Positions 1 through 64,000 of a stretch of 64,000 nucleotides of DNA are shown in pieces. The translations under genes were made by a program, and so were the position numbers. This stretch comes from Nocardiopsis kunsanensis DSM 44524. Lineage in GTDB: Bacteria > Actinomycetota > Actinomycetes > Streptosporangiales > Streptosporangiaceae. The DNA is taken from contig NZ_ANAY01000003.1 in assembly GCF_000340965.1 (NCBI RefSeq), positions 62,001 through 126,000 of the forward strand, in the 5' to 3' direction. Numbering within the stretch: the stretch's first letter is position 1; each line of letters begins with the position of its first letter. The notes below the pieces were generated by a model, which made no database searches, was not told the DNA's origin, and saw nothing but the letters and a program-made list of their open reading frames with translations.

Positions 1-309
1 GCCGCTCTTGGGGATCACCGATCGCGCGATGCCCTTGAAACGGCGGGCCTCCTCGCGGAGCGTGTCCTCCTGCACGAACCGCAGGTGCTTGCTGCTGCGC
101 GGCCATTCCTCCTCGGCCCGGGAGAGCCGGTCGAGGGTGAGTTCACCGGCGGGCACGACGAGGCGTTCGCCGCCGTCGGGTTCCTCGATCCAGAGGCTGC
201 AGTTGCGGACGTAGCGCTCCACGTCGGTGGGGAAGAACAGTTCCCCCTTGGTGTACACGAGCACTGGTTCGTGGGCGCGCAGGAGCTGGAGATCAGATGG
301 GGACGGCAT
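1..309 (-). CDS. Hypothetical protein, N-terminal part (cut by left edge)
   Basis: An open frame of 103 codons starts at ATG 309 and runs off the left edge, so only the N-terminus is visible. It begins MPSPSDLQLLRAHEPVLVYT and continues with a KGELFFP segment, a YVRNCSLW segment and charged helices. I do not recognise a family with certainty and see no signal peptide or membrane segment in this part. There is no Shine-Dalgarno. A TAGCTT hexamer lies 9 nt upstream of the ATG and could be the -10 of a nearly leaderless transcript. The opposite frames in this stretch give arginine/proline-rich shadow products. Confidence 0.7.
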   Translation of the reverse strand, partial: MPSPSDLQLLRAHEPVLVYTKGELFFPTDVERYVRNCSLWIEEPDGGERLVVPAGELTLDRLSRAEEEWPRSSKHLRFVQEDTLREEARRFKGIARSVIPKSG

Positions 310-668
310 GATCGCACCAAGCTAGTACATGCGGATGTGGACGCGTGATCAGTAACGGCGCGGGGTACGGCGAGTTCCCGTTCCGGCAGCGGTGGGCGGG
401 GCCTCCCCGGCATCGGGCCGGACGGAGGGAGGGTGCCGTGTGCGGGAGGAAGCGCCAGGTCCCGGGCCGGGCATGGGTGTCGGACCGTCGGGTGTGCGGG
501 GCGAACGGTGGTCGGTCCTGCGTTGCGCGGTCCGCGGCGCGGCCAACCTGAATGTGGCCATGGTCACGGGCCCAACCCCGCACGCCGTTGGGGAGGGGCG
601 CACGAGTGTGCGGCAGGCCTGGGCCTCGGCGTTGTCCGAGCCGCTGGGGCCTGCGGGTGGGTGGTGCC
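310..668. other. Intergenic stretch, no gene seen
   Basis: These 359 bases lie between the start of the left-edge gene and the stop of the EamA transporter; both genes are on the minus strand. All open frames here are arginine/proline/glycine-rich and lack ribosome binding sites. The stretch presumably holds the promoter of the left-edge gene. I see no convincing terminator hairpin or repeat in it. Confidence 0.5.
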
Positions 669-1700
669 TCAGCGGGAGGCCCCAACGGGTTCGGACGCAG
701 GCACGGGCGTGTGCGGGTACCCCTCAGCCGTTTCGGAGCAGACCGGACCGGGGGCGCTGTGCTGCGCCGCCGCCCCGGTGCCGGTACCGCGGCGCCGGAC
801 CACGCTGCGCACTGCGGGGCGGTCGGAACGGTCTCCGCGTGCAGCCCCGATCCCGGCGATCACCACCAGGGCCATGCCGATGACCTGAATCACGGCCGGG
901 GTCTGACCGATGAGGAGTAGACCCATGATCAGGGCGACGGCCGGTTCGAGACTGGAGAAGGTACTGAAGGCCGTACGGCTCATGCGCTGCAGGGCGACCA
1001 TCTCCAGCAGGAACGGGAGCATCGGGAACAGCAGCGCGATGAGCAGGGTGAAAGCGATCAGCTGCGGGTCCGGGTCCATGACCGCGCCCGGCGCGCCCAG
1101 GGGCGCGGTGACCGCGGCGCCGACGACCATGGACAGGGCCAGGCCGTGCACGGCGCTGAACCCGGCGCCCACCCGCTGGGTCAGGACGATGTAGCCGACC
1201 ACGCACAGGGCTCCGGCGAGGGCGAAACCGATCCCGGCCAGGTCGAGCTCGCCCTGCCAGGGGCGGGTCAGGCACAGGACCCCGGCCACGGCGGCGACGA
1301 TCCAGACGAGTTCGCGCCGGCGCCGCATGGCCAGGACGGCGACCACGAGAGTTCCGAGGAACTCGATGGAGGTGGCGGTACCGAGTTCGATGCGTGCCGT
1401 TGCCTCGGAGTAGAAGAGCATCATCCCCGCGCTCGCTGTGCCCAGGATCACCACGGAACCGAGCTCACGCGGGCTCGCCGCACGCACCGCGCGCCACAGC
1501 GAGGGTCCGCCGAGGGCTGCCAGGAGCAGGGCGGCCCAGGTCAGTCGCATCCAGGTGACGGTCGCGGGGGCTGCTGCGTCGAAGGCGTGCACGGCCATCG
1601 CGCTGCCGGTGTGCAGGGCGAACATGCCGATGAGCAGCATGAGGGGCGCCGGCACCCCGAATCGGACACGGCTCGGTGAGGACAGGAAGGAGAGGATCAC
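669..1700 (-). CDS. EamA/DMT-family transporter
   Basis: A 343-residue polytopic membrane protein with about ten hydrophobic segments between residues 15 and 290, arranged as two EamA repeats. Motifs such as RLTWAALLL in the first half and FSTFSSLEPAVALIMGLLLI in the second resemble the RhtA-like threonine/homoserine exporter branch of the drug/metabolite transporter superfamily. The substrate cannot be read from sequence; small amino acids are typical of the family. The last roughly 50 residues form a hydrophilic, probably disordered tail. Translation starts at GTG 1700. The gene is divergent from the LysR gene at 1772 with 71 bp between them, so that regulator probably controls it. Confidence 0.88.
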   Translation of the reverse strand: MILSFLSSPSRVRFGVPAPLMLLIGMFALHTGSAMAVHAFDAAAPATVTWMRLTWAALLLAALGGPSLWRAVRAASPRELGSVVILGTASAGMMLFYSEATARIELGTATSIEFLGTLVVAVLAMRRRRELVWIVAAVAGVLCLTRPWQGELDLAGIGFALAGALCVVGYIVLTQRVGAGFSAVHGLALSMVVGAAVTAPLGAPGAVMDPDPQLIAFTLLIALLFPMLPFLLEMVALQRMSRTAFSTFSSLEPAVALIMGLLLIGQTPAVIQVIGMALVVIAGIGAARGDRSDRPAVRSVVRRRGTGTGAAAQHSAPGPVCSETAEGYPHTPVPASEPVGASR

Positions 1701-1759
1701 CCGACCATTGCATCCATGCCTTCCGTTTCTGTCCAGGGAGCTTTGGTTGATAGATCATG

Positions 1760-1765
1760 TAGTTT
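1760..1765 (+). promoter_or_regulatory. Candidate -10 hexamer, leaderless LysR transcript
   Basis: TAGTTT lies 6 nt upstream of the ATG at 1772, and no Shine-Dalgarno is present. If it is a -10 box, transcription would begin at or next to the start codon. The same TANNNT arrangement recurs elsewhere in this window. Confidence 0.4.
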
Positions 1766-1771
1766 CGGTGG

Positions 1772-2698
1772 ATGGATTTCACCCGACTGCGCCTGCTGGT
1801 CGAGCTCGGGCGCCTGGGCACGATGGCGGCGGTGGCCGAGGTCACAGGGATGAGTACTTCGGCGGTGTCCAAACACTTCGCCGTGCTCGAACGTGAGGCG
1901 GGGGTCCCGTTGATCGCCCCGGACGGCCGGCGGGTGCGGCTGACCCCGGCGGGGCGGCGCCTGGCCGAGCACGCGGTGGAGATCCTGGCCCGGGTGGAGG
2001 TGGCCCGGGCCGAATTCGAGGGCGAGGGCGAGCCGGTGGGCCGCGTCCACCTGGTCATGTACACCAGTGCGGCACCTCTGGTGCTACCCGCGGTACGGCG
2101 CCTGCGCGAGGACCATCCCGGCATCGAGGTCGATCTGACCGAGTACGAGTCGGAACAGGCCCTGGACCTGTTGCAGGAGGGCGGTGCCGACCTCGGGGTG
2201 GTGTACCAGTACAGCCTGCTCCCCCGGATTTTTCCGGAGACCCTGACGGTGCACCCGATCGGTACGGAGGGGTTGCTGCTCTCCCAGCCCTCGGCGGGTG
2301 CCGACAGCCGCACGTTGACGCGGCGGCGCCTGCGCGAGCACGCGGACGCGTCCTGGATCGCGAGCCCGTTCCGGAGCGACGAGGACGCCCTGGTCCAGCG
2401 CATGTGCGCCGATGCCGGGTTCACCCCGCGCCTGGTGCACCGCCTCGACAACCTGGCCCTGATCGAGGACCTGGTGGCGGCCGGGTTGGCCGTGGCTGTG
2501 GTGCCGCGGCTGGCAGCCACGACCCGGCGCGGTGTGGCGCACGCGCCGCTGGGCGAGCTGGGCGGGGTGCGCCAGGTCTATCTGGCCGGGCGTACCGGCG
2601 GGTGGGCGTGGAAACCGATCCGGGTGACCGCCCGTTACCTGCACGAGTCGGCCCGTTCCGTGCTGGAGGACGTTCCGGGCCTGCCCGGGGAGGGGTGA
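1772..2698 (+). CDS. LysR-family transcriptional regulator
   Basis: 308 residues, normal for a LysR regulator. Residues 1-60 form the winged helix-turn-helix (MDFTRLRLLVELGRLGTMAA, then AVSKHFAVLEREAGVPLI). The rest is a substrate-binding-like effector domain with the usual DLGVVY and GLAVAVVPRL segments. It probably binds the 71-bp intergenic region and controls the divergent EamA exporter; this is inferred from the arrangement. It converges on the next LysR gene with only 3 bp between the two stop codons. Confidence 0.9.
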   Translation: MDFTRLRLLVELGRLGTMAAVAEVTGMSTSAVSKHFAVLEREAGVPLIAPDGRRVRLTPAGRRLAEHAVEILARVEVARAEFEGEGEPVGRVHLVMYTSAAPLVLPAVRRLREDHPGIEVDLTEYESEQALDLLQEGGADLGVVYQYSLLPRIFPETLTVHPIGTEGLLLSQPSAGADSRTLTRRRLREHADASWIASPFRSDEDALVQRMCADAGFTPRLVHRLDNLALIEDLVAAGLAVAVVPRLAATTRRGVAHAPLGELGGVRQVYLAGRTGGWAWKPIRVTARYLHESARSVLEDVPGLPGEG

Positions 2699-2701
2699 AG
2701 C

Positions 2702-3631
2702 TCAGCCGGCGACGGCGAAGGGGCCGACGGAGGGCACGGGGACCTTGCTGGCTGCCTCGCGCACAGCGGTGAGCAGGGGTTCGGCGCTGGCGCCGGCGCG
2801 GGTGAGGGCGACGATGTGACGGCGGGCGGTCTCGCGCACCCCTCGCACGACCACGTTCGGGGGGTTGTGGCCGGTCCAGGCCAAGCGGGGCATGAGGGCG
2901 ATGCCCAGGCCCGAGCGCACGAGGGCGAAGACGGCGCTGAAGTCGTCGACGGTGTGGACCACACGCGGCTGGAACCCGGCCTGGTTGGTCGCGCCGGTGA
3001 CACAGGAGTACCAGGCGGTGCCGGGCGCGGACATGATCCAGTCCTCCCCCGCCAGGTCGTCGGACAGGTGCAGGTGGGTGCGGGCGGCCAGGGGGTGCTG
3101 GTAGGGCAGGATCGCGTCGAAGAGCTCCACCATGACCGACTCGGTGTGGAACTCGGGGTCCCCGGCCGGCGGCATGTGCGAGGTGGACATGGTGAGGGCG
3201 ACGTCGAGGCGTCCTGTGCGCACCATCTCGGTACTCGCCTCGGGCTCGGCCTGTACGACCTCGAAACTCCACTTGGGGTGACTCTCGCGCAGGTGCGCCA
3301 GAGCGGGGGCGATCAGGTCGCTGATGCCGGTGGAGAAGGCACCCACCCGTACGACACCGCGGTCGCCGGCGGAGTAGGCGTGCAGGTCGGCGGTGGCTCG
3401 TTCCATCTCGGCGAAGATGACGTGGGCCCGCTCCAGCAGGACCCGTCCTGCTCCGGTGAGCAAAAAGCGGCGGTCATGGCGTTCGACGAGGGCGACGCCG
3501 GACTCCTTTGCGAGGGAGGCGAGCTGCTGGGAGACGGCCGACGGTGTGACGTGGAGTGCCTCTGCCGTGCCCGCAACGGTGCGGTGTTGGTCGAGGGCTT
3601 GGAGGAGCTGCAACCGCCGAAGGTCGATCAT
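2702..3631 (-). CDS. LysR-family transcriptional regulator
   Basis: A 309-residue regulator starting at MIDLRRLQLLQALDQHRTVA. The reading frame extends 8 codons upstream, but this methionine begins the conserved winged helix-turn-helix (TPSAVSQQLASLAKESGVAL). The effector domain follows from about residue 90 (VRVGAFSTGISDLIAPALAH) and includes RLDVALTMSTSHM and GLGIALMPRLAW. It is divergent from the GNAT gene at 3949 across a 317-bp gap. Its target and ligand are unknown. It is not a close copy of the LysR protein at 1772. Confidence 0.88.
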   Translation of the reverse strand: MIDLRRLQLLQALDQHRTVAGTAEALHVTPSAVSQQLASLAKESGVALVERHDRRFLLTGAGRVLLERAHVIFAEMERATADLHAYSAGDRGVVRVGAFSTGISDLIAPALAHLRESHPKWSFEVVQAEPEASTEMVRTGRLDVALTMSTSHMPPAGDPEFHTESVMVELFDAILPYQHPLAARTHLHLSDDLAGEDWIMSAPGTAWYSCVTGATNQAGFQPRVVHTVDDFSAVFALVRSGLGIALMPRLAWTGHNPPNVVVRGVRETARRHIVALTRAGASAEPLLTAVREAASKVPVPSVGPFAVAG

Positions 3632-3948
3632 GCCCTCCAACTTAGGACAAAACATCCGACCTTCAGCGTGGTTTCAGTCGTGTTGAGTGGTTTTCGGGCG
3701 TGATCCGGTGCACACTTGATCACATCAGGTCACACCGCACGCACCCTCCGGCCGCCGACGCCTCCACCAGCCAGAGAGAAGGATCGACATTCTTTCTCTC
3801 CAGGGATCTCTTTCCTGAGTTTCCTCACACGGCACCCGTGTAGGCGCAGGCCCACACGTACAGTAAGAGTCACAGCTCAACCACCGAGCCTCGGGGAATC
3901 GAACCTCGGTGGCCACCACCTCACGCTGCTGGAACGGGTGAGAAGAAA
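3632..3948. promoter_or_regulatory. Divergent intergenic region (LysR / GNAT)
   Basis: These 317 bases separate the start of the minus-strand LysR gene from the plus-strand acetyltransferase gene and must hold both promoters. The stretch is less GC-rich than its surroundings around 3700-3730 and 3780-3830. I could not assign a specific operator, and no open frame here looks like a gene. Confidence 0.4.
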
Positions 3949-4506
3949 ATGCAAACTTCGCTGATGACCAAACCTCGGCCGTCCGACCTGGGTGTCCTCG
4001 GTTTCCGGTACTTGGGCGCTCACGAGGTGGAAGAACTCGCGGACCTGTGGGGTGCGCTCCACCAGCGGCACACTGTGACCGCTCCGCACCTGCAGGAGAC
4101 CATCGGCGCGATGAGCCTGGACGAGTCCTGGCGGCGGCGCCGCGCCCAGTACCTGCAGTGGCTGCGCGACCCCGACACCATGGCCGTCCTCGCCGAGTAC
4201 GAGGGCGACCTGGCCGGTTACGCGATGGTGACCGTCCGCGACAACGCCCTCGGCAGCTGGGACCGCGGCGACCGGGTGGCCATCGTCCAGACCTTCGCCA
4301 TCGACCCGGAGTACACCGGCACCGGGGTGGGTTCCAAGCTCCTGGAGGAGCTGCGGAGCCAGCTCAGCGCCTCGAACATCCGCGACATCGAGTTCTCGAC
4401 GCTGGCCTCCGCTTCCGAGGACATCGACTTCCTCCAGGAGGAGGGTTTCCAGCCCCTCACGACCACCATGGTCTGCCGCGTGAACGGGTTCGGCGCCCAC
4501 GACTGA
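3949..4506 (+). CDS. GNAT-family N-acetyltransferase
   Basis: A 185-residue protein with one GNAT fold. The acetyl-CoA binding motif A is visible as AIDPEYTGTGVGSKLLEELR (about residues 114-133), preceded by beta strands LAGYAMVTV and RVAIVQTF, and followed by IEFSTLASASEDIDFLQEEG. The family moves an acetyl group from acetyl-CoA to an amine; the acceptor is unknown. The ATG at 3949 follows a weak GAGAAG-type ribosome binding site, and ATG 3964 is an alternative. A hairpin at 4543-4572 ends the unit. Confidence 0.88.
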   Translation: MQTSLMTKPRPSDLGVLGFRYLGAHEVEELADLWGALHQRHTVTAPHLQETIGAMSLDESWRRRRAQYLQWLRDPDTMAVLAEYEGDLAGYAMVTVRDNALGSWDRGDRVAIVQTFAIDPEYTGTGVGSKLLEELRSQLSASNIRDIEFSTLASASEDIDFLQEEGFQPLTTTMVCRVNGFGAHD

Positions 4507-4542
4507 GCCGGCACACAGCCGGACCGGCGACAACGGCTGGGC

Positions 4543-4572
4543 GAGCCCCCGGCCCTGCGGGGACGGGGGCTC
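4543..4572 (+). terminator. Terminator hairpin after GNAT gene
   Basis: A perfect 9-bp stem, GAGCCCCCG paired with CGGGGGCTC, encloses a 12-nt loop 36 bp past the stop. There is no T-tract, as is common in actinomycetes. Confidence 0.6.
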
Positions 4573-4624
4573 CGGCGTGCGCATCTGCGCCGACACACCC
4601 GGGCACACCGAAGCGGTGAGGCGC

Positions 4625-4630
4625 TACCCT
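4625..4630 (+). promoter_or_regulatory. Candidate -10 for leaderless coiled-coil gene
   Basis: TACCCT ends 7 nt before the GTG at 4638, with no Shine-Dalgarno between, consistent with a leaderless mRNA. Confidence 0.4.
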
Positions 4631-4637
4631 CTGGCCC

Positions 4638-5852
4638 GTGGCCTCCTCCGACTCCAACACCTGCACTTTCCCCGGATGCGACCGCCCCGTCCCGCGGCCC
4701 TCCTCCCCCGGGCGCCCGCCCCAGTACTGTGACCTGCCCGAGCACACCCGGTGGCGCGCCTGGAAGGAACGCCAACGCCTGGCCCAGGAGGCCGAGCGCG
4801 CGAGCGCCGAACACACCGGGGAGGACGCCGACGAACCGGACCCGCCCGCCCACCCCGGCGGTCAGGGGGAACCGGTCACTGCGGCACGGTTGCGCGCCGA
4901 CGACCTGCTCACCCGTTTCGCGGTCCAGAGCGAACAGCTGGAGGCCACCCTGCGTGGTGCCACCGAGGCGTTCGCCACCATGACCGATCCCGGCGCAGCC
5001 GAGGCCCAGGTCGAGTCGGCCCGGGTCGAGGGCGCCCGGCGGGTCGCCGAGGCCGATGCCGCCCGCCTGGAGGCCGAGAACCGGCGCAGGGAGGCCGAAA
5101 CGGCCCGGCGCAGAGCCGAGAAGGCAGCTGCTGCCGCGGTCGAGGCCACCCAGGAGGCCGAACGCATCGCACAGGAGGCCGTCGACCGCCGTGACGGTGC
5201 CGAGTCCGAACGCGACCGGTACGCCCGGGAACACCAGCGGGCCGTGGCCGAACGCGACGCGGCCGTGGCCGAGGCCAACGCGGGTCTGGCCGCCGCAGAA
5301 CGGCGCCTGGCCGAGCAGAGCGAACGCGCCCGGGCCGAGCTGGCACACGAGCGTTCCGAGTCCGAACGCCGCGCGGCCCTGGCACGCGACGAGATCGCCC
5401 AGCTGCGTCGTGAGCACGACGAGCACGTCCTTCGCGCCGACGAGGCCGAACGGTCCGAGCAGCAGGCCCGGGACCGGAGCGAACGTGCCGAGGAGAACGC
5501 GCGTGCCGCCGAACGGACCCTGGCCGAGGAGCGCACGCGCTTGGGCACCGAGCTCGAGCGCGCCCGCGACCGGCACGAGAGTGAGGCCGCAGCAGCCGCG
5601 GCCGAACGTGAGCGGCTCATGGCCGAGGTCGGCCGGCTCACCGGCGAGCGCGACCGGCTGGCCGGGGAGCTCGACAAACAGCGCCACAGCGCCGAGATCA
5701 CACTGTCCGAGTCCCGGGAGGCGGCAGCGGCCCGGTTGTCGCTCGTCCGGCAGGAGCGCGACCGTGCCGTGGAACGCGCCGAACGGGCCGAGGCCGAGCT
5801 CGGCCACGCGCGTACGCATGCCGACGAGAACACCGACGATCAGGAGCGATGA
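4638..5852 (+). CDS. Coiled-coil protein with N-terminal Cys/His motif
   Basis: 404 residues from GTG 4638. Residues 8-35 contain a short putative metal site (CTFPGCDRP, then QYCDLPEHTRWRA). From about residue 75 to the end the sequence is almost wholly a charged alanine/glutamate/arginine coiled coil with long heptad-like runs and no proline. It resembles actinobacterial proteins with a small zinc-ribbon-like N-terminus followed by a long coiled coil; the function is unknown. Its last four bases overlap the start of the FUSC gene (ATGA at 5849-5852), so the two are translationally coupled and probably act together, perhaps at the membrane. Confidence 0.8.
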   Translation: MASSDSNTCTFPGCDRPVPRPSSPGRPPQYCDLPEHTRWRAWKERQRLAQEAERASAEHTGEDADEPDPPAHPGGQGEPVTAARLRADDLLTRFAVQSEQLEATLRGATEAFATMTDPGAAEAQVESARVEGARRVAEADAARLEAENRRREAETARRRAEKAAAAAVEATQEAERIAQEAVDRRDGAESERDRYAREHQRAVAERDAAVAEANAGLAAAERRLAEQSERARAELAHERSESERRAALARDEIAQLRREHDEHVLRADEAERSEQQARDRSERAEENARAAERTLAEERTRLGTELERARDRHESEAAAAAAERERLMAEVGRLTGERDRLAGELDKQRHSAEITLSESREAAAARLSLVRQERDRAVERAERAEAELGHARTHADENTDDQER

Positions 5853-8011
5853 GCACCGAGCACCCCCCGCAGGAGCCGATCCCTAGGATGGAGACCGTGC
5901 GAGATCTGGGAACCACTGGCAATACCGGCGCCATGGATCTGGGGGGTTCCCGGGAGGAGGGCCCCCGACGTGTGGAAGTGGCCGAGCGTCCCCGGCACAG
6001 GGTCGACCTGAAGGCGCTCTTCGGGCTGGAGCCCGGGACCCCCTGGGCGTGGGCCACCGCTGTGCGGGCCGCCGTCGCGATGATCGTCTCCTTCAGCCTG
6101 GTCGCGACGCTGATCGATCCCCGTCTGGCCACCCTCGCGGCCCTGGGTTCGATGAGTGTCCTGTACGAGCGGAACACCCCCTACGCCTACCGGTCGGCCG
6201 CGCTGGCCCTGGTGGGGCTCGGGTTCGTGGCCGCTGTGACCTTCGGATCGCTGGCCTCGGCCTTCTCCCCGTGGGCCGCGGTCTTGGCCATCGGGCTGAC
6301 CGCGGGTCTGGCGACGTGGTTGTGTGCCGCCTGGCGGGTGGACAAACCGGGACCGATCTTCTTCGTCCTGGTGAGCACCATTTCCACGATCGTCCCGGGC
6401 GGGCCGGCCGACGTGCCCCTGCACGCCGGGGTGGCCACCCTGGGCGCGGCCGTGGGCTGGTGCGTGTCGATGACGGGGGCCGTGCGGGCCCGGCATCCCG
6501 AGTACCAGGCGGTCTCGGAGGCCTTCCGCCAGCTGGGCGCGCTCCTGCGGGCGGTGGGTTCGCCCGACCTGGACCACGCTCAGCACCAGGCCTCGGTCGC
6601 GGTGGCCGAGGCCTGGCGGATCGTCCTGCTGGCCCAGACCCGCGGCTACCGGGGCACACCCGAGGCGGCCCGGCTGCGGTCGCTGCTGCGTTGGGTCTCC
6701 GACATCCACCTGGCAGCCACGCAGGTGTGCATGGCCCGCAACGAGCCGTTGCCGGACGCGGCAGTCGGCTTCGCCGACCGCATGGCCGCAGCCGTGGCCG
6801 AACCCTCACTGGCCCCCGACCCGGACGAACTGGACGAACTGCGGCGCGGTCTGCGTCCCCGTTCCCTGGAGGCCAGGGTCTACAACCTTCTGGGCCGCGC
6901 AGCGGTGGCGGCCCGACGCACCCCCGACGAGGCCGACCGGGAGGACGAGCGCGGCAGCCGCCTGCACGACGAGCGTTATCCGGCCCTGTGGGGGGCGTTG
7001 CGGTCCAGCCTGACGGGGCAGTCGCTGATCCTGCCGACCGCGCTGCGCATGTGGATCACCGTGACCCTGGCGGGTGTGCTGGGCCTGTGGATCGGCCTGG
7101 ACCACTACTACTGGGTCGCGCTGACCACCACCTCGGTCCTGCAGGGCGGAAACGTCGTACTGACCCTGAACCGGTCGTTGCAGCGCTCGCTCGGCACGAT
7201 GCTGGGCGTGCTCTTCGGCGCGCTCCTGCTCACCCAGGACCTTCCACTGGCCGCGGTCGTGGTCCTGGCGGGCCTCTTCCAAGGACTGACCCAGCTGGTG
7301 GTGGGGCGCAATTTCTTCTACGGGTCGGTCACGCTGACCCCGATGGCGCTGCTGCTGTCCTACACGGCGATGCCCTACCCCATCGAACAACTCGCCCAGT
7401 CGCGCATCGTCGACACCGTGGTGGGTTCCCTCCTGGGTCTGGCGGGGGCGCTGTTGTTGTGGCGGCGCACCGCGGCCACACGGCTGCCGCAGACGATCAT
7501 CAAGGTACTGGAGACCGCGCGCCCGTGCGTGGTGGAGATGCTCGACCAGGACGTGCACATGTCCCCGCAGCGCCGCTACGAACTGCGCCGGGACATGCGG
7601 GCGGCACTGGTGAGTCTGCGCGGTGTCTACAACAGCGCCGTGGGCGACCTGCCCCGGGCCCGTGCCACCCGGCCGTTGTGGCCGGTGGTGGTGGCCACTC
7701 AACGCACCGGCTACCTGGCGCTGTCGGCCCTGCAGTTGGAGAGCCCCGAGCCGGTCGGCACGATCACGCTGCAACGGGTGGACCTGGCCTTCAGAGAGCT
7801 GATCTCCTCCATGGAGGAACGGCGCACCCCCCGGATGGGGGCGCTGCCGCGCCTACCCGCCTACCCCCGCATCAACATGGAGCTGCGGGCGCTCTCCAGT
7901 TCGATGACCACGGCCGTGGCTCAGGACGAGCGGGCCGCGCAGAAGGAGGCCGCACGCCGGGCCCAACGCGAACGGCGCCGCGCCCAGAAGGATGTCGACG
8001 CTGACCTGTGA
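5849..8011 (+). CDS. FUSC-family membrane protein
   Basis: A 720-residue protein with two blocks of hydrophobic segments, about residues 70-215 and 385-560, separated by a hydrophilic domain and followed by a hydrophilic C-terminus ending in a highly basic run (residues 690-720). This is the layout of FUSC / aromatic-acid-exporter-like proteins related to the fusaric acid resistance family; LWIGLDHYYWVALTTTSVLQ and NFFYGSVTLTPMALLL are typical. The substrate is unknown. The start overlaps the upstream coiled-coil gene by 4 nt. A second, unlinked protein of the same superfamily lies at 63131-64000. Confidence 0.88.
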   Translation: MSTEHPPQEPIPRMETVRDLGTTGNTGAMDLGGSREEGPRRVEVAERPRHRVDLKALFGLEPGTPWAWATAVRAAVAMIVSFSLVATLIDPRLATLAALGSMSVLYERNTPYAYRSAALALVGLGFVAAVTFGSLASAFSPWAAVLAIGLTAGLATWLCAAWRVDKPGPIFFVLVSTISTIVPGGPADVPLHAGVATLGAAVGWCVSMTGAVRARHPEYQAVSEAFRQLGALLRAVGSPDLDHAQHQASVAVAEAWRIVLLAQTRGYRGTPEAARLRSLLRWVSDIHLAATQVCMARNEPLPDAAVGFADRMAAAVAEPSLAPDPDELDELRRGLRPRSLEARVYNLLGRAAVAARRTPDEADREDERGSRLHDERYPALWGALRSSLTGQSLILPTALRMWITVTLAGVLGLWIGLDHYYWVALTTTSVLQGGNVVLTLNRSLQRSLGTMLGVLFGALLLTQDLPLAAVVVLAGLFQGLTQLVVGRNFFYGSVTLTPMALLLSYTAMPYPIEQLAQSRIVDTVVGSLLGLAGALLLWRRTAATRLPQTIIKVLETARPCVVEMLDQDVHMSPQRRYELRRDMRAALVSLRGVYNSAVGDLPRARATRPLWPVVVATQRTGYLALSALQLESPEPVGTITLQRVDLAFRELISSMEERRTPRMGALPRLPAYPRINMELRALSSSMTTAVAQDERAAQKEAARRAQRERRRAQKDVDADL

Positions 8012-8014
8012 GGG

Positions 8015-8040
8015 CGCACCCGCCGCTCGGGGCGGGTGCG
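8015..8040. terminator. Bidirectional terminator between convergent genes
   Basis: CGCACCCGCC pairs perfectly with GGCGGGTGCG around a 6-nt loop, in the 33-bp gap between the FUSC gene (plus) and the cyclase-family gene (minus). Confidence 0.65.
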
Positions 8041-8044
8041 GGCC

Positions 8045-8698
8045 TCATCCGACGACGGCGAAGGCGCGCACCGGGAAGGCCGCCATACCGCGGACCTTGG
8101 CCGGCACCGCATGGAAGCGGAACCCCTCGGCGGGCAGCTGGTCGAGCAGGCACAGGTGGCGCACGACCGGCACACCTGCCGAGAGCAGGGTCCCCAGAGC
8201 GGGCCGGGCCCCCTCTGCGGCGGGAGCGGTGCGGTCCACACCGACGGCGTCGACACCCACGAGGGCTGCGCCGCCCTCGACCAGGAACTTGGCGGCCGCC
8301 TCCTCCAGATAGGGGTGATCGGGGTCGTTGTATCCGTCGGTCCGCCAGTAGCGGTCCCATCCGGTGCGCAGCAGGACCGCGCGGCCGTGCACGTCCAGCT
8401 CCCGCAGGAGGCGGGTGTCGATCGGGTTCCGTTCGGTGGCGTCCACGACGAGCCCGGGCAGGTCGGCCACGCGTTCGAGGTCGAGGTCGGCCAGGTCGGC
8501 TCCGTCGCGGTAACGGTGGGCGGGCATCTCGACGTAGGTTCCGGTGGCTCCGGCGAGGCCGACACGGCCGCCGGTACCGCCCGCGCCGGAGACGGGGTCG
8601 CTCCCGGCCGCACCCTCCTCCACAGTGGGGGCGGGCAGTCCGGGGCTGGTGGTCATCCCGTCGGTGATCTGGTGGCTGACGTCGACGAGTGTGGGCAT
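8045..8698 (-). CDS. Cyclase-family (kynurenine-formamidase-like) hydrolase
   Basis: 217 residues, usual for the family, starting MPTLVDVSHQITDGMTTSPG at ATG 8698 behind a GGGGAAG ribosome binding site. It belongs to the metal-dependent cyclase/arylformamidase superfamily: the diagnostic segment reads GTYVEMPAHRYRDGADL. This is the GTY subgroup rather than the classic HxGTHxDxPxH, and the usual aspartate before the Pro-x-His is glutamate here. RAVLLRTGWDRYW and ALVGVDAVGVDR are further family strands. It probably hydrolyses an amide or lactone; the substrate is unknown. It converges on the FUSC gene across a terminator. Confidence 0.85.
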   Translation of the reverse strand: MPTLVDVSHQITDGMTTSPGLPAPTVEEGAAGSDPVSGAGGTGGRVGLAGATGTYVEMPAHRYRDGADLADLDLERVADLPGLVVDATERNPIDTRLLRELDVHGRAVLLRTGWDRYWRTDGYNDPDHPYLEEAAAKFLVEGGAALVGVDAVGVDRTAPAAEGARPALGTLLSAGVPVVRHLCLLDQLPAEGFRFHAVPAKVRGMAAFPVRAFAVVG

Positions 8699-8901
8699 GG
8701 CTGTCTTCCCCGTTTCACGAGCGCGGACCAAAGGTCTAGACCACCCTACGGGTGCGCCCTTCGCCACGGGAGGTCTTGAGCACATCGATTCGGCGGACCT
8801 TCGTCTCCGGGCGCTGGGCGCGCAACGATAGGCTCTGCAACGGCCGGTGACGGTTCCCGGCCTTGCCTTCCACCACAAGAGCAAGAAGGGTCGGGCCCAT
8901 C

Positions 8902-9591
8902 GTGTCACTGTACGGAGCGGCCAAGTTCGTCGTCGCCCCCCTGAGCCGGGCCGCATGGCCCCAGCGGGTGGAGGGCGTGCACCACGTGCCCTCGGACGGG
9001 CCGGTGATCCTGGCATCCAACCACCTGGCTCTGATCGACCCGCTCTTCATCGGCACGGCCTGCCCCCGTCCTGTGCGTTTCATCGCCAAGCAGGAGTTGT
9101 TCGACGAGAGCTCCCTCCCCCGCAAGGCGCTCGCCCGTGTGTTGCGTGCCCTCGGACCGCTCTCGGTGGACCGCCGCCCGGGCCAGAGCGCCCAGGAGGC
9201 GATGGACAACAGCGTGGAGGTCATCAACGGCGGCGAGGTCTTCGGGATCTTCCCGGAGGGCACCCGTTCACCGGACGGGCGCCTGCACAAGGGCCAGACC
9301 GGCCTCGCGTGGTTGGCACTGACCACGGGCGCCCCCGTGATTCCCCTGGCACTGTCCGGCACGGAGCGGATCCTGCCGCCCGGGCGCAAGGTTCCCTCGT
9401 TCAACCGGGTCGGTGTGCGCTTCGGCCCACCCGTGGACCTGTCGCCCTGGTCGGGGCAGGCACACCGGGCGCGCCCCCGGCGGGAGGCCACCGACGCGAT
9501 CATGGCGGCGATCGCCAAGCTCTCCGGGCAGGAGCAGGTCCCGCGCTTCGCCGCCTCGGTCAAGGCCGAACTCGAGGGCGGGAGCAAGTGA
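8902..9591 (+). CDS. 1-acyl-glycerol-3-phosphate acyltransferase (PlsC family)
   Basis: About 229 residues from GTG 8902, chosen because an AAGAAGGG ribosome binding site lies upstream; an in-frame ATG at 8863 would add 13 poorly conserved residues. It carries the acyltransferase blocks NHLALID (the HX4D catalytic pair) and FPEGTRSPDG, with GAPVIPLALSGTERI as block IV. The enzyme acylates lysophosphatidate or a similar acceptor at the inner membrane face during phospholipid synthesis. It stands alone between the divergent cyclase gene and fprA. Confidence 0.9.
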   Translation: MSLYGAAKFVVAPLSRAAWPQRVEGVHHVPSDGPVILASNHLALIDPLFIGTACPRPVRFIAKQELFDESSLPRKALARVLRALGPLSVDRRPGQSAQEAMDNSVEVINGGEVFGIFPEGTRSPDGRLHKGQTGLAWLALTTGAPVIPLALSGTERILPPGRKVPSFNRVGVRFGPPVDLSPWSGQAHRARPRREATDAIMAAIAKLSGQEQVPRFAASVKAELEGGSK

Positions 9592-9803
9592 CTTTCCCCA
9601 CAGTTGTGGGCGGGCTGACCACGCGCTGACCGTGTGTTGAACCGTGGTGGGACCCTCCGCCGTCGCGCCCCGATCGGGCGCGAACCCGCGGCGAGCAGGG
9701 CTCTGCCTCCGATACGGGAACGGCCTTCCCCGGGAGGGCCTCCGCGCAGGAACGCAATTTCCCACCCTTGGAGTAGGGCTACCGGCGTGTGGTATCGGAT
9801 AGA

Positions 9804-9822
9804 TTAGGCAAGCCTTACCTTT
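9804..9822 (+). promoter_or_regulatory. Candidate IdeR/DmdR iron box upstream of fprA
   Basis: The 19-mer TTAGGCAAGCCTTACCTTT matches 13 of 19 positions of the actinobacterial iron-box consensus TTAGGTTAGGCTAACCTAA, including both TTAGG and ACCT arms. It lies 42 bp before the fprA start and overlaps likely -10 sequence (TAGATT just upstream). IdeR/DmdR with ferrous iron would be expected to repress here. Confidence 0.65.
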
Positions 9823-9864
9823 CGATGGCGTCCGACTCTGGCGCGAAGACTTTGGAGCTGTACG

Positions 9865-11229
9865 ATGACGCGACCCCTGCGAGTGGGAATCGTTGGCGCG
9901 GGACCGGCCGGTATCTACGCCGCCGACCTGCTCACCAAGGACGAGACCCTGTCCGCGTGCGGCACGTCCGTCAGCATCGACATCCTCGACAAGATGCCCT
10001 CGCCCTACGGCCTGGTCCGTTACGGCGTCGCACCCGACCACCCGAGGATCAAGCAGATCCAAGGGGCACTGCACAAGATCCTCGACAAATCCCAGATCAC
10101 CTTCTACGGCAACGTCGAGTACGGCGTGGACCTCAAGCTCGAGGACCTGCACCGCCACTACGACGCGGTCGTTTTCGCCACCGGCAGCGACCGGGACCGG
10201 CCCCTGGACGTGCCCGGCGTCGACCTGCCCGGCAGCCACGGCGCCTCCGAGTTCGTCTTCTGGTACGACTCCCACCCCGACGTCTCCCCGTCCTGGCACG
10301 TACAGGGCACCAGTGTTGCCGTGATCGGCGCCGGCAACGTCGCCGTCGACGTGGCCCGCATCCTGGCCAAGGACGCGGACGACCTGCTGCAGACCGACAT
10401 CACCGACAACGTCTACGAGGGACTGCGCGCCAAGCAGGTCACCGACGTGCACGTGTTCGCACGCCGCGGCATCGCCCAGTGCAAGGCCACCCCGATGGAG
10501 CTGCGCGAGCTCGACAAGCAGCCCGGCGTCGAGGTCGTGGTCTACCCCGAGGACTTCGACCTGGACGAGGGCAGCCTGCAGGCCTGCGATGACTCCAACC
10601 AGGTCAAGACCAACGTCAAGGTGCTGCAGGACTGGGCGCTCCGCGACGAGCGCGGTGAGGCCAAGCGCCTGCACCTGCACTTCCTGCACAGCCCCGTGGA
10701 GATCCTCGGAGAGGACCGCGTGACCGGTCTGCGCACCGAACGCACCGAACTGACCGGCGACGGCAGCGTCAAGGGGACCGGGGAGTTCATCGACCACGAG
10801 GTCCAGGCGGTCTACCGCGCCATCGGCTACCTCGGCTCCCCGCTGGCCGGGCTGCCCTTCGACGAGTCCCGAGGCGTGGTCCCCAACGAGGCGGGACGGG
10901 TCCTGGACCTGGACGATCAGCCGATCGAGGGGGTCTACGCCACCGGGTGGATCAAGCGCGGTCCCGTGGGCCTGATCGGCCACACCAAGGGCGATGCCCT
11001 GGAGACCGTCACCAACCTGGTCGCCGACCGCGAGTCCCTGACCCCGGCCCCGGAACCGGAGCCGGAGTCCTTCCGCGACCTGCTGCGTGAGCGTGGCGTG
11101 GAGTACACCACGTGGGAGGGCTGGCAGCGCATCGAGGCCCGCGAGGAGGAGCTCGGTGCCGAGCGCGGCCGCAAGCGGCTCAAGATGCTCACCCGCGACG
11201 AACTGACCGGGGCCGCCCTGCAGTCCTAG
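9865..11229 (+). CDS. fprA: Ferredoxin/adrenodoxin-NADP+ reductase
   Basis: 454 residues, the normal size of the FprA/adrenodoxin reductase family. The N-terminal FAD site is visible (GIVGAGPAGIYAADLL), followed by the characteristic DKMPSPYGLVRYGVAPDHP. The NADP-binding GxGN segment is AVIGAGNVAVDVARIL, and the C-terminal FAD contact is YATGWIKRGPVGLIGHTKGD. The enzyme passes electrons between NADPH and ferredoxin. The start at ATG 9865 has a GGAG-type site upstream. The gene is monocistronic, sits behind an iron-box-like palindrome and ends at a strong hairpin, so iron-responsive expression is likely. Confidence 0.95.
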   Translation: MTRPLRVGIVGAGPAGIYAADLLTKDETLSACGTSVSIDILDKMPSPYGLVRYGVAPDHPRIKQIQGALHKILDKSQITFYGNVEYGVDLKLEDLHRHYDAVVFATGSDRDRPLDVPGVDLPGSHGASEFVFWYDSHPDVSPSWHVQGTSVAVIGAGNVAVDVARILAKDADDLLQTDITDNVYEGLRAKQVTDVHVFARRGIAQCKATPMELRELDKQPGVEVVVYPEDFDLDEGSLQACDDSNQVKTNVKVLQDWALRDERGEAKRLHLHFLHSPVEILGEDRVTGLRTERTELTGDGSVKGTGEFIDHEVQAVYRAIGYLGSPLAGLPFDESRGVVPNEAGRVLDLDDQPIEGVYATGWIKRGPVGLIGHTKGDALETVTNLVADRESLTPAPEPEPESFRDLLRERGVEYTTWEGWQRIEAREEELGAERGRKRLKMLTRDELTGAALQS

Positions 11230-11280
11230 GGCTCCGGGCGCCCCGGTGCCCCGACCGAACCAGCCCTGAACGGGCTCCCC

Positions 11281-11312
11281 GGCCGGTCCCGTGCCCCTCT
11301 ACGGGACCGGCC
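11281..11312 (+). terminator. Terminator hairpin after fprA
   Basis: GGCCGGTCCCGT pairs perfectly over 12 bp with ACGGGACCGGCC around an 8-nt loop, 51 bp past the fprA stop. Confidence 0.7.
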
Positions 11313-11557
11313 CTTCGCCTCCTCCGGGGCGGTGACATAGTGCATTCGGCTCACTTGTACATGCCGGAACAACGGGTGGCCCACATGGGTTAGAGTCGCT
11401 GTTGGTCGGCGTGGTAGCAAGTGTCCCCCGGGCCTCAACTATTGCCTTCGCGGAATACCGCGTCCGGCCCCTCCTCCCGGGAGGGTGACCGTACGGTCCG
11501 GAGCCCCGTTGTGCCCTGCGCCGAGAGGCGACCGCCACGTCGGCCATCAACCTGGTG

Positions 11558-11586
11558 CCCCGCTCCCGCCTTCGGTGGGAGCGGGG
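11558..11586 (+). ncRNA. Strong hairpin in the leader of the PBP gene
   Basis: CCCCGCTCCCGCC and its complement form a 13-bp stem (one G-T pair) with a TTC loop, ending 42 bp before the start of the penicillin-binding protein gene. The 11230-11628 gap is 399 bp and has a possible promoter near 11354-11395 (TTGTAC, then GGTTAGAGT). The hairpin could end a small RNA or act as an attenuator in a long 5' leader. I could not match the region to a known riboswitch or RNA family. Confidence 0.4.
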
Positions 11587-11628
11587 CGCTGTGGTTATCG
11601 AGGAGCACTGAACGAAGGACGGTCAGGC

Positions 11629-14600
11629 GTGGACGAACGGCACCCCCGACAGCCGGATTCCTCCGAGCCGCCCGAGGACTCCGCGGACACGGGTGCTGAG
11701 TCGCGCCCATCGAACCCGTACCGGATCCCTCAGCGGCCGCCGGAGAACGAACCCGGGGAAACGGGTGGTTTCAGTTACGGGCACCCCGCTCCGCAGGGGG
11801 AGGGCCTCACCGCGGAAGCCTGGGACAACCCCTTCCGCAGCGGATCTGCCGCCGAGGCCGGGAGCGGCCTCGAAACCCCGTGGGGCACACCCGTTCCCGG
11901 CGGCGGTTCTCCCGTCGGAGCGAGTCCCTCCGGGTCCACAGCCTCCGAGGACGGCTGGGACACCGGAACCCCGTGGGGCGCGCCCGTACCTGACGAGGAG
12001 CCCAGTACCTCCGCGTTCGGTGCCGTCGGTGCCTCCGATGAGACCCCTGGACCGAGCGAGGGCCGGGAAGAGCCGCCCCACGTGTGGGGCACGGTCCCTG
12101 AGAGCGCTCCGGGCGGAGCCGGCGACAGCGATGCCTCCTGGGACACCGATCTCTCCACCCCTTCCGGAGCACACGAGGAACCCGGCCCCGGGGAGGGCTG
12201 GATCCCGGCCCCCGAGGCCGGGGACACGTGGACGGGCCCCGCATCCGGTGTTTCCCGGGACACGGACCTTTCCGGCTCCGGCAGCGTCGCGGGAGGCACC
12301 AGCGGCACGAGCGACACCTGGAGCGCCGGCAGCGGTGCCTACAGTGCAGCTTCCGCCTACGGCGAGGACGCAGCCGGGGACGCCTGGGCCCCAGGCGCCA
12401 CGGGCGAGGCCGGTGGTTCCTGGGACCCGGACACCGGCAGCACACGGGGCACGGGGCCTGCCCCGGCGTCCGAACAGCGCGAGCGGTCCGAGACCCACGA
12501 CACCTGGGGCACACACGCGTTCGGCAGTTCCCTGATGTCGGGCAGCGCCCCCGGCGGACCGGCCGATGCCCAGGGACCGTCCGAGGGTCTGGACGCGTCC
12601 GGCGGTGCCGCCGACATCTGGGGCTTCGGCCCCGGTGGCCACGGCGTCCGGGGTCCGGAGCCGACCGGCACCGGTCACTCCTGGGACACCGGTGCGCCTG
12701 AGGGCCGCGGTACCACCGACACCTGGGGCGGCGCCCCCGCCCCCGAATTCGGGACCCACGAGTCCTGGAGCCCCGGTCCCTCGCACGGCGAGGACGGCGA
12801 TGCCTGGGGCCGCCCCGGCCCCGAGGGGCCCGGTCCCGACACGGCCGCGTTCGGCCCGGTCGGCCACCCCGGCGCCGAGGAGTACCGGTACGGGGCCGCG
12901 CACGACGACGGTTGGGGCACCTGGGACGACACCCACAGCGGGGACCAGGGCTGGGACGACCCCTACCAGGACCAGCCCGTGCACCAGGGGGACACCCCCT
13001 ACCCGGGCGGCCCGGTCCGGCCCCCTGCTTCCGAGCAGTACGAGTACCTGTACGACAGCGGGCGCGACGGCTACGGCGGTCACGGCGGGGACGACGGCTA
13101 CGGCGCCGGCCCCGACGCAGCCCCGGACCCGGGCCCCGGCCCCCGCCGCAAGTCCCGCAAGGGCCTGCTCATCGGTGCCGCATCGGCTGTGCTCGTGCTC
13201 GCCCTGGCCGGAGGCGCCATCGGCTGGTACGTGTGGCAGATGCCCGAGCCCCAGGAGGCCACGACCGCCTTCGCAGCGAGCTGGGAGGCCCAGGACTACG
13301 AGGCCCTGGCCGAGACCACCAGGGGTGACGACGCCGCCGAGATCCTCGGGGGCATCGACGCCGGGCTCGGTGTGGACTCCATCGACGTCAACGTCGGCCA
13401 GCCCTCCGTCGAGAGCGGTGAGGGCAGCGCCTCCTACGAGGTGACGGTCTCGCTGACCAACGCCGACGACTGGGGCTGGGAGGGAGAACTCCCGCTGGTA
13501 CGCGAGGACGGCGAGTGGTGGATCGACTTCTCGCCCGAGGTGGCCTACCCCGGTCTGGGCGAGGGCGAGGTCCTGACACGCACCGCGGTGTGGGGCGAAC
13601 GCGGCCACATCCTGGCCGCCGACGGGACCCGGCTGGACACCCCGGAGGTCTCGGGCTCGCTGCAGATGATCGCGGGTTCACTGGGTGAGGCCGACGAGGA
13701 CGACATCGAGCGGCTCGGTCCGGCCTACGAGGTGGGCGACACCATCGGTGTGGACGGTCTGCAGCGGACCTACGAGGAGCACTTGGCCGGTGATGCGGCG
13801 ACCACGATCGTGACGGCCGACGCCGAGGAGGCCCAGGGCGAGGGTTCGGTGGAGGCCACCGAGGAGAACACCGTGGCGACCCTCGACGGCTCCGACGGCG
13901 AGGACATCACCACCAGCATCGACCCGAACGTGCAGAGCATCGCCTCGAGCGCGATCATGGCAGCGGACGACCCCGCGGGGATGGTGGCGGTACGCCCCTC
14001 CTCCGGCGAGGTCCTCGCCGCGGTGAACGTGCCCGGCGGGTTCAACCGCGCGTTCGAGGGCCAGTACCCGCCCGGTTCGGCGTTCAAGATCGTCAGTTAC
14101 AGCGCGCTGCTCGACAACGGCTTGTCCACGGGCGCGACGATGAACTGTCCCGAGGAGTACGACCTGGGCGGCTGGCCCTTCCGCAACGCCGGTGACGCCG
14201 AGTACGGCGCGCAATCGGTGACCGAGGCGTTCGCGACCTCCTGCAACACCGCTCTCGTGTCGGAGCTGGGCGACCGGGTCAGCGGCGAGCAGCTGCAGGC
14301 CAGCGCCGAGCAGTTCGGGATGAACCAGCCCCTGGACATCGGGGTGACCACACACGAACCGCTCTTCCCGGCGGTGGACAGTGCCACGATGCTCGGCGCG
14401 CAGGGCATCGGCCAGGGTCAGATCCTGACCTCGCCGCTGCACATGGCCACGCTCCCGGCCGCGATCGCCGACGGTTCCTGGCGCCGTCCGGTCCTGGTGA
14501 ACGACCCCGAGCCCGCCGACCTCCCCGAGCCGACACGGATCGCCAACGCCGAGGCCATCCGGCCGATGATGCGTGCGGTGGTCACCGACGGAACGGCCGA

Positions 14601-14814
14601 GAGCCTCGACTTCCAGGGTGAGGTCTTCGGTAAGACCGGTACGGCCGAGTTCGGTACGGCCGAGGACGCCGACGAGGACGACGAGCTGCCCAGCCACGCA
14701 TGGATGGTCGGTTACAAGGGCGACGTCGCGTTCGCCGTGGTCGTCGATGGCGGCGGCGGCGGTTCCTCGGTGGCGGGCCCGCTGGCCGAGAGCTTCGCCA
14801 ATGGACTGCCATAA
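11629..14814 (+). CDS. Penicillin-binding protein with long N-terminal W-rich region
   Basis: 1061 residues from GTG 11629, with a GAAGGA ribosome binding site. Residues 1-510 are a proline/glycine/serine/acid-rich, probably disordered cytoplasmic region punctuated every 20-30 residues by short tryptophan motifs such as DTWG and SWDT. One membrane segment follows at about 512-536, then an NTF2-like (MecA_N type) domain, a dimerisation domain, and the transpeptidase. Catalytic motifs are intact: SAFK with Ser817 and Lys820, SCN at 871-873, and KTG at 1002-1004. It should cross-link peptidoglycan outside the membrane. Its size is far above the usual roughly 500 residues for this type because of the N-terminal region. 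Confidence 0.92.
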   Translation: MDERHPRQPDSSEPPEDSADTGAESRPSNPYRIPQRPPENEPGETGGFSYGHPAPQGEGLTAEAWDNPFRSGSAAEAGSGLETPWGTPVPGGGSPVGASPSGSTASEDGWDTGTPWGAPVPDEEPSTSAFGAVGASDETPGPSEGREEPPHVWGTVPESAPGGAGDSDASWDTDLSTPSGAHEEPGPGEGWIPAPEAGDTWTGPASGVSRDTDLSGSGSVAGGTSGTSDTWSAGSGAYSAASAYGEDAAGDAWAPGATGEAGGSWDPDTGSTRGTGPAPASEQRERSETHDTWGTHAFGSSLMSGSAPGGPADAQGPSEGLDASGGAADIWGFGPGGHGVRGPEPTGTGHSWDTGAPEGRGTTDTWGGAPAPEFGTHESWSPGPSHGEDGDAWGRPGPEGPGPDTAAFGPVGHPGAEEYRYGAAHDDGWGTWDDTHSGDQGWDDPYQDQPVHQGDTPYPGGPVRPPASEQYEYLYDSGRDGYGGHGGDDGYGAGPDAAPDPGPGPRRKSRKGLLIGAASAVLVLALAGGAIGWYVWQMPEPQEATTAFAASWEAQDYEALAETTRGDDAAEILGGIDAGLGVDSIDVNVGQPSVESGEGSASYEVTVSLTNADDWGWEGELPLVREDGEWWIDFSPEVAYPGLGEGEVLTRTAVWGERGHILAADGTRLDTPEVSGSLQMIAGSLGEADEDDIERLGPAYEVGDTIGVDGLQRTYEEHLAGDAATTIVTADAEEAQGEGSVEATEENTVATLDGSDGEDITTSIDPNVQSIASSAIMAADDPAGMVAVRPSSGEVLAAVNVPGGFNRAFEGQYPPGSAFKIVSYSALLDNGLSTGATMNCPEEYDLGGWPFRNAGDAEYGAQSVTEAFATSCNTALVSELGDRVSGEQLQASAEQFGMNQPLDIGVTTHEPLFPAVDSATMLGAQGIGQGQILTSPLHMATLPAAIADGSWRRPVLVNDPEPADLPEPTRIANAEAIRPMMRAVVTDGTAESLDFQGEVFGKTGTAEFGTAEDADEDDELPSHAWMVGYKGDVAFAVVVDGGGGGSSVAGPLAESFANGLP

Positions 14815-14909
14815 GCCACAAAACGAACGGAAGGCGCGGCACTCCTTACTCCCAAGTTCCTCCCGACACAAGCCTGCTCCACCCCAAGTCGGGTAAACGT
14901 TCAGCACAG

Positions 14910-14960
14910 CGCGGATAATTTTACTTTAAGTTATTCATTCATTTCAGACTGTTACTGCTT
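14910..14960 (+). promoter_or_regulatory. AT-rich promoter region upstream of secreted-protein genes
   Basis: Between about 14913 and 14958 the sequence becomes strikingly AT-rich (ATAATTTTACTTTAAGTTAT and following), unlike anything else in this GC-rich window. It lies 105-155 bp before the first AGPxGA protein gene and probably holds its promoter and a regulator site. I cannot name the regulator. Confidence 0.4.
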
Positions 14961-15065
14961 GCTGGTGAAGGGCATGAGGGGAGTGGCTCGGAAACGGTCC
15001 TCTCGCCGCGGGTGAGCGGGCCGGTCGAGCCGGAAGAGCATACCCGTGTCGAGAGGACACCTGGA

Positions 15066-15374
15066 ATGAACCGCAAGACCCTGACCAGCATCGCCATTGC
15101 GGCTGTCGCAGCCCCTGCCCTGGCCCTGGGCGGCCCGGCCGTGGCGATGGCGGACAGCTTCTACGGGACCGGCGGCGAACACGCCGGCCCGAAGGGTGCC
15201 CACCAGTGGGGCGTCGTCGCCGCTACCCAGAGCCCGGACTTCGGGCACGGCGGCAAGGACCAGAACGGTGACCACGGCCACGGCGGCTTCGGCAGCATCT
15301 ACGCCGGCGGCTACAACTACGCCGGCCCGGAGGGCGCGGGCCAGGGCGGCACCGTGAGTGGTACCCACCACTGA
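15066..15374 (+). CDS. Small secreted protein with AGPxGA motifs (first of pair)
   Basis: 102 residues, starting MNRKTLTSIAIAAVAAPALA at ATG 15066. A Sec signal peptide with likely cleavage after AVAMA leaves a mature chain of about 70 residues rich in glycine, histidine and tyrosine. Two copies of an HAGPKGA / YAGPEGA motif frame a glycine/histidine stretch (FGHGGKDQNGDHGHGGFG). It is not a chaplin as I know the family and has no cysteines. The neighbouring gene at 15470 encodes a related protein, so the two probably form a surface or extracellular pair. Function unknown. Confidence 0.78.
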   Translation: MNRKTLTSIAIAAVAAPALALGGPAVAMADSFYGTGGEHAGPKGAHQWGVVAATQSPDFGHGGKDQNGDHGHGGFGSIYAGGYNYAGPEGAGQGGTVSGTHH

Positions 15375-15388
15375 GGAGAGCACCCGGT

Positions 15389-15424
15389 GTCGGGCGCGGT
15401 GGTGCACGCACCACCGCGCCCGAC
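15389..15424 (+). terminator. Hairpin between the two AGPxGA genes
   Basis: GTCGGGCGCGGTGGT pairs perfectly over 15 bp with ACCACCGCGCCCGAC around a 6-nt loop. It may end the first transcript or lower read-through into the second gene. Confidence 0.6.
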
Positions 15425-15469
15425 CGCTTTCAGTAGCCGTTTCACCACATGGACCGAGAAGAGGAACAT

Positions 15470-15718
15470 ATGGGACACACACGCCGGGCCCTGGCCGTGG
15501 CCGTGGTCACCGCCGGGTTCACCTTGGGAGCTCCCGCCCTCGCTCTGGCCGAGTCGGGCTTCGCCACCAGTGAGTCCTACGCCGGGCCGGACGGGGCCTC
15601 CATCACCTACGTCCAGAGCGTCGTCGACGACCAAGGCAACGTCTCCTACGAGCACGTCACCCTCCATGCCGGGCCGGACGGTGCCGGGCAGGAGAGGACT
15701 CGGAGCAGCGCGGGCTGA
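15470..15718 (+). CDS. Small secreted protein with AGPxGA motifs (second of pair)
   Basis: 82 residues from ATG 15470, which follows an AAGAGGAA ribosome binding site. A signal peptide (MGHTRRALAVAVVTAGFTLG, then APALALAES) leaves a mature protein of about 50 residues with two motif copies, SYAGPDGASITYV and HAGPDGAGQ, joined by a YVQSVVDDQGNVSYEHVT segment. The repeat matches those in the protein encoded at 15066, so the genes are likely duplicates that have diverged. I cannot assign a function; an extracellular or cell-surface role is inferred from the signal peptide. Confidence 0.75.
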   Translation: MGHTRRALAVAVVTAGFTLGAPALALAESGFATSESYAGPDGASITYVQSVVDDQGNVSYEHVTLHAGPDGAGQERTRSSAG

Positions 15719-15736
15719 CCCTTCCGCCGTACCTCG

Positions 15737-15760
15737 GGACGCCCACCCGAGGGGGCGTCC
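15737..15760 (+). terminator. Terminator hairpin after second AGPxGA gene
   Basis: GGACGCCC pairs with GGGCGTCC around an 8-nt loop, 19 bp past the stop. Confidence 0.55.
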
Positions 15761-15785
15761 GTCGCTGTTCCGGACGGCCCTTCCT

Positions 15786-15811
15786 CCCCTGTCCCGTGAC
15801 CGGGACAGGGG
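15786..15811. terminator. Terminator hairpin at 3' end of DUF3040 gene
   Basis: CCCCTGTCCCG pairs perfectly over 11 bp with CGGGACAGGGG around a TGAC loop, immediately beyond the minus-strand DUF3040 stop. It can serve both converging transcripts. Confidence 0.65.
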
Positions 15812-15812
15812 A

Positions 15813-16136
15813 TCAGGGTCCGGGTGTTGGGATCCTCTCCCCTGCGGGCCCCTCGGCCGGGACGCTCTCCCCCGTGCCGGGCACGTTCTCGCTCGCGGGT
15901 TCGGGTTGCGGGGTCCCCGGTGTCAGCACGAACAGCAGGACCAGAAGACCCGCGGTGACCGCTGCGATCACCGCGCACGCCGCCCAGGGTTTCCAGCTGC
16001 CCAGACCTGGTTCGGCCGGCTCGTCCGGGTCCTCGGCCGCAAAAGAGTCGAGTCGTTCCGCGAGATCGGGCGCTTCCTCGTCAAGCTGCCGTTCGATCTC
16101 CGCGAGGATTCGCCGTTCATGCTCTCTCAAGGACAT
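15813..16136 (-). CDS. DUF3040 membrane protein
   Basis: 107 residues. The N-terminus MSLREHERRILAEIERQLDE is the hallmark of the actinobacterial DUF3040 family, whose function is not established. One membrane segment follows at about residues 50-72 (AACAVIAAVTAGLLVLLFVL), then a proline/glutamate-rich tail of about 35 residues. Family members are often larger or have two membrane segments; this one has a single segment and an extracellular-looking tail. It ends at a hairpin and does not appear to be in an operon. Confidence 0.85.
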   Translation of the reverse strand: MSLREHERRILAEIERQLDEEAPDLAERLDSFAAEDPDEPAEPGLGSWKPWAACAVIAAVTAGLLVLLFVLTPGTPQPEPASENVPGTGESVPAEGPAGERIPTPGP

Positions 16137-16279
16137 GGCACCCTCCTCAGCCGTAAGGGGACTGACCGCCGTCTCCGGGGTTCTACGAGTCTCCCCAGGC
16201 CACGCCGCGAATATCCCGCTATCGTCAGGTTTTCCCGGTAGGGTTCACCCAAACCCACGGGCCCGTGCGCACATGCCGG

Positions 16280-17335
16280 TCAGGCGCCGTAACACTCGAC
16301 CTCGGCTGCCTTGACCCCGGCCCAGACCGTCTTTCCGCGCACGAGACCGAGTTCGGCGACGGCGGCGGGACTGACGTCGGCGGCGAGGTCGGGCGGCCCC
16401 GCCAGGTGGACCCGGACCTGGTCGCCGAAGCGCTCCACGCCGTCCACACACACCCGCCACACGTTGCGGGGACTGCCGTGGGGCGGTTCTGCGTACAGGG
16501 CCACGGACCGGGGCGGGAAAGCCACCAGCGCGGGCCCGGACGCCGGCTCGGGCAGCTGTACCGCCGCCGCTCCCCCGTCCCCCTCGGTCTCCAGGGTGAC
16601 CGTGGTGTCCTCCGCCTGTCCCCGGAAGAGGTTCAGACCCACGAGCCGGGCGACGTAAGGGGTCCGGGGTCGACGGGCCACCTCTGCGGGGGTGCCCTGC
16701 TGCACCACCGCGCCGTGTTCGATCACCGCGATCCGGTCGGCCAGGACCATGGCGTCCAGGGGATCGTGGGTGACCAGGACCGTGACCCCGTCGAACTCCT
16801 CCAGCCAGTGGCGCAGACGGGCCCTGACCTCCACCCGCGTACTGGCGTCCAGGGCCGCCATGGGTTCGTCGAGCAGCAGCAGACGCGGCCGCACGGCCAG
16901 GGCCCGGGCCAGCGCGATCCGTTGGGCCTGGCCCCCGGAGAGGTTGCCCGGGCGGACGGCGGCGTACTCGGCCAGGCCCATGTGTTCCAACAGGGACTCG
17001 GCCCGGCGCCGTGCCCCGGCCTTGCCCGCGCCCTGGCAGCGCGGACCGAAGGCGACGTTGTCCAGGGCGCTCATGTTCGGGAACAGCAGGTAGTCCTGGA
17101 AGACCATGCCGATGGGGCGCCCCTCCACGGCGGTCGTGGTCTCGTCGCGGCCGTCCACCCGCACGTGTCCGGCCACCAGGGGCACCAACCCGGCCAGTGC
17201 GCGCAGGGCCGAGGACTTTCCTGCCCCGTTGGGGCCGAGCAGGGCCAGGATCTCGCCGCGCTCGGCGCTCAGACGCGCGTCGAGGGCGAAGTCGCCGCGG
17301 CGCAGTCGCAGGTGGGCGTCCAGGAAGGAACCCAT
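16280..17335 (-). CDS. modC: Molybdate ABC transporter ATP-binding protein
   Basis: 351 residues from ATG 17335. Walker A is GPNGAGKS (about 34-41), the Q-loop FQDYLLFPNM, the signature LSGGQAQRIALARAL, and Walker B LLLLDEPMAALD followed by the switch THD. The C-terminal roughly 120 residues contain a TOBE-like molybdate-sensing region, as expected for ModC rather than a generic ATPase. It powers molybdate uptake with ModB and ModA. The ATG overlaps the modB stop by one base (TGATG), indicating coupled translation; GTG 17338 is a less likely alternative. Confidence 0.9.
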   Translation of the reverse strand: MGSFLDAHLRLRRGDFALDARLSAERGEILALLGPNGAGKSSALRALAGLVPLVAGHVRVDGRDETTTAVEGRPIGMVFQDYLLFPNMSALDNVAFGPRCQGAGKAGARRRAESLLEHMGLAEYAAVRPGNLSGGQAQRIALARALAVRPRLLLLDEPMAALDASTRVEVRARLRHWLEEFDGVTVLVTHDPLDAMVLADRIAVIEHGAVVQQGTPAEVARRPRTPYVARLVGLNLFRGQAEDTTVTLETEGDGGAAAVQLPEPASGPALVAFPPRSVALYAEPPHGSPRNVWRVCVDGVERFGDQVRVHLAGPPDLAADVSPAAVAELGLVRGKTVWAGVKAAEVECYGA

Positions 17336-18165
17336 CACGTGTTCATCCACTTCTCGCGCAGGGTCACCAGCACGGCCAGGGAGACCAGCAACAGGACGAG
17401 GCTGAGCACGATGGCGGCCTCCGGGTCGCGTTGCATCGCCATGTAGACGGCCAGGGGCATGGTCTGTGTACTGCCGGGGAAGTTCCCGGCGAAGGTGATG
17501 GTGGCCCCGAACTCGCCCAGGGCCCGGGCCCAGCACAGGATGGCGCCGGCCCCGATACCGGGCAGCACCATCGGCAGGGTCACTCGGGTGAAGACGGTGG
17601 CGCGGTTCGCGCCGAGGGTGGCGGCGGCCTCCTCGTAGCGGCGGTCGGCGCCCCGCAGGGAACCCTCGACGCTGATGACCAGGAACGGCATCGCCACGAA
17701 CACCTGCGCCATGACCACGGCGGCGGTGGTGAAGGGGACGGTCAGGCCGAACCAGGCATCCAGGTGGGTGCCGAGGAGACCGTTGCGTCCCAGGACGATG
17801 AGCAGGGCCACACCGCCGACGACGGGAGGGATGACCAGGGGCACGGTCACCAGCGCGCGGACGAACCGGCGGCCGGGGAACTCGGTACGGGCCAGGAGCC
17901 AGGCCAGCGGCACCCCGAACAGCACGGAGACCACCGTGGCGACGGTGGCTGTGACCAGCGAGAGCCAGAGCGCGTCGAGCACCTCGGGGTCACGCAGGCG
18001 TTGGCCCATCTCCGGCCAGGGGGCACTGACCAACAGGCCGGCGAAGGGCAGCACGAGGAAGGCGACGGCGGCCAGCGCGGGCAGGAGGAGGATCCAGGGT
18101 GCGCGTCCCGGGCGGGGGCGGCTCCGCCTCGGGGTGGCCGGGATGGTGAGGTGCTGGGCGGTCAC
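17335..18165 (-). CDS. modB: Molybdate ABC transporter permease
   Basis: 276 residues with about six membrane segments and the cytoplasmic EAA loop (EEAAATLGANRATVFTRVTL) that docks onto ModC, followed by GIGAGAILCWARALGEFGAT, the typical ModB/CysT-type ending of that loop. It forms the membrane channel for molybdate or tungstate. Its start overlaps the modA stop by 4 nt and its stop overlaps the modC start by 1 nt, so the three genes form a tightly coupled operon. Confidence 0.93.
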   Translation of the reverse strand: MTAQHLTIPATPRRSRPRPGRAPWILLLPALAAVAFLVLPFAGLLVSAPWPEMGQRLRDPEVLDALWLSLVTATVATVVSVLFGVPLAWLLARTEFPGRRFVRALVTVPLVIPPVVGGVALLIVLGRNGLLGTHLDAWFGLTVPFTTAAVVMAQVFVAMPFLVISVEGSLRGADRRYEEAAATLGANRATVFTRVTLPMVLPGIGAGAILCWARALGEFGATITFAGNFPGSTQTMPLAVYMAMQRDPEAAIVLSLVLLLVSLAVLVTLREKWMNT

Positions 18166-18992
18166 GGAGTACCGAACCCTGCTTCTTCGAGGGCGGCGGC
18201 GCCGGTCCCGGAGAGGACCAGTTCGACCCAGGCCCGGGCGGCCCCGGGCTCCTGTGCGCCGGAGAGCACACCGATGGGGTACTCGTTGACGGCCTCCTCC
18301 GTTCCGGCCTCGGGGAAGCCGATGCCTTCGACACGGTCCTGGGCGGCGACGACGTCGGTGGTGTAGACGAGTCCGGCGTCGACCTCGCCGAGTTCGACCT
18401 TGGTCAGAACGGCGCGCACGTCCTCCTCGTAGGTGACGGGGGTGATGTCGGTGCCGGATTCCTCCAGGGCCGCGGTGGCGGCTGCACCGCAGGGGACCTC
18501 TCGGGCGCAGAAGGCCGTGTCGACCCCGTCCCCGGACAGGTCGCCGAGGTTCTGGACGCCGGCGGGGTTCTCGGGGGGCACTGCGATCTGGAGGGTGTTG
18601 GTGGCGAACAGGGTTCCGTCCTCGGGGTGCCCGGCGGCCGGGTCCGGGTCCAGACCGAGGTCGTCGACGACCCGTTCCATCGTGACGGTGTCGGCGGCGG
18701 CGAAGACGTCGGCGGGCGCACCGGAGTTGATCTGCACGGCCAGTTCGCTGCTGCCGGCGAAGTTGAGGACGACGTCGACACCGGGGTGTCGGGTCTCGAA
18801 CTCCTCGGCCAGGTCCTCGAAGACGTCGGTCAGGGAGGCGGCGGCGAAGACGTTGAGTTCACCGGACAACTCGCCCCGGTCCTGTGGGGCGTCCTGCCCG
18901 CCGTCCCCGGCACAGGCGGCCGCGACCAGGCTCAGGCACGTGACTGCGGCCAGGAACGCCGGGCGAGGGGGTCGGAGGGCGGTTTCACCCAT
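18162..18992 (-). CDS. modA: Molybdate-binding lipoprotein
   Basis: 276 residues. A lipoprotein signal ends in VAAAC with Cys27 as the lipidation site. The mature part begins with the ModA strand LNVFAAASLTDVFEDLAEEF and contains VVLNFAGSSELAVQINSGAP, ADVFAAAD and VDAGLVYTTDVVAA, which line the oxyanion site in the family. It captures molybdate outside the membrane for ModBC. Its start lies inside the 3' end of the upstream HTH-TOBE gene (8-nt overlap), so it is co-transcribed with that regulator. Confidence 0.93.
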   Translation of the reverse strand: MGETALRPPRPAFLAAVTCLSLVAAACAGDGGQDAPQDRGELSGELNVFAAASLTDVFEDLAEEFETRHPGVDVVLNFAGSSELAVQINSGAPADVFAAADTVTMERVVDDLGLDPDPAAGHPEDGTLFATNTLQIAVPPENPAGVQNLGDLSGDGVDTAFCAREVPCGAAATAALEESGTDITPVTYEEDVRAVLTKVELGEVDAGLVYTTDVVAAQDRVEGIGFPEAGTEEAVNEYPIGVLSGAQEPGAARAWVELVLSGTGAAALEEAGFGTP

Positions 18993-19386
18993 GGCGGTCT
19001 CCGGTGCTCTCGATGACGACGTTGGTGGACTTGACGACGGCGGTGGCGGTACTGCCGACCTCGAGGCCGAGTTCGTCGGCGGCCTCGCGGCTCATGAGGG
19101 AGAGCACCCGGTGGGGCCCGGCCTGGATCTCCACGGAGGCCATGACGCGGTCGCGGACCACGTTCGTGACCAGGCCGCGGAAACGGTTGCGGGCCGAGGA
19201 GGTCCGGCGGGCCGGGTCCTGGTCGGAGCCGGCGCTCATGAAGGCGGCCAGGTCGGCTCCCTCGAGCAGGCGGCGTCCGCTGTCGTCGCGGTCGGCGGGC
19301 AGACGCTCGGAGTCGACCCAGCGGCGCACGGTGTCGGCGCTGACACCGAGTAGTTCGGCGGCCTCACTGATCCGGAATCGCGGCAT
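18985..19386 (-). CDS. HTH-TOBE (MerR-like/Mop) molybdate-responsive regulator
   Basis: 133 residues from ATG 19386. Residues 1-50 form a MerR/excisionase-type helix-turn-helix (PRFRISEAAELLGVSADTVR, then RWVDSERLP). Residues 65-133 form a single TOBE/Mop-type molybdate-binding domain (NRFRGLVTNVVRDRVMASVE, then STATAVVKSTNVVIE). It is the first gene of the mod operon, overlapping modA by 8 nt, so it probably senses molybdate and regulates its own operon. No Shine-Dalgarno precedes the ATG. TATGGT lies 6 nt upstream, suggesting a leaderless message. Confidence 0.88.
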   Translation of the reverse strand: MPRFRISEAAELLGVSADTVRRWVDSERLPADRDDSGRRLLEGADLAAFMSAGSDQDPARRTSSARNRFRGLVTNVVRDRVMASVEIQAGPHRVLSLMSREAADELGLEVGSTATAVVKSTNVVIESTGDRHG

Positions 19387-19392
19387 GGGTCG

Positions 19393-19398
19393 ACCATA
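19393..19398 (-). promoter_or_regulatory. Candidate -10 of leaderless mod operon
   Basis: On the minus strand TATGGT ends 6 nt before the ATG of the HTH-TOBE gene. A TTTGGT/TTGGTT element 15-16 nt further upstream may be the -35. Confidence 0.45.
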
Positions 19399-19501
19399 CA
19401 AGGCGCACATGCCAACCAAATAGGGGTATCGGCCTAGCATCAGCGCTCATCTGAACCATTTTTGTTGGCGGATGCCACAAGGATCCGACCCGTGCCCGGG
19501 A

Positions 19502-19526
19502 CCGCGCCCCGGTGGTACGGGCGCGG
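19502..19526 (-). terminator. Hairpin after GHL10 lipoprotein gene
   Basis: CCGCGCCC pairs with GGGCGCGG around a 9-nt loop, 43 bp beyond the stop at 19569. Confidence 0.5.
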
Positions 19527-19568
19527 CCCCGCTGCGGCCCGGCGGGGCACCCGTCCCCGGGACGGTCC

Positions 19569-21179
19569 TCAGCTGCGGACGTCCACGACCTCGCCGACCG
19601 GCCCCTCGGCCCGGTAGGCGTCCAGGGCGGTGACCACGTAGCCGGAGGTGTCCTCGTCGACGTCGTCGGTCAGCCCGGTTCCGCCGGTGAGCCCGACCAG
19701 GTTCTCCTGGGCGAGTGCGGCGCACTGCTCCTCGGGGTCGCCGCCGGCCGCTGCCTCGGCGTCGTCGGGGCCCAGGCGGTAGACCGCGTAGAAGCGGGCG
19801 TCCCCGTTCTCGTCCCAGGTGAGTTCGGCGGTGCCGTCGGAGACATCGGCCTCCACCCCCTGGACGGCGCCGACCTGCGGCTCTTCTTCGCCGGGGCCCA
19901 CCCGCGGCGGCAGGGCCGGCTGCCCGTAGTGGCTGTCCCGGAGGTTCTCGACGGCGGCCTCGTTGTCCCGCATGCTCTTGATCGAGAAGTAGATGTCGCC
20001 GTCGACCTGCTCCTTCTCCCCGGAGTAGTCGAGCTGGGTGCTGAGCGCGTCCTCCTCGCTCCAGTCGTCGCCCAGACGGTAGGCGCCCTGGCCGATGTAG
20101 AGGTCGACGCCGGTGCCCTCGACCTCCTCGGCCCACCAGTCGCTCATCTTCTCGTAGTCGGCCGCCTCGAACCCGCGTTCCCAGTAGAGCTGCGGGGCGA
20201 CGTAGTCGACGGTGCCCTCCTCGATCCAGGTCCGGGTGTCGGCGAACTGGTCGTCGTAGGACTGCAGGCCGGCGCTGGGCGATCCGCTGGGGTCGGTGGA
20301 GTCGTTGCGCCAGATCCCGAACGGGGAGACCCCGAAACTCACCCACGGCTTGCTCTCGCGGATCTGGTCGTGCACGTCGCGCATGAGCTGGTCGACGTTG
20401 TCGCGGCGCCAGTCCGCACGGTCGTCGAAGCCGCCGCCGTACTCCTGCCAGGTGGCGTCGTCGTCGAACTCCTCACCCTCGACCGGGTAGGGGTAGAAGA
20501 AGTCGTCGAAGTGCATGCCGTCGACGTCGTAACGTTCGACGATGTCCGTGATCACGGCGGTGACCCACTCGCGGACCGCGGGGTTGCCGGGGTCGACGTA
20601 GGCCTCCTCGCCGTGCTCGACGAGCCATTCGGGGTTCTGGCTGACCGGGTGGTCGTCGGTGAGGTTCTCCAGGTCGGGGTCGAGCAGACCGACCCGGTAC
20701 GGGTTGACCCAGGCGTGCATCTCCAACCCGTGCTCGTGGGCCTGTTCGACCGCGTGTGCGAGCGGGTCGTACCCCGGATCGCCGCCCTGCTCACCGGTGA
20801 GGTAGCGGGCCCAGGGCTCCATGTCGGAGTCGTAGACGGCGTCGGCGGTGGGACGCACGTGCAGGAACACGGAGTTGAGGTTCATGTCGACGGCGTCGTC
20901 GAGCCAGGCGTCGAGCTCCTGCTTCTGTTCCTCCTCGGACAGGCCCGGTTCGGAGGGCCAGTCGATGTTGCGCACGGTGGTCAGCCATGCACCGCGCATC
21001 TCGCGCTTGTCCTGGGCGGGCCCGCAGGAGGCCGAGGGAGCGGACCGGCCGCCGGAGCCGTCCTGGGACTGTTCCGGTCCGGTCGAGCAAGCCGAGAGCA
21101 GCACGGTGGCGGCGACAGCCGTGATCCCCCACCGGGTGGCGGCGCGCGGCGTGGTCACGGCCCGTGCCACAGAGTCCAT
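19569..21179 (-). CDS. Family 10-like glycosyl hydrolase (GHL10) lipoprotein
   Basis: 536 residues from ATG 21179 (MDSVARAVTTPRAATRWGIT). The signal ends in LLSAC with lipidated Cys31, so the protein is anchored outside the membrane. From about residue 57 it shows the GHL10 (DUF187) TIM-barrel features: MRGAWLTTVRNIDWPS, LNSVFLHVRPTADAVY, LEMHAWVNPYRV, VDGMHFDDFFYPYP, PWVSFGVSPFGIWRN and VDYVAPQLYWERGF. The C-terminal 90 residues look like a fibronectin-type beta domain. The family acts on unidentified glycans, possibly cell-wall related. It is divergent from menF across 225 bp. Confidence 0.9.
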   Translation of the reverse strand: MDSVARAVTTPRAATRWGITAVAATVLLSACSTGPEQSQDGSGGRSAPSASCGPAQDKREMRGAWLTTVRNIDWPSEPGLSEEEQKQELDAWLDDAVDMNLNSVFLHVRPTADAVYDSDMEPWARYLTGEQGGDPGYDPLAHAVEQAHEHGLEMHAWVNPYRVGLLDPDLENLTDDHPVSQNPEWLVEHGEEAYVDPGNPAVREWVTAVITDIVERYDVDGMHFDDFFYPYPVEGEEFDDDATWQEYGGGFDDRADWRRDNVDQLMRDVHDQIRESKPWVSFGVSPFGIWRNDSTDPSGSPSAGLQSYDDQFADTRTWIEEGTVDYVAPQLYWERGFEAADYEKMSDWWAEEVEGTGVDLYIGQGAYRLGDDWSEEDALSTQLDYSGEKEQVDGDIYFSIKSMRDNEAAVENLRDSHYGQPALPPRVGPGEEEPQVGAVQGVEADVSDGTAELTWDENGDARFYAVYRLGPDDAEAAAGGDPEEQCAALAQENLVGLTGGTGLTDDVDEDTSGYVVTALDAYRAEGPVGEVVDVRS

Positions 21180-21390
21180 GGGAAACGTCTCCTCCGAGAG
21201 ATGGTTCGCGTGCCGCCGTCCCCCCGGCGCCACACCGCGTCCAAGATTAAAGCAATACGTCAAGATTTCGTCACGATCGCTGTTTGATGTGGACAATATC
21301 GCCCGAGGAAGGCATCGGAACCCTCGCCCGGTCGGTCCGGCGCCGCACCCGCAAGGGCCCGAACCGGACACACCCTCCCGAACGACGTCC

Positions 21391-21396
21391 TAGACT
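21391..21396 (+). promoter_or_regulatory. Candidate -10 for leaderless menF
   Basis: TAGACT ends 8 nt before the GTG start at 21405, and there is no Shine-Dalgarno in between. Confidence 0.4.
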
Positions 21397-21404
21397 CGGG
21401 TGCC

Positions 21405-22688
21405 GTGAACTGCGCCCTGACCCCACCGAAACTCGCCGTCCGTACCGTCGAACTGCGCGATCGCGCCGAGAGCCTGGTGCACCACCTGCCCGCCGGGGCA
21501 CCATTGGCCTGGCTCTCCGAGGGGGAAGGGGTCGTGGGCTGGGGCGAGGCGATCCGTCTGGACCTGTCCCCGCAACCCCAGGGCACCTCCCCCGTCGACA
21601 CCACCCGTTTCTCCGAGGCCGCCCGGTGGATCGACGACCTGGTCGCCAGGGCCTCCGTCACCGACGAGGTCGGCCTGCCCGGAACCGGACTGGTCACCTT
21701 CGGCACCTTCACCTTCGCGCCGACCTCCCACGGCTCTGCGCTGGTGGTCCCGCAGGTCCTCGTGGGACGCCGGGACGGGCGCACCTGGCTGACCACCGTC
21801 ACCGACACCCCTTGCACCCACCCACGCGAACTCCCCCACCACCGCTCCCCCATCCGCCCCATCGGCCCCATCACGTGGCAGGAGAGCTCCCTGACCGCCC
21901 GGGAGTGGAAGGAAGCGGTCTCCGACACCATCGCCCACATCCGCGGCGGGGAGCTGGAGAAGGCGGTCCTGGCCCGTGACGCGGTGGCCCGGGCCGAGGG
22001 CCCCATCGACGTACGGGTGCTCCTGGAACGGCTGCGCCGCCGGTTCCCGAGCTGCTTCACCTTCTCCGTGGACGGCATGGTGGGGGCCACGCCCGAGCTC
22101 CTGCTGCGCCGCGAGGGCGACCGCATGACCTCGTTGGTGCTGGCGGGCACGCGCCCCCGCGGTCAGGACCAGGAGCACGACCGTGCCCTGGGCGAGGACC
22201 TGCTGGCCTCGGCCAAGGACGACCAGGAACACCACCTGGCAGTGGACTCCCTGCGCGTGGCGCTGGGCCCCCTGGTCGAGGAGCTGGACATCCCCCGGGC
22301 CCCGGAGCTGCTGCGGTTGGCCAACGTCCAGCACCTGGCCACGCACGTGGGTGCCCGGTTCGCCGAGGGGGTCTCGGCCCTGGACGCCGTGGCCGCCCTG
22401 CACCCCACGGCCGCCGTCGGGGGCACACCCACCGAGGCGGCGATGCGCCTGATCGCCGGGACCGAGGGCATGGACCGGGGCGGTTACGCCGGTCCGGTCG
22501 GCTGGATCGACGGCGACGGCAACGCCGAGTGGGGTATCGCGCTGCGTTGCGCCCGCGTGGAGGGCGCCCGCGCGCGCCTGTTCGCCGGCGGGGGCATCGT
22601 CGCCGGGTCCGATCCGGAGGCCGAGCTCGCCGAGACCGAGTCGAAGTTCCGTGTCATCCGCGAGGCCCTGACCGACCCGGATGCGTGA
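21405..22688 (+). CDS. menF: Isochorismate synthase
   Basis: 427 residues, a chorismate-binding enzyme. The C-terminal half holds the family core: GELEKAVLARDAVARAEGPI with its catalytic lysine, FTFSVDGMVGATPELLLRRE, LAGTRPRG, and LHPTAAVGGTPTEAAM, followed by RGGYAGPVGWIDGDGNAEWG. These segments favour an isochorismate synthase over an anthranilate synthase. It converts chorismate to isochorismate, the first step of menaquinone synthesis. menD, menC, menB and menE lie 2.6-9 kb downstream, separated by phoX, which supports the menaquinone role over a siderophore one. Confidence 0.9.
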   Translation: MNCALTPPKLAVRTVELRDRAESLVHHLPAGAPLAWLSEGEGVVGWGEAIRLDLSPQPQGTSPVDTTRFSEAARWIDDLVARASVTDEVGLPGTGLVTFGTFTFAPTSHGSALVVPQVLVGRRDGRTWLTTVTDTPCTHPRELPHHRSPIRPIGPITWQESSLTAREWKEAVSDTIAHIRGGELEKAVLARDAVARAEGPIDVRVLLERLRRRFPSCFTFSVDGMVGATPELLLRREGDRMTSLVLAGTRPRGQDQEHDRALGEDLLASAKDDQEHHLAVDSLRVALGPLVEELDIPRAPELLRLANVQHLATHVGARFAEGVSALDAVAALHPTAAVGGTPTEAAMRLIAGTEGMDRGGYAGPVGWIDGDGNAEWGIALRCARVEGARARLFAGGGIVAGSDPEAELAETESKFRVIREALTDPDA

Positions 22689-22750
22689 GACCGGCGAGCT
22701 CGGCACCAGCCCGCAGCAGCGCCGGCGACCCGTGCGAGTACCATGCCCCT

Positions 22751-22779
22751 GACGTGAGGGCCGGTCCGGTCCTCACGTC
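22751..22779 (+). terminator. Terminator hairpin after menF
   Basis: GACGTGAGGGCCGG can pair with CCGGTCCTCACGTC (one G-T pair), 63 bp beyond the stop. The innermost pairs must open to form a loop. Confidence 0.6.
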
Positions 22780-22856
22780 GCTCCTGCGCCGGGCCCATGA
22801 GGCCGCGAAGGCAGGTGTGCGGCGCCGTTGCGCCTGAGCCGTGTCTGCACACACGA

Positions 22857-22895
22857 ACCGGCACCGGGTCCCCCACGACGGACTCCGGTGCCGGT
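22857..22895 (-). terminator. Terminator hairpin after phoX
   Basis: ACCGGCACCGG pairs perfectly over 11 bp with CCGGTGCCGGT around a 17-nt loop, 21 bp past the phoX stop on the minus strand. Confidence 0.6.
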
Positions 22896-22915
22896 GCTCT
22901 GCGGGCCGGCCGGGG

Positions 22916-24955
22916 TCAGGTCCGGCCGACGTCCCGGCCCTGGGTGTGCCAGATGCACACCACGGACGGGCGGACGAAGCCGCCGTCGGGCCACGTGCTG
23001 GTGGGTTCCTCGACGGTGCCGTTCTCACCCGGGTGCTGCGGGGCGATGAAGACGGTCTTGTTGTCCTCACTGATGAGAGGGCCGCAGCACTCGGCCTCCA
23101 CCGGGACGGTCGCGAAGGTACGCAGCTCGCCGCGGAAACGCCCCTCGACCGGGACCACGTGCAGACCGTCGTTGACCCCCAACGCCCCGGGCTGGCCGTC
23201 GGTGGAGACCCACAGGTTGCCGTCCCGGTCGAAAGTGACGTTGTCGGGTGCGGCGATCGGCATGACCTTGGACTTGTCGTAGCCGGCGAAGTAGGTGTTC
23301 TCGTCCTCCGGGTCGCCGCACACGATGGGCACGCTCCAGGAGAAGGACTCCGATCCGGCGTCGTCGCCGCCCTCGACCAGCTCGAGGACGTGGCCGAACT
23401 TGTTGGGTCCGCGCGGGTTGGGCTCGTCGGCCTGGCCGGGCTCGCGGGCGTCGTTGTTGGTCAGGCAGCAGTAGACCTTCCCGGTGACCGGGCTGGGCTC
23501 GAAGTCCTCGGGTCGGTCCATCTTGGTGGCGCCCACCGCGTCGGCGGCCATCCGGGTGTGGATGAGCACCTCCTCGACGGTGAAGCCCTCCACGAAGCTC
23601 TCGCTGTCGCTGGTCAGCGGCACCCACTCGCCGGTGCCGTCGAACTCGCCGTCACTGGGCAGGGCTCCGGTACCGTCGATCTCCTCCTCGGGGCTGTTGC
23701 CGGTCAGGCGACCCACGTAGAGGGTCCCGGTGTCGAGCAGGCTCATGTTGTGCTTGCGTGAACCCTCGACGTACTTCTTGGCGCTGACGAACTTGTAGAT
23801 GTACTCGAAGCGCTCGTCGTCGCCCATGTAGACGGCCACACGCCCGTCCTCGGTGAGGGCGGTGGTGGCGCCCTCGTGCTTGAAGCGGCCGAGCATGGTG
23901 CGCTTGACCGGCTGGGCCTCGGGGTCGAGCGGGTCGATCTCCACCACCCAGTAGAAGCGGTTGGCCTCGTGGGGGTGCCGGGCCAGGTCGAAGCGCTCCT
24001 CGACCCGGTCGAAGCGGCGGCCCACGTAGGTCTCGCCCTCGACCGCGATGGAGTAGCGTGCCAGCGCCTCGCGCTGGTCCTCGGGGGCCCGGTCGCCGCC
24101 CACGAAGTACTGGTCGCAGTTCTCCTCACCGCTGAGGACGGTGCCCCACGGGGTGTAGCCGCCCGCGCAGTTGTTGAGCATACCCAGGACCTCGGTGCCG
24201 TCGGGATCCGCCTCGGTGCGCAGGAGCTCGTGGCCGGCGGCCGGCCCGGCGATGCGGAACGGTGTGTTCCCGGTGATACGGCGGTTGAAGGGGCGCTCGC
24301 CTCCGGCCAGGCACCACTGGCCGGTGCCGTTCCGGCGTTCCAGTTCCACGATCGAGCCGCCGTGTGCGGCGATGGCGACCCTGATCTGCTCCGGCTCGGC
24401 TTCACTGCCGTCGGTGTAGCCGGCGAACATGAGCTCTTCGTTGGTGTACTCGTGGTTGACCCACAGGAGCCCGTGGTCGTCATCGAGCTGGTGGAAGGCG
24501 ACGTAGTCGCAGTTGTAACCGAACTGCTGGGCCTGGGCCTCGCCGGTCTGGTTCTCGAAGTCGAACTCCGGCGCACCGGGCAGGACCGGCTCACCCCACC
24601 GGATGATGACGTGGTGGTCGTAGTTCTCCGGGACCGTCACCGCGTCGTCGGTGTTGGGCTGGACCGCCTTGAAGGTGGGGCGGGGCGACGGGTGGTTCCG
24701 GTCGTTGGCCACGGCCGGAGCCACCGAGGAGAGGCCCAGCGCCCCCGCACCCGCGGTGACCGCAGCGCCCTGCAGGGCGGTCCTGCGGGACAGCACCGTG
24801 CGGAAGATGTCACCGAAGTACGGGTTGTCGCTCTTGTTGGGCGCCGGATGGAAACAGGCGTTGCCGCACCGGTACTGGCAGGTCTTGGGGGAACGGCCGC
24901 CTCCGAGGTCTGTGAACAGGGGCAGGAGCCGTCGGCGGGGCGCGGATTCGGGCAC
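22916..24955 (-). CDS. phoX: PhoX-family alkaline phosphatase (DUF839)
   Basis: 679 residues. The N-terminus carries the Cys-containing CQYRCGNACFHP segment typical of the family, then a twin-arginine signal (SRRTALQ at 56-62 followed by a hydrophobic stretch ending AVAND), so it is exported folded. The body has PhoX/DUF839 beta-propeller signatures: LDDDHGLLWVNHEYTNEEL, MLNNCAGGYTPWGTVLSGEE, NRFYWVVEIDPLDP and AAPDNVTFDRDGNLWVSTDG. Known members are calcium/iron-dependent phosphomonoesterases. Two adjacent 11-nt PHO-box-like repeats lie 125 bp upstream, so phosphate starvation control through PhoP is likely. Confidence 0.92.
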   Translation of the reverse strand: MPESAPRRRLLPLFTDLGGGRSPKTCQYRCGNACFHPAPNKSDNPYFGDIFRTVLSRRTALQGAAVTAGAGALGLSSVAPAVANDRNHPSPRPTFKAVQPNTDDAVTVPENYDHHVIIRWGEPVLPGAPEFDFENQTGEAQAQQFGYNCDYVAFHQLDDDHGLLWVNHEYTNEELMFAGYTDGSEAEPEQIRVAIAAHGGSIVELERRNGTGQWCLAGGERPFNRRITGNTPFRIAGPAAGHELLRTEADPDGTEVLGMLNNCAGGYTPWGTVLSGEENCDQYFVGGDRAPEDQREALARYSIAVEGETYVGRRFDRVEERFDLARHPHEANRFYWVVEIDPLDPEAQPVKRTMLGRFKHEGATTALTEDGRVAVYMGDDERFEYIYKFVSAKKYVEGSRKHNMSLLDTGTLYVGRLTGNSPEEEIDGTGALPSDGEFDGTGEWVPLTSDSESFVEGFTVEEVLIHTRMAADAVGATKMDRPEDFEPSPVTGKVYCCLTNNDAREPGQADEPNPRGPNKFGHVLELVEGGDDAGSESFSWSVPIVCGDPEDENTYFAGYDKSKVMPIAAPDNVTFDRDGNLWVSTDGQPGALGVNDGLHVVPVEGRFRGELRTFATVPVEAECCGPLISEDNKTVFIAPQHPGENGTVEEPTSTWPDGGFVRPSVVCIWHTQGRDVGRT

Positions 24956-25294
24956 TCGTTCTCCTCGTGGATCGTGGGCTCCACACCCTCAGCCGGTGCG
25001 GGGCTCCGGGTGGGGCACGGGGACTGACGGGCAGGGCCCTCTGCCTGGTCGACTACGACCTTGGCCGAGGTTCCACTCGCTCCGGTGAAACCGGGGTGAA
25101 CACGCACGCAACACCTGTACACGAGTCACCCTGGTCACGCCGGACGGTCGCGAGCACACACACCGTAGGGCCCGGGATGATCTTTGCCCACCCCCCTACG
25201 GAGTTCCAGAAGACGCGCCCGGAAGCGGCTCGGGCGACCCCGAGCAGGCCGGGTCAGGGCCGGCCGGACCGGGGCGCGACGAGGCCCTGCACGT
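24956..25294. other. Intergenic region menD 3' end / phoX 5' end
   Basis: These 339 bases follow the menD stop and precede the phoX start, both on the minus strand. Apart from the PHO-box-like repeat at 25080-25101 I see no gene or convincing hairpin here. Confidence 0.5.
25080..25101 (-). promoter_or_regulatory. Candidate PHO box (two 11-nt direct repeats)
   Basis: On the minus strand the units GTTCACCCCGG and TTTCACCGGAG lie head to tail, 125 bp upstream of phoX. They match the Streptomyces PhoP direct-repeat consensus of about GTTCAYYYRSG, the first unit best. A PhoR-PhoP target is the natural reading. Confidence 0.6.
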
Positions 25295-27010
25295 TCACGG
25301 GAGAGCGTCCACGGCCTCCTCGACCGCCGCCTGCAGACGGCGGCGCAGATCCGCGCCGGCCGCACGCGAAGTGCACACCTCGATGATGCGCAGCCCTTCG
25401 CCCATGAGCGCCTTGGGCAGGTCACCGGCCCATTCCAGGCGGGTGTAGGGCAGGTCGGACACGGCCGCGATCCGCTCCATGGACACCCCGTGCGGCGTTC
25501 CGAAGACCCGCTCGAAGTCGGGGTGCCCGGCCTGTTCGAGACCGGAGAAGATCCCGCCGCCGTCGTTGTTGACGGCCACGACGGCCAGGTCGGGCCGGGG
25601 TTCCCCGGGGCCGATGACGAACCCGTTCTGGTCGTGGATCATCGCCAGGTCGCCCAGGAGGGCGAAGGCCTTCCCCTGCTCCGAGCGCTGGTGGGCCAGC
25701 GCCGCCCCCACGGCGGTGGAGACGGTGCCGTCGATACCGCTGACACCACGGTTGCCGACCAGGCGCACGCCGCAGCGGGGCCGCATGGTCGAGTCCAGGT
25801 CGCGGATGGGCATGCTGGATCCGGCGAAGAGCAACGAGCCCGGACCCAGGTCGGCGACGAGGTCGCGGGCCAGGCGGGGTTCGCTGAGCGCCTCCTCCGA
25901 GTCCAGGACCGAGTCCAGGGCGGACCGGGCGGCGAGCTCGGCCCGCTGCCAGGAACGCGACCAGTCGGTCTCGGCGGGCGTGCCGTACTCGGTCCCGGCG
26001 GGCGGGGCCACGGCCGCGACCACGTCGGTGGCGGTGCGGGCCGGATCGGAGTAGGCGTTGGCCAGGTGGGAGACGGGATCGCCCACCTCGTCGGCGGTGA
26101 CCACGACGTGGCGCTGTGCGCGGCGCAGGTAGGACAGCACCTGCCGCGACAGGTTGGGCCGGCCCACACTCACCACGAGTTCGGGCGTGTGTTCGCGGAC
26201 GAACCGGGACGAGGCCAACAACTGCCGGTAGGTCGAGACCGCACCCGAACGGCGGGCGTTGGAGGTGGGTTCGGCCAGCAGCGGCCATCCGGTGAGTTCG
26301 GACAGAGCCAGGAACGGCACCGGGTCGTAGTCGCCGTCGCCGCACACGATGACGCCTCGTTCGACGCCGGGGAGCTCGAAGGGTGCGGGTTCGGGTGCCC
26401 GCAGCGGGCGGGCGGTCCAGGGCCGTCCGTCGGAACGCCCGTCCAGGGGTTCGGGCCAGGACGGTCCCTGGCCCTCGTCGGGGGTGAGCGGGTCGCGGAA
26501 GGCCACATTGAGGTGCACGGGCCCGGGTCGGCCGCCCCGGGCCGAGGCCCAGGCGCGCCCGGCCAGCGAACGCCAGTAGGCGACCGTGCCGGGCACCGGG
26601 TCAGGGGTACCGACCTCGGTGAACATACGCACGGCCTGGCCGTAGAGGCCGATCTGGTCGGTGGTCTGGTTGGCCCCCGTACCGCGCAGTTCGGGCGGCC
26701 GGTCAGCGGTGAGCACCAGCAGGGGGACCCCGGACTCGTCGGCCTCCATGACGGCAGGGTGGAAGTTGGCCGCGGCGGTACCGGAGGTGCAGACGAGGGC
26801 CACGGGGGCACGCGAGGCACGCGCCAGGCCCAGAGCCAGGTACGAGGCCGAACGCTCGTCCACACGCACGTGCACCCGGATGCCGCCGTGGGCGACCAGG
26901 GCGAGCGCGAGCGGGGTCGAACGCGACCCCGGCGCGACGACGGCCTCGGTCAGCCCGCAGCGGGCCAGTTCGTCAACGAGGACCCGCGCCAGGGCGGTAG
27001 ACGGATTCAT
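25295..27010 (-). CDS. menD: 2-succinyl-5-enolpyruvyl-6-hydroxy-3-cyclohexene-1-carboxylate synthase
   Basis: 571 residues from ATG 27010; an in-frame TTG two codons earlier is less likely. The thiamine-diphosphate fold is clear: VVAPGSRSTPLALAL near the start, the catalytic-glutamate segment VHVRVDERSASYLALGLARA, GTAAANFHPAVMEA, and the ThDP/metal motif GDLAMIHDQNGF followed by AVNNDGGGIFSGLEQA. It joins isochorismate with 2-oxoglutarate in menaquinone synthesis. It lies 109 bp downstream of menC on the same strand, so it may share the menB-menC transcript. Confidence 0.95.
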   Translation of the reverse strand: MNPSTALARVLVDELARCGLTEAVVAPGSRSTPLALALVAHGGIRVHVRVDERSASYLALGLARASRAPVALVCTSGTAAANFHPAVMEADESGVPLLVLTADRPPELRGTGANQTTDQIGLYGQAVRMFTEVGTPDPVPGTVAYWRSLAGRAWASARGGRPGPVHLNVAFRDPLTPDEGQGPSWPEPLDGRSDGRPWTARPLRAPEPAPFELPGVERGVIVCGDGDYDPVPFLALSELTGWPLLAEPTSNARRSGAVSTYRQLLASSRFVREHTPELVVSVGRPNLSRQVLSYLRRAQRHVVVTADEVGDPVSHLANAYSDPARTATDVVAAVAPPAGTEYGTPAETDWSRSWQRAELAARSALDSVLDSEEALSEPRLARDLVADLGPGSLLFAGSSMPIRDLDSTMRPRCGVRLVGNRGVSGIDGTVSTAVGAALAHQRSEQGKAFALLGDLAMIHDQNGFVIGPGEPRPDLAVVAVNNDGGGIFSGLEQAGHPDFERVFGTPHGVSMERIAAVSDLPYTRLEWAGDLPKALMGEGLRIIEVCTSRAAGADLRRRLQAAVEEAVDALP

Positions 27011-27119
27011 CCACAACGCTTTCGTTCGTCAAGTGTGTACCGGTTCCAGTCAACCCGCTCGGCTGCCCCGACGCGAGCCGACCCGGTGTGATCCGATGCG
27101 TTCCCGTCGTGGGAGCGGG

Positions 27120-28091
27120 TCAGCGGACCTGCCCGGCGTTCCGGGCCGCCTCGGCGCGCCGATGCCAGCCGGCCGGGTCGGTCTCGACGGCACGCAGACG
27201 GTCCTGGTCGACAGTGACCGGGCGTACCGGCAGGGCCCCGTCGACGGGCAGCAGCGGGTCTGCGGTGACGTCGGCTGTGAGCATCTGCACGGTCGCGAGC
27301 CCGCAGGCATAGGGCAGCTCGGGCAGGGCGGCGGCCAGTGCGACCCCGGTGGCGATCCCGACGGAGGTCTCCACGGCGCTGGAGACGACCACGGGCAGCC
27401 CGCAGGCCTCGGCGACCTCCAGGGCCGGGCGGACCCCGCCCAGGGGCTGGGCCTTGAGCACGACCACGTCGGCGGCCTCGGCGGCACGGACCTTCAGCGG
27501 GTCCTCGGCCTTGCGGATCGACTCGTCGGCGGCGACCGGAACGTCCACCCGGCGACGGACCCGGGCCAGATCCTCCAGGCTCGCACAGGGCTGTTCGGCG
27601 TACTCCAGCCCGAAACGCTCCAGCGCGGTGATCATGGCGACGGCGGTGTCCACGTCCCAGGCACCGTTGGCGTCCACCCGGATCCGGCCTCCGGGGCCGA
27701 TCGCATCGCGGACGGCTTCGACGCGGGCCAGGTCCTGCGCGGGGTCCTGGCCCTTCTCGGCGACCTTGACCTTGGCCGTGGAGCACCCGCCGCGCGCGAC
27801 GATGTCGGCGGCGCGTTCGGGGCCGACGGCGGGCACGGTCACGTTGACCGGGACCCGGTCGCGCACGGGTGCGGGCGGGCCCAGGTGGGCCGCCTCGTGG
27901 CAGGCGGCCCACCAACGTGAACTCTCCTGGGGCCCGTACTCGGCGAAGGGAGAGAACTCGCCCCAGCCGGCCGGGCCCTGCACGAGCAGGCCCTCGCGCA
28001 CGGTGATACCGCGGAACCGGTTGCGCAGACCGATCGCGAAGGCACGTCCCCGGACCGGACCGGCTTCCGAGGCGAGGTCCGGGCGGCTCAC
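27120..28091 (-). CDS. menC: o-Succinylbenzoate synthase
   Basis: 323 residues of the enolase superfamily. The catalytic set is complete: lysine in TAKVKVAEK, metal ligands in [17 protein letters not shown] and PVAADESI, and the second lysine in [10 protein letters not shown]. It dehydrates SHCHC to o-succinylbenzoate. The ATG overlaps the stop of menB by four bases (ATGA), so the two genes are translationally coupled, which also fixes the start. Confidence 0.94.
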
Positions 28092-28927
28092 GGGCGGCGC
28101 GGGAACTTGTCGAACTCGGGGCTGCGCTTGTCCTTGAAGGCGTCCCGGCCTTCCTGGGCCTCTTCGCTCATGTAGTAGAGCATGGTGGCGTCACCGGCGA
28201 ACTGCTGCATGCCCGCGGCTCCGTCGCTGACGGCGTTGATGGCGCCCTTGACCATACGCAGGGCCAGCGGGGACTTGGCGAGCATCTCGCGGGCCCACTG
28301 CACCGTCTCCTTCTCCAGGTCGGCGAGGGGCACCACGGTGTTGACCATGCCCATCTGCCTGGCTTCCTCGGCGTCGTACTGGCGGCACAGGTACCAGATC
28401 TCGCGGGCCTTCTTCAGGCCGACGGTCTCGGCCAGCAGCCAGGAGCCGTATCCGCCGTCGAAGGAGCCGACCTGGGGGCCGGTCTGGCCGAAGCGGGCGT
28501 TGTCGGCGGCGATGGTCAGGTCGCAGCACACCTGCAGGACGTTGCCGCCGCCGATGGACCAGCCGGCGACCATGCAGATGACCGGCTTGGGCAGGCGGCG
28601 GATCTGCACCTGCAGGTCGAGGACGTTGAGGCGGCCGATGCCCTGCTTGGCCACGGCGTCGTCGCCCATGTAGCCGTCCTCGCCGCGGATCTTCTGGTCA
28701 CCGCCGGAGCAGAACGCCTGATCGCCGGCTCCGGTGAGGATGATTACACCGACATCGGAGTCGTCGCGGGCGATGCTGAAGGCCCGCTCCAGCTCGAAGA
28801 GGGTCTGGGGCCGGAAGGCGTTGTGCCGCTCAGGGCGGTTGATCGTGATCTTGGCGATGCCCTCCGCGGTCTCGTAGATGATGTCGGAGTACTCGCCCGA
28901 CCGCTGCCAATCGATCACGCTGCTCAC
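28088..28927 (-). CDS. menB: 1,4-dihydroxy-2-naphthoyl-CoA synthase
   Basis: 279 residues from GTG 28927, preceded by a strong GAGGAGAAGG ribosome binding site. It is a crotonase-fold enzyme with MenB-specific features: [60 protein letters not shown] and [20 protein letters not shown], the last typical of MenB. It closes the second ring from o-succinylbenzoyl-CoA. Order on the minus strand is menB-menC-menD, with menE divergent from the same 172-bp region. Confidence 0.96.
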
Positions 28928-29086
28928 GGCTACTGCCTTCTCCTCACGGGGACACGGGGACGTGCGTTGCGCACTGGATGAACCGTACGCCCGAACGTCA
29001 ACTTCGTACATTCTGCCAGGCCTCGTGGAACACGTGTGCCTCACCACCGGACACGGTCGGGCGCCCGTGCACGGTCCGCACGGTCC

Positions 29087-29092
29087 TATCCT
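29087..29092 (+). promoter_or_regulatory. Candidate -10 for leaderless menE
   Basis: TATCCT ends 7 nt before the GTG at 29100; no Shine-Dalgarno is seen. The region 28928-29099 must also hold the menBCD promoter. Confidence 0.4.
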
Positions 29093-29099
29093 GGCGTGC

Positions 29100-30347
29100 G
29101 TGGTTAGCCAGAACACCGTGCCGTCCGCCGTCCCTGCCGGTCCCGCTTCGGGAGGGCGTGCCTTGCAGGCCGCAGTGGGGTTGTCCCCCGAGCGACTCAC
29201 CGAACTGTACGCCCACGCGCTGGAAGGCCGGGGACCGGCCCTGCTCCCGGTCCCGGCCGGTACCCCCGAGGCGCGGGTGCGGGAGTTGTTGGGTTCGATG
29301 CGCCCGGGATCGGTGTTGACCCCCGAGGGCCGGACTCCGCTGGAGGAGGGCGCCCCGGTGGCCGAGGACACCGCGCTGGTGGTGACGACCTCCGGGTCGA
29401 CGGGCGCCCCGAAGGGGGTGGAACTGTCGTCCTCGGCCCTGCTCGCGTCGGCGCGTGCGTCGGTGGAGCGCATCGGTGCCGTCCCGGAGGACGCCTGGCT
29501 GTGTGTGCTGCCGGCCGGGCACATCTCGGGGCTGCAGGTCATCACCCGGGCCCTGGCCCTGGGGGCCGAGCCCGTGCACGCCCCTTTCGACGTGGAGGGC
29601 GTGGCCGAACTCGCCGAACGCCTGCGCCCGCACGTGTCCCTGGTGCCCACGCAGCTGCGCCGCCTGCTCGCGGCCGGGGTGGACCTGGGCCGGTTCGGCA
29701 CGGTCCTGTTGGGCGGTGCCGCCGCCGAGGCCGAGCTGCTGGAGGCCGCCCGTGCGGCCGGTGGGCGGGTGATGACCACCTACGGCATGAGCGAGACCTG
29801 CGGCGGTTGTGTCTACGACGGGGTGCCCCTGAACGGTGTCGAGGCCCGGGTGGAGGCCGAGGAGCCCGGTGGTCCGGGTCGGATCGTGCTCTCGGGCCCT
29901 GTCCTCGCGAGCGGGTACCGGTACCCGCCGGGGTCCGAACCGGGCCCCGACCCGTTCGTGTACGGGCCTTCCGGGGAGCGTGTGCTGCGCACCCAGGACC
30001 TGGGGCGGTTCGAGGAAGGGCGCCTCCGGGTGCTGGGCCGGGTCGACGAGGTCATCAACACCGGTGGTCACAAGGTCGTACCGAGCCAGGTCAACACCCT
30101 GCTGAGCGCCCACCCCGCGGTGGCCGATTCGGTCGTGGTGGGACGCCACGACCCGGAATGGGGCCAGAGGGTCAGCGCCGTGGTCGTCCCGGCCGACGCC
30201 GGGGCCCCGCCGACCTTGGCGGACCTGCGCTCATGGGTACGTGAGCGCCTTCCCGCCCATGCCGCACCGCGCGAGCTCGATCTGCGGGACTCGATCCCGT
30301 TGCTGGCCTCGGGCAAACCGGACCTCGTGGCCCTTCGGCAGTCCTGA
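29100..30347 (+). CDS. menE: o-Succinylbenzoate-CoA ligase
   Basis: 415 residues from GTG 29100. The frame is open further upstream, but residues before this GTG do not look like enzyme. AMP-binding motifs are in order: [20 protein letters not shown] (P-loop), [40 protein letters not shown], and ASGKPDL with the adenylation lysine near the end. The protein is shorter than many acyl-CoA ligases but normal for actinobacterial MenE. It activates o-succinylbenzoate for MenB and is transcribed divergently from menBCD. Confidence 0.9.
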
Positions 30348-30500
30348 GCGGCATCGGCGGACGTTCGGGGGACGAAGCAGCGTTTACCGGTGCGCTCCCA
30401 ACCCATGGGAGCCTGGGGGCGAAGATGTGCGTGCGCGCACCGGCTCGGTCGGGTGCACACGGCAACGGGAGGCGCTCGACCGAGCGGTGGTGTGCGGCCG

Positions 30501-30528
30501 GGAACTTCCGAAGGCTTCTTCGCGTCTT
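30501..30528 (+). promoter_or_regulatory. Candidate ECF (SigE-type) promoter
   Basis: GGAAC (30501-30505), a 17-nt spacer, and CGTCTT (30523-30528). The sequence right after GGAAC is TT, as in the Streptomyces SigE cell-envelope-stress consensus. It lies 324 bp upstream of the sigma gene start. Confidence 0.5.
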
Positions 30529-30750
30529 ACCCGAGTAACCGGTCCTTCGGCCCCTCAGTCCCAAGGAGGCCCGCGGTTGGCTACTGCCATCGGCCCACCC
30601 GTCCGCGACCCTGCGCCCTCCCCCGGGCCCGAGAACACCCGGTCCTGTCGCGACCCCTCCGGGACGGCCCCCTTTACCCGCTCCGGCGCTCGTACGGCCA
30701 CTTCAGACACAGTGACTTATGCCACTCTCGCCGATATCCAATCGAGACTG

Positions 30751-30786
30751 GGAACATTTGACTCCTCGACGCGTTGGACATATTGG
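30751..30786 (+). promoter_or_regulatory. Overlapping ECF-type and SigA-type promoter candidates
   Basis: GGAAC at 30751-30755 is followed after 16 nt by CGTT at 30772-30775, an ECF layout. Overlapping it, TTGACT at 30758-30763 has a 17-nt spacer to TATTGG at 30781-30786, a housekeeping layout with an imperfect -10. Both lie within 101 bp of the sigma gene start. Confidence 0.4.
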
Positions 30787-30851
30787 CGCGTCCAGTCGGC
30801 GGGAACCCTCCGCCGCGTGCCAATCGCCGAGGAAGGGAGGGAGTTGCCCGG

Positions 30852-32255
30852 ATGACAAGCACTGGCATGACCGCTTCGGACGAAGAAGCGACGGCTGGAA
30901 GCGCTCCGACCGAGGAGATCACCGTCGATGCGGCCCTGACCGACCTGATCACCCGAGGCCGTGCACAGGGACAGGTGTCCCTCTCCGAACTACGCACTGC
31001 CTTCACCGCGGCCGGAGTCTCCGCCTCCGAGGGCCGCACCATCCTGCGTGAACTCACCGAGAACGGGGTCCGCCTCTCCAAGAGCGACGACGACTCCGCT
31101 CTGGTGGCCGACCCTGACGCCGAGGACGACGTGCTGGAAAACACTCTCACCGCCACGGTGCTCGACACCGACGAGACGACCAAGGCCGCATCCGGCAAGG
31201 CCTCGACCCGCAAGAGCACCTCCACCCGGAGGAAGCCGCGCTCCCCGCGGCGCGCGAAGAAGGCCGAGAACACCCAGAACAACATCGATCCGGACGCCAC
31301 CGAGACCGATCTCGACGACCAGTCCCCCGCGATGGGCGACTCCGTCCACACCTATCTGAAGGCGATCGGCCGCAGGCAGCTGCTCACCGCCGAGCAGGAG
31401 GTCGATCTGGCCAAGCGTGTGGAGGCCGGGCTCTACGCCGAGTACCGCCTGGGCCAGCACGGCGAGGTCGACGAGTCCTACGACCTGGCGCCGGCCGAGC
31501 AGGACGAGCTCGAGTGGGTGGTCGAGGACGGCCGTGCCGCGAAGTCGCACATGCTCGAGGCCAACCTGCGCCTGGTGGTGTCGGTGGCCAAGAAGTACAG
31601 CGACCGCGGGATGTCACTGCTGGACGTGGTCCAGGAGGGCAACCTCGGGCTGATCCGTGCGGTGGAGAAGTTCGACTACACCAAGGGCTTCAAGTTCTCC
31701 ACCTACGCCATGTGGTGGATCCGCCAGGCCATACAGCGCGGCTTCGCCGACTCGGCCCGTACGATCCGCCTGCCCGTCCACGTGCTGGAGCTGCTCAGCA
31801 AGGTCAGTCGTCTGGAACGTGACATGCACCAGGCGCTGGGCCGCGAGCCCACGCCCGAGGAGCTGGCACTGGAGCTCGACAAGACACCGACCCAGATCGA
31901 GGAACTGCTGCGCGTGACGCGTCAGCCCATCAGCCTCGACTCCACCATCGGTGAGGACGGCGAGACCCGTATCGGCGACCTCATCGAGGACGTGGACGCC
32001 TCGGAGGCCTCCGAGGTGGTCGACCGGCAGATCATGGCGGACCAGCTGCGCAACGCACTCTCGGACCTGGAGCCGCGCGAGGCCACGATCATGTCCCTGC
32101 GTTTCGGCCTCATGGACGGCCGTCCGCGCACCCTGGACGAGATCGGCAAGCACCTCGGGCTCACCCGTGAGCGCATCCGCCAACTCGAGAAGCAGTCGCT
32201 GTCCAAGCTGCGCCACCCGAGCCGGGCCCAGCAGCTCCTGGACTTCGCGAGCTGA
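30852..32255 (+). CDS. RNA polymerase sigma-70 factor, group 1/2 type
   Basis: 467 residues from ATG 30852 behind GAAGGGAGGG. A region 1.1-like N-terminal domain (about 20-80) and a basic, threonine/lysine-rich linker precede the conserved core: region 1.2 MGDSVHTYLKAIGRRQLLTA, region 2 with FDYTKGFKFSTYAMWWIRQA, region 3, and region 4 ending RTLDEIGKHLGLTRERIRQL. Regions 3 and 4 differ clearly from principal HrdB-type factors as I know them, so a group 2 (HrdA/HrdD/SigB-like) role is more likely than the sole housekeeping factor. Upstream ECF-type promoters suggest stress control. A 19-bp terminator follows. Confidence 0.88.
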   Translation: MTSTGMTASDEEATAGSAPTEEITVDAALTDLITRGRAQGQVSLSELRTAFTAAGVSASEGRTILRELTENGVRLSKSDDDSALVADPDAEDDVLENTLTATVLDTDETTKAASGKASTRKSTSTRRKPRSPRRAKKAENTQNNIDPDATETDLDDQSPAMGDSVHTYLKAIGRRQLLTAEQEVDLAKRVEAGLYAEYRLGQHGEVDESYDLAPAEQDELEWVVEDGRAAKSHMLEANLRLVVSVAKKYSDRGMSLLDVVQEGNLGLIRAVEKFDYTKGFKFSTYAMWWIRQAIQRGFADSARTIRLPVHVLELLSKVSRLERDMHQALGREPTPEELALELDKTPTQIEELLRVTRQPISLDSTIGEDGETRIGDLIEDVDASEASEVVDRQIMADQLRNALSDLEPREATIMSLRFGLMDGRPRTLDEIGKHLGLTRERIRQLEKQSLSKLRHPSRAQQLLDFAS

Positions 32256-32277
32256 GGACCTGTTCGGGGTCCGCAAC

Positions 32278-32318
32278 CACACGTGGGGGTCGTCCCGTCG
32301 GGACGACCCCCACGTGTG
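32278..32318 (+). terminator. Very strong terminator after sigma gene
   Basis: A perfect 19-bp stem (from CACACGTGGGGG to CCCCCACGTGTG) with a 3-nt loop, 23 bp beyond the stop. It is the longest perfect stem I found in the window. Confidence 0.8.
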
Positions 32319-32512
32319 CGCGGGCCCGGAGCACAGCAGGAGGACACGGCCACGAGGACGGGCCCGGGGAAGAACGGTGCCGCGGCACCGCCGAACACGG
32401 TCCCGTTGGCGCGGCCGCGCACGGGCGGAACGCGGCGAACGGCCGTGGTCGCCGCCGTCGCCCCGCCCCGGAACGCTGCCCCGTCCCGGGATCCGCCACG
32501 GGGCTTGACCGG

Positions 32513-32875
32513 TCAGTTCTCCAGAGCGGCGCGCAGGATCCGGACGGCTTCCTCACGGTCCAGGCCCACTCGTTGGATGACCTCGGCGTAGGTGCGGGCG
32601 GCCTCCAGAGCCTCGGCCCGCTGGTCGTCACCGGAGGCCGCCACGAACGTGCCCGAGCGCCCCCGGGTCTCCACCACACCTGCCTGTTCGAGTTCCCGGT
32701 AGGCACGGGCGACCGTGTTCACGGCCACCGAGAGCTGCCCGGCCAACGCCCGTACCGTCGGTAGTCGGTACCCGACGGGTAGTTCCCCGTTGGCCGCGGC
32801 GATCGCGACGATCGCCCGGATCTGTTCGTAGGGCGGAACCTTCGACGTCGGATCAATGCGGATGAACTCCGCCAT
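32513..32875 (-). CDS. GntR-family regulator, YtrA type
   Basis: 120 residues. A winged helix-turn-helix fills residues 10-78 (PPYEQIRAIVAIAAANGELP, then TVRALAGQLSVAVNTVARAY, RELEQAGVVETRGRSGTFV). Only a short helical tail of about 40 residues follows, as in the YtrA subfamily, which usually regulates ABC transporters. No transporter is adjacent here, so the target is unclear. The start at ATG 32875 has GGGAG about 11 nt upstream and AGGAG directly in front. Confidence 0.87.
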   Translation of the reverse strand: MAEFIRIDPTSKVPPYEQIRAIVAIAAANGELPVGYRLPTVRALAGQLSVAVNTVARAYRELEQAGVVETRGRSGTFVAASGDDQRAEALEAARTYAEVIQRVGLDREEAVRILRAALEN

Positions 32876-33058
32876 CTCCTACTGCACTCCCTACAGGGGC
32901 CCGCGGGCCCCGTCCCCGTCGAGTGCGGGGGTCTGTCCTGGTCCGGTCGGGATCCAAACTACCCCGTGCGCTCCCTCCGTACGTGCCCGCACAGCCGGAA
33001 ACCGACAGGACCGGGGCCCCGCACGGCAGGAAACCGCGCAGGGCCCGGCCGGGAGGGA

Positions 33059-33445
33059 TCAGTACGTGTTCCGGGGGATGCGCTGGATGCCGTGGAGCCG
33101 GTGGTCCTCACGTGCGGTGAGCAGCTTCTCGGCCTCCTCCGTGGCACGGCGCACGGCCGGCTTCGCCAGACGCTTGCGGCGGTGGATGCGGTCCGTGTAC
33201 CCCTTGGAGCCCACGAGGATGCGCTCCTTGGCGTAGGCGGCACGCATCGCCTCGGTCAGGGCCGTGTCCAGCTCGAGCCCGTGGTGGCGCACCTCCTCGG
33301 CGGAGGCTCCCTGTCCACGGGCGGCCTCCAGCTCGCTCTGGGCCCGGGAGACCGAGCGCATCAGACCGGGCAGCCGGTCGGCCCGCTCCTGGTCCTCGGC
33401 CAGACGTTGCATCGCCTGTTCCCTGCTCTGCATGACCGGTGACAT
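33059..33445 (-). CDS. Hypothetical helical protein
   Basis: 128 residues with no family I recognise. It is almost entirely charged helix (REQAMQRLAEDQERADRLPG and similar) and ends in a basic segment (DRIHRRKRLAKPAVRRATEE) and IQRIPRNTY. It has no membrane segment, signal peptide or cysteine. A GGAGG ribosome binding site 7 nt before ATG 33445 supports the start and the gene. It may be a small nucleic-acid-associated or regulatory protein, but that rests only on its basic, helical character. Confidence 0.7.
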   Translation of the reverse strand: MSPVMQSREQAMQRLAEDQERADRLPGLMRSVSRAQSELEAARGQGASAEEVRHHGLELDTALTEAMRAAYAKERILVGSKGYTDRIHRRKRLAKPAVRRATEEAEKLLTAREDHRLHGIQRIPRNTY

Positions 33446-33686
33446 CTGTCGTCCTCCGTTACCCGCGTGTGGTCGGTCACAGTCACTCTAGTCTCCTCGG
33501 GTCCGGGGGCGGCGGCGAGAACGTGGAGCGCGGGGGACCGAAGCGGCGGCGGGCACGGTGCCCGCACGGCCGTCACAATGGAAGGCAGGAGGCCGGCGGT
33601 CGTCACGTGTGGCGAGCGGCGCGTCGGCCTGGCCCTCGCCGCCCCGAGCTGCCAGCTTTGTCGGGCACATTCCCGAAAGGAAGACC

Positions 33687-34307
33687 GTGAGCAGGAACAA
33701 CGCCGGACTCAGCCGTGAGCGCATTCTCATCGAGGCGCTGCACATCATCGCCGGCCGGGGGCTGGGCGGGCTGTCCATGCGCCGCCTGGGCGACGCCCTG
33801 GAGGTGGAGGCGATGGCGATCTACCACCACTTCCCCCTCGGCAAGGAACAGTTGTTCAACTCGATCGCCGCCTACGTGGCCTCCCCCTCGCCCACCGGAG
33901 CCGCCTTCCACGACGAGGTCGGCCAGGACGGCGAGGAGCAGACGGAGGTCGAGGAGCAGGCGGTGGCCGACGAGCGCCCCTGGGACCAGCGCCTGACCAC
34001 GTGGGCCGAGGCCTACCGGGAGCGGCTGCTGACCTACTCGGGCGCGCTGTCGCTGCTGGCCCACAGGGCTCCGCGCACCCCCAACAGCGCGACGACGTGG
34101 GCGCTGATGCGGCACGCCTTCGACGAGGCCGGGCTGGCCGGCGAGGACATCGAACGGGCGGCCGACGCCCTGCACTCCTACTGCATCGGCTCGGTGGTGC
34201 ACCAGGTGCGGCACTCCGGCCACGACGACGAGGACGCCCTGGATGCGCGGGAATGGGCAGCACGGTTCCGGTTCGGTCTGCGGTCCCTGCTGCGGGGTCT
34301 GGTCTGA
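33687..34307 (+). CDS. TetR-family transcriptional regulator
   Basis: 206 residues from GTG 33687 with a GAAAGGAAG ribosome binding site. The N-terminal helix-turn-helix is LSRERILIEALHIIAGRGLG followed by GLSMRRLGDALEVEAMAIYH, and a TetR_C-type helical ligand domain with an acidic loop (about 75-95) makes up the rest. The ligand is unknown. The next gene on the strand is spo0M, 141 bp away, which is far enough that they may be separate units. Confidence 0.9.
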   Translation: MSRNNAGLSRERILIEALHIIAGRGLGGLSMRRLGDALEVEAMAIYHHFPLGKEQLFNSIAAYVASPSPTGAAFHDEVGQDGEEQTEVEEQAVADERPWDQRLTTWAEAYRERLLTYSGALSLLAHRAPRTPNSATTWALMRHAFDEAGLAGEDIERAADALHSYCIGSVVHQVRHSGHDDEDALDAREWAARFRFGLRSLLRGLV

Positions 34308-34448
34308 CCCGACCGGAGATCGGGACCGAACCGGGAAAAACCGGGACCGAACGAGGAACCGGAACGCCCCACGCCACGTCTACCTGAGGGAACGGTCCAG
34401 AACCCGCCCGACAGGACACTGCCGGGCGGCCGAGAAAGTTAGGCTTCC

Positions 34449-35234
34449 ATGGTCCTCAAACGTCTGCTCGCCGGTATCGGGTTCGGTGGGGCTTCAGTGG
34501 AAACCGTCGTGGACACACCCGTGGTCACCCCCGGCGGCACAGTGCGGGGCACGATCATGATCGAGGGCGGCGAGGTCGAGCAGCAGATCGAGCAGCTCAC
34601 CGTCGGCCTCCAGTCCAAGGTCGAGACCGAGGTCGGCGACCACGAGATCAAGAACAACGAGGAGTTCCACCGGGTGAGCGTGGGCGGGCGGTTGAGCCTC
34701 TCCCCCGGCCGACGCCTGCAGGTCCCCTTCGAGCTGCCCGTACCTTGGGAAACCCCCCTCACCCTGCACCGCAACCGCCGTCTGCGCCCCATGCAGGTCG
34801 GGGTCAACACCCGCTTGCACGTGGAGAACGCGGTCGACCCCGGGGACCTGGACCCCGTGGACATCGAACCCCTGCCCTCCCAAGCTGCGGTCCTGGACTC
34901 CCTGGAGTCCCTCGGTTTCGCTTTCAAGAGCGCCGACCTGGAACGGGGACGCATCCGCAGGACCCGCCAGCAGCTGCCCTTCTACCAGGAGATCGAGTAC
35001 TACTCGCCCCGCCGCTACCGGGGGCTGAACGAGTTGGAACTGACCATGGTCACCGACCACAACGGTTTCGAGGTGGTCCTGGAGCTGGACAAGAAGAGCG
35101 GCCTGCTGTTCTCCGAGGGACGCGACACCTACCACCGTTTCAGCGTCGACCACCACAGCGGCGCCGGACACGACTGGTCCGGCCACCTGCACCAGTGGAT
35201 CGACTCCCTGGCAGGGACCAGGAACCTGCTCTAG
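34449..35234 (+). CDS. spo0M: Sporulation control protein Spo0M
   Basis: 261 residues of the Spo0M (SpoOM) family with an arrestin-like fold: MVLKRLLAGIGFGGASVETV at the start, the VTPGGTVRGTIMIEGGEVEQ strand pair, and GRRLQVPFELPVPWETPLTL in the middle. In Bacillus the protein affects the phosphorelay into sporulation; in actinomycetes its role is not clear, and it is cytoplasmic with no signal peptide. The C-terminus includes a histidine-rich YHRFSVDHHSGAGHDWSGHL segment. Translation starts at ATG 34449 without a strong Shine-Dalgarno. Confidence 0.9.
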   Translation: MVLKRLLAGIGFGGASVETVVDTPVVTPGGTVRGTIMIEGGEVEQQIEQLTVGLQSKVETEVGDHEIKNNEEFHRVSVGGRLSLSPGRRLQVPFELPVPWETPLTLHRNRRLRPMQVGVNTRLHVENAVDPGDLDPVDIEPLPSQAAVLDSLESLGFAFKSADLERGRIRRTRQQLPFYQEIEYYSPRRYRGLNELELTMVTDHNGFEVVLELDKKSGLLFSEGRDTYHRFSVDHHSGAGHDWSGHLHQWIDSLAGTRNLL

Positions 35235-35283
35235 GGCGCTGATGGGGGCTGGGGCGGGGGTTTCTTGTTGTGCCGGGGGTGGG

Positions 35284-35440
35284 GGTTCGTCGGGATCGGG
35301 ATTTTAGCCCGGCCGGGTCTGCGCGCAACCCGCTCCGGCGCCACCCCCGCACACGTTTCTTTGCGGGGTTGGTGCCGGGTGTGTGGTGGGTTGGTGTGGG
35401 GGCGCCTCGGGGTGTGCGCTGCGACCCTTTGCGCCGGGCT
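35284..35440 (+). repeat. Left arm of roughly 155-bp inverted repeat
   Basis: Matches the reverse complement of 35925-36085 with scattered substitutions and small gaps. The limits are approximate because they were set by eye. Confidence 0.6.
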
Positions 35441-35846
35441 TTCCCGACCCTCATCGACGAACCCCTCCCACCCCCGGCGCCCCGGCAGCAGAAGGAACGG
35501 TGGGTGCTTCCATCCCCCTGTGGGGCTGCATTGTGACCACCGCTTGCGGCGTGCGGGGGGTGGTTCGCTCATGCGAAAGGCAACGGCCCCCTGCGGGGGC
35601 AACTACCGGCCCTTCGGGTCTGGCCCCGCCTGCTCCCGGTGGCGCATTGAGGCCGGGGCCGTCGGGCGTGTGGGCGGTCTCTGAGGGCCTCGGGTTCCTG
35701 GTCTGTGGTGTGGAGGCCCGGGGGTGGTGGGTGTGCGTGTGGCTGGGCGGGGTTCGGCGCGTGGGTATTGCTGCCGGAACCGGCTTCGGCTGTGGTTCTT
35801 GTTGCCAGGGTCGGATTCGAGGCCCAGGCGGTGCCGGGCCGGGCGG

Positions 35847-35905
35847 TTGATAGTGCCCGTGTGGGCACCGTAGGCGGGTGCTGGTGCCCACACGAGCACT
35901 GTCAA
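35847..35905. repeat. 23-bp hairpin within the non-coding block
   Basis: The arm TTGATAGTGCCCGTGTGGGC plus ACC pairs with its partner ending at 35905 over 23 bp, with only two G-T positions, around a 13-nt loop. It is longer than a normal terminator and lacks an upstream gene on either strand. Confidence 0.6.
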
Positions 35906-35924
35906 CGGTGGTTTTCGGTCTCCG

Positions 35925-36085
35925 GGGCCAGCCCGGGGAAGGGGCGGACCGCACACCCCGAGGCGCCGCGAACAACCCACCACACACCCGCCACCATCAG
36001 CGCAATGAAGCAGGTGTGGCGGGGCGCCGAAGCGGGTTGCGAGGAGCCCCGGCCGGGCTACGCTCGAGGCTCCGACGAACACCAC
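35925..36085 (-). repeat. Right arm of roughly 155-bp inverted repeat
   Basis: Inverted partner of 35284-35440. It ends about 100 bp before the transposase remnant at 36190. Confidence 0.6.
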
Positions 36086-36189
36086 CCACCTGCCACCGGT
36101 CCATGGCCCATGCCCCCACCTGTCACCGATCCACCGGACTCCACCAACTAAAGTTACTTCAGTTCAGTAGACACCTGTGGCCTGGGGTT

Positions 36190-36345
36190 TTACGCGGCCT
36201 GAGACAGCGCCGCAAGCCTCTCTCGAGCAGCTTCAGTGCGGCGACGTTCATACTCGGCCGGGCTGAGCTGACCGTTCGCGGAATGCCGCCGCCAGGGGTT
36301 GTAGAACCCCTCGGTGCAGGAGAACACCTCCCGTTCCACTTCCAT
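36190..36345 (-). pseudogene. IS3-family transposase, C-terminal remnant
   Basis: A 51-codon frame reads MEVEREVFSCTEGFYNPWRR, then HSANGQLSPAEYERR and an alanine/arginine-rich tail to a TAA. FYNPxRRHSxxGxLSPxEYE is the well-known C-terminal end of IS3-type (integrase-core) transposases. The rest of the roughly 300-residue catalytic protein is missing, replaced by the end of the ABC-F gene 18 bp away. This is a dead fragment that marks a past insertion and deletion. Confidence 0.85.
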
Positions 36346-36363
36346 CGTCCGCGCCGGCACCGG

Positions 36364-38016
36364 TCAGGGGCCGGGGACCGCGCGGCCACCGACCAGATGC
36401 AGTTGCCTGCCCTCCCAGTTGCGGCGCAGCCAGCGGTCGTGCGAGGCGACCACGACAGCGCCGGGTGCGGTGCCCAGGGCCTCCTCCAGCTCCTCGGCCA
36501 GTGACAACGACAGATGGTTGGTGGGCTCGTCCAGCAGCAGGACGTCGGGGGCGCGGCCCACGAGCATCGCCAGGGCCAGACGGCGGCGTTGGCCCGTACT
36601 GAGCAGGCCGACCGGCCGGTCCTGGTCGCGCGGGGCGACCAACCCCAGATCGACCAGCCGCGGCGCGTCGGTCCGTCCGGCGTTGAGCGCGTCGTAGAGC
36701 GAGCGCGGAGTGCGTTCGGGGTCGGCGAACCGCACGTCCTGTTCGAGCAGGGCCGCGGTGGTGCCACGGGCCCAGCTCACCTCACCCTCGGCGGGGGTCA
36801 GGCGGCGGGCGAGGGTGTACAGGAGTGTGGATTTTCCTGCCCCGTTCGGGCCGGTGACGAGCAGGCGCCCGTCGGCGGGCACGTCGAGGTGGGCCAGCCG
36901 CAGACGCCCGGGCACCTCGACCCCGCGCAACATCAGGGCCTGGTCCCCGGCCGTGGCAGGCCTGGCGGTCAGCTGTCCGGAGAAGGACAGTTTGCGCGGC
37001 GGTTTGCGCACCTGCTCGCGTTCGAGCTCCGCCAGGCGCCCGCGGGCATCACGCACCCGACGCGAGACCTGCTGCTGCACCCGCTCACCGGAGGCGTCGT
37101 AGTTCATCTTCTCGTTGTCCTTGGGCCTGCGGTTGTGCCCCACCCTGCGCGCGGTGGTGCGTACCGACTCGCGCAGGGCCTTCAACCGGTCCTGCTCGTA
37201 CTCGTGGCGCTGCTGCCAACGTTCGCGTTCGACCTGCTTCTCACGCAGGTAGTAGGTGTAGGCGCCCCCGTAGTGGACGGGCCCGTCCACGGCCGGGTCG
37301 AGGTCGACCAGGCCGGTGCAGACCGCGTCCAGGAAGACCCGGTCGTGGCTGGCCAGCACCACCAGACCGGGCAGGTCGCGCAGGTACCCCTCGAAGAACT
37401 CCAGCGCGCTGTCGTCGAGGTGGTTGGTGGGTTCGTCCAGCAGCAGGGCACGCGGTCGGCGGATGAGCAGCGCTGCCAGGGCCAGGCGGGCGCGTTGGCC
37501 GCCCGACATCCGTGCCACGGTGCGGCCGGCGTCCAGCCCGTCGAGCCCGAGTCCGGCCACGACGAGGCCGGCGCGCCGGTCGGCGTCCCAGACCTCGAGG
37601 CGTTCGGCGTCGGCCAGGAGATCGGCGTACTCGGCCAGGGCCCGGTCGTCCCCGGGTCCGGTGTCCACGGCCTCGGCGCTCAGGGCCAGGCGCCGTTCCA
37701 CCTCGCGGGCGGGCGCGAGCGCGTCGTCGACGACCCCGCCCAGGGTGGCCTCGGCCCCGTAGGGCAGTTCCTGATGCAGGAACCCGGTGTCGTCGGGACG
37801 TTCGATGTTGCCGGCGTCTGGCTCCTCCACGCCGGCGAGCAGGCGCAGGAGTGTGGACTTGCCGGCGCCGTTCTCCCCGACCAGGCCCAGGCGCTGGCCG
37901 GGTGCCACGTCGAGGCCGACCCCGTCCAGGACCACGTGGCCGCCGTAGGAACGGGACAGGTCACGGGCGCGCAGCAACGCGGCGCCGGTGGGAGCGGACA
38001 TGGTGTGCGGATTCAC
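36364..38016 (-). CDS. ABC-F family ATPase (ribosome-protection type)
   Basis: 550 residues from GTG 38016, which has AAGGGTGG upstream; ATG 38001 is an alternative. There are two ABC domains and no membrane segments. Domain 1 has GENGAGKST, MSGGQRARLALA and LLLDEPTNHLD. A roughly 90-residue charged linker (about 225-330) precedes domain 2 with GPNGAGKST, LSTGQRRRLALA and LLLDEPTNHLS, where the usual final aspartate is serine. This is the ABC-F layout; TlrC/OleB-like members protect ribosomes from macrolide, lincosamide or streptogramin drugs. The structured leader with a tripeptide ORF fits antibiotic-induced attenuation. The drug target is unknown. Confidence 0.88.
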   Translation of the reverse strand: MNPHTMSAPTGAALLRARDLSRSYGGHVVLDGVGLDVAPGQRLGLVGENGAGKSTLLRLLAGVEEPDAGNIERPDDTGFLHQELPYGAEATLGGVVDDALAPAREVERRLALSAEAVDTGPGDDRALAEYADLLADAERLEVWDADRRAGLVVAGLGLDGLDAGRTVARMSGGQRARLALAALLIRRPRALLLDEPTNHLDDSALEFFEGYLRDLPGLVVLASHDRVFLDAVCTGLVDLDPAVDGPVHYGGAYTYYLREKQVERERWQQRHEYEQDRLKALRESVRTTARRVGHNRRPKDNEKMNYDASGERVQQQVSRRVRDARGRLAELEREQVRKPPRKLSFSGQLTARPATAGDQALMLRGVEVPGRLRLAHLDVPADGRLLVTGPNGAGKSTLLYTLARRLTPAEGEVSWARGTTAALLEQDVRFADPERTPRSLYDALNAGRTDAPRLVDLGLVAPRDQDRPVGLLSTGQRRRLALAMLVGRAPDVLLLDEPTNHLSLSLAEELEEALGTAPGAVVVASHDRWLRRNWEGRQLHLVGGRAVPGP

Positions 38017-38103
38017 GGTGTGGGACCACCCTTCGTCATGGGGGTGGGCCTCGATGCGCGCAGGGGACCGCCGGCGGCGGTCCGCTGGGGCGAGGGTGTC
38101 GCC

Positions 38104-38208
38104 GACATCGAGACCGCACCACGGGCCGGGGCTGTGGCTCGCCGAGCGGGGTCGGCTCCAGCCCTCTCCGGGCGAGCCCCGCACACTCGGGCGATCGGTC
38201 TCGATGTC
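38104..38208 (-). promoter_or_regulatory. Candidate attenuator in ABC-F leader
   Basis: In the minus-strand leader GACATCGAGACCG (38196-38208) is perfectly complementary over 13 bp to CGGTCTCGATGTC (38104-38116). The 79-nt interval contains its own GGCTCGCC / GGCGAGCC pair. Further down, about 38066-38084, GGACCGCC pairs with GGCGGTCC just before the ABC-F start region. The first arm begins inside the stop codon of the tripeptide ORF, so a ribosome stalled there would block this pairing. Confidence 0.5.
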
Positions 38209-38218
38209 AGTTGCGCAT
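38207..38218 (-). CDS. Candidate leader peptide MRN (uORF)
   Basis: ATG-CGC-AAC-TGA encodes Met-Arg-Asn. It lies 9 nt after a TATTCT -10 box, so it would be at or within 3 nt of the 5' end of the mRNA and read as a leaderless or nearly leaderless uORF. Its stop codon overlaps the first arm of the leader inverted repeat. Three codons alone prove nothing; position relative to promoter and stem is the evidence. Confidence 0.4.
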   Translation of the reverse strand: MRN

Positions 38219-38227
38219 TGCTCGTGC

Positions 38228-38256
38228 AGAATAGCGGCACCGGACGGGCTGCGCAA
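38228..38256 (-). promoter_or_regulatory. Promoter of ABC-F gene
   Basis: On the minus strand TTGCGC (38256-38251), a 17-nt spacer and TATTCT (38233-38228). This puts the transcript start near 38221 and gives a leader of about 205 nt before the ABC-F GTG. Confidence 0.5.
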
Positions 38257-38336
38257 AGGTTTTTTCCACGCGCCCGCCCGAGCCGTCCCAGGGCCGGGCC
38301 CGACCACCTGGGCGGGGCGGGGCCCGGCGACACCGC

Positions 38337-40040
38337 TCAGTCGCGGTGGCGGAAGCTCCGGTACTGCTCGACCAGGGAGGCCGTGGAGGCGTCCAGTCCG
38401 GGCACGTCCTCCCCGTCGGTGAGGGCGGGTTCGACGCGCTTGGCCAGGGCCTTGCCGAGCTGGACCCCCCACTGGTCGAAGGAGTTGACGTTCCACACCG
38501 CGCCCTGCACGAACACCTTGTGCTCGTAGAGGGCGACGAGCTGGCCCAGAACCGCGGGGGTGAGCTGCCCGGCCAGGATCGTGGTGGTGGGTCGGTTGCC
38601 CGGGAAGGTGCGGTGCGGCACCAGGTGGGCGGGCACGTCTTCGGCGGCGGCCTCCTCGGCGGTGCGTCCGAAGGCCAGGGCCTGGCCCTGTGCGAAGAGG
38701 TTGGCCATGAGCAGGTCGTGCTGGCCGCGCAGGTGGTCGGGCAGGTCGGGGCCGGGTCGGGCGAACCCGATGAGGTCGGCGGGCACGAGGCGGGTGCCCT
38801 GGTGCAGGAGCTGGAAGTAGGCGTGCTGGCCGTTGGTGCCGGGGGTCCCCCAGACCACGGGGCCGGTGTTCCACGCGACCGGGCGCCCGTCGCGCTGGAC
38901 GGACTTTCCGTTGGACTCCATGTCGAGCTGCTGCAGGTAGGCCGGGAAACTCGCCAGGTGGTGGCTGTAGGGCAGCACGGCGTGCGTGTGGGCCTCGTGG
39001 AAGCCGCCGTACCAGATGCCCAGCATCCCGAGCAGGAGCGGCAGGTTGGCCTCGGCGGGCGCGGTCGCGAAGTGCTCGTCCATGAGGTGGAAGCCCCGGA
39101 GCATCTCACGGAACTGTTCGGTCCCCACGGCGATCATGAGTGGCAGCCCCACGGCCGAGTCGTAGGAGTAGCGGCCACCGACCCAGTCCCAGAACTCGAA
39201 CATGTGGGTGGTGTCGATGCCGAACCGGGCGACCTCGTCGGCGTTGGTGGAGACTGCGACGAAGTGGCGGGCCACGGCCTCGTCGTCGCCCTCGCGGCCC
39301 AGCGCGTCCAGGAGCCAGCGCTTGGCCTCGGCGGCGTTGGTGATGGTCTCCTGTGTGGTGAAGGTCTTGGAAGCGACCACGAACAGGGTCGTGGCGGGGT
39401 CGGCGTCGATGAGGGCCTCGTGCAGGTCGGAGCCGTCGACGTTGGAGACGAAACGGAACTCCAGGCCCCGGTCGCTGTAGGGACGCAGCGCCTCGTATGC
39501 CATGGCCGGGCCCAGGTCGGAGCCGCCGATGCCGATGTTGACCACGCGGGTGACGGGGCGCCCGGTCCGGCCCAGCCAGGTGCGGGCGCGGACCTTCTCG
39601 GCGAAGCCGGCCATGTGGTCCAGGACCCGGTGGACCTGGGGGACCACGTCCTGGCCGTCGGTGCGGACCACGGACTCGCGGGGAGCGCGCAGGGCGGTGT
39701 GCAGGACCGCACGGTCCTCGGTGACGTTGATGTGTTCGCCGCTGAGCATGGCGTCGCGCAGGTCGGCCACGCGGGTGGCGCGGGCGAGGTCGATCAGCAG
39801 GCGCCAGGTCCGGTCCGTCACGAGGTTCTTCGACAGGTCCACGTGCAGGTCGCCCACGCGCAGGCTGTTGCGGTCCACGCGTTCGGGGTCGGCGTCGAAC
39901 AGTTCGCGCAGGTGGGTGGAGCCCAGCTGGGCGCGGTGCTCCTCCAGGGCCTTCCACTCGTACCTGCGGTCCAGTGCGATGGCCGCCTCGGCCCGGTCCC
40001 CGGTCGCTTCGGCGCGGGGCAGAGGTGTGCTGGCAGACAT
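38337..40040 (-). CDS. pgi: Glucose-6-phosphate isomerase
   Basis: 567 residues, the usual length of the long (E. coli-type) PGI. Signatures include [72 protein letters not shown] and [16 protein letters not shown], covering the phosphate-binding and catalytic segments. It interconverts glucose-6-phosphate and fructose-6-phosphate in the cytoplasm. The ATG at 40040 is preceded by AGGAG. The gene stands alone; the ABC-F promoter lies just past its stop. Confidence 0.97.
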
Positions 40041-40074
40041 CCGATGCTCCTGTCCGTACGGTCTGAACTCTCCT

Positions 40075-40890
40075 CTAGCCTTGCACAGAAGCGCGTTCCC
40101 GTCGCAGGGTCTCGACCTCGGTACGCAGCGAACGCAGTTCTTCCAGGACGAGGTCCTGGGTGGTCCGGTCCTGGGGGCCGCTGGGGCCGCCCAGGACGCG
40201 GGTGCGGTCGGAGCCGGGCTCGTGGAGGGCTTCCACGGCCACCGCGATGAACAGGTTCAGGGCGATGAGCGTGGACACCAGCACGAAGACGGCGAAGAAG
40301 ACCCACGCGTAGGGCTGGTGGGCCATGACGTCGTCGGCGATGCCGGACCAACCGTCGGCGGTGAAGATCTGGAAGAGCGTGAACAGGGACGCTCCCAGGT
40401 CACCGAAGTGTTTCGGGCTCTCGGCGCCGAAGAGTTCGGTGGCGATGACCGCCGACACGTACAGCAGCAGCACGACCAGGACCATGATGGAGGCCATACC
40501 GGGCAGCGCGCGGAAGAGGCCGGCCACGACGTGGCGCAGCGCGGGGACGACCGTCACCAGGCGCAGCACGCGCAGGACCCTGAGCACACGCAGGACGGAG
40601 AAGGGCCCGCTGGTCGGTACGAGTGCGATACCGACGACCACGAGGTCGAACCAGCTCCAGGGATCCCTGAAGAAGCTGCTGCGGTAGGCGAAGAGCCGGA
40701 GCGCCAGCTCGACGACGAACACGGCCAGGATCACCCGGTCGATGCGCATGAGGAGGTCACCGTGGGCCGCCATGACGGCCGACGAGGTCTCGCACCCGAG
40801 GATGAGGGCGTTGACCAGGATCAGCGAGATGATGAGGGCCTGGAACCAGGAGGCCTCGACGGTCCGGTGGACGCCTTCGCGTACGGTCAC
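40075..40890 (-). CDS. Voltage-gated cation channel (NaVBac/ion_trans type)
   Basis: 271 residues from GTG 40890 with CCAGGAG upstream. Six membrane segments are visible. S4 carries spaced arginines ([20 protein letters not shown]), S5 and S6 frame a pore loop [12 protein letters not shown], and a C-terminal coiled coil ([20 protein letters not shown]) should tetramerise it. This is the single-domain bacterial sodium/calcium channel plan. The filter reads TADGWSG, where characterised sodium channels have an ESW core and engineered calcium forms an acidic DDW core, so the selectivity is uncertain. Confidence 0.9.
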
Positions 40891-41021
40891 TACTCCTGGG
40901 GCTCCGTTCGGGGTCGGTTCGAGGGCGGTCGAATCTTACCGTCGGTCACCGACATCGACGACGTGGCAGTGGATTCGGACGCCGGAACCCCCGGTGCCGG
41001 GTTCGGGTGAGGGCCCCGGTG

Positions 41022-41723
41022 TCAGTCGGCCGAGGCCCCGAGTTCGGCACGCAACCAGTGCTCCACCCGCATCACGTGGGTCGTGGCGGCAGCGCGGGCG
41101 GCGTCGGGGTCGCGGGTCAGGAGCGCCTCGTGGATGCGGTGGTGGTCCTCGCGGAGTTTGGCGGTGAGCCCGGCCTCGCGGTGTCCGTGCCAGACGCGGG
41201 CGTGGAAGCTCGCGGAGCTGAGGCCGTCGCTGACCGCGGCGAGGGTGGCGTTGCCGGTGGCGGTGACGATCGCCTGGTGGAAGCCGAGGTCGGCGGAGAC
41301 GGTGCAGTCCCCGCCGTCGATGTCTTCCAGCAGGGTGCCGATGTGGGCGATCTGGGCGTCGTCGGCGCGTGCGGCGGCCAGGGCGGTGGCGGCGGGTTCG
41401 AGCATGCGGCGCACCTGGAGGACCTCCAGGAGGGTGGAGCCCTGGGAGACCTCGGCCAGCACGGAGAAGGTCTCCAGCAGGTCGGCGGGGCGCAGGGCGG
41501 TGACGTAGACGCCGGCGCCGTGGCGTGATTCCAGGACACCCAGGGTGATGAGGGCGCGGATGGCCTCGCGCATGGAGCTGCGGGAGACCCCGAGGTCGGC
41601 CGCCAGGTCGCGTTCGGTGGGAAGGCGGTCACCCGGGCCGAAACTGCCGTCGGCGATCCGGCGTTTGATCTCCTCGACGGCCCTCTGGGTCACGGGGGTG
41701 CGCCGGGCGTCGAGGTCGGTCAC
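41022..41723 (-). CDS. GntR/FadR-family repressor, LldR/LutR-like
   Basis: 233 residues from GTG 41723. The winged helix-turn-helix occupies residues 8-75 (AVEEIKRRIADGSFGPGDRL, LPTERDLAADLGVSRSSMRE, AIRALITLGVLESRHGAGVY), followed by an all-helical FCD effector domain with the metal/ligand histidines DLGFHQAI and HHRIHEALL. It is divergent from lutABC and by analogy with LldR/LutR should release the operator when lactate is present. A perfect palindrome GTGGTCGGACCAC lies between the genes. Confidence 0.9.
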   Translation of the reverse strand: MTDLDARRTPVTQRAVEEIKRRIADGSFGPGDRLPTERDLAADLGVSRSSMREAIRALITLGVLESRHGAGVYVTALRPADLLETFSVLAEVSQGSTLLEVLQVRRMLEPAATALAAARADDAQIAHIGTLLEDIDGGDCTVSADLGFHQAIVTATGNATLAAVSDGLSSASFHARVWHGHREAGLTAKLREDHHRIHEALLTRDPDAARAAATTHVMRVEHWLRAELGASAD

Positions 41724-41900
41724 GGAGGTCTCCAGGTGTCGTGGGCCGGTTGGACGCGCCGGGGGATGGGAACCATCGTGGCAGTTTCTCCCCGCCCACA
41801 CTAAGAGATCGTACCAATCCCCCTTCCGAGATTCGGAGAACACCCAGAACCTGCTTGGTCATGGACACGTTCCTTGTTCCGCTCTTGACCTCGTGCCAGA

Positions 41901-41913
41901 GTGGTCGGACCAC
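41901..41913 (+). promoter_or_regulatory. Palindromic operator upstream of lutA
   Basis: GTGGTC-G-GACCAC is a perfect 6-1-6 palindrome of the TGGTCNGACCA type bound by FadR-subfamily GntR repressors. It starts 10 bp after a TTGACC -35-like element (41885-41890) and lies 24 bp before the lutA ATG, so a bound repressor would block transcription. Confidence 0.65.
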
Positions 41914-41937
41914 TGACGGGTGGATTGGAGAAGGAAC

Positions 41938-42705
41938 ATGCGGATCGCGCTGTTCATCACCTGTGTCAACGACACGTTGTTCCCCGACACGGGGCGGGCC
42001 GTGGTCGAACTGCTGGAGCGGCTGGGGCACGAGGTGGTCTTCCCCCAAGGGCAGACCTGCTGCGGACAGATGCACTACAACACCGGCTACCGGCGCCCGG
42101 CCACGAAGCTCGCGGTGCGTTTCGTGCAGACCTTCGACGGGGCCGACGCGGTGGTGGTCCCCTCGGCCTCGTGCGCGGCCATGATCCGCGAGCACTACCC
42201 CCGGCTGGGCCGGAGCGGCAGCCGCCTGTCCCGCAAGGTCGCCGCCCTGGCCCCGCGCGTGTACGACCTGACCGAGCTGCTCGTGGACGTGCTCGGGGTG
42301 ACCGACGTGGACGCCTACTACCCGCACCGGGTCGCCTACCACCCCACCTGCCACGGGCTGCGGATGCTCGGCCTGGGCGACCGCCCCTACCGCCTGCTGC
42401 GCGCTGTGCGCGGCCTCGACCTGGTGGAGGTCGGCCGACCCGAGGAGTGCTGCGGGTTCGGCGGCACCTTCGCGCTCAAGAACAGTGACGTCTCCACCGC
42501 CATGGGCGCCGACAAGGCCCGCCAGGCCGTCGACACCGGGGCGGAGGTGCTGTGCATGGTCGACAACTCCTGCCTGATGCACGTGGGCGGGATCCTGCAG
42601 CGCCAGCGCTCGGGCGTGCGGGTCGCCCACATCGCCGAGATCCTCGCCCGCACCGAGACGAGCGAAGCCGCCGTCTCCCCCACCACGGAAGAGGCAGACC
42701 GTTGA
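41938..42705 (+). CDS. lutA: Lactate utilization protein A, Fe-S oxidoreductase
   Basis: 255 residues from ATG 41938 behind GGAGAAGGA. Two CCG domains carry the cysteine motifs: QTCCGQMHYNTGYRRPA near residue 40 and ECCGFGGTFALKNSDVSTAM near residue 170, typical of LutA/YkgE and heterodisulfide-reductase-like subunits. With LutB and LutC it oxidises L-lactate to pyruvate. It overlaps lutB (stop TGA at 42703-42705 within the TTG start), so the operon is tightly coupled. Confidence 0.94.
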   Translation: MRIALFITCVNDTLFPDTGRAVVELLERLGHEVVFPQGQTCCGQMHYNTGYRRPATKLAVRFVQTFDGADAVVVPSASCAAMIREHYPRLGRSGSRLSRKVAALAPRVYDLTELLVDVLGVTDVDAYYPHRVAYHPTCHGLRMLGLGDRPYRLLRAVRGLDLVEVGRPEECCGFGGTFALKNSDVSTAMGADKARQAVDTGAEVLCMVDNSCLMHVGGILQRQRSGVRVAHIAEILARTETSEAAVSPTTEEADR

Positions 42706-44123
42706 GTGCCACGTTCCTGGGTATGCCGCCCTTCCCCGAGGCCGCCCGGGCGGCCGTCGAGGACTCCCAGCTGCGCCACAACCTGCACAAGGCCACCCAC
42801 ACCATCCGCGACAAACGCGGCCAGGCCGTCGGCGAGCTCGACGACTGGGCCGAACTGCGTTCCGAGGGGGCCGCGATCAAGGAACACACCCTGCGCCACC
42901 TGGACCGCTACCTGGAACAGGTGGAGGAGTCGGTGCAGCGGGCCGGCGGGACGGTGCACTGGGCCTCCGACGCCGCGGAGGCCAACGCGATCGTCACCCG
43001 CCTGGTGCACGGGACCGGGCAGAGCGACGTGGTCAAGGTCAAGTCGATGGCCACGCAGGAGATCGAACTCAACCGGGCGCTGGAACAGGCCGGCATCACC
43101 GCCTACGAGACCGACCTGGCCGAACTCATCGTGCAGTTGGGCCAGGACCTGCCCTCGCACATCCTGGTGCCCGCCATCCACCTGGGGCGGGCCCGGATCC
43201 GGGAGATCTTCCTGGAGCACATGGCCCGGTGGGGCGTGCCGGCTCCCCAGGGACTGACCGACGACCCGCGTGCGCTGGCCGAAGCCGCCCGTGTCCACCT
43301 GCGCGAGCGGTTCCTCAACACCCGTACCGCGATCTCGGGGGCCAATTTCGTGGTCGCCGACTCCGGGACGACGGTGGTCCTGGAGTCGGAGGGCAACGGG
43401 CGCATGTGCCTGACCCTGCCCGAGACCCTCATCTCCGTGGTCGGCATCGAGAAGATCGTGCCGACCTTCGACGACCTGGAGGTGTTCATGCAGCTGCTGC
43501 CGCGCTCCTCCACCGGCGAACGCATGAACCCCTACACGTCGATGTGGAGCGGGGTGGCCCCGGGCGACGGGCCACAGGAGTTCCACCTGGTCCTGCTGGA
43601 CAACGGACGCACCGACGTGCTCGCCGACACCGTGGGGCGCCAGGCACTGCGGTGCATCCGCTGCTCGGCCTGCCTGAACGCCTGCCCGGTCTACGAGCGC
43701 ACGGGCGGGCACGCCTACGGGTCGGTCTATCCCGGCCCGATCGGGGCGATCCTCACCCCTCAGCTGCAGGGGATGTCCTCGGAGACGGACCGGTCGCTGC
43801 CCTACGCCTCCTCCCTGTGCGGGGCCTGTTACGAGGTGTGCCCGGTGGCCATCGACATCCCCGAGGTCCTGGTGCACCTGCGCGAACAGGCCGTGGAAGG
43901 GCCCGGGCGCACGGGCGAGAAGGCGATGATGGCCGGTGCGGAGGCGGCGCTGTCCTCGCCCGCCGCGTTGGAGGCCGCGCAGCGGGCCGCCTCCGCGGTG
44001 CGCGGCGCCGTGCCCCGGCACCTGCCCGGGGCGGCCTCGGCCTGGACCGACACCCGTTCGGTGCCCGAGATCCCGGAGGAGTCCTTCCGCCGGTGGTGGA
44101 AGAAACGAGGAGAGGAGCGCTGA
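42702..44123 (+). CDS. lutB: Lactate utilization protein B, iron-sulfur protein
   Basis: 473 residues if translation begins at TTG 42702, which overlaps the lutA stop; ATG 42723 is an alternative. The LUD domain covers the first 300 residues (GISGAN-type segment TAISGANFVVADSGTTVVLE). Two [4Fe-4S] ferredoxin motifs follow: CIRCSACLNACPVY and CGACYEVCPVAIDIP. It is the electron-transfer subunit of the lactate oxidation complex. The stop shares one base with the lutC ATG. Confidence 0.94.
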   Translation: MSATFLGMPPFPEAARAAVEDSQLRHNLHKATHTIRDKRGQAVGELDDWAELRSEGAAIKEHTLRHLDRYLEQVEESVQRAGGTVHWASDAAEANAIVTRLVHGTGQSDVVKVKSMATQEIELNRALEQAGITAYETDLAELIVQLGQDLPSHILVPAIHLGRARIREIFLEHMARWGVPAPQGLTDDPRALAEAARVHLRERFLNTRTAISGANFVVADSGTTVVLESEGNGRMCLTLPETLISVVGIEKIVPTFDDLEVFMQLLPRSSTGERMNPYTSMWSGVAPGDGPQEFHLVLLDNGRTDVLADTVGRQALRCIRCSACLNACPVYERTGGHAYGSVYPGPIGAILTPQLQGMSSETDRSLPYASSLCGACYEVCPVAIDIPEVLVHLREQAVEGPGRTGEKAMMAGAEAALSSPAALEAAQRAASAVRGAVPRHLPGAASAWTDTRSVPEIPEESFRRWWKKRGEER

Positions 44124-44767
44124 TGAGCGGTTCCCGAGAGCGTGTGCTGGGCCGGGTGCGTGCGGCCCTGGAGGACGTGCCCGCCGACGAACCGGCCGAG
44201 CGCGTCCCGTCCCGTACCTACGCCCGCAGCCACGGCGCGGGCCCCGCCCTGGAGGTGCTCGTGGACCGGCTGGAGGAATACCGGGCCCTGGTGCACCGGG
44301 TGCGCCCCGAGGAGTTGGCCGGACAGGTCGCCGCGGTGTTGGAGCGGCGCGGGGCCCGCCGGGTCGTGGTGCCTTCCGGGGTGCCCGGGGCGTGGTTGGC
44401 CGAGACGGACGTGGAGCGTGTACCCGACTCCCGCCAGGATCCGCGTTCGCCGGGCGAACTGGACGCGGTGGACGGTGCGGTGACCGGCTGTGCCGTGGCG
44501 GTGGCCGAGACCGGCACCATCGTGCTCGACGGTTCCCCCGACCAGGGACGGCGCTCCGTGACCCTGATCCCCGACCACCACCTGTGTGTGGTGCGGGCCG
44601 ACCAGGTCGTGGACGCGGTGCCCGAGGCGGTGCGCCTGTTGGAACCGACACGGCCCCTGACCTGGATCAGCGGCCCCTCGGCCACCAGCGACATCGAACT
44701 CGACCGGGTCGAGGGGGTGCACGGGCCCCGCACGTTGGAGGTCCTTCTGGTGGCCGGAAACGGGTGA
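44123..44767 (+). CDS. lutC: Lactate utilization protein C
   Basis: 214 residues, a LUD-domain (LutC/YkgG) protein: GAVTGCAVAVAETGTIVLDG, SPDQGRRSVTLIPDHHLCVV and WISGPSATSDIELDRVEGVH are the family core. It completes the lutABC lactate-oxidation operon. The ATG at 44123 overlaps the lutB TGA by one base (TGATG), and GAGGAGAGGAG in the end of lutB serves as ribosome binding site. No clear terminator hairpin follows. Confidence 0.93.
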   Translation: MSGSRERVLGRVRAALEDVPADEPAERVPSRTYARSHGAGPALEVLVDRLEEYRALVHRVRPEELAGQVAAVLERRGARRVVVPSGVPGAWLAETDVERVPDSRQDPRSPGELDAVDGAVTGCAVAVAETGTIVLDGSPDQGRRSVTLIPDHHLCVVRADQVVDAVPEAVRLLEPTRPLTWISGPSATSDIELDRVEGVHGPRTLEVLLVAGNG

Positions 44768-44951
44768 GGAACCCCGCAGCGGGCACCCGCGCGGGCAGCA
44801 GACCGAAACGGCCGGGCCACGGGACCGACAGCCGGGGGTCCGTCCTGTTCGCAGCGGCCGGGGATATTTTGCCGTTCCTCAGCGAACAGGGATCGGCAGC
44901 AGTTAGCCTGAGTCCGTTTCGGCGACCAAAAACACTTTCGGTGATCACATA

Positions 44952-46544
44952 ATGACTGAGCGCATTTTCTCGGCCGTCCGCTCCTGGCTCGACTGGTCCC
45001 GAGGGCTGCACCTGCCCGCACCACCCGACGCCGACGCCCTCACGCTGGTCCTGCATGCCCACCGTGACTGCGGCGCCCCCGACCCCGGCGACTGGACGGT
45101 GCAGGACGTGCACGAGGTCGCCGCCGCCGTCCACGGCTACCGTGGCGGCCCCGAAGCACTGCGCTCCGCCTGGCTGCTGTGGTGCGACCACCTCGTCGAG
45201 CGCGGCGAACTCACACCGGGCCAGAGCCCGCGCGCACTGCGCGAGGCCGTGGCCGAGGTCGACCTCGTCGCACCGCGACTCCAGGAGGAGGAACCCGACC
45301 GCACCCTGGAACCCCTGCTGGAACGCCTCGGGGCCGGTACCCGCCCGGCCGTGGACCTGCCGGCCGTCGTGGCCGCCCCCGCCGAGGAACTCGACACCGC
45401 AGCACTGCAGTGCACCGCCCTGTCCGAAGCCGCCCGCCTGACCGTGTGGATCGACGGGGGACGCGACCTGGCACCCGGCACCACCCAGGACGCGCTGCGC
45501 CTCGAGGACCTGGCCGCCGCGGCCGAGGCCCTGGGCACCGGCCCCGAACAAGTACGGGAGAGTTTCGCCGTCGCCCGCGAGGCCGGACTGCTGCGCACCA
45601 CCTACACACGTGTGCTGCCCGGTCCCGCCTCCCGCGACTGGGCCGCGCGTGTACCGGGCGCCGTCGCCGACGCCTGGGCCGACGCGCTGCCGCTGATGAC
45701 GGGGCTGCGCGGGGTCCTGTCCTACCTGGTACTCACCGAACTGTTCACCACCGGGACCGCACACGGGCCCGCCGATCTGGCCGCATCCTGCGCGCTCGGC
45801 TCCGCGGCCGAGGTCGAGGTCGAGGTGGAGCGGGCCCTGTCGGTACTGGAAGGGCTGGGCGCGGTCACCTCGCACGGGACCGGTTCACGCGGCGGCCGGG
45901 GCCCGCTGCCCGGGCAGCGGGCACGCCGGATCACGCCCCTGGGCGACCGCTTCATGGTGCGGCAGCTGACCAAGGCGGAGGTGCCCGTACGGGTACTGCC
46001 GCGCGTCGACGCGATGTCCGGAGAACAGGCCCTGGAAGTGGTGATGGGGCACTCGCGCCCCCTGGACACCGAACTCGTGCTGTCCCGCTGGCTCACACGC
46101 CAAGCGGAACAGGGACGGTTGAGCACGGCGGTCACGGAACTCTTCGACGCCTGCGCCGACCCCCTCCAGTGGCACCGGCGCTCCGCCGTCCTCCACCTGG
46201 TCCGGCGATCGGCGACGGACGTGAGCGGGCTGCTGCCCTTCCACGTGCACCACCCCGTCGTGGGCGGCTGGGCCCGGCGGATGCGCCCCGGGTACACCCC
46301 CGACCCCTGCTCCCACCAGGACGTGTGGGCGGTGCTGGACGACCACGCGCTACTCATGGAAGCCGGGACCGCACCCGCCGAGGACCCCCGTCTGAGCGCA
46401 CGCGCGGGGGAACTGGTCCGAACGATCGTGCTGAGCGGTCACCCGCGCGCCGCCCACGTGCTGGACCTGCTCGCGGAGGGCTCATGGGGCGCAGAAACGG
46501 CCCGGGCCGCCGAGAACGCCCGGGCCGCCGAGGCCATCATGTGA
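44952..46544 (+). CDS. Hypothetical protein with HTH-like core (large)
   Basis: 530 residues with no family I can name. It is helical, acidic and soluble, with no signal peptide or membrane segment. Around residues 255-340 the pattern (DLAASCALGSAAEVEVEVER, ALSVLEGLGAVTS, RITPLGDRFMVRQL) looks like a winged helix, and the ITPLGDRF segment has a clear counterpart, LTPLGRFGVRHLL, in the protein at 51862. Both then run into a repeat-like helical C-terminal region. The two are probably distant paralogues. A bidirectional terminator at 46546-46580 ends the gene. Confidence 0.8.
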   Translation: MTERIFSAVRSWLDWSRGLHLPAPPDADALTLVLHAHRDCGAPDPGDWTVQDVHEVAAAVHGYRGGPEALRSAWLLWCDHLVERGELTPGQSPRALREAVAEVDLVAPRLQEEEPDRTLEPLLERLGAGTRPAVDLPAVVAAPAEELDTAALQCTALSEAARLTVWIDGGRDLAPGTTQDALRLEDLAAAAEALGTGPEQVRESFAVAREAGLLRTTYTRVLPGPASRDWAARVPGAVADAWADALPLMTGLRGVLSYLVLTELFTTGTAHGPADLAASCALGSAAEVEVEVERALSVLEGLGAVTSHGTGSRGGRGPLPGQRARRITPLGDRFMVRQLTKAEVPVRVLPRVDAMSGEQALEVVMGHSRPLDTELVLSRWLTRQAEQGRLSTAVTELFDACADPLQWHRRSAVLHLVRRSATDVSGLLPFHVHHPVVGGWARRMRPGYTPDPCSHQDVWAVLDDHALLMEAGTAPAEDPRLSARAGELVRTIVLSGHPRAAHVLDLLAEGSWGAETARAAENARAAEAIM

Positions 46545-46545
46545 G

Positions 46546-46580
46546 AAGGGGCCCGGCCCCGGAGCCGGGCCTCACCCCTT
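46546..46580. terminator. Bidirectional terminator
   Basis: AAGGGG with CCCGGC and their complements GCCGGG with CCCCTT form an interrupted stem between the stops of the convergent genes at 46544 and 46572. Confidence 0.6.
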
Positions 46581-47066
46581 GAGAGTGAGGCAGTAGGCCA
46601 TGAGCCGCACGCCCGGTTGCGGTTCCCAGTCGCGTTCGTGGACCCGCTCGAAACCGCGCGCCCGGTACACGTACTGGGCCGAGACCATCTCCGGGAGCGA
46701 CAGCAGCACGATCCGCGAGACACTCTCCTCACGTGCGCGCTCCACCAACGCGTTGACCAGTGCTTTTCCCACACCGCGGCCGCGGGCCTGCGGTGCGACC
46801 GCAAAGGCACGGACCTCGGCCTCGTCGGCCCCGCGCGCGATCTCGCTGTGGTCGTGCCAGGGTTCGAACATGATGGTGCCCAGGAGCTGGTCGCCCTCGG
46901 CCGCGACCAACACCTCGCCGTGCCCGTCCGCGCCCAGGTCGCGAAGGGCCTGCACGTAGTCGGGGTTGGCCTTCAACAGACCGTCGGCCCGGTAGGCGGT
47001 CTCACGCAGCGCGCTGACGGCGTTCATCTCATCGGGAAGTACTCGACGCACGATCATGGACGTCAT
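46572..47066 (-). CDS. GNAT-family N-acetyltransferase
   Basis: 164 residues from ATG 47066, with ATG 47057 as an alternative. Motif A is clear in EVRAFAVAPQARGRGVGKAL, with LLGTIMFEP before it and RIVLLSLPEMVSAQYVYRAR plus GFERVHERDW after it, a layout common in GNAT enzymes acting on small amines or amino acids. The acceptor is unknown. It shares no operon: the next minus-strand gene is far away and a terminator lies at its 3' side. Confidence 0.9.
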   Translation of the reverse strand: MTSMIVRRVLPDEMNAVSALRETAYRADGLLKANPDYVQALRDLGADGHGEVLVAAEGDQLLGTIMFEPWHDHSEIARGADEAEVRAFAVAPQARGRGVGKALVNALVERAREESVSRIVLLSLPEMVSAQYVYRARGFERVHERDWEPQPGVRLMAYCLTLKG

Positions 47067-47208
47067 TCAACATGATCACCCCCGCCGTTCCCCGACTTCT
47101 CCGCACCCTCGCGCGTGGCTTCCCGGGGTTGTCCACAGGCCCGCCCACGGGCGCCCGATCCGTTGCACCATGGTGGGCGACGCATCCGTACGACGACCGG
47201 AGGCTCCG

Positions 47209-47754
47209 ATGGTCTCGACCTGGTTCCCGTCCGACACCGACCAGCTCTTCTCCCTGGCCCGCGCGCACCCACGGGCACTGGACACCCTGCGCGGGTGCCC
47301 CGGGGACCGGCTGCCACTGGAGCGCCTGGTCGTGGACCACCTCAGGAACGAGTACACCGACTACTCGCGCGACCGCAGCGCCCCGAGGCACCGGGAAGCC
47401 TGCGAGGCCGTGGCCGCACGCTTCCCGCACCTGGCCCGCGAGTGCCGGCTGCAGATCCGCCGCCGGCACCGCGCGGAACAGGAGGCCGAGCTGCTGCGGC
47501 GGCGCTGGGACCCCTCGCAGCGCCCCCACCGCGAGCATCACCGTGCGTTGGCACAGGCCTCCCGGCGGGCGCTCTGCCAGCTGTCGGTCGGCCAGGCGGT
47601 GACGTTCCGGTTGTTCCGCCACCACTACGCCGGCACGATCACCGGGGTCGGACGCTCCCGGGTGAGTGTGGCCTACCGGACCCGTACCGGCCGTGACCGC
47701 GACCGGGTGCGGCAGATGCACGCAGCCCTGGTGGCACCGCTCTCCGACCCGTGA
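47209..47754 (+). CDS. Hypothetical basic protein
   Basis: 181 residues from ATG 47209, which follows GGAGG at the right spacing. No family recognised. The middle is a long arginine/glutamate-rich helix (RLQIRRRHRAEQEAELLRRR) and the C-terminus has a small beta-rich segment (QAVTFRLFRHHYAGTITGVG, then RSRVSVAYRTRTGRDRDRVR) resembling a KOW/SH3-like strand set, so nucleic-acid binding is conceivable. It is followed after 111 bp by the CX2CX5C protein gene on the same strand. Confidence 0.7.
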   Translation: MVSTWFPSDTDQLFSLARAHPRALDTLRGCPGDRLPLERLVVDHLRNEYTDYSRDRSAPRHREACEAVAARFPHLARECRLQIRRRHRAEQEAELLRRRWDPSQRPHREHHRALAQASRRALCQLSVGQAVTFRLFRHHYAGTITGVGRSRVSVAYRTRTGRDRDRVRQMHAALVAPLSDP

Positions 47755-47865
47755 CACCGCCGGCCCCGCAACACCCCCGCAGGGCCCGCACGCCGGCCCC
47801 GCCGGGCCACCGGCCCGCGGGCGAACACGAGCCGCGCCCCCGGGCGCACGGAGGGAGACCGCCCC

Positions 47866-49479
47866 GTGTCCGGTAACACCCGCACCCCGCACACCCCGTG
47901 CGTGCGCATCCCGGCCGAGGCCGTCACCGCGCGCCCGGGGAGCTGTCCCACCCACGTGCGCGCCTCGGCCGACCACAAGGTCGAGCACCCCGGACGGCAC
48001 AAACCGGACCCGCTGTGCACCGACCCGCTCACCGCGCTGAACGCGGCACTGGACCTGGTGGAACTCGACGGTCGCACGGCCGAGGAGGCCTGTGCCCGCC
48101 TGCCGCGCCCGGGAGAACGCCCGCACAACCACAGGGGCGCCCCGCTGGCCCCGCTCCACGAAGGTCTGCTCACCTGGGTCCGACACGCGGTGCGCACCTG
48201 GCTCGGTGCTCTGGAAGGACCACAGGGCCAGGCCCGTGTCCCGTGCGCACAACCGTGGCTGCTCCGGTTCCCCCCCCGGTACCGCTCCCCCGGCGCCCGC
48301 ACCTACGAGATCCTGGCCCACGGACGCAGCTACACGCTCCTGGAGGGCACCGACCAGGTCAGGGAACTGCGTGTACCCGTGGTCGGCACGCCCGACGACG
48401 GCGCCCCGGGCCCGGCCGACGCGATCGCCGCGCACGTCCTGGCCACCGGTTCCCCGGTCGACCGCACGGCCGTGGACACCGGGCCCTGGCGCCACCGAGC
48501 AGGCCACCCGCTGCCCACCCGCGGGGACGTACCCGCACCCGACCGGGTGCGTGTGCTGCAGGTCTCCTGTACCGACGGCACCGAGCAGGTCCGGTTCGAC
48601 GGCACACCCGCCGAGGCCGGGCAGCTGTACACCGAACGCGGCAGACCCGCCCTGCGCGCGCTCTCCTCACCCGCCGGGGCACGCGTCCCGGGTCCCGACT
48701 GCGCGCCCTGCAAACTCCACCGGGGCTGCGACGGACCCGCACAGGTCCCGGGGCTCCTGGGCTTCCGGGACCGTACCCGGCCACGGCGTACGTGGTCGGT
48801 GCAGGCCGGCCTGCGCCACCGCACGTGCCCCGCCTCGGCCCACCTGCACGACCTCGGCCTCCCCGGGGCCGGGCCTTCCCCCGAAACGGTGGTGCGCGCC
48901 CGCCTGGCCCGCGCACACCGTCGCTCACCGAGCCGGGCCTGCACGCCGGAACCCCGGCCCCGCACCACCGAACCACAGGTGGCCGACCTGCTCTCCGCAC
49001 ACGCCGGCACCTGCGCCCTGCACACCGTCACCGCCGGCGCTCCCGTGCACGCAGGACTGCGGCTCCCCCTGCAGGACCCCCTCGCCGACGTGCTCGTGCT
49101 GGCCCGTGTCGACCTGCTGCACCGGAAGGAGGGCTCCTGGATCCAGCGCCAGACCGCGGTCACCGACACCCGCGCCGGAGCCGAGGGCCCCGACCTGCTC
49201 GACCTCCACCCCGAGCTGGCCCTGTCGGTGCTGCTGTTCGCCTCCGGGACCATCACCCCCGGAGCGCACTCCCGGGTGGAGCTGGAACGCCTCACCCCGC
49301 AGGGCGCCAGGGTCGACGTCTTCGACCCGTTCTCCCCCGGCCTGCGCGACCGCGCGGCCGCGGTGGTCTCCGAACTCGCTTCCCCCTGGCACCAGGACAC
49401 CGCGCACGCGCCGGCCCCCGGCCCCGCATGCGGTTCCTGCCCCCAACGGCGCTGGTGCCCGGAGGCCCCCGCCCCCTGA
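47866..49479 (+). CDS. Protein with two CX2CX5C motifs, possible RecB/Cas4-like relative
   Basis: 537 residues from GTG 47866 behind GGAGGGAGA. The sequence appears to consist of two halves, each ending in the same cysteine pattern: CAPCKLHRGC near residue 280 and CGSCPQRRWC near 522-531. CX2CX5C at a C-terminus is the Fe-S signature of Cas4/AddB-type PD-(D/E)XK proteins. In the second half VLARVDLLHRKEGSWIQRQT sits where such enzymes have the D...ExK core, but the lysine is missing (QRQT), so any nuclease would be inactive or altered. Family membership is my inference; function unknown. Confidence 0.72.
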   Translation: MSGNTRTPHTPCVRIPAEAVTARPGSCPTHVRASADHKVEHPGRHKPDPLCTDPLTALNAALDLVELDGRTAEEACARLPRPGERPHNHRGAPLAPLHEGLLTWVRHAVRTWLGALEGPQGQARVPCAQPWLLRFPPRYRSPGARTYEILAHGRSYTLLEGTDQVRELRVPVVGTPDDGAPGPADAIAAHVLATGSPVDRTAVDTGPWRHRAGHPLPTRGDVPAPDRVRVLQVSCTDGTEQVRFDGTPAEAGQLYTERGRPALRALSSPAGARVPGPDCAPCKLHRGCDGPAQVPGLLGFRDRTRPRRTWSVQAGLRHRTCPASAHLHDLGLPGAGPSPETVVRARLARAHRRSPSRACTPEPRPRTTEPQVADLLSAHAGTCALHTVTAGAPVHAGLRLPLQDPLADVLVLARVDLLHRKEGSWIQRQTAVTDTRAGAEGPDLLDLHPELALSVLLFASGTITPGAHSRVELERLTPQGARVDVFDPFSPGLRDRAAAVVSELASPWHQDTAHAPAPGPACGSCPQRRWCPEAPAP

Positions 49480-49544
49480 TCCGGCCCTTCGCCCTCCGGT
49501 CCGCCGAATCCCTGTTTCCCGGCCACACCGGTGCACCGCCTCGC

Positions 49545-49550
49545 TACCCT
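49545..49550 (+). promoter_or_regulatory. Candidate -10 for leaderless gene at 49557
   Basis: TACCCT ends 6 nt before the ATG at 49557, with no Shine-Dalgarno between. Confidence 0.4.
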
Positions 49551-49556
49551 CCTGAC

Positions 49557-50702
49557 ATGGCCGACAGCACCACGAACAGCAATGACCCCACACCCCCGCG
49601 ACCCAAGCGCATCCAGTACCACCGCCCCGGCCCGGACCTGGCCGCGGCCATGGCGTGCGAGCTCTGCGCCGAGCAGGGCATCAGCAACCCGCCCGGCTGG
49701 AACCCCGCGCTGCGCCCGCCGAAGAAAACCCGGTCCGCCGACGAAGAACCCCCGGCCAAGAAACGCATCCTGCCCATCAACCCCGACCAGTCCCGACTCC
49801 TGCGCCAGGTGTGGGACCGGGTGATCGAGGACCGGGCCGGGGACGACCCCGAGAGCCGCATGCTCGCCGTGGCCGTCGCCCTGCGCGCCGCCATCCGCGG
49901 GTTCTCCTACGTGCTCGCCCACGACATGAAGATCCTGCGTATCGACAACCCCGAGCCGTCGTTGGCGTCCCTGACCTCCTCGGGATGGCTGGGCTCGACC
50001 CCCGAACGCATCCTGGCCTCCGGCCCCCTGGACCCCGAGCTGTGCGACATGCCCTCCTTCCACGGCAACCCGTGGCAGGTGGTGGAGGCCGTACGCACGC
50101 GCGCGTCGGGCTGGTACACCCGCGCGATCAACCACCGCAAGATGCGTAAGAAACCTGCGCGGCTGCGTGTACTGGGCGCCTACCTGGCTTCCCGGGCCGA
50201 CCAGGACGGAAGGATCTCGCTCCCGGCCGACCGCATCATCGAGGCGTGCGCGCTCAGCGGCCCGATAGAGCTGGTCGAACTCCTGGAATGGCTGGCGCGC
50301 ATCGACTGGATCACCCGGCCCGACCTCGCCCAGGACCCGGTCGAGGTCTCCCTGACCGAAGTCACCGGCCCGATGGCGCCCACCCCGTACCCGCCGGACA
50401 CCCCCGCGAAGGTCACCCCCGCCTCCACCCCGCTGGACCGGCCGGTGCAGGAACGCGCCGACGCCCTCGTACTGGGCCGGGAGGCCGAGGTCGCGCGCTG
50501 GGTGGGGTCCTACCGCCAGGAACACGGCCACGGCCCCAGCTGGTCGGTGATCTGTGACGAGTTCGGGTGGCCGGCCCGGCGCGCACCCGACCACGACGTC
50601 ACCGACCGTATCTTCCACCACCTGCGCGAGGACGAGTGGCTCACCGGTTTCGGGGCCCCCTTCGCCCTGCGCCCCGGCCCCCGCGCGGCCCCGGAAGGGT
50701 AG
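49557..50702 (+). CDS. Hypothetical protein, possible winged-helix
   Basis: 381 residues from ATG 49557. The N-terminus is polar and proline-rich with one CELC pair (about residues 34-37). The middle (100-250) is helical with VLGAYLASRADQDGRISLPA followed by DRIIEACALSGPIELVELLE and WLARIDWITRP, which reads like a winged-helix or replication-initiator-type domain. A second small helical domain near the C-terminus (VARWVGSYRQEHGHGPSWSV, ICDEFGWP) resembles helix-turn-helix segments of regulators. I do not recognise the family. It lies 77 bp after the CX2CX5C gene, but its own -10 suggests separate transcription. Confidence 0.75.
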   Translation: MADSTTNSNDPTPPRPKRIQYHRPGPDLAAAMACELCAEQGISNPPGWNPALRPPKKTRSADEEPPAKKRILPINPDQSRLLRQVWDRVIEDRAGDDPESRMLAVAVALRAAIRGFSYVLAHDMKILRIDNPEPSLASLTSSGWLGSTPERILASGPLDPELCDMPSFHGNPWQVVEAVRTRASGWYTRAINHRKMRKKPARLRVLGAYLASRADQDGRISLPADRIIEACALSGPIELVELLEWLARIDWITRPDLAQDPVEVSLTEVTGPMAPTPYPPDTPAKVTPASTPLDRPVQERADALVLGREAEVARWVGSYRQEHGHGPSWSVICDEFGWPARRAPDHDVTDRIFHHLREDEWLTGFGAPFALRPGPRAAPEG

Positions 50703-50783
50703 AGCACAAGGCCCTCCCCCGAGCCCCGCACCCGCCCCTGCCCGCGGCACCCGGGTACGCGCCGCGCACATGCCCTGACGTCC

Positions 50784-50789
50784 TAGAAT
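50784..50789 (+). promoter_or_regulatory. Candidate -10 for leaderless SDR gene
   Basis: TAGAAT ends 7 nt before the ATG at 50797, with no Shine-Dalgarno between. Confidence 0.45.
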
Positions 50790-50796
50790 TCCGCCC

Positions 50797-51579
50797 ATGC
50801 CACACTCCCATCACCCCGGCGGGCCGAGCACCGCCCCCGACCGGCCCCGGACCGTCCTGGTCACCGGCGCGGCCCGGGGCATCGGCCGCGCCGTCGCCAC
50901 CGCCTTCGCACAGGACGGCGACCGTGTACTCGTGCACTGGAGCAGCCGCCGCGAGGAGGCCGAACACACCCTGGCCGGCCTGCCCGGCCGGGGCCACGTA
51001 CTGCTGCAGGCCGACCTGGCCGATCCCGGGGGCGCCGCGTCCCTGGCCGGGCAGGCCGTGGACCGGGCCGGCACCATCGACGTGCTGGTCAACAACGCCG
51101 CCGTCAACCTGCCCCAGCCCCTCACCGAAACCCCTTACGAGCAGTGGCAGCGGGTGTGGCGGCACACCATGGACGTCAACGTGTTCGGGGCAGCCGACCT
51201 CAGCTACCTCCTCGCCCGGAACATGATCGAGCACGGGGTCCCGGGCCGCATCGTCAACGTCGGTTCACGCGGCGCCTACCGTGGCGAACCCGACCACCCG
51301 GCCTACGGCGCGAGCAAGGCGGCCCTCCACTCGCTGGGGCAGTCCCTGGCGGTCGCGCTCGCCCCGCACGGGATCGGGGTGGCTTCGGTCGCCCCGGGGT
51401 TCGTGGAGACCGAACGGGTCGCGCACCGCCTCACCGACGCGGTGCGTTCCGACAGCCCCTTCGGACGTGTGGCCACCCCCGAGGAGGTCGCCGCCGCGGT
51501 ACGCTACCTGGCCTCCCCCGAGGCGGTGTGGTCCTCGGGCACCGTCCTGGACGTCAACGGCGCCTCGCACCTGCGCTGA
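50797..51579 (+). CDS. SDR-family oxidoreductase
   Basis: 260 residues of the classical short-chain dehydrogenase family. The cofactor motif is TGAARGIG (about 24-31), followed by the structural NNAAVN, the active-site serine in VNVGSRGAYRG, and the catalytic YGASK pair, with SVAPGFVETE after it. The residues after the first beta strand (HWSSRREEA) suggest NADP preference. The substrate is unknown; family members at this length often reduce 3-oxoacyl or sugar carbonyls. A strong hairpin at 51585-51611 ends the gene. Confidence 0.93.
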   Translation: MPHSHHPGGPSTAPDRPRTVLVTGAARGIGRAVATAFAQDGDRVLVHWSSRREEAEHTLAGLPGRGHVLLQADLADPGGAASLAGQAVDRAGTIDVLVNNAAVNLPQPLTETPYEQWQRVWRHTMDVNVFGAADLSYLLARNMIEHGVPGRIVNVGSRGAYRGEPDHPAYGASKAALHSLGQSLAVALAPHGIGVASVAPGFVETERVAHRLTDAVRSDSPFGRVATPEEVAAAVRYLASPEAVWSSGTVLDVNGASHLR

Positions 51580-51584
51580 ACACG

Positions 51585-51611
51585 CGGGGCCGCGTCCGCC
51601 ACGCGGCCCCG
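51585..51611 (+). terminator. Terminator hairpin after SDR gene
   Basis: CGGGGCCGCGT pairs perfectly over 11 bp with ACGCGGCCCCG around a CCGCC loop, 5 bp past the stop. Confidence 0.7.
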
Positions 51612-51861
51612 ACGTCCCGCGGCCCGGTCCGGGTCCCGGCCCTCCGGGGCCGCCGCCCCGGACACCCCGCACCCGCCGTTCCCTCGCCCCGCCCCGTTCC
51701 CCGCCGGCGGGGAAACCGCGGGGAACACCGGTTCCTCCCGGTTGGCGCGGCCCGCCCGCGCACTCTTTCCGAGATGTTCGCCGAAACCGGCCCACCAGCG
51801 GGCGCCGGGGCGATAGAAGTGGAACTGCCCCGGCGTCACAAGGGAACTCCAGGGAGCACCA

Positions 51862-53298
51862 GTGCCTTCTCACCACACCTCGTCCGACCCCCAGCACCGA
51901 ACCTCGGCACGGCTCGTGGCCCTCCAACCGGAGGAGCTCCTGGTCTTCGAGGCCGCCCACAGCCCGCTGATGGCCGACGCACTCAACCTCGCTCTGTGGA
52001 GCGCACCCACGACTCCGGTCACACCCGAGTCCATGCCCGAGCTCGCCATGGCGCGCGAGGCCATCGATGACCTGGGACTGTGGCCCCGGGAGATCACCTG
52101 TGAGGAGTCCCGGACCCTGTGGTTGCAGAGTCTGCGGTCGGTCTCGGAAGCACCACGGCTGGCCATCCCCTGGCGCGCCGCCGTGCACCTGAACATGATC
52201 GACGCCTCGGCCGGCCAGGCCCGCCCCAGCCGGGAACTGGAGGAGGGCTTCGACGAACCCGGCCAGATCATGCACTGGTGGGCCGGGCTCCTGTCCTGGG
52301 CCGTCGACGAGTCCGACAAGGTCCTGACCACCGTCGTCCCGGAGGCCGCCGGGCCGCGCCTGGTCTCCCGGGTCCTGCACGGGCTCTACGAGACCCTCGA
52401 CGGTTCCCGTCCCCGCCTGGAGGATCTGGTCGCCGACGGGCTGGCCGGCAGCGCACACACCGACGCCCTGACCCGGCAGCGCGCACAGGAGGCCCTCCTG
52501 CCCCTGTTGCAGTGGTTGTCGGAGACCGGCGCCCTCGAGGTGCACCTTCCCGGCCCTGAAGCCCTGGACGACCGTGAGAGCGGCAGGCCCTGCAGCGAAC
52601 ACGCCCATCTGGTGCGCCTGACGCCGTTGGGGCGTTTCGGGGTACGGCACCTGTTGCTCGCCGAAGGCGTGCCCGCCCCGCTCATCGACGACTACGCCGA
52701 CGTGTCCGCGGAAGCCTTCCTCGACTCCCTGCCCGGGTTCTCCCAGGAGGGTCGGCTCGTGGCCGTGGACACCTGGATGTCCGCGCGCACCCCCGCCGAG
52801 GCGCTCCGGCAGATCGGCCCCGCCGTCGAGTCCCCCGGGCTGGCCCTGCGCCGGGTACACGCCGCCCGCGCCCTGGACACCGTCGGCTCCGAGCTGCTCG
52901 CACGGTTGCGGATGCTCACCCGCACCGCACCCGACCCCGTCGCCGCCATGGCCGGGCACGTCCTGCTCGCGTCGGGGACCCTGCCCGCAGAACAGCACGA
53001 GAAGGTCCTGCGTGAGCAGGGGGCCTGGGCCGCCGTGGACCTGGTGGCCGCCACGGCCCTGGAGGGGGAGGCCGAGCTCGCCTGCGTGCTGGCGGACCCC
53101 GGGGCCGACGTGCTCACCCTGAACCTGTCTTTCCTGATCCCCGGTTTCGTCGCCTCGGGGCACCCCGCCGCTGCTGCGGCGCTGCAGGCCCTGGCCGACC
53201 ACCACCCCGACCGCACGACCGCCGACCTCGCACACCGCTGCGTACCTCTGCCGCCGCCGCGTCCGTGGCAACGCCGCCGCCGCGGCCCGGCCCAGTAG
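51862..53298 (+). CDS. Hypothetical protein, distant paralogue of the 44952 product
   Basis: 478 residues from GTG 51862 with GGGAG upstream. Soluble and helical, no signal or membrane segment. A central segment HAHLVRLTPLGRFGVRHLLL matches the position and pattern of the winged-helix-like part of the 530-residue protein at 44952, and DTVGSELLARLRMLTRTAPD begins a C-terminal array of helical pairs that looks HEAT-like. LEDLVADGLAGSAHTD precedes the core. The function is unknown. A hairpin at 53303-53329 follows. Confidence 0.8.
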   Translation: MPSHHTSSDPQHRTSARLVALQPEELLVFEAAHSPLMADALNLALWSAPTTPVTPESMPELAMAREAIDDLGLWPREITCEESRTLWLQSLRSVSEAPRLAIPWRAAVHLNMIDASAGQARPSRELEEGFDEPGQIMHWWAGLLSWAVDESDKVLTTVVPEAAGPRLVSRVLHGLYETLDGSRPRLEDLVADGLAGSAHTDALTRQRAQEALLPLLQWLSETGALEVHLPGPEALDDRESGRPCSEHAHLVRLTPLGRFGVRHLLLAEGVPAPLIDDYADVSAEAFLDSLPGFSQEGRLVAVDTWMSARTPAEALRQIGPAVESPGLALRRVHAARALDTVGSELLARLRMLTRTAPDPVAAMAGHVLLASGTLPAEQHEKVLREQGAWAAVDLVAATALEGEAELACVLADPGADVLTLNLSFLIPGFVASGHPAAAAALQALADHHPDRTTADLAHRCVPLPPPRPWQRRRRGPAQ

Positions 53299-53302
53299 AC
53301 CA

Positions 53303-53329
53303 CCGGTCCGCTCCCCTTCCGCGGACCGG
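53303..53329. terminator. Bidirectional terminator
   Basis: CCGGTCCGC pairs perfectly with GCGGACCGG around a 9-nt loop between the convergent genes ending at 53298 and 53388. Confidence 0.65.
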
Positions 53330-53387
53330 CCCGCCCGTGGCCGTGCGCACGGCCTGCTGCGGCGCGCGGGGCGGGCCCACGAGGCCT

Positions 53388-53810
53388 TCAGTCCGTGAGC
53401 GGTTCGAGATAGACCCAGGCGCCCTCGTGGCGCACGAAACGGCTGTGTTCGTGCATCCGGCCCGGTCCGGAGGCGTCGCGGTAGTGGGCCGCGAACTCCA
53501 CCGTCCCCTCCCGGTGGAACGGTGTGCCCTCCGAGGCCGCGAGGATCTCCAACCCCGTCCACGTGGTCGCCGTGTCCGGTTGCAGGTCGGGCGGGCACGT
53601 GTCGGGGTGCCAGGTGCGGCGCAGGTGTGCCAGGTCCCCGACCGCGAAAGCGCTGTAGCGCGAACGCATCAACTGCTCGGCCGTGGACGCGCGCGAGGTG
53701 TCCGCGTGCAGGGGGCCGCAGCACTCCGTGTAGGTACGTCCGCTGCCGCAGGGGCAGTCGGCGCCGGCGGCGGGGACGGACGGGCTGGTACGTGAACGGC
53801 GTCGCGGCAT
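53388..53810 (-). CDS. YchJ/UPF0225-family SEC-C protein
   Basis: 140 residues from ATG 53810 (MPRRRSRTSPSVPAAG). The SEC-C zinc motif CPCGSGRTYTECCGPLH lies near the N-terminus, followed by the YchJ core TAEQLMRSRYSAFAVGDLAH, LRRTWHPDTCP and RFVRHEGAWVYLEPL. The fold is NTF2-like; the cellular role of the UPF0225 family is not established. The frame extends upstream of this ATG with arginine/proline-rich codons that I take as non-coding; ATG 53819 is an alternative start. Confidence 0.9.
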   Translation of the reverse strand: MPRRRSRTSPSVPAAGADCPCGSGRTYTECCGPLHADTSRASTAEQLMRSRYSAFAVGDLAHLRRTWHPDTCPPDLQPDTATTWTGLEILAASEGTPFHREGTVEFAAHYRDASGPGRMHEHSRFVRHEGAWVYLEPLTD

Positions 53811-53899
53811 GCTCCCCATTGTGCCCCGGCCCGGTGCCGCCCTGTACGGGTACGCCGGTTCCGGGGCCCTGGGAAGCCGCGGGCACGGGGCGCAGGCAG

Positions 53900-54076
53900 T
53901 TATCCGAACAGCTCGAACAACAGGATCATGACCCCGATACCGGCCATGGACAGAAGCAGGACCCAGCACCCCACGCTGCCGGTCGGGCCCGGATCGCGTG
54001 TGGGTCCCCGGTGGATGTCGTTGGCACCCTTACCGTGCCCGGGGCGGCGCTTCGACTTCTTCTTGCGGGCGGCCAT
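53900..54076 (-). CDS. Small single-pass membrane protein
   Basis: 58 residues. A basic N-terminus (MAARKKKSKRRPGHGKGAND) is followed by one membrane segment at about residues 37-57 (CWVLLLSMAGIGVMILLFEL). AAGGGTGAGA-type purines lie 9-18 nt upstream of ATG 54076 as a ribosome binding site. The basic start followed by a hydrophobic helix suggests a real small inner-membrane protein with the N-terminus in the cytoplasm. No family assigned. It is too short for many gene finders and could be missed. Confidence 0.6.
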   Translation of the reverse strand: MAARKKKSKRRPGHGKGANDIHRGPTRDPGPTGSVGCWVLLLSMAGIGVMILLFELFG

Positions 54077-54206
54077 CGCGCGTTCTCACCCTTGTCGCTC
54101 GGTTGTCCGTGGTCCCTGGAGAGCCTACGGCACCGGCCTTTCGGCCACGGTCCCCGCATCGGCCCGCGCCCGTGCGGATCGGCTCGGCCGGCGCCCGCGG
54201 GCAAGG

Positions 54207-54899
54207 TCACGTCCGGGGTTCGAGCACGGCGGACCCGCCGATGCGGACCTCGGCGAACTGGGTCCCCTCAGGAGCTGTGAGTACGACGTAGGTCGTCACC
54301 GTCTGCCCCGGGTCGATGTCGTCCCCGAAATAGTCCCAGGCGACGGTCCACTCGGCTTCCTCGTCGTGGGTGAGTTCCCGCCCGTCCGTGGTGGTCGCGG
54401 TGGTGCCCACGGTGTCGAAGAGGTCCGGTACGTCGCCCTCGTTGGTGACGTGGAGGCGGTAGATGTGGAACTCCGACCCGGAGGGGGCGGTCTGGCTGCT
54501 GCCCATCCCGTCGGTGATGGTGGTGTCGGTGTAGGCGGTCTCGCACTCGACCCTGAAGTTCCCCGACCACGTGGAGGTCCCGTCGTAGGAGCTCGGGGGG
54601 ACCTCGTGCTCCGCCGGCCCTCTGCGTCCGGAAGCGCGCTCCTCGTCCTCCTCGTCGCTCTCTTCTTCGGCCTCCTCCTTCTCGGGTCCGGGTTCCTCGG
54701 ACTCCGCAGCGGGCGGTGCCTCCTCCCCCGATCCGCCCGTGTGTACCACCATCATGGTCAGGGCGATCCCGGTGGCCAGGCAGAGGAGCACCGCGAGGAA
54801 GACGGAGAGGGGCACCGCGACGGCGAGCGCGATCCTGGACGAGCGCTGGTCCGGGCCCTCCCCGCCGGGGCCCGGGGGCGGTGCTTGCTGGTAGCCCAT
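54207..54899 (-). CDS. Membrane-anchored protein with extracellular beta domain
   Basis: 230 residues from ATG 54899 (MGYQQAPPPGPGGEGPDQRS). A short proline-rich cytoplasmic part, one membrane segment at about 26-50 (IALAVAVPLSVFLAVLLCLA), an acidic linker of glutamate/aspartate runs (about 60-90), then an Ig-like beta domain of about 130 residues with YRLHVTNEGDVPDLFDTVGT and VTTYVVLTAPEGTQFAEVRI. This resembles DUF4352-type surface proteins, which have no settled function. The longer upstream frame lacks a ribosome binding site. Confidence 0.82.
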   Translation of the reverse strand: MGYQQAPPPGPGGEGPDQRSSRIALAVAVPLSVFLAVLLCLATGIALTMMVVHTGGSGEEAPPAAESEEPGPEKEEAEEESDEEDEERASGRRGPAEHEVPPSSYDGTSTWSGNFRVECETAYTDTTITDGMGSSQTAPSGSEFHIYRLHVTNEGDVPDLFDTVGTTATTTDGRELTHDEEAEWTVAWDYFGDDIDPGQTVTTYVVLTAPEGTQFAEVRIGGSAVLEPRT

Positions 54900-55007
54900 A
54901 TACACTGTGACCCACATCACCAGCAGGACATTCCGCCCTTGTACATACTTTGCCCGGATTCGCCAGGGGCCGGCACACCACGGCGCCGGCCCGCGCACCG
55001 GGCGGCC

Positions 55008-55797
55008 TCAGGGTTTGCGGCCGACCGCGCCGTAGCCGTCGACCTCCGGAGGCACCCCGACCCCGGTCTCTTCGTAACGCCAGCGCGTGACCGTCACCAG
55101 CCCCGGCTCGACCAGATCCAGGACCTCGAAGAATCGGCCGATGCGTTCGGGCGACCGCTGGACGTAGAGCACCCCGCCGCTCTCGTTGTACTGTTGGTGC
55201 GCCTCTGCGTTGGCCCGGCTGTGCACATCGGTGCCGTCGTTGACACCAGGTGACTGCCCGAGGGCAGCGCGGCCATGAGACGGCGCACGAGGTCGCGGGC
55301 CTCCTCCTCGTCGGTGATGTGCCCGAGGACACCCATGAGCATGAGCGCGACCGGGCGGTCGAGGTCCAGGTGTTCGCGGGCGGAAGCCAGCACGTGTTCG
55401 GGCTCGCGCAGATCGGCGTGCAGGTAGGCGGTCGCCCCTTCCGGGGTGCTCGCCATCAGCGCGCGGGCGTGGGCGAGCACGAGCGGGTCGTTGTCGACGT
55501 AGACGATGCGGGCCTCGGGTGCGACGGCCTGGGCGGCCTCGTGGGTGTTGTTGTGGGTGGGCAGCCCGGCCCCCACGTCCAGGAACTGGCGGACCCCGGC
55601 CTCACCGCCAGATAATGCACGGTGCGTTCCAGGAAGGCGCGCGAGGCCCGGGCACCTTGGGCCATACCGGGGAACAGTTCGAGGAAGGCCTCGGCGGCTT
55701 CGCGGCCCACGGGGTAGTGGTCCTTGCCGCCGAGCCAGTAGTTCCACACCCGCGCCGAGTGGGGGATGCTCGTGTCGGTGGCGGGGTCGTTGTCCAT
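55008..55797 (-). pseudogene. SAM-dependent methyltransferase (DUF574 type), two frameshifts
   Basis: Three overlapping frames join into one protein. It starts MDNDPATDTSIPHSARVWNY (then WLGGKDHYPVGREAAEAF), continues in a second frame with EAGVRQFLDVGAGLPTHNNT and ARIVYVDNDPLVLAHARALM, and finishes in a third frame with GRFFEVLDLVEPGLVTVTRW and GVGVPPEVDGYGAVGRKP. The breaks are single-base losses near 55605 (GGG to GG in the LAGEAG codons) and near 55247 (GGTGG to GGTG in LVVND). The family is abundant in Streptomyces and Nocardiopsis-like genomes. It is either a pseudogene or two sequencing errors in G-runs. Confidence 0.85.
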
Positions 55798-56484
55798 ACT
55801 GTGCCGTTCTGTTTTCGAGGGGCCGAAAGACATCGGGCAGCTTTTCAGCCGGCGTGTTCGGTGGTCGGGCCCGGGGCGCGGGAGAACGGGGCAAGGGCCC
55901 TGGGGCGAGGGGCCCGGGGCCGGAGAGGCAGGTCAGTCGACCGGGCGCCGCGGACGGGGCACGAAACAGAAGGAGCTCAGCAGACTCCGGGAGGTACGTG
56001 GGTCCGGGCAGTGAACGGGCGCCTCGTCGCCGACCGGGCGCGATCGGCGATCGTGGCAGCGTCGGCGGATGCGCAGCGGCTGAGCACCCCGGCAGCGCTG
56101 CTGGTCGTGTTGGGCCATGGGCGCGCTGAGGGACGGGGGTTTGACCAGCAGAGCGCAGACGGGAACCGGATCGAGCTGTACGGCCGCCAGCGAGGCGAGC
56201 AGGACGAGGAGCAGAACGGCCGGGGAAGGCACCGACCGCGCACGTCGAGGGCGGATCATACCCCCAGCATCGCAATAATCACCCTCCGTTGTGGTGTTCT
56301 CACGAAAAAATCGGGGTCACCCAGAGAAAAGTACGCACGGTTTCACCCCCGGACGTACACCCCCGGCGCCCCCTCCCACCGGGGCTTCCCGAAGCCCCGC
56401 GGCTGCGGGCTTCTCGGGTTGCCCGCCCCCTTCGGGGCAGCAGAATGCGAACCGACCGACAACTCTGAGGGCGAAGAGGACCAC
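55798..56484. other. Intergenic region between two broken methyltransferase genes
   Basis: 687 bases. It holds one doubtful minus-strand ORF (55933-56259) and, around 56370-56450, GC hairpins such as GGGGCTTCCCGAAGCCCC and GCCCCCTTCGGGGC. The two methyltransferase genes are transcribed away from each other from this region. Confidence 0.5.
55933..56259 (-). CDS. Doubtful small protein with N-terminal membrane segment
   Basis: 108 codons. A basic start (MIRPRRARSVPS) and a hydrophobic stretch (PAVLLLVLLASLAAVQL) followed by a polar, arginine/proline-rich remainder. The first 60 residues look like a small membrane or secreted protein, but the C-terminal half is low-complexity and may be non-coding. 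I see no clear ribosome binding site and no family. Confidence 0.3.
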   Translation of the reverse strand: MIRPRRARSVPSPAVLLLVLLASLAAVQLDPVPVCALLVKPPSLSAPMAQHDQQRCRGAQPLRIRRRCHDRRSRPVGDEAPVHCPDPRTSRSLLSSFCFVPRPRRPVD

Positions 56485-56775
56485 GTGGCGGATCTCCCCT
56501 CGATCGACACGAGCATCCCCCACTCGGCGCGGGTGTGGAACTACTGGCTCGGCAGCGACACCAACGAACCCATGATCGAGGCCTCACGAGGGTGGAGCGA
56601 GTCCGCTGCTGCGCCCTACCACCTGCACAGCCCCGAGGAGATCGCAGGTTTCTTCACCGGCCCGGAGCTGGTGGAGCCGGGTGTGGTCTCGGCCTTGCTG
56701 TGGCACCCGCCGGAGACCGAGGTCGGTGTGCCCAGTGAGGTGGACCAGTACTGCGGTGTGGCGCGCAAGGCCTGA
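56485..56775 (+). pseudogene. Internally deleted SAM methyltransferase (DUF574 type)
   Basis: A 96-codon frame from GTG 56485 with GAGG upstream. Residues 1-25 match the N-terminus of the methyltransferase family (DTSIPHSARVWNYWLGSDTN), but the text then jumps directly to the family C-terminus (SPEEIAGFFTGPELVEPGVV, then GVPSEVDQYCGVARKA). The whole SAM-binding centre, about 170 residues, is missing without loss of frame. It cannot bind SAM in the usual way. It is a deletion remnant or, less likely, a retained small protein. Confidence 0.8.
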
Positions 56776-56833
56776 CCTGGCCCGAGGGGCCGGCCGGTCC
56801 CCCGGGCAGGCGCACCTGCCCGGGGACCACGGG

Positions 56834-58156
56834 TCAGTCCGCCCCGACAGCCTCCAGGCTCCGCGCGTCCGGAGCCTTGGTCAGGAGGCTGACGAGCACG
56901 AGGGAGACCACGGCGGTCGGCAGGGCGATGATCACCCCGTTGAGGTCGCCCGGTGCCCCCGCCGTCTCCCACCCGATGGTCGCGGCAGTACCGGCGACCA
57001 GGGCGGCCACGGCGCCGGCAGTGGTGGCGCGTTTCCAGAACAGCACGGCGAACACGGCCGGGGTGATGCCGGCCCCGTAGATGGTGTACGAGTACATCTG
57101 CAGGTCGAGCACGGTCGGGAAGTACAGACCGAGGGCGATCGCGACGAGTGCGATGGCCAGCACGGACACCCGCTGCACGAACAAGGTGCCGCGGTCGCCG
57201 ATCCGTTCGCCTCCGAAACGCGCAAAAAGGTCGAAGGCGATGTTGGACGCGCCCGACAGCATGAACGAGGAACCCGTCGTGATCACGAAGGCCACCGCCC
57301 CGGCCAGGAGCACACCGCCCATCACCACGGGCAGGTGGCCCTCCGAGGCCAGGCGCAACACGGACTCGTCGCCGCTGACGCCGGGGACGAGGATCGCGGC
57401 CGCCGTGGCCAGCAGCACCACGGGAACGAAGACGAAGAACGAGGAGAAGAGCATGCCCAGCGTCGAGTTGCGGGCGCTGCGCTCGTCCTTGGCCGCGGCC
57501 AGACGCTGGTAGAGGTTCTGGTCGGCGAGCAGGAGCAGGAAGAGCGGCAGGAAGTAACCGAGGAGCTGGAGCCCGGTCAATCCTCCGGAGGGGGTGCTCG
57601 CCACCTCCGGCAGACCCTGCCAGTAGTCGCTGGGGCCACCGACCGCCAGCAGAACGATCGGCACCGAGGCGACCACCGCGACCACGAGGGTGCCCTGGGT
57701 GTCGTCCAAGGGTGTGATGAGGGCCAGGACGTACCCGCCGCCGACGAACTGCGCGGCCACGAGCCCGATGTAGGCCACCGCGGTGACCAGGGCGGCCACG
57801 GTCCGCACTCCGGTGCCGAAGCGGGCCTCCAGCAGCTCTGGGATGGTGTGCCGCGCGGCCCTGCGGATACGCCGTGCGATGAGGAGCAGGACCAGGATGC
57901 CCAGGGGCGTTCCGGCGAAGAAGATCATCCCGGCGATCGGCCCGTGGTTGTAAGCGAAGTTGGCACCGCCGATGATCGTTCCCGACCCGACCCAGGTGAC
58001 GAGCAGGGTCGCGATCATGACCGGGGTGGACAGGCTCCGTCCCGCGAAGAGGAAGTCGTCGCCTCCGCCCACCTTGGACGAGCGGGAGAAGTACAGGCCG
58101 ATGCCGACCATCGCCAGCAGATAGAGGCCGAGGATCACGAGGTGTGTCGTCTGCAT
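56834..58156 (-). CDS. Sodium:solute symporter (SSS family)
   Basis: 440 residues from ATG 58156. About twelve membrane segments, starting MQTTHLVILGLYLLAMVGIG, with the SSS features FLFAGRSLSTPVMIATLLVT, WVGSGTIIGGANFAYNHG and TGSSFMLSGASNIAFDLFAR, the last in the sodium-site region of TM8. The solute is not predictable, but the gene shares a 16-bp palindromic operator with a nearby amidohydrolase gene, and the RpiR gene lies between them, so the solute may be the precursor of that enzyme's substrate. Confidence 0.92.
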   Translation of the reverse strand: MQTTHLVILGLYLLAMVGIGLYFSRSSKVGGGDDFLFAGRSLSTPVMIATLLVTWVGSGTIIGGANFAYNHGPIAGMIFFAGTPLGILVLLLIARRIRRAARHTIPELLEARFGTGVRTVAALVTAVAYIGLVAAQFVGGGYVLALITPLDDTQGTLVVAVVASVPIVLLAVGGPSDYWQGLPEVASTPSGGLTGLQLLGYFLPLFLLLLADQNLYQRLAAAKDERSARNSTLGMLFSSFFVFVPVVLLATAAAILVPGVSGDESVLRLASEGHLPVVMGGVLLAGAVAFVITTGSSFMLSGASNIAFDLFARFGGERIGDRGTLFVQRVSVLAIALVAIALGLYFPTVLDLQMYSYTIYGAGITPAVFAVLFWKRATTAGAVAALVAGTAATIGWETAGAPGDLNGVIIALPTAVVSLVLVSLLTKAPDARSLEAVGAD

Positions 58157-58235
58157 GGATCGCCTCGGGAAGATCGTAGGAGCGTGGGGGCGGGGTCCCG
58201 CCGGTGGCCGATCCAACCAGGCTGCCCCACTGCCA

Positions 58236-58251
58236 TGCAATAGATGTTGCA
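58236..58251 (-). promoter_or_regulatory. RpiR-type operator, site 1 (upstream of symporter)
   Basis: TGCAA-TAGATG-TTGCA, a palindrome with 5-bp arms and a 6-bp centre, 79 bp upstream of the symporter start. The same arms and spacing recur at 59230-59245. Confidence 0.6.
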
Positions 58252-58311
58252 ACTATTGTGGCTTGGGTCACTCTGTTGTTTTCGGGGCCCGTGTCGCGCC
58301 TGCGCCCCGCC

Positions 58312-59145
58312 TCAGAAGAGATCGGCTTTCCTCCAGAGCCGCTCCGCCTCACGGACCGACTCCAGCGCCCGCGGCCCGCCGATACGCGCCAGCTCGGCCA
58401 GGACCGCGTGGATCACGGTCATGGCAGCGGTCAGCGACGGAAACATCCCCGCACCCTCACTGGGCACCACCACGACCAGGTCCGCCGACCCCACCAGCGG
58501 TGATTCCCTGCGATCGGTGACCACGGCGACCCCCACCGACCGCTGCACCGCCACTTCCACAGCGCGGCGCAGCGCCACCGGGAGCATCCACAGGTCACAG
58601 ACCACCAACAGGTCGCCCTCGCCCATCCTGGCCAGGGTGTTGAACACAGCGGTGCCCCCGAGATCGCCCATGCGGACGTCGTAGCCCATGATCCCGGCCG
58701 CGTGGGAGAGCTGGACCCCCGCAGCGGCGAAGGTCCCCGAGCCCAGCACGAGGGTGCGCCCGGCGGTGTGCAGCGCGGAGGCGATCGCATGAACCTGCCC
58801 GCGGTCCAGCGTGCTCTCCAGGAGGCGCAGGTTGGCGCGGTCGGCGGCCAGGGCGGCGCTGACCGGGTCCGCGTCCGAGCCGGCGTGTTCGGCCAGGACC
58901 TCGCCCGCGCTCAGCGATGCCAGATAGCGCGAGCGCAGTTCCACCCGCAGGGCCGGCCAGCCGGAGAACCCGAGTTGTTGGGCCACGCGCACCACGGTGG
59001 CAACGTTGACCTCGGAGCGCTCGGCCAGCTCCGCGGTGGAGGCGTAGGAGGCGAAGCGCGGCTCCTCGCGCAGTACGGCGACCACACGCTCGGAGGCCCT
59101 GCCCAGACGGGCGCCGTTCAATGCACCCGCGATCCAGTCCGACAT
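58312..59145 (-). CDS. MurR/RpiR-family transcriptional regulator
   Basis: 277 residues from ATG 59145 behind AGGAGG. Residues 1-80 form the RpiR helix-turn-helix domain (VVAVLREEPRFASYASTAEL, then NVATVVRVAQQLGFSGWPAL). A SIS phosphosugar-binding domain follows from about 125: GRTLVLGSGTFAAAGVQLSH and DLLVVCDLWMLPVALRRAVE. The phosphate-binding serine/threonine pattern of sugar-phosphate SIS domains is partly altered (GSGTFAA), so the effector may not be a phosphosugar. It lies between the symporter and the divergent amidohydrolase gene and likely controls both through the shared palindrome. Confidence 0.9.
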   Translation of the reverse strand: MSDWIAGALNGARLGRASERVVAVLREEPRFASYASTAELAERSEVNVATVVRVAQQLGFSGWPALRVELRSRYLASLSAGEVLAEHAGSDADPVSAALAADRANLRLLESTLDRGQVHAIASALHTAGRTLVLGSGTFAAAGVQLSHAAGIMGYDVRMGDLGGTAVFNTLARMGEGDLLVVCDLWMLPVALRRAVEVAVQRSVGVAVVTDRRESPLVGSADLVVVVPSEGAGMFPSLTAAMTVIHAVLAELARIGGPRALESVREAERLWRKADLF

Positions 59146-59229
59146 GGGGCCTCCTGCCTCCATCGGCCCCGGACCTCCCGCGGCCGTCGCACCACCGATA
59201 TCAGGACCGGAGACCCGGCGACACCTTGA

Positions 59230-59245
59230 TGCAAAATATATTGCA
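59230..59245 (+). promoter_or_regulatory. RpiR-type operator, site 2 (RpiR / amidohydrolase)
   Basis: TGCAA-AATATA-TTGCA, identical in arms and spacing to site 1. It lies 61 bp before the amidohydrolase start and 84 bp before the RpiR start, in an AT-rich patch. Confidence 0.65.
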
Positions 59246-59306
59246 CAATGTGGGGTGCGGCACGTACGGAACGTTGCCCGTCACATCCGCCCCAGGGAGG
59301 CCCTCG

Positions 59307-60554
59307 ATGACCCCATACTCCTCGTCCCTGCTCCTCACCGGCGCGCGGCTGCTGGACCCCGAGTCCGGGACGTCCGCACCCGACTCCTGGCTCCTGTTGC
59401 AGGAGGGCCGCATCACCGGACGCGGGTCCGGCCCCGCCCCGGCCCGGGAGGACGCCGAGACCGTCGATCTGGCCGGCGCCACCCTGATGCCCGGGCTCAT
59501 CGACGCACACGTACACGTCACCGCGTTCAGCGCCGACCTCGGAGCCGCCGCCGACCAGAGCGCCTCCTACGTGAGCGCCTGGGCGGCGACGTCGCTGTCG
59601 GCCATGCTCGGGCGCGGCTTCACCACCGTGCGCGACGTCGGCGGCGCCGACTGGGGACTGGCCCAGGCCGTCGAGGACGGGCTCATCGACGGTCCCCGCC
59701 TGGCCTTCGGCGGACGGGCGCTCTCCCAGACCGGCGGGCACGGCGACTTCCGGCCGCGGGGCCGCCACGGCCACGGCCAGGACGGCTGCTGCCCCGGCAG
59801 CTCCCTGGTGTGCGACGGCCCCGTGGAATTCCGACGGGCCGCACGCGAACAGCTGCGCACCGGCGCACACCACGTCAAGGTCATGCTCTCGGGCGGGGTC
59901 GCCTCACCCACCGACCGGATCGACTCGACACAATCGTCCGAGGACGAACTGCGCGCGGTCGTGGAGGAGGCCGAGGCCGCCAACCGTTACGTCACCGGCC
60001 ACGCCTACACCGCCCGAGCCGTCAACCGCGGCCTGCGCCTGGGCGTGCGCTGCATCGAGCACGGCAACCTCATCGACCGGAGCAGCGTCGAGCTCTTCCT
60101 GGAGCACGGGGCGTTCCTGGTGCCGACCCTGGTGACCTACCACGAGCTCTCCCGCCAAGGCGCCCGTCACGGTCTTCCCCCGGAGAGCCAGGCCAAGGTC
60201 GACACGGTCCTGCACCGGGGACTGGAGGCACTGCGCCTGGCCCACGAGGGCGGGGTCCGGATGGCCTTCGGCACCGACCTGCTCGGAGGTATGCAAGAGC
60301 ACCAGAGTACCGAGTTCACCATCCGCGGCCGGGTCCAGCCCGCCGATGCGGTCATCCGCTCGGCCACCAGCGACGCCGCCGAGCTGCTCGGGTACGCAGG
60401 CGAGGCGGGGACCCTGCGTGAGGGCGCCCGCGCCGACCTGGTGGTCGTGGACGGCGACCCGCTGGCGGACCTGTCCCTGCTGGCCGAACCGGAGCGGGGC
60501 GTGCGTGCCGTCGTCAAGGACGGCGCAGTACGCCGCGGGCGTCTCGGGGTCTGA
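59307..60554 (+). CDS. Amidohydrolase (imidazolonepropionase/prolidase-like)
   Basis: 415 residues from ATG 59307 with AGGGAGG upstream. The metal site is intact: MPGLIDAHVHV (HxH), the bridging lysine region HHVKVMLSGGVASPTD, histidines in YVTGHAYTARAVNRGL and VRCIEHGNLID, and the aspartate in RMAFGTDLLGGMQEHQSTEF. The SGG...HGHGQDGCC insertion is glycine/histidine-rich. It hydrolyses a cyclic amide or peptide-like bond; related enzymes act on Xaa-Pro dipeptides. Regulation is shared with the symporter gene through the TGCAA-N6-TTGCA site. Confidence 0.92.
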   Translation: MTPYSSSLLLTGARLLDPESGTSAPDSWLLLQEGRITGRGSGPAPAREDAETVDLAGATLMPGLIDAHVHVTAFSADLGAAADQSASYVSAWAATSLSAMLGRGFTTVRDVGGADWGLAQAVEDGLIDGPRLAFGGRALSQTGGHGDFRPRGRHGHGQDGCCPGSSLVCDGPVEFRRAAREQLRTGAHHVKVMLSGGVASPTDRIDSTQSSEDELRAVVEEAEAANRYVTGHAYTARAVNRGLRLGVRCIEHGNLIDRSSVELFLEHGAFLVPTLVTYHELSRQGARHGLPPESQAKVDTVLHRGLEALRLAHEGGVRMAFGTDLLGGMQEHQSTEFTIRGRVQPADAVIRSATSDAAELLGYAGEAGTLREGARADLVVVDGDPLADLSLLAEPERGVRAVVKDGAVRRGRLGV

Positions 60555-60599
60555 GCCGGGGCCGTGCGGCTCCTCCGGCATCCCGGGGAGTACGTGGTG

Positions 60600-61070
60600 T
60601 CTTTCTCGGTTCCGTCATCGGCGAGAACGGAGAAGCAGAGCGGGTCGACCTCGACGCCGCCGTCGCTGTTGTTCCCGGCGGTGGTGAACACGCTGGTGCG
60701 GCTGTTCGAGGGGCTGCGCCGGCGTGGGCACGCCATGGACGAGGTGTTCGTCCTGGCGTCCTTCAGAGCTGTGGCCGAGGAGACCGCGAAGATCTCCGAG
60801 GACCACGGAGGGCCCCTTCGCCCGGAGCGGAACCATCCACACCTCGCAGGGCAAGGAGGCCTCTGTGGTGGTCTCCGTCCTCGGCCGCGCTCTCGACCGT
60901 GAGGGGGCGTTGGATCGGGCGGGCGGGCCCCCGAAGCTGCTGAACGTGGTTGCCTGCCGTGACAAACGGCGGCTGTACGTGATCGCCGCGAAGTGGTTCC
61001 GAGCGGCTTCTACCATCGGGGAGGCGATCCAGGCGGGATATTCGACTTCGCGCGGTTTTCCCGATACCAC
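60600..61070 (+). pseudogene. Superfamily 1 helicase C-terminal remnant, frameshifted
   Basis: One frame carries VVNTLVRLFEGLRRRGHAMD and EVFVLASFRAVAEET; from about 60815 the match continues in another frame as GTIHTSQGKEASVVVSVLG and PKLLNVVACRDKRRLYVIAA. GTxHTxQGKEADVV...LLNVAxSRAKRRLYVIG is the conserved end of AAA_12/UvrD-like DNA helicases. The rest of the helicase is absent and at least one frameshift separates the pieces, so this is a dead fragment occupying most of the 603-bp gap 60555-61157. Confidence 0.78.
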
Positions 61071-61157
61071 CCGATGCGACCTTCCACCGTGTGGGCCGGA
61101 TCAACGCTTCGTCTCCAGGCCAGAGAGGAGCAGCCCCGAAAGAATGAGTAGGCGACC

Positions 61158-61853
61158 ATGAACGAGGACCGCAGCGCCGAAACGGCCTACCACGAACACA
61201 CGTCGATGGTGCGCATCATGTTGCGGCCCATGGGGTCACCCCTGCCCATGGGCTTTCTCGGATTGGCTGTGGCTACGACCGGCTTCAGCGCACTGCAACT
61301 GGGGCTGGTCCCCGAGGACGAGACGAGGATCGTGGCCCTGGCCGCGCTCCTGGTCACCGTGCCGCTGATGGCCCTGGCATCGGTCTTCGGCGTTCTGGCC
61401 CGCGACCCCGTCGCCAGCACCAGCATGGGTGTGCTCGGCGGGATCTGGGCTCTGCTGGCCGTAGTGAAAATGACCACCGAACCGGGGACGCAGAGCACCG
61501 CCCTGGGGCTGCTACTGATCGTGGCCGGGATGGCGGTCCTGGTCCCCATCGTCGGTGCCCTGCAGAAGGTGATGGTCGCCATCGTCATGATCGGCAGCGG
61601 ACTGCGTTTCTCCCTGACCGGCCTGTCAGAGATGACCTCCTCACCCGTGGCTGAGACAGCGGCCGGGGCAGCAGGGCTGGTGCTGGCCTTCCTGGCGCTC
61701 TACACCGCCCTGGCCCTGGAGCTCGAAGACTCCAAGGGTTATGCCGTCCTGCCCCTGTTCCGGCACGGGGACGCCAGCCTGGCCACCCGGCACGACATCG
61801 GCGACCAGACCAAGGGCTTGGCCCGCGAGACCGGTGTCCGCGCCGAATTGTGA
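61158..61853 (+). CDS. GPR1/FUN34/YaaH-like membrane protein
   Basis: 231 residues with six hydrophobic segments between about 28 and 195. The SPLPMGFLGLAVATTGFSAL segment before the first helix resembles the NPAPLGL-type signature of the YaaH (acetate/succinate transporter) family, though the usual asparagine is replaced. A hydrophilic C-terminus of about 35 residues follows the last helix. Transport of a small organic acid is the family expectation; it is not shown here. The ATG at 61158 is preceded by GAGTAGG-type purines. Confidence 0.7.
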   Translation: MNEDRSAETAYHEHTSMVRIMLRPMGSPLPMGFLGLAVATTGFSALQLGLVPEDETRIVALAALLVTVPLMALASVFGVLARDPVASTSMGVLGGIWALLAVVKMTTEPGTQSTALGLLLIVAGMAVLVPIVGALQKVMVAIVMIGSGLRFSLTGLSEMTSSPVAETAAGAAGLVLAFLALYTALALELEDSKGYAVLPLFRHGDASLATRHDIGDQTKGLARETGVRAEL

Positions 61854-61974
61854 CCCGGCCCTCAGATCCCATCGCGTTCAGAGCATCCGCCCAGGGATCG
61901 TACGACTGCCTGGCCGCTGACGGGCCCGTCGGCCGGCCCGGAAGCAGGAGTGGTTCAGCGGTGTTGCCCTGACC

Positions 61975-62994
61975 ATGAAGAGAATCGGGTTCCTGTCTTT
62001 CGGCCATTGGACACCGTCGCCGCGCTCCCAGGTGCGCTCGGCCTCCGATGCGCTGCTGCAGTCGATCGACCTGGCCGTGGCCGCCGAGGAGCTGGGCGCC
62101 GACGGTGCCTACTTCCGGGTGCACCACTTCGCGCGGCAGTTGGCCTCGCCCTTCCCCCTGCTGTCCGCGATCGGCGCCCGGACCAGCCGGATCGAGATCG
62201 GCACCGGCGTGATCGACATGCGCTACGAGAACCCCCTGTACATGGCCGAGGACGCCGGCGCCGCCGACCTCATCGCGGGCGGCCGCCTCCAACTCGGAAT
62301 CAGCCGAGGAGCACCGGAACAGGTCGTCCGGGGCTACGAGTACTTCGGCCATCACCCGGCGGAGGGTTCCACCGACGCCGACATGGCCCGGGAACACACC
62401 GCCTCCCTGCTCCAGGCATTGGAGGGGGAAGGCTTCGCCGAACCGAACCCGCAGCCGATGTTTCCGAACCCGCCCGGCCTGTTGCGCATCGAACCGCACT
62501 CCGCCGGGCTGCGCGAGCGCATCTGGTGGGGCGCCGGAAGCAGGTCCACCGCCCGCTGGGCCGGCGAGCAGGGGATGCACCTGATGAGTTCGACGCTGCT
62601 GACCGAGGACACGGGGGTGCCCTTCCACCAACTGCAGGCGGAACAGATCCAGGACTTCCGCGAGGCATGGAGCGCCGCCGGCCACCGGCACCAGCCCCGT
62701 GTCTCGGTGAGCCGCAGCATCTTCCCCCTGGTGAGCACGTTCGACCGGCAACTGTTCGGCCGCGAGACAGCCAGCACCGACCAGGTCGGCCACCTGGAGG
62801 AGGGCCCGGCCCGCTTCGGCAAGACCTACGCCGGCGAACCGGACGAACTCGTCGAGAAGCTGGCCGGTGACGAAGCCGTCGCCGCAGCGGACACACTGTT
62901 GATCACCGTGCCCAACCAGCTCGGGGTGGACTACAACGCCCACATCATCGAGAACCTGCTGCGCTACGTCGCACCCGGACTCGGTTGGCGCTGA
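61975..62994 (+). CDS. LLM-class flavin-dependent oxidoreductase
   Basis: 339 residues of the bacterial luciferase-like monooxygenase fold. Family segments: KRIGFLSFGHWTPSPRSQVR, LAVAAEELGADGAYFRVHHF, RIEIGTGVIDMRYENPLYMA, and DLIAGGRLQLGISRGAPEQV. Members use FMN or F420 to oxidise varied substrates, which cannot be predicted here. It starts at ATG 61975 without a strong ribosome binding site and converges on the FUSC-type gene at the right edge. Confidence 0.9.
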   Translation: MKRIGFLSFGHWTPSPRSQVRSASDALLQSIDLAVAAEELGADGAYFRVHHFARQLASPFPLLSAIGARTSRIEIGTGVIDMRYENPLYMAEDAGAADLIAGGRLQLGISRGAPEQVVRGYEYFGHHPAEGSTDADMAREHTASLLQALEGEGFAEPNPQPMFPNPPGLLRIEPHSAGLRERIWWGAGSRSTARWAGEQGMHLMSSTLLTEDTGVPFHQLQAEQIQDFREAWSAAGHRHQPRVSVSRSIFPLVSTFDRQLFGRETASTDQVGHLEEGPARFGKTYAGEPDELVEKLAGDEAVAAADTLLITVPNQLGVDYNAHIIENLLRYVAPGLGWR

Positions 62995-63130
62995 CCGGTG
63001 CTTCCGCCGACGGCGGTGTCCGTCTCCAGGAGCCGGCCGATAACGCCGTCGGCGCGCACGGTCATGGTCCCGCTCCTGACAAGCATCCGCTGTTTCCCGA
63101 CCTCGGGTGGTCGTCGGCACCTCGCCCCGG

Positions 63131-64000
63131 TCAGCGGGAACGCCGAAACATCCGCCGGGACCGCTTGCGTGCGCTCGAGCTGGACGAGCGCCTCCGGCGC
63201 ACCCACGGAAGCCACGACTCCGTGCGCGGATGGGCGACCTGCGGCTGGTCCTCCTCTTCCCCCGACAGCGCTTGAGCCACGGTCTCGGGTTCCTCGACCC
63301 CGGCGAACAGCATGATGTCGGTGGCGACCATCTGCACGGACAGGTGGGCGGAAGCGGTCACCGAATCCTCGGCCGAACCCTCGCTGAACGGCTGGGCCAG
63401 GTCGAGGGCCAGGTCGACGGCGCGCTGGCGCGCCTCACGGTCACCGAGGTTGCCCGCGAGCACATCGAGGGTCGAGGCCATCTCCAGCACCACCGACGCG
63501 ATGTGCCCGCGTTCCTCCTTGTCCATCGCGGCTGCCGTCCGCGCCAGAGCCAGACAGCTCTCGCTGAGGATGATGAGCCGGTCGACCTTCTCGTCCTCAT
63601 AGGCCAGTGGTCCGGGACTGGCCCAGCGTGCGGTGGTCCACCGGACGCTGCGGTGGCTGTTCTCCTGCGCACGGCTGAGGTCGGCCATCGGACGGCTGAG
63701 CGCGCTCAGCCGGTCCACGGTGCTCAGGGAAGGGTCCTCGTCCCCCTGCAGCGCACGGCCGGTGGCGTCGAGCAGACGGACGATCTCCTGCAGGGCCTCG
63801 TTCTCGATACGGCGCAGCCAGGCGGCCGGGCGGGTGGGAAAGAGCACCTGGCTCATCACCAGCGCAACACTCGCACCGATGAGGGCGTCGGTGAGCCGGC
63901 TCAACCCCACCTGGCCGTCGGCGACCGCCAGGGTCAGGATCGACCCGGAAGCGGCTTGGGCGATGACCAGGCGTGCGGCACCGAGGGCGACCGCGATCAT
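63131..64000 (-). CDS. FUSC/aromatic acid exporter-type protein, C-terminal part (cut by right edge)
   Basis: At least 289 codons on the minus strand run in from beyond the right edge, so the true start is not seen. The visible part begins with membrane segments (SGSILTLAVADGQVGLSRLT, DALIGASVALVMSQVLFP), continues with a long helical cytoplasmic domain (LRRIENEALQEIVRLLDATG and following), and ends in a very basic serine/arginine tail. This matches the C-terminal half of FUSC/ArAE-type proteins. It belongs to the same superfamily as the protein at 5849-8011 but is not a close copy. Confidence 0.82.
   Translation of the reverse strand: MIAVALGAARLVIAQAASGSILTLAVADGQVGLSRLTDALIGASVALVMSQVLFPTRPAAWLRRIENEALQEIVRLLDATGRALQGDEDPSLSTVDRLSALSRPMADLSRAQENSHRSVRWTTARWASPGPLAYEDEKVDRLIILSESCLALARTAAAMDKEERGHIASVVLEMASTLDVLAGNLGDREARQRAVDLALDLAQPFSEGSAEDSVTASAHLSVQMVATDIMLFAGVEEPETVAQALSGEEEDQPQVAHPRTESWLPWVRRRRSSSSSARKRSRRMFRRSR

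Follow-up and report, generated by a model that had tools for sequence, protein, structure and literature searches.

A conserved, very short upstream reading frame in the leader of an actinomycete ABC-F gene: a candidate ribosome-operated, antibiotic-sensing attenuator

Gene, promoter and leader reading frame

In the 64,000-nt stretch of Nocardiopsis DNA analysed here (the window), an ABC-F gene and a set of leader elements all lie on the minus strand (Table 1), the leader occupying the space between the gene and an open reading frame at 38337-40040 that we take to encode glucose-6-phosphate isomerase. The main GTG aligns with the ATG of relatives; the protein query for ortholog searches started one codon upstream of it (38019). 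The encoded protein contains two PF00005 stretches in one chain and no membrane-domain family among its 17 Pfam matches, the pattern used to recognise ABC-F proteins, and its three best NCBIfam matches are ABC-F models. Because the best of them, NF000171 (TlrC/CarA/OleB/SrmB), gives 409.8 bits against a curated cut-off of 800, we grade the protein as a relative of this family and not as a certified member; two of its own relatives score 501 and 478 bits with the same model. Elsewhere in the window, at 41022-44123, a presumed GntR-type regulator gene (minus strand) faces genes similar to the LutABC lactate-utilisation operon, as judged from the ORF translations alone.

Table 1. Elements of the ABC-F leader, in window coordinates
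Feature	Coordinates	Strand	Remarks
A/T block AAAAAA, 3 bp upstream of -35	38260..38265	(-)	WblC/WhiB7-like box, imperfect match to GAAAWY
-35 element TTGCGC	38251..38256	(-)	sequence and leader comparison
-10 element TATTCT	38228..38233	(-)	17-nt spacer to -35; sequence and leader comparison
uORF ATG CGC AAC TGA (Met-Arg-Asn-stop)	38207..38218	(-)	9 nt after -10; predicted 5'-UTR 2-3 nt
Arm 1 GACATCGAGACCG	38196..38208	(-)	starts in uORF stop; 13-bp inverted repeat search
Arm 2 CGGTCTCGATGTC	38104..38116	(-)	two alternative partners: arm 1 over 13 bp, arm 3 over 10 bp (one G-U)
Arm 3 CATCGAGGCC	38047..38056	(-)	imperfect copy of arm 1 and its competitor for arm 2
3' part of arm 3 and next bases GGCCCACCC	38042..38050	(-)	pairs with arm 4; MFE, both-side changes
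SD-like bases and arm 4 (38031-38023) GAAGGGTGGTCC	38023..38034	(-)	conserved near main start in Nocardiopsis-genus leaders; putative SD role
ABC-F gene	36364..38016	(-)	GTG start 38016-38014, stop 36366-36364

As judged from sequence, the promoters of the window and of several related clades have a WblC/WhiB7-like box. Published promoters of this regulon carry a GAAAWY box 3 bp upstream of the -35, a spacer of 17-18 and a TANNNT -10 (excerpt of PMC7157823). The window promoter, AAAAAA-CCT-TTGCGC-17-TATTCT, shares this layout of A/T box, spacer and -10, with a box that fits GAAAWY imperfectly; a generic sigma-70 scan reports 0 promoters at the locus because TTGCGC matches just 3/6 of the -35 used by that scan. 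Counted back from the -35, positions -8 to -5 have an AT fraction of 0.86-1.0 in 21 Nocardiopsis-genus leaders and positions -14 to -9 one of at most 0.14; 17 of these 21 hold a G[AT]AA motif. At -8 to -5 the fraction is 0.79-0.93 in other genera of the same GTDB family and falls to 0.65-0.82 in the family that we labelled f19. Unlike in WblC/WhiB7 promoters, the box is near background in Microbacteriaceae and in family f17, with the motif in 2/37 and 0/7 leaders respectively, and the uORF is still present there.

Eight WhiB-like loci were found in the genome, one of which, read by eye, has GVWGG followed by an RPRGRPRK AT hook; a loose AT-hook flag in our script marked two others as well. Since the A/T box resembles the WblC/WhiB7 box and the genome has one such AT-hook locus, WblC probably raises transcription under antibiotic stress, with the uORF predicted to gate translation. 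The WblC/WhiB7-like gene of this genome (L163, minus strand, ~2380-1695) has its own promoter-like sequence, AAAAAT-GGG-TTGCCG, and a leader of ~600 nt, an arrangement in line with autoregulation.

Most WblC-dependent transcripts of S. coelicolor start 7 or 8 bp downstream of the -10 (excerpt of PMC7157823), and for this reason a 5'-UTR of only 2-3 nt is predicted ahead of the window uORF. The promoter-plus-uORF pattern occurs once in the 5.3-Mb genome and 0 times in the reversed control. To follow the element in relatives, orthologs were collected from the genus (40 genomes, 22 with a match at E <= 1e-150), from named genomes (59 loci), from the family (150 genomes, 35 with a match at E <= 1e-110) and from the class (394 genomes, 57 with a match at E <= 1e-120, plus 32 more upstream stretches). 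Once duplicates (L001, L024, L025, L026, which equals L092, and L110) and weak matches below 45% identity (L064, L065, L067-L082) were removed, 132 upstream regions were left. A codon-blind pattern (TANNNT, 7-10 nt, RTG, one or two codons, stop) is present in 85 of them, whereas 50 dinucleotide-shuffle sets averaged 0.2 and never exceeded 2; here and below, related sequences are not independent and shuffle counts are not probabilities.

With variants read by eye, a uORF of 1-5 codons could be placed a short way downstream of the -10 in 107/132 regions: 21 from the genus Nocardiopsis, 14 from other genera of the same GTDB family, 37 from Microbacteriaceae (Leifsonia and Agromyces, both checked, and further genera that presumably belong there), 7 from f17, 17 from f19 and 11 others. 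The locator patterns were composed after the sequences had been read, and the codon counts are therefore not blind, the blind test being the 85/132 pattern; three uORFs (L086, L096, L147) were assigned by hand and 12 Jiangella-type leaders were counted as ATG-TGA by choice of reading. Position and frame are the same in 21 of the 22 Nocardiopsis-genus loci. The exception, L020, and 24 other regions of the 132 (L038, L097-L109, L116-L118, L120, L149, L151-L155) have no uORF, which counts against our reading.

The 107 uORFs start with ATG (95) or GTG (12) and end with TGA (98), TAA (7) or TAG (2). Their peptides include MRN (15 leaders), MRH, MRM, MRL, MRI, MLN, MKL, MEL and MWI; codon 2 thus varies among Arg, Lys, Leu, Trp and Glu. 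Met-Lys-stop, a frame of two codons, is found in 33 leaders, in Microbacteriaceae with each of the three stops, and four leaders have a five-codon uORF. What is conserved is the frame and not its letters: start, stop and codon 3 all vary. In 106/107 leaders the uORF starts 7-10 nt behind the best-scoring -10, under a scoring that mildly favours spacings near 8.5; the distance is 9-10 nt in 21/21 Nocardiopsis-genus leaders and 7-8 nt in 13/14 from other genera of the GTDB family, where 11/14 start with GTG. Because this spacing resembles the -10-to-start distance of S. coelicolor WblC promoters, we predict that the uORFs either are leaderless or follow just 1-3 nt.

Alternative pairings in Nocardiopsis-type leaders

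The preliminary description of this DNA had the promoter right to the base and correctly placed the uORF at or within 3 nt of the predicted 5' end. A repeat search also confirmed its 13-bp perfect inverted repeat (arms 1 and 2), the first arm of which begins, as it said, inside the uORF stop, at the G of TGA. The mutually exclusive stem that it proposed exists as well, arm 2 pairing with either arm 1 or arm 3, but the leader has four arms, and arms 3 and 4 had been missed. Loss of the uORF or of the arms in relatives was named there as grounds for rejection; in the comparison the uORF is kept as described above, and the arms are conserved and compensate at a few positions.

None of 200 dinucleotide shuffles folds as well as the window leader (z -3.7). 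In one fold, hereafter the off fold, arm 1 pairs with arm 2 (1:2) and arm 3 with arm 4 (3:4), and arm 4 overlaps the SD-like GAAGGG. In a comparison of 22 leaders, 97.6% of the off fold is paired and 5 of its pairs have changed on both sides, with such changes in helices 2 and 3; 0/500 shuffles are as high and versions slid along the sequence are 31-46% paired. The competing on helix (2:3) is 99.1% paired with zero both-side changes in the same 22 leaders. Addition of other genera gave a set of 33 leaders (L091 and L095, whose arms differ, were left out) in which 1:2 (10-bp core) is 95.8% and 2:3 93.9% paired, against 41% for the control pairing 1:3; the value for 2:3 is inside the shuffle range (mean 92.8, max 94.2). 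Both-side changes occur in 3 cells for 1:2 and in 6 cells for 2:3, the latter at 2 positions, and each count was met by 1/1000 shuffles. In L096, arms 1, 2 and 3 are altered in step. There are 18 distinct arm triples among the 33 leaders, and because arms 1 and 2 hardly vary within Nocardiopsis, the covariation depends on few events: it is modest here and stronger in Jiangellaceae.

A ribosome stalled on Met-Arg-Asn-stop had been suggested to mask arm 1 and to switch the downstream fold. Folding was computed for 20 leaders (L022 and L026 were left out). When these are free, the probability of 1:2 exceeds 0.9 in 18/20; when their first 18 nt are masked, that of 2:3 exceeds 0.5 in 11/20, and to this extent the suggestion stands. 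Its read-out on the SD is weak: masking lowers 3:4 by more than 0.2 in just 10/20 leaders, the accessibility of the SD in the window leader does not clearly rise in these computations, and in the thermodynamic model total arm 4 pairing goes only from 0.80 to 0.75 over the 20 leaders. For this last reason the read-out is deduced mainly from the anatomy of the leader, and computed folding backs the switch in part. The idea of two mutually exclusive folds, one of them closing the SD or the start, is borne out by pairings that were found and are partly compensated.

Simpler leaders in related genes

Other families appear to use more compact versions. In f17 relatives, with leaders of ~80-110 nt, the stretch that follows the uORF stop, TGACACCACC, matches a GGTGGTG or GGTGGT that directly precedes the main start (L111-L115, L119). 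Jiangellaceae (f19) have a stem whose 5' arm sets out from the stop codon that follows the uORF start and whose 3' arm contains the main GTG, on which the stem closes; it encloses two inner hairpins, one of them with GAGG. Over 17 sequences, its 27 pairs are 92.7% paired and 7 of them have both-side changes, with 0/500 shuffles as high; slid controls are 31-46% paired, the version slid by -3 being 41% paired with 6 pairs that have both-side changes, and further pair types are no more numerous than in the shuffles. In their own MFE, three sequences (L129, L134, L137) do not form the outer stem in this shape. The covariation of this stem is, in our judgement, the strongest structural evidence in the set. 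Candidate arms are present in Agromyces and Leifsonia (Microbacteriaceae), where they are too invariant to give a covariation signal.

Direct pairing between the segment behind the uORF and the main initiation region was considered as a general rule and rejected, since z < -2 was reached in 17/105 leaders only. It is found in many Jiangellaceae and some f17 leaders and not in Nocardiopsis (the low z of L021 comes from a search stretch that reaches arm 2), which is why the four-arm model is used there.

The shortest frame is met in 12 Jiangella-type leaders that share GATGTGATC, where an ATG lies 8 nt after the presumed -10, roughly where the transcript would start, with TGA immediately behind; the stem that closes on the main GTG sets out from the TGA after that. 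These bases can be read as ATG-TGA or, in another frame, as the two-codon GTG-ATC-TGA; L137 keeps ATG-TGA alone. In E. coli, AUGUGA sites are usable in both frames (excerpt of PMC9841429). Because the presumed -10 is mostly CATCAT, with TANNNT just in L142, the start site of these leaders is uncertain. A start-stop pair could conceivably serve as the sensor, a drug trapping the initiating or terminating ribosome with no nascent peptide needed, a possibility that we put forward tentatively and would rather doubt; together with Met-Lys-stop in 33 leaders, such a sensor would mean that the ribosome at a leaderless start itself does the sensing.

An inner hairpin, CCCGCG-YCCGAGGC ... GCCCGGCGGG, is common to compact leaders of several families (for example L083, L111, L135, L030); its sequence has changed little, and it may serve a separate function. 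Regions that have no uORF show other arrangements. Thirteen of them (L097-L105, L116-L118, L120) come, by eye, after the end of a further ABC-F gene, an order that suggests tandem ABC-F operons served by a single leader. Loci L107-L109, L149 and L151-L155 (46-50% identical) have a TTAATGC...GCATTAA-like palindrome near the promoter and adjoin, by eye, a TetR-type regulator-like gene, so that a repressor seems to take the place of the attenuator. L106, in which the element of the window is absent, has a frame MAGDDDISG-stop upstream of its ABC-F gene, near the MVGDDDISG of tiaA (PMC12421871), and we regard it as a different leader type in the same protein family.

Proposed mechanism, alternatives and known systems

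We read the leader as a real, conserved regulatory element and as a variant of ribosome-mediated attenuation that very probably senses antibiotics, and probably as a translational attenuator of an ABC-F ribosome-protection gene. The WblC-type promoter would yield an mRNA whose 5' end lies within 2-3 nt of the uORF. When no drug is present, the ribosome would quit the uORF at once, 1:2 and 3:4 would form and the SD region would be closed. With a drug that blocks the first peptide bonds, a ribosome would remain on the uORF and reach to ~+16 (counted from the A of AUG), where it would cover the stop and about half of arm 1; arm 2 would then pair with arm 3, arm 4 and the SD would be freed, and ABC-F protein would be made. 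In the compact leaders of relatives, the segment behind the uORF would pair directly with the main initiation region in a two-state version of the same device. Translation of the uORF, stalling, drug class and output are all steps that we infer. Because the last pairing of the switch involves the SD region of the ABC-F gene, its output is predicted to be translation. To judge from are5sc and tiaA, macrolides are the less likely inducers: lincosamides, pristinamycin IIA and tiamulin stall ribosomes on the start codons of the uORFs are5scL1 and tiaAL, whereas erythromycin does not (PMC12421871).

The same uORF and stall might act on transcription instead, a leader hairpin ending it unless a ribosome stalls, as in lmrC, are5sc and vmlR; we hold this to be unlikely, though worth keeping in mind. 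Actinobacterial terminators often lack a U tract, and one of that kind would go unnoticed in the scan that returned 0 terminator-like sites in 37900-38400, which relies on a T run. The characterised actinobacterial lmrC and are5sc are indeed transcriptional (excerpt of PMC8546547; PMC12421871), whereas tiaA is apparently controlled at translation (PMC12421871), and in the present leaders the SD region or the start codon itself lies within the terminal pairing, the 3' arm of Jiangellaceae holding the main GTG itself. Considerably less probable is a uORF that senses slow translation in general, such as amino-acid starvation or initiation stress, and not a drug. The window promoter is of the WblC type, and attenuation of wblC responds to many ribosome-targeting antibiotics and to amino-acid starvation (excerpt of PMC12421871); against this, no one amino acid can be the signal because codon 2 varies and the start is followed by just one codon in 33 leaders, and the regulated gene resembles ABC-F resistance proteins.

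Chance was rejected as the origin of the repeat, given its conservation (the blind pattern in 85/132 regions against a shuffle mean of 0.2, and the arm pairing over 33 leaders). A known RNA family was likewise rejected: Rfam gave no gathering-level match in eight relatives, and in the window region one sub-threshold match on the other strand (16.3 bits against a gathering score of 88). That result leaves room for an undescribed ligand-binding RNA, and the TGA also belongs to the stem, so that ATG-CGC-AAC-TGA might be an untranslated 5'-end RNA or promoter element whose stems act through a bound protein or ligand and not through a ribosome. We give this very little credence, since start (ATG or GTG), stop (TGA, TAA or TAG) and frame length (2, 3 or 5 codons) shift as they would in a reading frame, and Met-Lys-stop of Microbacteriaceae takes all three stops.

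Why might such uORFs have gone unreported? One reason may be that uORF4u looks for an SD in the 20 nt ahead of a prokaryotic uORF and has a default lower limit of 9 bases (excerpt of PMC10219788), so that frames of this kind could escape tools that require an SD and a minimum of nine bases. Among the matches listed in our literature search, judged by title and start of abstract, no publication on such leaders was found, which does not prove their absence in print. If the ribosome-operated attenuator is real, intrinsic ABC-F genes in several actinomycete families would be switched by uORFs of 1-5 codons at the mRNA 5' end, a lower size limit would be set for a ribosome-based drug sensor, leaderless initiation would become a regulatory device, and WblC activation and attenuation, two layers of the antibiotic response, would be united on one short leader.

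In ermC-type control, four segments pair as 1:2 and 3:4 in the off state and as 2:3 in the on state, as proposed here. There too the main gene's SD becomes accessible when a ribosome stalls on the leader ORF (uORF4u paper, excerpt of PMC10219788), but the window has a 3-residue leader peptide in place of a longer arrest peptide, its leader ORF has no SD and the regulated gene is an ABC-F gene. In two-codon minigenes, axe-txe mg2 and EHEC LEE1, a two-codon leader ORF acts in cis on the next gene (excerpt of PMC8708949), as Met-Lys-stop would; mg2 is presented there as a positive element with translation signals of its own, neither is described as a drug sensor in that excerpt, and here Met-Lys-stop lies at the predicted 5' end. 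Further known cases are are5sc (uORFs MLV and MRS) and tiaA (MVGDDDISG) of S. coelicolor (PMC12421871) and lmrC of S. lincolnensis, where translation of uORF2 matters (excerpt of PMC8546547): all are actinobacterial ABC-F genes, with short uORFs in are5sc and tiaA. Unlike the present frames, the are5sc and tiaA uORFs have ribosome binding sites, and are5sc and lmrC are under transcriptional control.

The preliminary description thought so short a uORF unusual, a view that does not hold, as three-codon frames are known ahead of ABC-F genes: MIN for VmlR, MR[I/M] (for instance MRI) for CplR and MK[L/Q] for VmlR2 (excerpt of PMC10201436), with MDN, MDK and MRK as variants of MIN (excerpt of PMC9226507). 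In vmlR of B. subtilis and cplR of Clostridioides, as proposed here, stalling on such a uORF before the ARE-ABCF gene switches folds; the vmlR toeprint of the 30S lies 16 nt from the start codon (excerpt of PMC9226507), and the terminator hairpin of cplR also holds the main SD (excerpt of PMC10201436). Both differ from the window in their intrinsic terminators, no terminator-like site having been found by our scan of 37900-38400, and the vmlR uORF follows an SD, whereas the window uORF sits at the predicted 5' end with no room for one. Three-codon uORFs are thus established for ABC-F control; what is new in these leaders is the predicted leaderless placement, the frames of two and perhaps one codon, and the breadth of families that carry them.
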